Counted from the stretch's first letter, positions 1 through 14,450 are shown. The stretch: DNA of 14,450 nucleotides from Candidatus Sumerlaeota bacterium (GCA_007136585.1 SLGR01000112.1:1-14450), one strand, 5' to 3'. Program-made: numbers and translations. The notes: generated by a model from the letters alone, not told the origin.

Positions 1-266
1 GGCAGGGCTCTTACAGCAAGCTCAAAGGCCGAGCAGAGCCCTTCTACAGGGATAAAGACTCGCCCTTCTTTAAGTATAATATCAAACTCTTCTTTTATAA
101 CCTGATTGCGGTAAACAAGCTCAACAAAAAAAATCTCGTCTTCCTCTTCGGGAAGTGGGTCAATAAAATCCGGAAAGATACTGTTATTCTGGTAGGTATG
201 AACCGGAAGCGTAAAGGCAAGTAGTATAAGTAAAACCAGCGGTGATAGCTTTATGCCTTTTAAAAT
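1..266 (-). CDS. Outer-membrane usher of a chaperone-usher pilus system, N-terminal part (cut by window edge)
   Basis: About 88 codons are present and the rest lies beyond the left edge. Reading from an in-frame ATT at 264-266, the protein begins with a textbook signal peptide: LKGIK, then a hydrophobic run (PLVLLILLAFTLPVHT), then a mature part with FFVELVYRNQ and RVFIPVEGL. That mature part matches the start of the usher N-terminal domain, which binds chaperone-subunit complexes (PapC/FimD family knowledge). The gene directly before it is a pilus chaperone, which fits. No ATG, GTG or TTG exists in frame after the chaperone stop at 270-272; ATT is preceded by TAAGG at 11 nt, and a CTG at 237-239 is the only other near-cognate candidate, but it cuts the signal peptide. 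Chaperone and usher share one frame, separated by TAA and one codon. The family call is inferred from a short N-terminus plus context. Confidence 0.7.
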   Translation of the reverse strand, partial: MLKGIKLSPLVLLILLAFTLPVHTYQNNSIFPDFIDPLPEEEDEIFFVELVYRNQVIKEEFDIILKEGRVFIPVEGLCSAFELAVRAL

Positions 267-269
267 GAC

Positions 270-1097
270 TTATTTAACCTTAATATACTCTTCAGCCAGA
301 AGCCCACCAACCCCTTCCTCATCCCTGTCGTATCTGTTATAGGTTATTCTGAGATCCCAGCCCCTGTAAACCTCCAGCCCTTCATCCAATTCATCAAGAG
401 CAAGAGTATGCCGGACTCTTGCGCCTGAATATACGACCAGGAAATCTTCCGCCGAGGCTTTTACTGTTTCCCCACTTTCAGGACAGACAAGTGCGGCGGC
501 TACCACACCCCTGAGAGTGCGCTTATCCGCAGAAATATTAAAAATGACTTTCGGCTCCCGTCCGGGACTGAGACTTATATCATCAATACCCGCTGTAAAA
601 GGCGGAGATCCTCTTGTAATCATAATCGGGACTCCCACCCGGGTGGAGAAGGAAATAGTGGTGGAAAAACCATCTTCTTCTTCGGATTCGGATATTTCCG
701 GAGCTTCCGGGACGTTCTGGAAATATATATGAGCCCTGTACTCCCCCTCCTCAAGTCCCTCGGGCATACGGGCCCGGAGCCTTACAAGCTGATGTTCACC
801 CGGATCAAGACTCATTGACCGGGGCATAAACCTTATAAAATCAATAGCAGAGGGGTCTTCATCTCCGGGTCTTTTCTCAACAAGTTCTCCGGTCTCATCC
901 ATATCGGAAAAACTCAGATAGACCCTGAAATTTTCAGAGACCGAACCTGCGTTTGTAACCTTGATACTGGCGGTTCTGTTCCTATCGTCAAGCTCTACAA
1001 GACTTGGCTCCACCTGGACAAGGGCCTCCGCCCTTATCACAGACCCCAACAACAGAATAACAGAAAACCAGAAACCCGCCTTTCTACGGTTTAACAT
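270..1097 (-). CDS. Periplasmic pilus assembly chaperone (PapD-like)
   Basis: Encodes about 275 residues. A signal peptide (MLNRRKAGFWFSVILLLGSVIRAEA) ends in AEA, a good signal peptidase I site. The mature part starts VQVEPSLVELDDRNRTASIKVTN, the usual first strands of a pilus chaperone, followed by SLDPGEHQLVRL and RVGVPIMI, also typical of two Ig-like domains that hold pilin subunits in the periplasm and deliver them to the usher. An acidic loop (SESEEEDG) lies between strands near the middle. I chose ATG at 1095-1097 because GGGAG lies 7 nt upstream and it opens the signal peptide; a TTG at 1143-1145 gives 16 extra residues and a poorer start. It follows the manC-like gene by 54 nt and leads straight into the usher. 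No pilin subunit gene is visible in the window. Confidence 0.82.
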   Translation of the reverse strand: MLNRRKAGFWFSVILLLGSVIRAEALVQVEPSLVELDDRNRTASIKVTNAGSVSENFRVYLSFSDMDETGELVEKRPGDEDPSAIDFIRFMPRSMSLDPGEHQLVRLRARMPEGLEEGEYRAHIYFQNVPEAPEISESEEEDGFSTTISFSTRVGVPIMITRGSPPFTAGIDDISLSPGREPKVIFNISADKRTLRGVVAAALVCPESGETVKASAEDFLVVYSGARVRHTLALDELDEGLEVYRGWDLRITYNRYDRDEEGVGGLLAEEYIKVK

Positions 1098-1151
1098 AAA
1101 TATTCTCCCAAAATGAATTCTAACTGCTTCGGATATCTTTGACAAGTTTTC

Positions 1152-2528
1152 TTACCTTCGGCCGTAATCATCCTCGACTCTTTCTATATCGTCTTCTGAA
1201 ATTTTCTCGCCCGAAGCAAGCTCAAGTATCTCAAGTTCCCCGCTCCCGGTATTCTCGGCCCTGTGCAGGGCCCCGGCGGGTATTCTGACGGTCTCCCCCG
1301 AAACCGTCTCTTTTTTCTCTTCACCTGAGGTAATAAGCCCTTTTCCTTTTATCACCGTCCATACCTCATCCCGGAACTTATGCCTCTGGAGGCTGAGCCT
1401 CTCCCTGGGGGATACAAAAAGAACCTTCACCTTATACCCATCCCCCTCCTCCAGGACCCTGTACCCGCCCCAGGGCCTGTAATCCGTGAGATGGCGCGCG
1501 GCGCGGGGGTCATCTCCCAGCCTCTCCACCAGATCCTTTACCTTCTGCCCCTCTCCCTTTTTAAGAAGAAGCAGGGCATCGGGGGTATCTACGGCAATAA
1601 GGTCCCTTACCCCCGCGGCGCCGACAAGTTTTCCTGACGGGACCTGGAAAAAACATCCGCTCACATCCTCAAGGCAGGTCTCCCCGGAGGAAAAATTTCC
1701 ATCTTCTGCGGCAAGGATCCGGTGAATGGACTCCCAGCTCCCCAGGTCGTCCCATCGCCCGGCAAAAGGGACCACCGCAACCCTGTCGGTCTTCTCCATA
1801 ACGGCGTAATCAATTGATATGCCTGGCAGCTCCCTGTAAACGGACCGGGCCCCCTCCCGGGATATCCTCTCAAACCCCCGGGATATCTCAGGCGCGTGCC
1901 TTTCCATCTCCCGCCTCATAGTTCCCGCCCTGAATACAAAGAGCCCGGCGTTCCAGAAATAACCGCCGCTTTCAAGGTACCCGCGGGCGGTATCCTCATC
2001 GGGTTTCTCCTTAAACTCCTCCACCAGGAACCCTTCCCCGATCTTTTCCTGGGAGCTCTTTATATACCCGTACCCGGTGGCGGGGCGGTCCGGGGTTATC
2101 CCTATAGTGACAATATACCCTTGAGAGGCTACCACGGCAGCCTTAAGAATCGTCTCAGAAAAATCACCCTCCACAACCTGATCCGCCGGAAGGACCGCTA
2201 CTATATCATCATCCTCCATATCAGCTATACCCAGCATAACCGCCGGGGCGGTGTTACGCGAAAGAGGTTCAAGTATCAGGTTTTCCTCACCGAACCCGGG
2301 GTCTTTTTTCCTTATCTCCCGGCTGACCAGGAACCCCGACTCCGCGGATGTCACTACGCGCCTGGAGCCCCCAAACGGTGCGACTCTATCCCAGGCCGCC
2401 TGCAGCAGGCTCTTATCCATACCCGGCCTCAGCATATACTTTGGCCAGGTCCTCCTGCTTAGGGGCCAGAGCCTCTTCCCCATCCCCCCCGCCAGTATAA
2501 CCGTGTTAATTTTCAATTCCCCGCCCAT
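1152..2528 (-). CDS. manC: Mannose-1-phosphate guanylyltransferase / mannose-6-phosphate isomerase (type II, bifunctional)
   Basis: 458 residues, the usual length for the fused type II enzyme, which makes GDP-mannose from mannose 6-phosphate for surface polysaccharides and glycans. Residues 10-25 hold the nucleotidyltransferase signature (VILAGGMGKRLWPLSR) with the K30 that normally follows; other family blocks are LEPLSRNTAPA (87-96), FKEKP (172-176), YFWNAGLFVF (190-199) and WDDLGSWE (259-266). The C-terminal cupin (about 350-445) starts RPWGGY and has LSLQRHKFRDEVW with Q381, H383 and E388, plus H422 in PAGALHRAEN, the expected metal ligands. The motif PKYM replaces the more common PKQF. 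The ATG at 2526-2528 has GGTGA 7 nt upstream. It is the first gene of the leftward cluster with the pilus chaperone and usher; whether it serves that system is inference. The gene symbol reflects family, not proven substrate. Confidence 0.9.
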   Translation of the reverse strand: MGGELKINTVILAGGMGKRLWPLSRRTWPKYMLRPGMDKSLLQAAWDRVAPFGGSRRVVTSAESGFLVSREIRKKDPGFGEENLILEPLSRNTAPAVMLGIADMEDDDIVAVLPADQVVEGDFSETILKAAVVASQGYIVTIGITPDRPATGYGYIKSSQEKIGEGFLVEEFKEKPDEDTARGYLESGGYFWNAGLFVFRAGTMRREMERHAPEISRGFERISREGARSVYRELPGISIDYAVMEKTDRVAVVPFAGRWDDLGSWESIHRILAAEDGNFSSGETCLEDVSGCFFQVPSGKLVGAAGVRDLIAVDTPDALLLLKKGEGQKVKDLVERLGDDPRAARHLTDYRPWGGYRVLEEGDGYKVKVLFVSPRERLSLQRHKFRDEVWTVIKGKGLITSGEEKKETVSGETVRIPAGALHRAENTGSGELEILELASGEKISEDDIERVEDDYGRR

Positions 2529-2562
2529 ATAAGTTCACCGCCTTTCTGTAAGCTCTCGGGAT

Positions 2563-2591
2563 TATTAAGTATTACAGCATTCCGCCGGCAA
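2563..2591 (-). promoter_or_regulatory. Possible sigma70-type promoter for the manC-chaperone-usher cluster
   Basis: On the minus strand TTGCCG (2586-2591) and TTAATA (2563-2568) are separated by 17 nt, about 35 nt before the manC start. Each box matches the consensus only in part, so this is a candidate only. Confidence 0.35.
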
Positions 2592-2654
2592 GTCCGAAAT
2601 TCAGTAAAATAATAGAAAATTGCGCCTTAAAAAGCAAAACAGGCAGAACCGTCT

Positions 2655-2671
2655 CGGCTCCCCCGGAGCCG
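2655..2671. repeat. Perfect inverted repeat upstream of the AI-2E gene promoter
   Basis: CGGCTCC and GGAGCCG (7 bp arms) flank a 3-nt CCC. It ends 3 nt before the -35 box at 2675. It could be an operator or a stem-loop. The sequence that follows (GATTTGATTT) is only moderately T-rich, and no rightward gene lies before it, so a terminator is less likely. Confidence 0.45.
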
Positions 2672-2674
2672 GAT

Positions 2675-2703
2675 TTGATTTATCCCGGCAACGGAAGTAT
2701 AAT
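2675..2703 (+). promoter_or_regulatory. Promoter for the AI-2E transporter / phospholipase D operon
   Basis: TTGATT (2675-2680), 17-nt spacer, TATAAT (2698-2703), placed 22 nt before the ATG at 2726. The -10 box is a perfect match and the -35 box matches in four of six positions. Confidence 0.65.
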
Positions 2704-2725
2704 TCTATCCGGAGATTGAGCAATT

Positions 2726-3796
2726 ATGAAAAAGTCAGGAAACATCTATATAAAAATAATAGCGACCGCCTCGGGGTTTGCGATAGCCGCGGCTATCGTA
2801 TACGGGCTTATGATAGCCCAGCACCTGATGGTGCCGTTTGTGTTCGCCTTTCTTCTCTGGTACCTGATAAATACCGCCGAGAAGGCCCTTGGCCGGGTCC
2901 GCTTGAAAGGGTTCTCAATGCCCAGATGGCTGAGGATATTTATTGCCCTTGTAATACTTGCTATGGCCTTTAACCTGGTAGCGGAGATACTTGCGACAAA
3001 CGTCACCCGGATAATAGATTCGGCCCCCTCTTACCAGAGGAACCTGGAGAGGCTGCTTATGGACCTGCCGTTCGGGATGGAACCCGAGGAGATACCGGCC
3101 CTGACCTGGATAACCCAGGAGTTCAATATCGGAAGGTTTATGCAGCGGGCGGCTATGGAGTTCGCCGGTATCCTCGGAAACCTGGGGCTGATACTTATCT
3201 ACCTGATATTTCTCTTCCTTGAGCAGCGCTATTTTGACACAAAACTCCAGATGGCCTCTTCCAGTAAAAAGAAATACAGGTTCGTTAAAGAGATACTCTC
3301 GGAAGTGGACAAGGATATCAGGCGTTACGTGGGGGTAAAGACTCTTCTTAGCCTGGCCACAGCCGCGGGGTCCTGGCTGATAATGAGGGGAGTGGGCCTT
3401 GAGTTTGCAAGCTTCTGGGCCCTTCTTATATTCATATTCAACTTCATTCCGAATATCGGCTCGCTTATAGCCACGATTATGCCGGTAATCCTGGCCCTCC
3501 TTCAGTTTGAGACCACCAGGCCGGCTCTCATCATATTCCTGGGGGTAGGAGCCCTGCAGTTTACCATAGGAAACTTCATAGACCCGGCTCTCCTGGGGAA
3601 ATCCCTAAACGTGAGCCCCCTGGCCATAATACTCTCGCTGGTTTTCTGGGGGACAATATGGAAAATACCGGGAATGTTCCTTTCGGTTCCCATAACCGTA
3701 ATAATCATAATAATTTTAAACAGTTTTGACCGCACGCGTTGGGTAGCGCAAATGCTCTCAAAGGACGGCTCATTAAAAAGCCTTCATACCTCCTGA
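2726..3796 (+). CDS. AI-2E family transporter (PF01594-type membrane protein)
   Basis: 356 residues with the hydrophobic pattern of this family: helices near 11-29, 34-52 and 69-91, a soluble stretch to about 145, a helix at 148-167, a cytoplasmic charged stretch, then a run of helices from about 205 to 330. Family-typical blocks are FIFNFIPNIGSLIATIMPV (236-254) and NFIDPALLGKSLNVSPLAI (283-301), with FWGTIW at 308-313. Members include the AI-2 exporter TqsA, but many others move other substrates (some act as Na+/H+ antiporters), so the cargo here is unknown. The ATG is 11 nt after a GGAG. The gene has its own promoter, and its last 25 nt overlap the next gene when that one is read from ATT at 3772, which suggests coupled translation. 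Confidence 0.88.
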   Translation: MKKSGNIYIKIIATASGFAIAAAIVYGLMIAQHLMVPFVFAFLLWYLINTAEKALGRVRLKGFSMPRWLRIFIALVILAMAFNLVAEILATNVTRIIDSAPSYQRNLERLLMDLPFGMEPEEIPALTWITQEFNIGRFMQRAAMEFAGILGNLGLILIYLIFLFLEQRYFDTKLQMASSSKKKYRFVKEILSEVDKDIRRYVGVKTLLSLATAAGSWLIMRGVGLEFASFWALLIFIFNFIPNIGSLIATIMPVILALLQFETTRPALIIFLGVGALQFTIGNFIDPALLGKSLNVSPLAIILSLVFWGTIWKIPGMFLSVPITVIIIIILNSFDRTRWVAQMLSKDGSLKSLHTS

Positions 3797-5322
3797 CAGG
3801 TACTCTTCTTTTTCTGCTTATCCCCGCAGCAGCGGGGTGCAGGCTCCCCGGACTTGAGGTGCGGGACCCCTCCCCGCTTCCCTGCCTTGAGGAATCCAGC
3901 CGGAGCTCCCTGGGGAAAGCAGTTTCGGCCCTCTCCGAAGGCAGAGAGGGCAAATCCGGCATATACTCTCTTGAGAACCCCCGCCGGGCCTTTGCCGCTC
4001 GGATACTTCTGGCTGAGAAAGCAGAGCTTACCCTTGACCTGCAGTACTTTATCTGGCGCAGGGACAAGACAGGGATACTCCTTCTTGAGGCCCTGAGGCA
4101 GGCCGGTGAACGGGGGGTCCGGGTCCGCCTTCTTCTGGACGACCTCGGAACCAACGGCCTGGACAGGGAACTGGCGGCCCTGAACTCCCACCCCAATATT
4201 GAGGTCCGTCTCTTTAACCCCTTTGCCTACCGGCGGTTCAAATGGATCGGGTTCTTCACTGATTTTCACCGCGCCAACCGCAGGATGCATAATAAATCCT
4301 TTACAGCGGATAACAGCGTCGCCATAGTAGGCGGGCGCAACGTGGGGGACGATTACTTCGGCGCGGGAGACGGGCTGATGTGGATTGATCTTGACGTGCT
4401 GGTCGCGGGCCCCGCCGCCACGGATACCGCCGGGGATTTCGCGCTCTACTGGGATAGCCGCTCTGCCTGGCCCGCCGGGAAGGTCCTCCCCGCTCCCGGA
4501 GAAGGGGATCTTAAGGAGTTATCACGTATGGCATCGGAGCTTAAATCCGGACCCGGCGCGGAGGAGTTCCTGGAATCGGTAGAATCATCGGAGTTCATTG
4601 AGGAACTTATACTGGATAAACTTGATATGGAATGGGCCCCGGCGCGCATTGTAAGCGATGACCCGGCAAAAGGGGTCGGGGAGGCGGAGCCCGAGGGGCT
4701 TCTCCTTGCCCAGCTTGAGGAAGTAATCGGGCTTCCTTCGGAAAACCTCTGCCTGATATCGCCCTATTTTGTCCCGACCCGGGAAGGGGCCGCGGCTTTC
4801 AGCGGCATATCGGAGGAAGGAGTAAGGGTGCGCATTCTCACGAACTCCCTGGCAGCCACGAACTTCTTAAGCGTCCACGCCGGTTACGCAAGAAGCCGCA
4901 GGAAGCTTCTTGAGGCCGGGGTGGAGCTCTATGAGAAACGCCCGGTACAAATCACCCGGGAAAGGCAGGAGCCGGGGCCCATAGCAGGCTCGGTAACCAG
5001 TCTCCACGCAAAGACATTCGCGGTTGACTGCAAGAGGGTCTTTGTAGGGTCGCTAAACTTCAACCCCCGTTCGGTGAACCTTGATACCGAACTGGGACTT
5101 GTCATTGAAAGCCCCCGCCTGGCGGAGAAAATACAGGAGGCCTTTGATAGCATTATCCCGGCAAACTCCTACCGTGTTGACCTGGATAAGCGCGGGAGAC
5201 TCTTCTGGACAGGGACAACCCGGGGCAGAGCCAGTAAATACCGGAGAGAACCCGGAGCCGGGTTCCTGAAACGCATCGGCGCCTGCCTCCTCTCATACCT
5301 GCCTGTTGAATGGGTTCTTTAG
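3772..5322 (+). CDS. Lipoprotein of the phospholipase D / cardiolipin synthase family (ClsC-like)
   Basis: 516 residues from ATT at 3772-3774. Two complete HKD motifs are visible, HNKSFTAD (173-180) and HAKTFAVD (412-419), each followed by the usual GG/GS-x-N element (VGGRN, VGSLNFNPRS). Such enzymes use both histidines to transfer phosphatidyl groups; LQYFIWRRDKTG, RVRLLLDDLGTNGLD and EVRLFNPFAYRR closely resemble the ClsC/YmdC-type branch. The N-terminus KKPSYLLTGTLLFLLIPAAAGC is a lipoprotein signal ending at Cys23, so the protein is probably membrane anchored outside the cytoplasm. Start: a TTG at 3739 is in frame but has no ribosome binding site and puts 11 residues before the lysines, while ATT 3772 has AAAGGA 6 nt upstream and opens the signal peptide at KK. 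The activity (cardiolipin synthase versus phospholipase) is inferred. Its 3' end overlaps the opposing VanZ-like gene. Confidence 0.87.
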   Translation: MKKPSYLLTGTLLFLLIPAAAGCRLPGLEVRDPSPLPCLEESSRSSLGKAVSALSEGREGKSGIYSLENPRRAFAARILLAEKAELTLDLQYFIWRRDKTGILLLEALRQAGERGVRVRLLLDDLGTNGLDRELAALNSHPNIEVRLFNPFAYRRFKWIGFFTDFHRANRRMHNKSFTADNSVAIVGGRNVGDDYFGAGDGLMWIDLDVLVAGPAATDTAGDFALYWDSRSAWPAGKVLPAPGEGDLKELSRMASELKSGPGAEEFLESVESSEFIEELILDKLDMEWAPARIVSDDPAKGVGEAEPEGLLLAQLEEVIGLPSENLCLISPYFVPTREGAAAFSGISEEGVRVRILTNSLAATNFLSVHAGYARSRRKLLEAGVELYEKRPVQITRERQEPGPIAGSVTSLHAKTFAVDCKRVFVGSLNFNPRSVNLDTELGLVIESPRLAEKIQEAFDSIIPANSYRVDLDKRGRLFWTGTTRGRASKYRREPGAGFLKRIGACLLSYLPVEWVL

Positions 5323-5832
5323 CTTCTCTCTGTTAAGTATAATATACAGTATGATCCCGGCCCCCGCGCAGACGGCGTTTACCAGGACATCCTCGAAATC
5401 CCCTACCCTGTCGGGAAGGTAATCCTGGAAGAGCTCGTCCAGGACGGCCCAGGCCAGGGCTATCTCTGTCCCGGTACGGACCGAGAAGAGCGAGACCGAG
5501 AGGTACCCCAAGAGCCCGAACAGGGGTATATGGTACCAGCGCTCGGGATGTGTCCTCAGGTAATACATAAGCCCGCCGGCTAAAAGCCCCATCCAGAGCA
5601 GGTGAAGAAGACCCCTAAATCCGAGACGCCGCAGGAGCAGGACCCCGGCAGCCAGGATAAGCAGCCCCGTCACCCCTCCCAGGAGCCACACTATACCCGG
5701 AACGCCTATCCAGTCAGTAAGAAAATGCTGCAGAGAGCGGCCATAGTAGGATATAACGGGTATGGCCAGAAGCACCGCCGCCCAGGAGACAGCGGTCAGA
5801 GGCCTTCTTTTAAATTTCTCAGAGATTATAAT
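5293..5832 (-). CDS. VanZ-like family membrane protein
   Basis: About 179 residues from ATT at 5830-5832. Roughly five hydrophobic segments are visible: WAAVLLAIPVISYYG near the start, IVWLLGGVTGLLILAAGVLLL, GLLHLLWMGLLAGGLMYYL, IPLFGLLGYLSVSLFSV and AGAGIILYIIL at the end. The family hallmark is DELFQDYLPDRVGDFEDVLVN, an acidic pair with a later Asp and Asn, close to the DE-hxQ-...-R-G-D-...-D-xxxN pattern of VanZ-like proteins. VanZ itself gives low-level teicoplanin resistance, but the role of most relatives is unknown. A GTG at 5773-5775 would begin inside the first helix and drop the charged lead (EKFKRRP), so I prefer ATT, which has GGAGGAG 8-10 nt upstream. The upstream gene's TAG is in the same frame, one codon before this ATT. 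Confidence 0.75.
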   Translation of the reverse strand: MIISEKFKRRPLTAVSWAAVLLAIPVISYYGRSLQHFLTDWIGVPGIVWLLGGVTGLLILAAGVLLLRRLGFRGLLHLLWMGLLAGGLMYYLRTHPERWYHIPLFGLLGYLSVSLFSVRTGTEIALAWAVLDELFQDYLPDRVGDFEDVLVNAVCAGAGIILYIILNREKLKNPFNRQV

Positions 5833-5835
5833 TTT

Positions 5836-6393
5836 CTACTCTCCTCCTGCGGGTGGCGGGATATCCCAGATGGCGGCCACGGTCTCACGGTTAAACCTCG
5901 CAACCATCAGCCCCATCCTGCGATCTCCCCTGTTAAACTCAGCGGACCTCATATTTTCCAGGCGCACCGGGAAAGACTGCATCATATCGGGGAGCTCTTC
6001 AGAGAACCCGAACTCCTTTGAGACGTTCCATCCGTCATTCAGCAGGTATTCAAGGAACCTGCGGTATTTTCCCTGGGGGTCGTCATCGGAGACGCATATC
6101 TTTACGTAAAGGCCGCCGCGGGGCATCTTTACTTCATAGGCCCTCTCAAGGTATTCCGCAGGCAGGGAGTCCCCGACGGGGGTTCCGGCCATCTCCAGAA
6201 CACGGGATACCTCAATGTTAAAGAGCCTCATAGCGCCGGGAATAACTCTGTGCCAGTTGAAATAAGCGTACAGGCCTGTAAAGAGCAGAAAGAACCCTAT
6301 TCCGAAAACCCCTATAAGGCATCCCGAAAGACTCCCACCATTGTTTGCTCTTATTTTTTCGAATTGAATATCCCCGGATTTAAGTTTCTGCAT
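5836..6393 (-). CDS. Single-pass membrane protein of unknown function
   Basis: 185 residues, not recognised. A short polar N-terminus is followed by one strongly hydrophobic helix (about 24-45, GCLIGVFGIGFFLLFTGLYAY), then a soluble domain of about 140 residues that would lie outside the cytoplasm if the helix is a signal anchor. That domain has alternating charged and aromatic stretches (YEVKMPRGGLYVKICV, FLEYLLNDGWNVSKEFGF, MGLMVARFNRETVAAIWDI) that look like a small alpha/beta fold, and ends PPPAGGE. ATG at 6391-6393 follows AAGGGG with a good spacer. It lies between the YceK-like gene and the VanZ-like gene on the same strand; its last codons supply the GGAGGAG ribosome binding site of the VanZ-like gene, so the two are probably co-translated. 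Confidence 0.7.
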   Translation of the reverse strand: MQKLKSGDIQFEKIRANNGGSLSGCLIGVFGIGFFLLFTGLYAYFNWHRVIPGAMRLFNIEVSRVLEMAGTPVGDSLPAEYLERAYEVKMPRGGLYVKICVSDDDPQGKYRRFLEYLLNDGWNVSKEFGFSEELPDMMQSFPVRLENMRSAEFNRGDRRMGLMVARFNRETVAAIWDIPPPAGGE

Positions 6394-6424
6394 ACGCAGC
6401 CCCTTTTTTTAAAACCCTGCCGGA

Positions 6425-6454
6425 AATTTACCAGAACCTTTCCTTAAAAGTCAA
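6425..6454 (-). promoter_or_regulatory. Possible promoter for the unknown membrane protein and VanZ-like genes
   Basis: Minus strand TTGACT (6449-6454), 18-nt spacer, TAAATT (6425-6430), about 30 nt before the ATG at 6393. Four to five of six bases match in each box. It would allow transcription independent of the YceK-like gene. Confidence 0.4.
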
Positions 6455-6492
6455 CCACCCGAAGCGTGTTAGGAATCCGGAAACTTTATTAC

Positions 6493-7149
6493 TCACTCAT
6501 CCTTACGGGGTTTTCGGTGCTTCCTGATTAAGAAACCGATATTCTCACGGGCCTGCTCCACTGTCCCGTGAACAGAACAGGAAGGCTCTTTCCCCCACCC
6601 TCCCGGAGTATACACGCCTCCCGCGGGACAAGTGTAAAAATCCCCGGGTGACTTTACCATAAAATCCTTATAGGCCTCCAGTGAGCCGGGAAGCCGGTCT
6701 TCTTCCGTAAGCCCGTAATGGCTGATGTAAGCTTCCCTGGTTGAAGCCAGGTCTTTTAAAACCCTCACGCAGATACGGTGTTCATCAAGAGAAGCGGCAA
6801 CATCCGGAGGAAGACGCCGACCCCTTCTTTTCCGGGCAAGATACAGCGTCCGTGGAACAGTATAGGGGAGGATAAGAGTATCGGCCGCAAAGCTTAAGGG
6901 AAAATCCAGGTAATGCCACCAGGAGAATTTATAAACAAGCATATCATACCTTCCGTATCTTTCCGCGCGGTATCTTTTATTAGGCATATCTTTTAACTCC
7001 CGCACGTGATGCTGTGTTCCCCCGTAAACAAGAGGTTTGCCCACAGGCATATCGTCAAAGGTATACATTACGGTAGCGCACCCTAGGATCAGAAGAAGCG
7101 AGGCCGGCAGAAACAGTTTTACAAAAAAAATAATGGCAGTATTTTTCAT
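6493..7149 (-). CDS. YceK/YidQ-like lipoprotein with an extra C-terminal region
   Basis: 218 residues. A signal peptide ends in the lipobox LILGC (Cys24). The stretch from 24 to about 100 follows the YceK/YidQ pattern: small Cys-Ala-Thr start, VYGGTQHHVREL, then YLDFPLSFAADTLILPYT (80-97), which matches the conserved LDxPxSxxxDTLxLP of these small lipoproteins of unknown role. Enterobacterial members end about here; this one runs on for about 118 residues with a basic stretch (LARKRRGRRLPP), a helical part, and a C174PAGGVY...PSC191SVHG motif (174-195) like that at the end of some pilin-like and prepilin-type proteins. There is no good ribosome binding site directly before the ATG; an upstream leader ORF ends 1 nt before it. 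Function unknown; outer or inner membrane anchoring is inferred from the lipobox. Confidence 0.75.
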   Translation of the reverse strand: MKNTAIIFFVKLFLPASLLLILGCATVMYTFDDMPVGKPLVYGGTQHHVRELKDMPNKRYRAERYGRYDMLVYKFSWWHYLDFPLSFAADTLILPYTVPRTLYLARKRRGRRLPPDVAASLDEHRICVRVLKDLASTREAYISHYGLTEEDRLPGSLEAYKDFMVKSPGDFYTCPAGGVYTPGGWGKEPSCSVHGTVEQARENIGFLIRKHRKPRKDE

Positions 7150-7150
7150 C

Positions 7151-7183
7151 TCAGGCGCCGGGTTTACGGCGCACCCGTATCAT
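7151..7183 (-). CDS. Ten-codon leader ORF, probably coupling translation into the YceK-like gene
   Basis: ATG at 7181-7183 encodes MIRVRRKPGA and stops with TGA at 7151-7153, 1 nt before the ATG of the YceK-like gene. GAGGAG (7188-7193) ends 4 nt before its ATG and is the only strong ribosome binding site in this leader. The geometry suggests ribosomes finish this peptide and restart. The peptide itself may have no function; it is very basic. Confidence 0.4.
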   Translation of the reverse strand: MIRVRRKPGA

Positions 7184-7211
7184 ACGTCTCCTCTATGCCG
7201 AATCTTTAACG

Positions 7212-7240
7212 AGTTTATCCTAAGGGGATATTGAAGTCAA
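7212..7240 (-). promoter_or_regulatory. Promoter candidate for the YceK-like gene
   Basis: Minus strand TTGACT (7235-7240), 17-nt spacer, TAAACT (7212-7217). Five of six bases match at -35 and four of six at -10. It lies about 60 nt before the YceK-like ATG and upstream of the leader ORF. Confidence 0.5.
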
Positions 7241-7245
7241 CCAGC

Positions 7246-7267
7246 AGACCCTGCCCTTGGCAGGTCT
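7246..7267. repeat. Imperfect inverted repeat upstream of the M48 protease gene
   Basis: AGACC-c-TGCC and GGCA-GGTCT form a 9-bp stem with one bulged C and a 3-nt loop, followed by CTTTT. It touches the -35 box at 7269. No rightward gene precedes it, so an operator or 5' structure is as likely as a terminator-like element. Confidence 0.4.
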
Positions 7268-7268
7268 C

Positions 7269-7297
7269 TTTTCAAGCAACCTGGATTCTGATAAAAT
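7269..7297 (+). promoter_or_regulatory. Promoter candidate for the M48 metalloprotease gene
   Basis: TTTTCA (7269-7274), 17-nt spacer, TAAAAT (7292-7297), 25 nt before the ATG at 7323. Four of six and five of six bases match. It is divergent from the YceK-like promoter. Confidence 0.5.
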
Positions 7298-7322
7298 CTC
7301 ACCCTGAAAGGTGATAATTAAA

Positions 7323-8114
7323 ATGAAGATAATAAAAAAAACACTTCTCAGTTTTCTTTCCGCGGCGCTTCTGACATCCTGCGCATCGGTCCCTATTACG
7401 GGCAGAAGGCAGCTGACACTTATTCCGGGCTCCCAGCTGGCGGCCCTGGGGGAATCAAGTTACAAAGAAGTTATCAGCGGATCACGGCTCTCTGATGATA
7501 AAGAGCAGACTGCTATGATTGAAAGAGTAGGCCGGCGTATAGCCGATGCCGCGGAAACCTTTATGATTGAAAGCGGGCGCAGGTCGGAGCTGTCAAACTA
7601 CCACTGGGAGTTTAAGCTCATAAAAGACGATACAGTTAACGCCTGGGCTATGCCCGGGGGGAAAATCGCTTTCTATACAGGGATCCTCAGACTGATGGAT
7701 TCAGAAGACGAAGTAGCCGTGGTTATGGGGCACGAGGTAGCCCACGTTCTTGCCAACCACGGAAACGAGAGAATGAGCCAGTCCATACTTGCTGATTTCG
7801 GAGGAATGGCTCTCAGCCGCCTTCTGGATGAGAAACCCGATGAAACAAAGAACCTTTTTATGGCCGCTTACGGACTGGGAGCGACCATAGGAGTTATGCT
7901 CCCCTACAGCAGGAGGCACGAGTACGAGGCTGACGAGATCGGGATCCACCTGATGCATATGGCAGGGTACGACGCGCAGGCTGCTGTAAGTTTCTGGGAG
8001 AAGATGGATAACCTGGGCGGAGCTTCCATACCGGAGTTTTTATCCACCCACCCTTCAAGCAGGAGCCGTATAGAGAGAATGAAGAAACAGGTAAGCGCCC
8101 TTAAGGCGGAATAA
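7323..8114 (+). CDS. M48 family zinc metalloprotease, lipoprotein
   Basis: 263 residues. The N-terminus MKIIKKTLLSFLSAALLTSC is a lipoprotein signal with lipobox LLTSC (Cys20), followed by ASVPITGRRQLTLIP, the standard opening of bacterial M48 lipoproteins such as LoiP/YggG. The zinc site is HEVAH (137-141), with the third ligand probably E202 in RRHEYEADEIG; NAWAMPGGKI (106-115) and THPSSRSRIERM (242-253) are further family marks. Such enzymes cleave misfolded or damaged envelope proteins on the periplasmic side. A GTG at 7311 is in frame, but it overlaps the ribosome binding site AAGGTGA (7308-7314), which lies 8 nt before ATG 7323, so I use the ATG. The gene stands alone, divergent from the YceK-like gene and convergent with the radical SAM gene. 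Confidence 0.92.
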   Translation: MKIIKKTLLSFLSAALLTSCASVPITGRRQLTLIPGSQLAALGESSYKEVISGSRLSDDKEQTAMIERVGRRIADAAETFMIESGRRSELSNYHWEFKLIKDDTVNAWAMPGGKIAFYTGILRLMDSEDEVAVVMGHEVAHVLANHGNERMSQSILADFGGMALSRLLDEKPDETKNLFMAAYGLGATIGVMLPYSRRHEYEADEIGIHLMHMAGYDAQAAVSFWEKMDNLGGASIPEFLSTHPSSRSRIERMKKQVSALKAE

Positions 8115-8246
8115 ACCTTAACCGCTTACAAGCCCTGTTTTCTTTACGCTGAAGGTTCTGTGGCCCAGGTCATAAAAACCGGAATCACCCAGGAAGACCT
8201 TAACCCTGTTCAAATTAATCTTTATAACGAGGTTTTAATAATTTTA

Positions 8247-8279
8247 TCCGCCGGGGATATTTAAGCCAGCCCGGCAGGA
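8247..8279. terminator. Inverted repeat between convergent genes, possible bidirectional transcription end
   Basis: TCC-GCCGGG (8247-8255) pairs with CCCGGC-a-GGA (8270-8279) around a 14-nt loop, just after the radical SAM stop and about 130 nt after the M48 stop. No strong T-tract follows on either strand, so termination is uncertain. The rest of 8115-8292 is AT-rich with no ORF I can support. Confidence 0.35.
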
Positions 8280-8292
8280 TTACCCTGAAGAA

Positions 8293-9693
8293 CTACTCCT
8301 CCGGAAGAAGACCGGAAAGGTAGGAGTAATAATCCCCGCTCTGCCTGGTATGCCGGCTGATCACAAGCTGGGCCGCCATTCTGACTATATGTGTGTAGGA
8401 GTTATACCTGAAGACGTTCCTGAAATCCCAGAGCAGCGCGTCGCGGAGTATATAAAACCCCGCGTGCAGGGAGTCCAGCAGCACCCTCTCCGCGGAATAG
8501 AATTTCCTGTAACAGTTTACAGAGGCTTCCTGGAGCTCCGCGGGGCTCATACTGAGAGGGCGGAAAACAACGTGCATCCCGTCATAATAATCCCAGTTCT
8601 TATGAAGCAGCCGGTTCTCCGAATCCATCTTCTCATACAGCCGTGTTCCGGGAAGCGGTGTCATCACCATAAACTGCACTGTGTCTATCTCGTGGTTTAC
8701 GGTAAAATCAAGGGTGGATGCGATACTCTCCGGGGTATCGTTATCCTCCCCGAGCATAAACATCCCGTGTATGGTCATCCTGTATTTATGGATCACTTCT
8801 ATGGCTCTTTCAATATCGCTTACCGTCTGCGACTTGCTCAGAGCCGAAAGGGAGGCGTCGCTTATAGACTCAAAACCAATGTAAACGCCCCCGCACCCGG
8901 CCTCGTACATACCCGCGAGCATTTCCTCGTCATCGGCTATATCCACCCGCGTCTGCGCCGTCCAGTATATTTTGAGCTTCTCCCTTATGATAGCGGCTGT
9001 CAGCTCCCTGGTCCGTCTCTTGCTGGCGGTAAAGTTGTCGTCATAAAAAAATACGCGGTTGGTATCAAAATACTTCAGCGCGTTCTTAAGCTCCGCGATA
9101 GTCCTTTCCACTGACTGGGCCCTGAACTTCCTCCCGAAGACCCTGGTTACCGCGCAGAAACTGCAGTCAAACGGACACCCCCGGGAGGACATTACCGGGA
9201 TTATATTCATTCTCCTGTACCCCCGGATAAGGCTGTAATTTATCAGGGGCAGCTCGTCAAGGTCCGCGACCTTTGACCCGTGAACTGTTTTCTCCCTGAT
9301 CCTGCCTTCAATAAGCCCGAGTATCACCCCCTCGGCTTCCCCTGTTACAATATGATCCGCAAATTCAGCAAAATCCTCCGGGACCAGCGAAGGATGAATC
9401 CCCCCGGCTATTATCCTTGTCCCGGGATAGACCTCCCTGACCTTTAAGGCCATCTCCCTGGCCCGGTTTGCGTTTACGGTAAGGCTGCTTATACAGAGGC
9501 AGTCCGCTTTCAGCTCAAACGGGCTTACTCTCCTTCCGAGAATATTTTCATTGATTATGCTGACTTTATGGCCAGCGTTGTGAAGGATTGTGCCGAGGTA
9601 CAGTGACCCCAGAAGCGGAAGCTTCATCGCGTAATCAAAGACGTTGGCCCTGCTTCCCGCCGGCTCCAGGAATATAACGGATTTACCCGTCAC
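8293..9693 (-). CDS. B12-binding domain radical SAM enzyme
   Basis: 466 residues. The N-terminal third (about 4-135) is a cobalamin-binding-type Rossmann domain (KVSIINEN, ADCLCISSLTVNANRA, RIIAGGIHPSLVPEDF, GEAEGVI). The radical SAM core starts at MSSRGCPFDCSFCAV with C173, C177 and C180 as ligands of the 4Fe-4S cluster; RVFFYDDNFTA (213-223), GVYIGFES (269-276) and MTPLPGTRLYEKM (344-356) follow the class B methylase/BchE-like pattern. The tail (from 385) is a helical domain of unknown use. Relatives methylate or rearrange unactivated carbons in lipids, pigments or antibiotics; no substrate can be inferred here. I keep GTG at 9691-9693, preceded by a G-rich stretch. It overlaps the 3' end of the upstream membrane protein gene by 11 nt, so both are probably one operon. 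Confidence 0.9.
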   Translation of the reverse strand: MTGKSVIFLEPAGSRANVFDYAMKLPLLGSLYLGTILHNAGHKVSIINENILGRRVSPFELKADCLCISSLTVNANRAREMALKVREVYPGTRIIAGGIHPSLVPEDFAEFADHIVTGEAEGVILGLIEGRIREKTVHGSKVADLDELPLINYSLIRGYRRMNIIPVMSSRGCPFDCSFCAVTRVFGRKFRAQSVERTIAELKNALKYFDTNRVFFYDDNFTASKRRTRELTAAIIREKLKIYWTAQTRVDIADDEEMLAGMYEAGCGGVYIGFESISDASLSALSKSQTVSDIERAIEVIHKYRMTIHGMFMLGEDNDTPESIASTLDFTVNHEIDTVQFMVMTPLPGTRLYEKMDSENRLLHKNWDYYDGMHVVFRPLSMSPAELQEASVNCYRKFYSAERVLLDSLHAGFYILRDALLWDFRNVFRYNSYTHIVRMAAQLVISRHTRQSGDYYSYLSGLLPEE

Positions 9694-10153
9694 CCCTGCC
9701 CCCCGTCGCTATTATACTGAGTCCGATAAAGATAAATATACTCCACCACCAGGTAGAGTCAACCAGGAAAACAAGGAAGAAAACAGCGCAGACCGAGAGC
9801 AGGAACAGCCCGTTAAAAAGAAAGAGGCGCTGCGAAGGCTTGAGTATGTATAAAAGAAGGAAGGAGACCCCGGCCATCCCTATAAAAAGGGGCCAGGCCT
9901 CGTGCAGCATCCCCCAGGAGCGGAAATTCAGCCATAAAGAGAGGAGCCCGAACTGGACAATATAACTCCCCGCCCCGAAAAATACCGCGTCGCGCTTTTT
10001 TCTTATGAGAAATATCTTTATGAGCCCGCTGCCGAGTATTATCAGTATCAGGGGCCGGAGCCTGTACAGCACCCCGGCCTCAAAGAGCGTCTCCGCCGCG
10101 AAAGCCGCCCCGACGGCTATAAAAAAAAGACCCGCCTTTATGTTGTTTTTCAT
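9683..10153 (-). CDS. Small polytopic membrane protein, LiaF/DUF5668-like
   Basis: 156 residues, almost wholly hydrophobic. Segments at about 5-20 (AGLFFIAVGAAFAAETL), 27-50, 56-72, 84-104, 110-130 and 134-150 suggest five or six membrane helices with short basic turns (FLIRKKRDAVFF). The G-x-x-F-I-x-x-G opening and the paired short helices resemble the transmembrane part of LiaI/LiaF-type or DUF5668 proteins, but I cannot place it with confidence. The strong ribosome binding site GGGAGG is 6 nt before ATG at 10151-10153. It precedes the radical SAM gene with an 11-nt overlap and is the first gene after a promoter at 10237-10266. Confidence 0.65.
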   Translation of the reverse strand: MKNNIKAGLFFIAVGAAFAAETLFEAGVLYRLRPLILIILGSGLIKIFLIRKKRDAVFFGAGSYIVQFGLLSLWLNFRSWGMLHEAWPLFIGMAGVSFLLLYILKPSQRLFLFNGLFLLSVCAVFFLVFLVDSTWWWSIFIFIGLSIIATGGRGDG

Positions 10154-10212
10154 ATTTTGCCTCCCGGGCCGGGCCCCTAAAACCGATTCAGTTCAGACTC
10201 CCGCGATTTAGC

Positions 10213-10225
10213 TGCGGCATCCGCA
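10213..10225 (-). other. Small hairpin in the 5' leader of the membrane protein / radical SAM operon
   Basis: TGCGG-CAT-CCGCA, a 5-bp stem with a 3-nt loop, directly downstream of the predicted transcription start. It may only stabilise the mRNA; no riboswitch is recognisable. Confidence 0.25.
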
Positions 10226-10236
10226 TATCTTATCTC

Positions 10237-10266
10237 ATCGTACTCTTTTCACAGGGGGGTTGTCAA
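10237..10266 (-). promoter_or_regulatory. Promoter candidate for the membrane protein / radical SAM operon
   Basis: Minus strand TTGACA (10261-10266, perfect), 18-nt spacer, TACGAT (10237-10242). It leaves a leader of about 75 nt. Apart from this promoter and short stem-loops (for example TGTAAA-CTGGA-TTTACA at 10347-10363), the gap 10154-10391 holds no gene I can support. Confidence 0.5.
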
Positions 10267-10391
10267 ACACCCCGGCGCTCAATTACATAAGCACTTTAAC
10301 CCTCTTTATCAGGGCGCGTATTAGAATTCTCATAGAGGCGAGAAACTGTAAATCCAGTTTACAATATATCCGCTTTTCTCTTACAGCTTAT

Positions 10392-11039
10392 TCAGTCGGC
10401 GTATTTAACCGAACAGCCGTAAGGCCTTGTCTGCTGGACTTCTATTTCTTCTCCGGCCATTGCCGCATCCAGTGTTTCTCTCACGTAGTTTACCGAGCCG
10501 GGTATATCCCCGGGATCCCTAGAAGGAGTATCGTCTATCGCCCCCATATATATGAGTATACCCTCCGGGTTTATTATAAATATCTCGGGGGTGGTCCTTG
10601 CCCTGTAGAGGCGCCCTACCCTTCCTTCGGGGTCAAGGAGTATATGGGTGGGGTTTGAGTCTCTCCCGGCGGCTAGCTCTTTCCATTCTTCAGGTGAGAA
10701 AAACCCCTGCGTTCCCGGAGCAGAAGAGCCTATTCCCAGCCAGATAACTCCTTTTTCCGTATACTCATCCTGAAGCGACTGCATATTTCCGGAAGCGTAA
10801 TGTTTAACTACAAAAGGGCAGTCGTAGTTTATCCACTCCAGCACCACGTAACTCCCCTCATAATCGGATAAGCTTACCTCTTCCCCCTCCAGGTCAGGCA
10901 GAGTAAAATCAGGGGCCGGGGCGTTAAGGCGAGGCCCCTCGGGCATCTCATCTGTTTCCGGGGCTCTCCTGCCTGCCGCCATTGCCAATACTGCGGCAAA
11001 AAAGAATACTGCCGCTGTAAATGTAAATTTCTTTCTCAT
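10392..11039 (-). CDS. Exported thioredoxin-like / peroxiredoxin-like protein
   Basis: 215 residues. A signal peptide (MRKKFTFTAAVFFFAAVLAMAA) is followed by a redoxin fold: APAPDFTLPDLEGEEVSLSDYEG (40-62), VVLEWINYDCPFVVKHY (65-81), GVIWLGIGSSAPG, and the cis-proline loop ARTTPEIFIINPEG (147-160). The active site is C74-P-F-V, with no second Cys in a CxxC; another Cys (C209, YGCSVKY) sits at the C-terminus and may act as partner. This is the pattern of the PRX_like1-type redoxins rather than classic thioredoxins. The ribosome binding site GAGGAGGT precedes ATG 11037-11039. The gene lies 46 nt after dsbD on the same strand; a role as electron acceptor of DsbD is inference from this context. 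Confidence 0.85.
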   Translation of the reverse strand: MRKKFTFTAAVFFFAAVLAMAAGRRAPETDEMPEGPRLNAPAPDFTLPDLEGEEVSLSDYEGSYVVLEWINYDCPFVVKHYASGNMQSLQDEYTEKGVIWLGIGSSAPGTQGFFSPEEWKELAAGRDSNPTHILLDPEGRVGRLYRARTTPEIFIINPEGILIYMGAIDDTPSRDPGDIPGSVNYVRETLDAAMAGEEIEVQQTRPYGCSVKYAD

Positions 11040-11085
11040 AATCCGATACCTCCTCTTTCCTTTAACCCTCTACCACTTATTTTAC

Positions 11086-13143
11086 CTATTCTTCTCTTTC
11101 CGCTTCCACCGCCAAAGCTTCCACCATACCTTCGGCCTCATCCGGCATTACAAGCACCCCTTTGAATATATCTATTTCCGCCGCCGGATCCTCCAGGCGC
11201 ATTTTATTAAAGTATCTGCTGTTTTCGCGGACCCACCTGACCGGGTCTGTCCGGACCAGCCCCGGCTCCAGGGGGAAAAACTCGGAGCTTTTTACTATAT
11301 CCTCCCCTATCCCTTCCGGGGGAGTTACGTAAAGAACTATGCTCTTATCTTCTTTTCTGAAACCGAAATCCCACCTGTGGTCTTTAACCGGAAGAGACTC
11401 TTCCGTTTCCTTAAATAACTCTTTCCGTCTCTCATCTTTAACCGGGGTCTCATCCCTGACCTCCATAACCAGTTCACTCTCCCCCTGTTGAGATATACAT
11501 ATATCCATACAGGCCAGCCAGGAAGCCTCAGCCCTGAACCTAACTTCTTTTCCCGTTTCAATATTCTCCGGCACAGTTATTTTTCTTGAAAGAAGCAGGT
11601 ACTCATCGTGTCCGAAAGTATAAAAAGGGCCCTCTTCAAAACGCTTCGGGCGGGGCCACCTGATATCGCCGGCCGGGAACCCTTCCGGGATATCCCATTT
11701 AATCCGGGGCTCAACTCCGGAGTCCCCGGGGTTAATCCAGTATATATGCCACCCCTCTTTCATCTCAAAGAGCATTCCTATATAAAAAGAACTCCCCGGC
11801 CGGATCCACTCAGTATCGGATACAAGTTCTGCCGTTGAGGGTTCTTTTTCGGTTTCTTTTTCATCAGCATCCTCATATATCCCGGTCCGAAGGTACCGGT
11901 CTACCCTGCCCGCGGTATCAATTAGTTCTTCTGAAGAAACAAACCCCACCTTTCTTGCAGGGGATATTTCCTCCCCCTCTTCATCTGTAAAGATTATAGT
12001 GGGGACTCCCGCTATATCATACTTCTGCCGCAGCTGCCGCGAGCGGGGGGAATCATAGCGGGTAAGGTCCACTTTCATAAGGTTTAAGTTTTCCAGCGCC
12101 TCAATGACCCGGGGATCCGTAAAAGTCCTTATATCCATCTCCAGACAGGGAACGCACCAGTCGGCGGAGAAGTAGATAACCGAAGGGGTATCTATTTCCG
12201 TATCGTACTCTCCCCATTTAGCCGCAGGGGCCCTGCCCGCCCTGAAGAGAAAAAAGGCGGCAGCTATAAACAAGGCTCCCGTTAAATATTTAATGTATAT
12301 AAATACTCTTTTATTTATACCGCCTTTAGCTATAACTCCCAGGTATACTCCTCCCGCCGCCAAGACTGCGGGGATAAGTATAAATACAATGTTGCCTCCT
12401 ATCAGCAGGGAGAAATAGAAGAAGCCTACCGCCAGAAGTATTACCCCCAGAGCTTTCCTGACCCATACCATCCAGGTCCCCGATTTGGGGAGCCTGGGGA
12501 TCAGGGACGAGAATGTTCCCAGTATAAGGTAGGGAAAACCCAGTCCAAGGCTGAGGATAAAGAAAGAAGTGAAACCAAAGACGGGATCGCCTCTCTGGCC
12601 TACAGCGGTCATAAGGGCTATGACCGGAGGGCCTATACAGGGAGCGGCAAATATTCCCACCATCAGCCCGGAAAGATATACTCCCGCGTACCCGGCCCCG
12701 CCCCTGCCCGAAAATTTGCTTAGAATACGGGAGGGAGGCTGTATCTCCCACAGGCCGAACATACTCAGGGATAGGAGAATAAACAGTACCCCGATTCCCG
12801 CAAGAACAGTTCCCGACTGCATTATTCCCCCGAAAAGCCCCCCGGTAAACGCGGCCGCCACTCCCAGAATACTGTACATCGTGGCTATTCCGAGCACATA
12901 CCCGACAGCCCTGGTTATTATCTTAAACCTGCTCTTTTCTTTACCCGTCCCGAAGACTGCCAGGGTAACGGTAAGCATCGGATATACACAGGGGGTCAGG
13001 TTCAGGGCCAATCCCAGGAGGAATAAACCTGCCGCAGCGGATAACCCAAGCCCCGCCTCTGCCGGGAACGCCTCAACGCCAAAGACCTCCGCGGAGGTAA
13101 AGAGGAGAAACAAAAGCAACCCTGTAATTTTAAATTGTTTCAT
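11086..13143 (-). CDS. DsbD-family thiol:disulfide interchange protein with rearranged domain order
   Basis: 685 residues. After a signal peptide, residues 30-300 form the eight-helix DsbD/CcdA membrane domain with its two cysteine motifs TPCVYPM (C52) and APCIGPP (C169), which carry electrons across the inner membrane. Next comes a thioredoxin-like domain (about 310-420) with SADWCVPC (C330, C333) and cis-proline GVPTIIF. Residues 440-685 match the N-terminal domain found in ScsB/DsbD-type proteins (GWHIYWINPGDSGVEPRIKW, FGHDEYLLL, WLACMDICI with C545 and C549). In DsbD/ScsB that domain normally comes first, so here the order is beta-gamma-alpha. The ATG at 13141-13143 has only a weak ribosome binding site (AGGT about 13 nt upstream). 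It heads an operon with the exported redoxin. Likely task: supply reducing power to periplasmic thiol proteins. Confidence 0.88.
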   Translation of the reverse strand: MKQFKITGLLLFLLFTSAEVFGVEAFPAEAGLGLSAAAGLFLLGLALNLTPCVYPMLTVTLAVFGTGKEKSRFKIITRAVGYVLGIATMYSILGVAAAFTGGLFGGIMQSGTVLAGIGVLFILLSLSMFGLWEIQPPSRILSKFSGRGGAGYAGVYLSGLMVGIFAAPCIGPPVIALMTAVGQRGDPVFGFTSFFILSLGLGFPYLILGTFSSLIPRLPKSGTWMVWVRKALGVILLAVGFFYFSLLIGGNIVFILIPAVLAAGGVYLGVIAKGGINKRVFIYIKYLTGALFIAAAFFLFRAGRAPAAKWGEYDTEIDTPSVIYFSADWCVPCLEMDIRTFTDPRVIEALENLNLMKVDLTRYDSPRSRQLRQKYDIAGVPTIIFTDEEGEEISPARKVGFVSSEELIDTAGRVDRYLRTGIYEDADEKETEKEPSTAELVSDTEWIRPGSSFYIGMLFEMKEGWHIYWINPGDSGVEPRIKWDIPEGFPAGDIRWPRPKRFEEGPFYTFGHDEYLLLSRKITVPENIETGKEVRFRAEASWLACMDICISQQGESELVMEVRDETPVKDERRKELFKETEESLPVKDHRWDFGFRKEDKSIVLYVTPPEGIGEDIVKSSEFFPLEPGLVRTDPVRWVRENSRYFNKMRLEDPAAEIDIFKGVLVMPDEAEGMVEALAVEAEREE

Positions 13144-13180
13144 AAATTTATATTAAACCTGAGCGTTTTACTTTGGTTTT

Positions 13181-13209
13181 AATATAGCAGCATCTAAAAG
13201 GGTTGTCAA
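13181..13209 (-). promoter_or_regulatory. Strong sigma70-type promoter for the dsbD-redoxin operon
   Basis: Minus strand TTGACA (13204-13209, perfect), 17-nt spacer, TATATT (13181-13186, five of six). The predicted start lies about 30 nt before the dsbD ATG. This is the best promoter in the window. Confidence 0.75.
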
Positions 13210-13226
13210 AATAAGGAGAAAACGAA

Positions 13227-14444
13227 TTATGAAAAGAACCGGTCGGCGGATATTCTAAAGATATTTTTGGTTTGCATCATTCGGACCCCGCTTTCCCTGC
13301 ACAACTGGACCATCGGTATCCCGCCCAGGGCTTTCTGCATTTCCGGATAATGGCCGGTTATTTTTGAATCGGATAATTTGGCCTCTACCAGAAGCCAGGG
13401 AACGGAGTTTTTAATTATCAGAAAATCCACTTCTTTTTTCTCTTTACTCCGCACATAAAAAAGCATGTAGCGGTCTGCGGAGTTATCATTCCAATAGGTT
13501 ACACGTATATTTAATTCAAGGGCCACATAATTCTCGAATTTCTTTGCTTCGTCACCTATCCGGGCGTAATCATAAAAATAACATTTAGCCGCTTTAAGAA
13601 GGGACCGCTTAATGTTCTTTGAATAGGGCCTTAAGCGGAATACGAGATAAAAATCCTCCAGTTTATTTATATAATTCTTTACCGTGACCGGACTTACCCC
13701 GAGATGCGACGCTATTGATGCCTCGGATACGGGACTTGATACCATTTCGCCCAGGATACCGTAAACATCGTAAAGATATTCGTTCATTGTAATTCTTGTA
13801 AGCGTAGATATATCTTCCTTTATAATGGTATCGGGATAATCTCCAGACCATTTTGAGTAGAACTTTTCCGACCCGGAAAGAAACGGTTCGGGAAAAGCGC
13901 TATACTTAAGAAGTTTTGACTGAAGGTCCCCTCTTTTCTTGTCAGCGCCTTTTAAAGCTGAGTTTACAAAATCTTCCGCATTTTCCGGAGGCGAGACCAG
14001 GTTTTCCGCATTACCTGCAACTTCAGCCAGGCTCAAAGGCATAAGATGAAAAGTAAAGTACCTGCCCGAAAGACTATCCCCGGAAAGTTTTCCTGTATCA
14101 AACTTTGAGGAGCCCGTTATTATAAACCTGTAGCTTTCGTGTACCGTATCATAGATACCTTTAAGAATATTTTTCCACTTCGGCACCTTATGTATTTCGT
14201 CAAAACATATCCAGGCTTTTTTCTCCGATGGAAACTTCTCCTGTGTGAAAAAAAACTCATTTTTCTTGTAACGGTTCCTTACAGATCTAAGGTCCCATAA
14301 ATAATACAAAGCTTCATTACCTTCCCTCTTTAATTTCATCCTGGCAAGAGTTGTTTTACCGGATTGCCTGGGCCCGGTAATAAACCGCATCTGGCGCCCC
14401 CATTCCTCTGAAAAAGCTATTTTGTATACTGTTCTTTCTATCAT
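13227..14444 (-). CDS. AAA-type ATPase with DUF4143 domain
   Basis: 405 residues. The N-terminal ATPase has Walker A GPRQSGKTT (24-32), Walker B WICFDEIHKVPKW (78-90) and the sensor-like RFIITGSSKFD (106-116). A winged-helix-type segment at about 236-262 (VSEASIASHLGVSPVTVKNY) leads into the DUF4143 part, with KKEVDFLI (336-343) and LLVEAK (351-356), an E/D-x-K arrangement like that of PD-(D/E)XK nuclease folds. This family is common, often strain-variable, and its cellular role is not established. ATG 14442-14444 is 6 nt from the window edge, so the upstream region cannot be judged. It is on the same strand as dsbD but separated from it by dsbD's own promoter. Codon use is more AT-rich than in its neighbours, which may mean horizontal gain. 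Confidence 0.88.
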   Translation of the reverse strand: MIERTVYKIAFSEEWGRQMRFITGPRQSGKTTLARMKLKREGNEALYYLWDLRSVRNRYKKNEFFFTQEKFPSEKKAWICFDEIHKVPKWKNILKGIYDTVHESYRFIITGSSKFDTGKLSGDSLSGRYFTFHLMPLSLAEVAGNAENLVSPPENAEDFVNSALKGADKKRGDLQSKLLKYSAFPEPFLSGSEKFYSKWSGDYPDTIIKEDISTLTRITMNEYLYDVYGILGEMVSSPVSEASIASHLGVSPVTVKNYINKLEDFYLVFRLRPYSKNIKRSLLKAAKCYFYDYARIGDEAKKFENYVALELNIRVTYWNDNSADRYMLFYVRSKEKKEVDFLIIKNSVPWLLVEAKLSDSKITGHYPEMQKALGGIPMVQLCRESGVRMMQTKNIFRISADRFFS

Positions 14445-14450
14445 TATATA

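Follow-up and report, generated by a model that had tools for sequence, protein, structure and literature searches.

Three genes in a 14,450-nt window, which is the entire contig C40 of a 1.88 Mb genome in 257 contigs (G000), appear to begin at AUU, AUA or AUC (collectively AUH) instead of AUG, GUG or UUG. We hold with reasonable confidence that these starts would be served by an ordinary initiator tRNA with the help of Shine-Dalgarno (SD) sites and coupling to the upstream gene, that AUH codons would open 1.5-2% of the genes of this order, and that a relaxed initiation factor IF3 is possibly involved. A scan for relatives of IF3 identified the source organism as an Elusimicrobiota MAG whose order mates are 'Elusimicrobia bacterium' MAGs, including the same-family genome G001 (PWEK01).

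The firmest of the three cases is a VanZ-like membrane protein gene (5293-5832, minus strand; VanZ, E = 1.7e-7), which very likely has a non-canonical start. Upstream of it, in the same frame, lies a gene for a 185-aa protein without a Pfam family (5836-6393, minus strand), whose TAG (5838-5836) ends 3 nt before the ATT, so that the VanZ frame opens with this TAG followed by AAA ATT ATA ATC. The preliminary description had assigned the start to the in-frame ATT at 5832-5830 for want of a good canonical codon, and this codon is present as described. The first canonical codon, GTG 5775, is codon 20 and lies inside the first membrane helix, while a homologue from the same phylum aligns from codon 7 (61% identity, E = 9e-58), and homologue alignments contain ~13 conserved residues upstream of the GTG. 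Therefore, we conclude from this N-terminal conservation that GTG 5775 is not the start. Orthologues in G001, G012 and G014 begin with ATG at about the same place; in a gap-free alignment the ATG of the G001 orthologue falls on the ATC two codons past the ATT, so the VanZ start could be ATT, ATA or ATC, all of which are AUH. The SD site (GGAGGAGA region / CAGGAGGAGAG; 5841-5848, minus strand), in the arrangement GGAGGA-9-ATT, is at a working distance, and this spacing favours ATT. An AUH start is retained, and the exact codon could be any of these three.

A non-canonical start is also very likely in a fragment at the contig edge (3-266, minus strand), the 5' end of a gene for a secreted protein with a signal-peptide-like N-terminus, which runs for 88-89 codons to the edge. 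Its frame contains no ATG, GTG or TTG anywhere in the 89 codons to the contig edge, and the proposed ATT is in frame at 266-264, with a weak SD site, AAGG, 12 nt upstream. The upstream gene (270-1145, minus strand) ends with TAA at 272-270, which is followed by GTC and then by the ATT, all in the same frame. The fragment had been named an usher, a name without Pfam support, as no Pfam family matched it, and the supposed PapD-like chaperone upstream of it gave only a marginal PapD_N match (E = 0.0013, below the cut-off); we keep 'usher' as a label.

The third gene encodes a phospholipase D-family (PLD) lipoprotein (3772-5322, plus strand; PLDc_2, E = 9.5e-31) and follows an AI-2E family transporter gene (2726-3796, plus strand), which it would overlap by 25 nt when started at ATT 3772. 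This ATT directly precedes the lipoprotein signal KKPSYLL...AAAGC with its lipobox AAGC, and the SD site AAAGGA (3760-3765, plus strand) lies 6 nt before it. The claim that this gene has no good canonical start holds only in part: the ATT has its SD site, but TTG 3739, 11 codons upstream and without an SD site, is in frame and would give a usable long signal peptide. The orthologue from the same family (G001), 57% identical, starts at ATG. We regard the arrangement AAAGGA-6 nt-ATT as better than the possible TTG, which makes a non-canonical start in PLD probable.

All three in-frame ATT codons sit where they had first been placed; the underlying observation holds, and most of the N-terminal assignments made from it are correct. 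The purine-rich upstream sequence ascribed to all three is a good SD site in PLD and VanZ, but a weak one in the 'usher'. Each has a different upstream gene, so that they count as three separate cases. In no orthologue was any of the three starts conserved as AUH. Three of the 14 genes in the window compare with ~1.6% in the remaining sample (p ~0.001), in a window that was picked for this very feature. As had been anticipated, gene callers limited to ATG, GTG and TTG would misplace or miss such starts.

Since start-codon models are blind to a class that makes up 1-2% of genes, we chose to list individual genes whose frame, from the preceding in-frame stop up to clearly coding sequence, contains no ATG, GTG or TTG. 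The sample comprised 538 kb of G000 (29% of the genome), 472 kb of G001, and, as controls, 263 kb of a genome from the same phylum but a different family (G008), together with 300 kb of E. coli K-12. An automatic rule, which called a gene when no canonical codon occurred before codon 10 and starting at the first one would cost at least 6 nats of coding score, returned 5 of 358 genes in G000 (one a likely frameshift, L075), 6 of 335 in G001 (one false) and 1 of 227, a false one, in G008. The E. coli sample, in which infC had been placed deliberately, gave 3 of 221 (infC, the prfB frameshift and a pseudogene), with infC the only true AUH case. Two lysine-rich upstream zones (G001 L149 18774 and G008 L194 6750) were dropped as false hits. 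Also set aside, as a likely frameshift, was L075 (5604-6110), a helix-turn-helix/response-regulator orphan in which the first helix of the helix-turn-helix and receiver protein seems to lie in another upstream frame, the mark of a natural frameshift or an assembly error. The automatic rule missed E. coli pcnB and is therefore not exhaustive; the fuller list adds cases found by eye with the same logic, and was not drawn up blind.

On this fuller list, G000 contributes the 'usher', VanZ, a lipoprotein/phosphodiesterase gene (L044, where ATA, CTG and ATT are all possible starts), a lipoprotein gene (L077, AAGGAGG-4-ATC) and an exonuclease gene (L129), with PLD as a probable member and a bactofilin gene (L090), a doubtful case in which a strong SD site points at an ATT, as a possible one. 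The candidates in G001 are L149 (AAGGAGGT..ATT, a strong SD site), L146 (AAAGGA-6-ATT), a DUF1538 gene (L140, GAGGAG..ATA), a laccase-domain gene (L110, frame start 5884, minus strand) whose ATA overlaps the upstream TAG as ATAG, a radical SAM gene (L098), L091, whose start may be CTG, and infC, with ATA behind a strong SD site; G008 has none or one. For L129, L098, L044 and L140 the first ATG, GTG or TTG cuts into the Pfam domain. From that codon L140 would lose 25 residues of DUF1538, and, by our own reading of the motifs, the exonuclease would presumably lose its DxE motif, the radical SAM protein the first Cys of CxxxCxxC and L044 a metal-site Asp.

In G000 and G001 together, AUU, AUA or AUC (once perhaps CUG) is needed by 12 of 693 genes, or by 14 with PLD and L090, which suggests that about 1 in 60 genes (1.5-2%) of this Elusimicrobiota group begin with these codons. 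The 12 compare with none of 227 in G008 (p = 0.03), or with one of 227 when its doubtful case is counted (p = 0.13); the automatic cases alone give 9 credible genes in 693 versus none in 227 (p = 0.08). A start-codon model with fixed priors returned mainly ATG (~70%), GTG and TTG, with no genome-wide excess of ATT, and the enrichment of codons behind SD sites likewise gave no ATT excess at genome scale; both are underpowered for an effect of 1-2%. A start-codon EM over all 61 codons drifted to AAA and TTA, which are common early codons, and was uninformative. Counting SD-preceded AUH codons in the zones skipped by canonical starts yielded 5 against 2.9 expected and 6 against 4.2, neither significant. 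Among the 91 reciprocal-best orthologue pairs from outside the window, no gene clearly needed a non-canonical start, and the flags raised by aligning reciprocal-best frames from stop to stop arose where alignments extended into upstream codons and did not mark starts. Overall, the proposal that the lineage uses AUU routinely is too strong, given a share of ~1.5-2% of genes, no ATT excess across the genome and no clear case in the 91 pairs, and it is also too narrow, as AUA and AUC are used too. The idea of a habit extending beyond the window is supported by recurrence in G000 and G001, but not by an ATT excess in the genome scans. What these sequences point to is likely a low-frequency habit of AUH starts that is typical of the lineage and found mostly in cistrons adjoining an upstream stop.

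Within the window the distance from the upstream stop to the start is +3 nt for the 'usher', -25 nt for PLD and +3 nt for VanZ. Among the 14 candidates, 12 start between -25 and +35 nt from a same-strand upstream stop, compared with 57% of canonical genes (p = 0.03), in geometries that include TAA-GTC-ATT, TAG-AAA-ATT, TAA-C-ATT, TAA-T-ATT and ATA overlapping TAG. The suggestion that AUU serves coupled genes is thus right in that most candidates lie just behind an upstream stop, but the enrichment is only mild. In their starts within a few nucleotides of an upstream stop these genes resemble known termination-reinitiation pairs (PMC6728339, PMC12548453); galT and galK are coupled at +3 nt, the same spacing as in the 'usher' and VanZ, and excess IF3 is reported to reduce coupling (PMC12548453). 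The ATAG of the laccase-domain gene is like the ATGA overlap of ordinary coupled pairs. The known pairs, however, use ATG, GTG or TTG, whereas the codons here are AUH.

The preliminary description had called for an inspection of IF3, and the IF3 of this order proved unusual in having lost four arginines of the C-domain that are retained in the majority of other bacteria. At the E. coli positions, the order has S for R99, G, N or K for R112, G or A for R147, and F, Y or Q for R168; for the source organism itself the contig edge leaves only the last 52 codons of infC (on contig C75), in which two of the positions are readable, R147 as G and R168 as F. In the control family and in 30 IF3s from other phyla, positions R147 and R168 mostly carry R or K, with more variation at R99 and R112, and loss of all four arginines occurs in none of these proteins. 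In E. coli, arginines of the IF3 C-domain matter for 30S binding and for start-codon discrimination; a search of the accessible literature for IF3 arginine mutants found nothing relevant. In six order mates infC has an SD site followed by AUA or AUC as its start codon, while in most of the control family it starts with GUG. That infC keeps its AUA start in the order suggests that IF3 still discriminates, and that discrimination has not been abolished. The change in IF3 is possibly linked to the AUH starts, as a correlation across these sequences. An altered initiator tRNA appears unlikely, as the part of the genome scanned contains a normal initiator-type tRNA with a CAU anticodon and a GGG/CCC stem (L113:3306-3382).

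Starts of this kind are established in E. coli, where infC and pcnB begin with AUU, and in S. aureus, where infC begins with AUA; for infC, feedback by IF3 is known. The genes described here share with infC and pcnB an AUH codon behind an SD site and, except in PLD, the lack of a canonical alternative; they would probably also be read by the normal initiator tRNA. The order's own infC is like infC elsewhere in its AUA or AUC start. In contrast to infC and pcnB, which are isolated genes, several unrelated genes per genome are involved here, mostly downstream cistrons. The combination of AUH with a strong SD site also occurs in cvfC1 (AUU) and ccpN (AUA) of Staphylococcus aureus, where start and SD site are conserved among relatives, whereas the orthologues of PLD and VanZ have ATG; AUU and AUA starts with an extended SD site there give ~10% of the output of AUG (PMC13009471). 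A further non-canonical start outside infC is the GTC of sigR in Streptomyces, whose translation is reportedly repressed by IF3 (PMC5472188); there a single regulatory gene with GUC is concerned and repression by IF3 is demonstrated, whereas our argument is drawn from sequence. Individual AUU and AUA starts are thus already known as rarities, and what we describe is therefore a variant of a known phenomenon, in which the apparent frequency and the change in IF3 are new.

We propose that the ordinary CAU initiator tRNA reads the near-cognate AUH codons by mispairing at the third codon position, and that the SD site and, mostly, a ribosome fresh from the upstream cistron would set the codon in the P site, where reinitiation within a few nucleotides of a stop may tolerate a weak codon. 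Such starts would be more frequent in this order than in E. coli, possibly because an IF3 without its C-domain arginines rejects AUH less strictly. We infer, in this scheme, initiation at these codons, coupling as the driver, a relaxed IF3 and a low yield. A bolder version, which we put forward tentatively and think less probable than its negation, is that an IF3 with a stripped RNA-binding face would have added AUU, AUA and AUC to the start codons as a fourth class, serving at least ~2% of genes and mainly coupled cistrons.

Alternatively, two or three of these starts may be real but of the isolated infC and pcnB kind, with no special rate in the lineage and the window a lucky cluster. This explanation, which we consider rather unlikely, is in keeping with the models that gave no ATT excess, the 91 pairs without a clear case, the statistically weak contrast with G008 and the sporadic AUU and AUA starts of S. 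aureus and E. coli (PMC13009471). The number of candidates, however, argues against it: G000 has at least 5 in 358 genes and G001 at least 7 in 335. E. coli is assumed to have 4 non-canonical starts of this kind in ~4300 genes, and against this assumed rate the difference is marked (p = 5e-8).

It is improbable, in our view, that the starts have simply been misread, with PLD beginning at TTG 3739 and the other genes damaged or mis-assembled, their true starts having disappeared through mutation or an error in sequencing. The TTG is in frame with a usable long signal peptide and the orphan L075 does resemble a frameshifted gene, but there is no ATG, GTG or TTG in any frame near the VanZ and 'usher' starts, and therefore a single indel would not restore them; moreover, the frames are otherwise intact and the controls contain few such artefacts. 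Readthrough of a stop codon would make the 'usher' and VanZ fusions with their in-frame upstream genes, from which one stop in TAA-GTC-ATT and TAG-AAA-ATT separates them. We regard this as the least credible explanation of all, as both frames continue past the stop with a signal peptide or first helix, VanZ has an SD site before its start codon, the VanZ orthologues carry their own ATG, and most other cases lie at a different distance or in a different frame relative to the upstream gene. If AUH starts are indeed a habit of this order and its IF3 has been relaxed, they would represent a natural joint shift of start-codon choice and of the factor that polices it, and replacing the gene in E. 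coli could then reveal what single IF3 arginines do. Gene callers limited to ATG, GTG and TTG would then lose N-termini, often signal peptides, in 1-2% of the genes of such lineages.

Several other features of the window and its genome were observed. The gene at 11086-13143 (minus strand) of the window encodes a DsbD-like protein with a permuted domain order, in which a membrane domain (38-243) comes first, a thioredoxin domain (314-408) second, and the DsbD N-terminal domain (449-559) last, at the C-terminus. A dispersed repeat of ~130-160 nt, its copies mostly 77-89% alike and partly self-complementary, occurs at no fewer than eight loci in the sampled 29% of G000 (L085:5349-5513, L038:2662-2814, L012, L004, L087, L119, L036, L072 and L017). 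It was not found in the sampled parts of G001 or G008, the copies in L038 and L085 match no Rfam family, and it is possibly a small non-autonomous mobile element. L085 also carries a c-di-GMP-I riboswitch (3450-3534, plus strand) upstream of a 545-codon frame.
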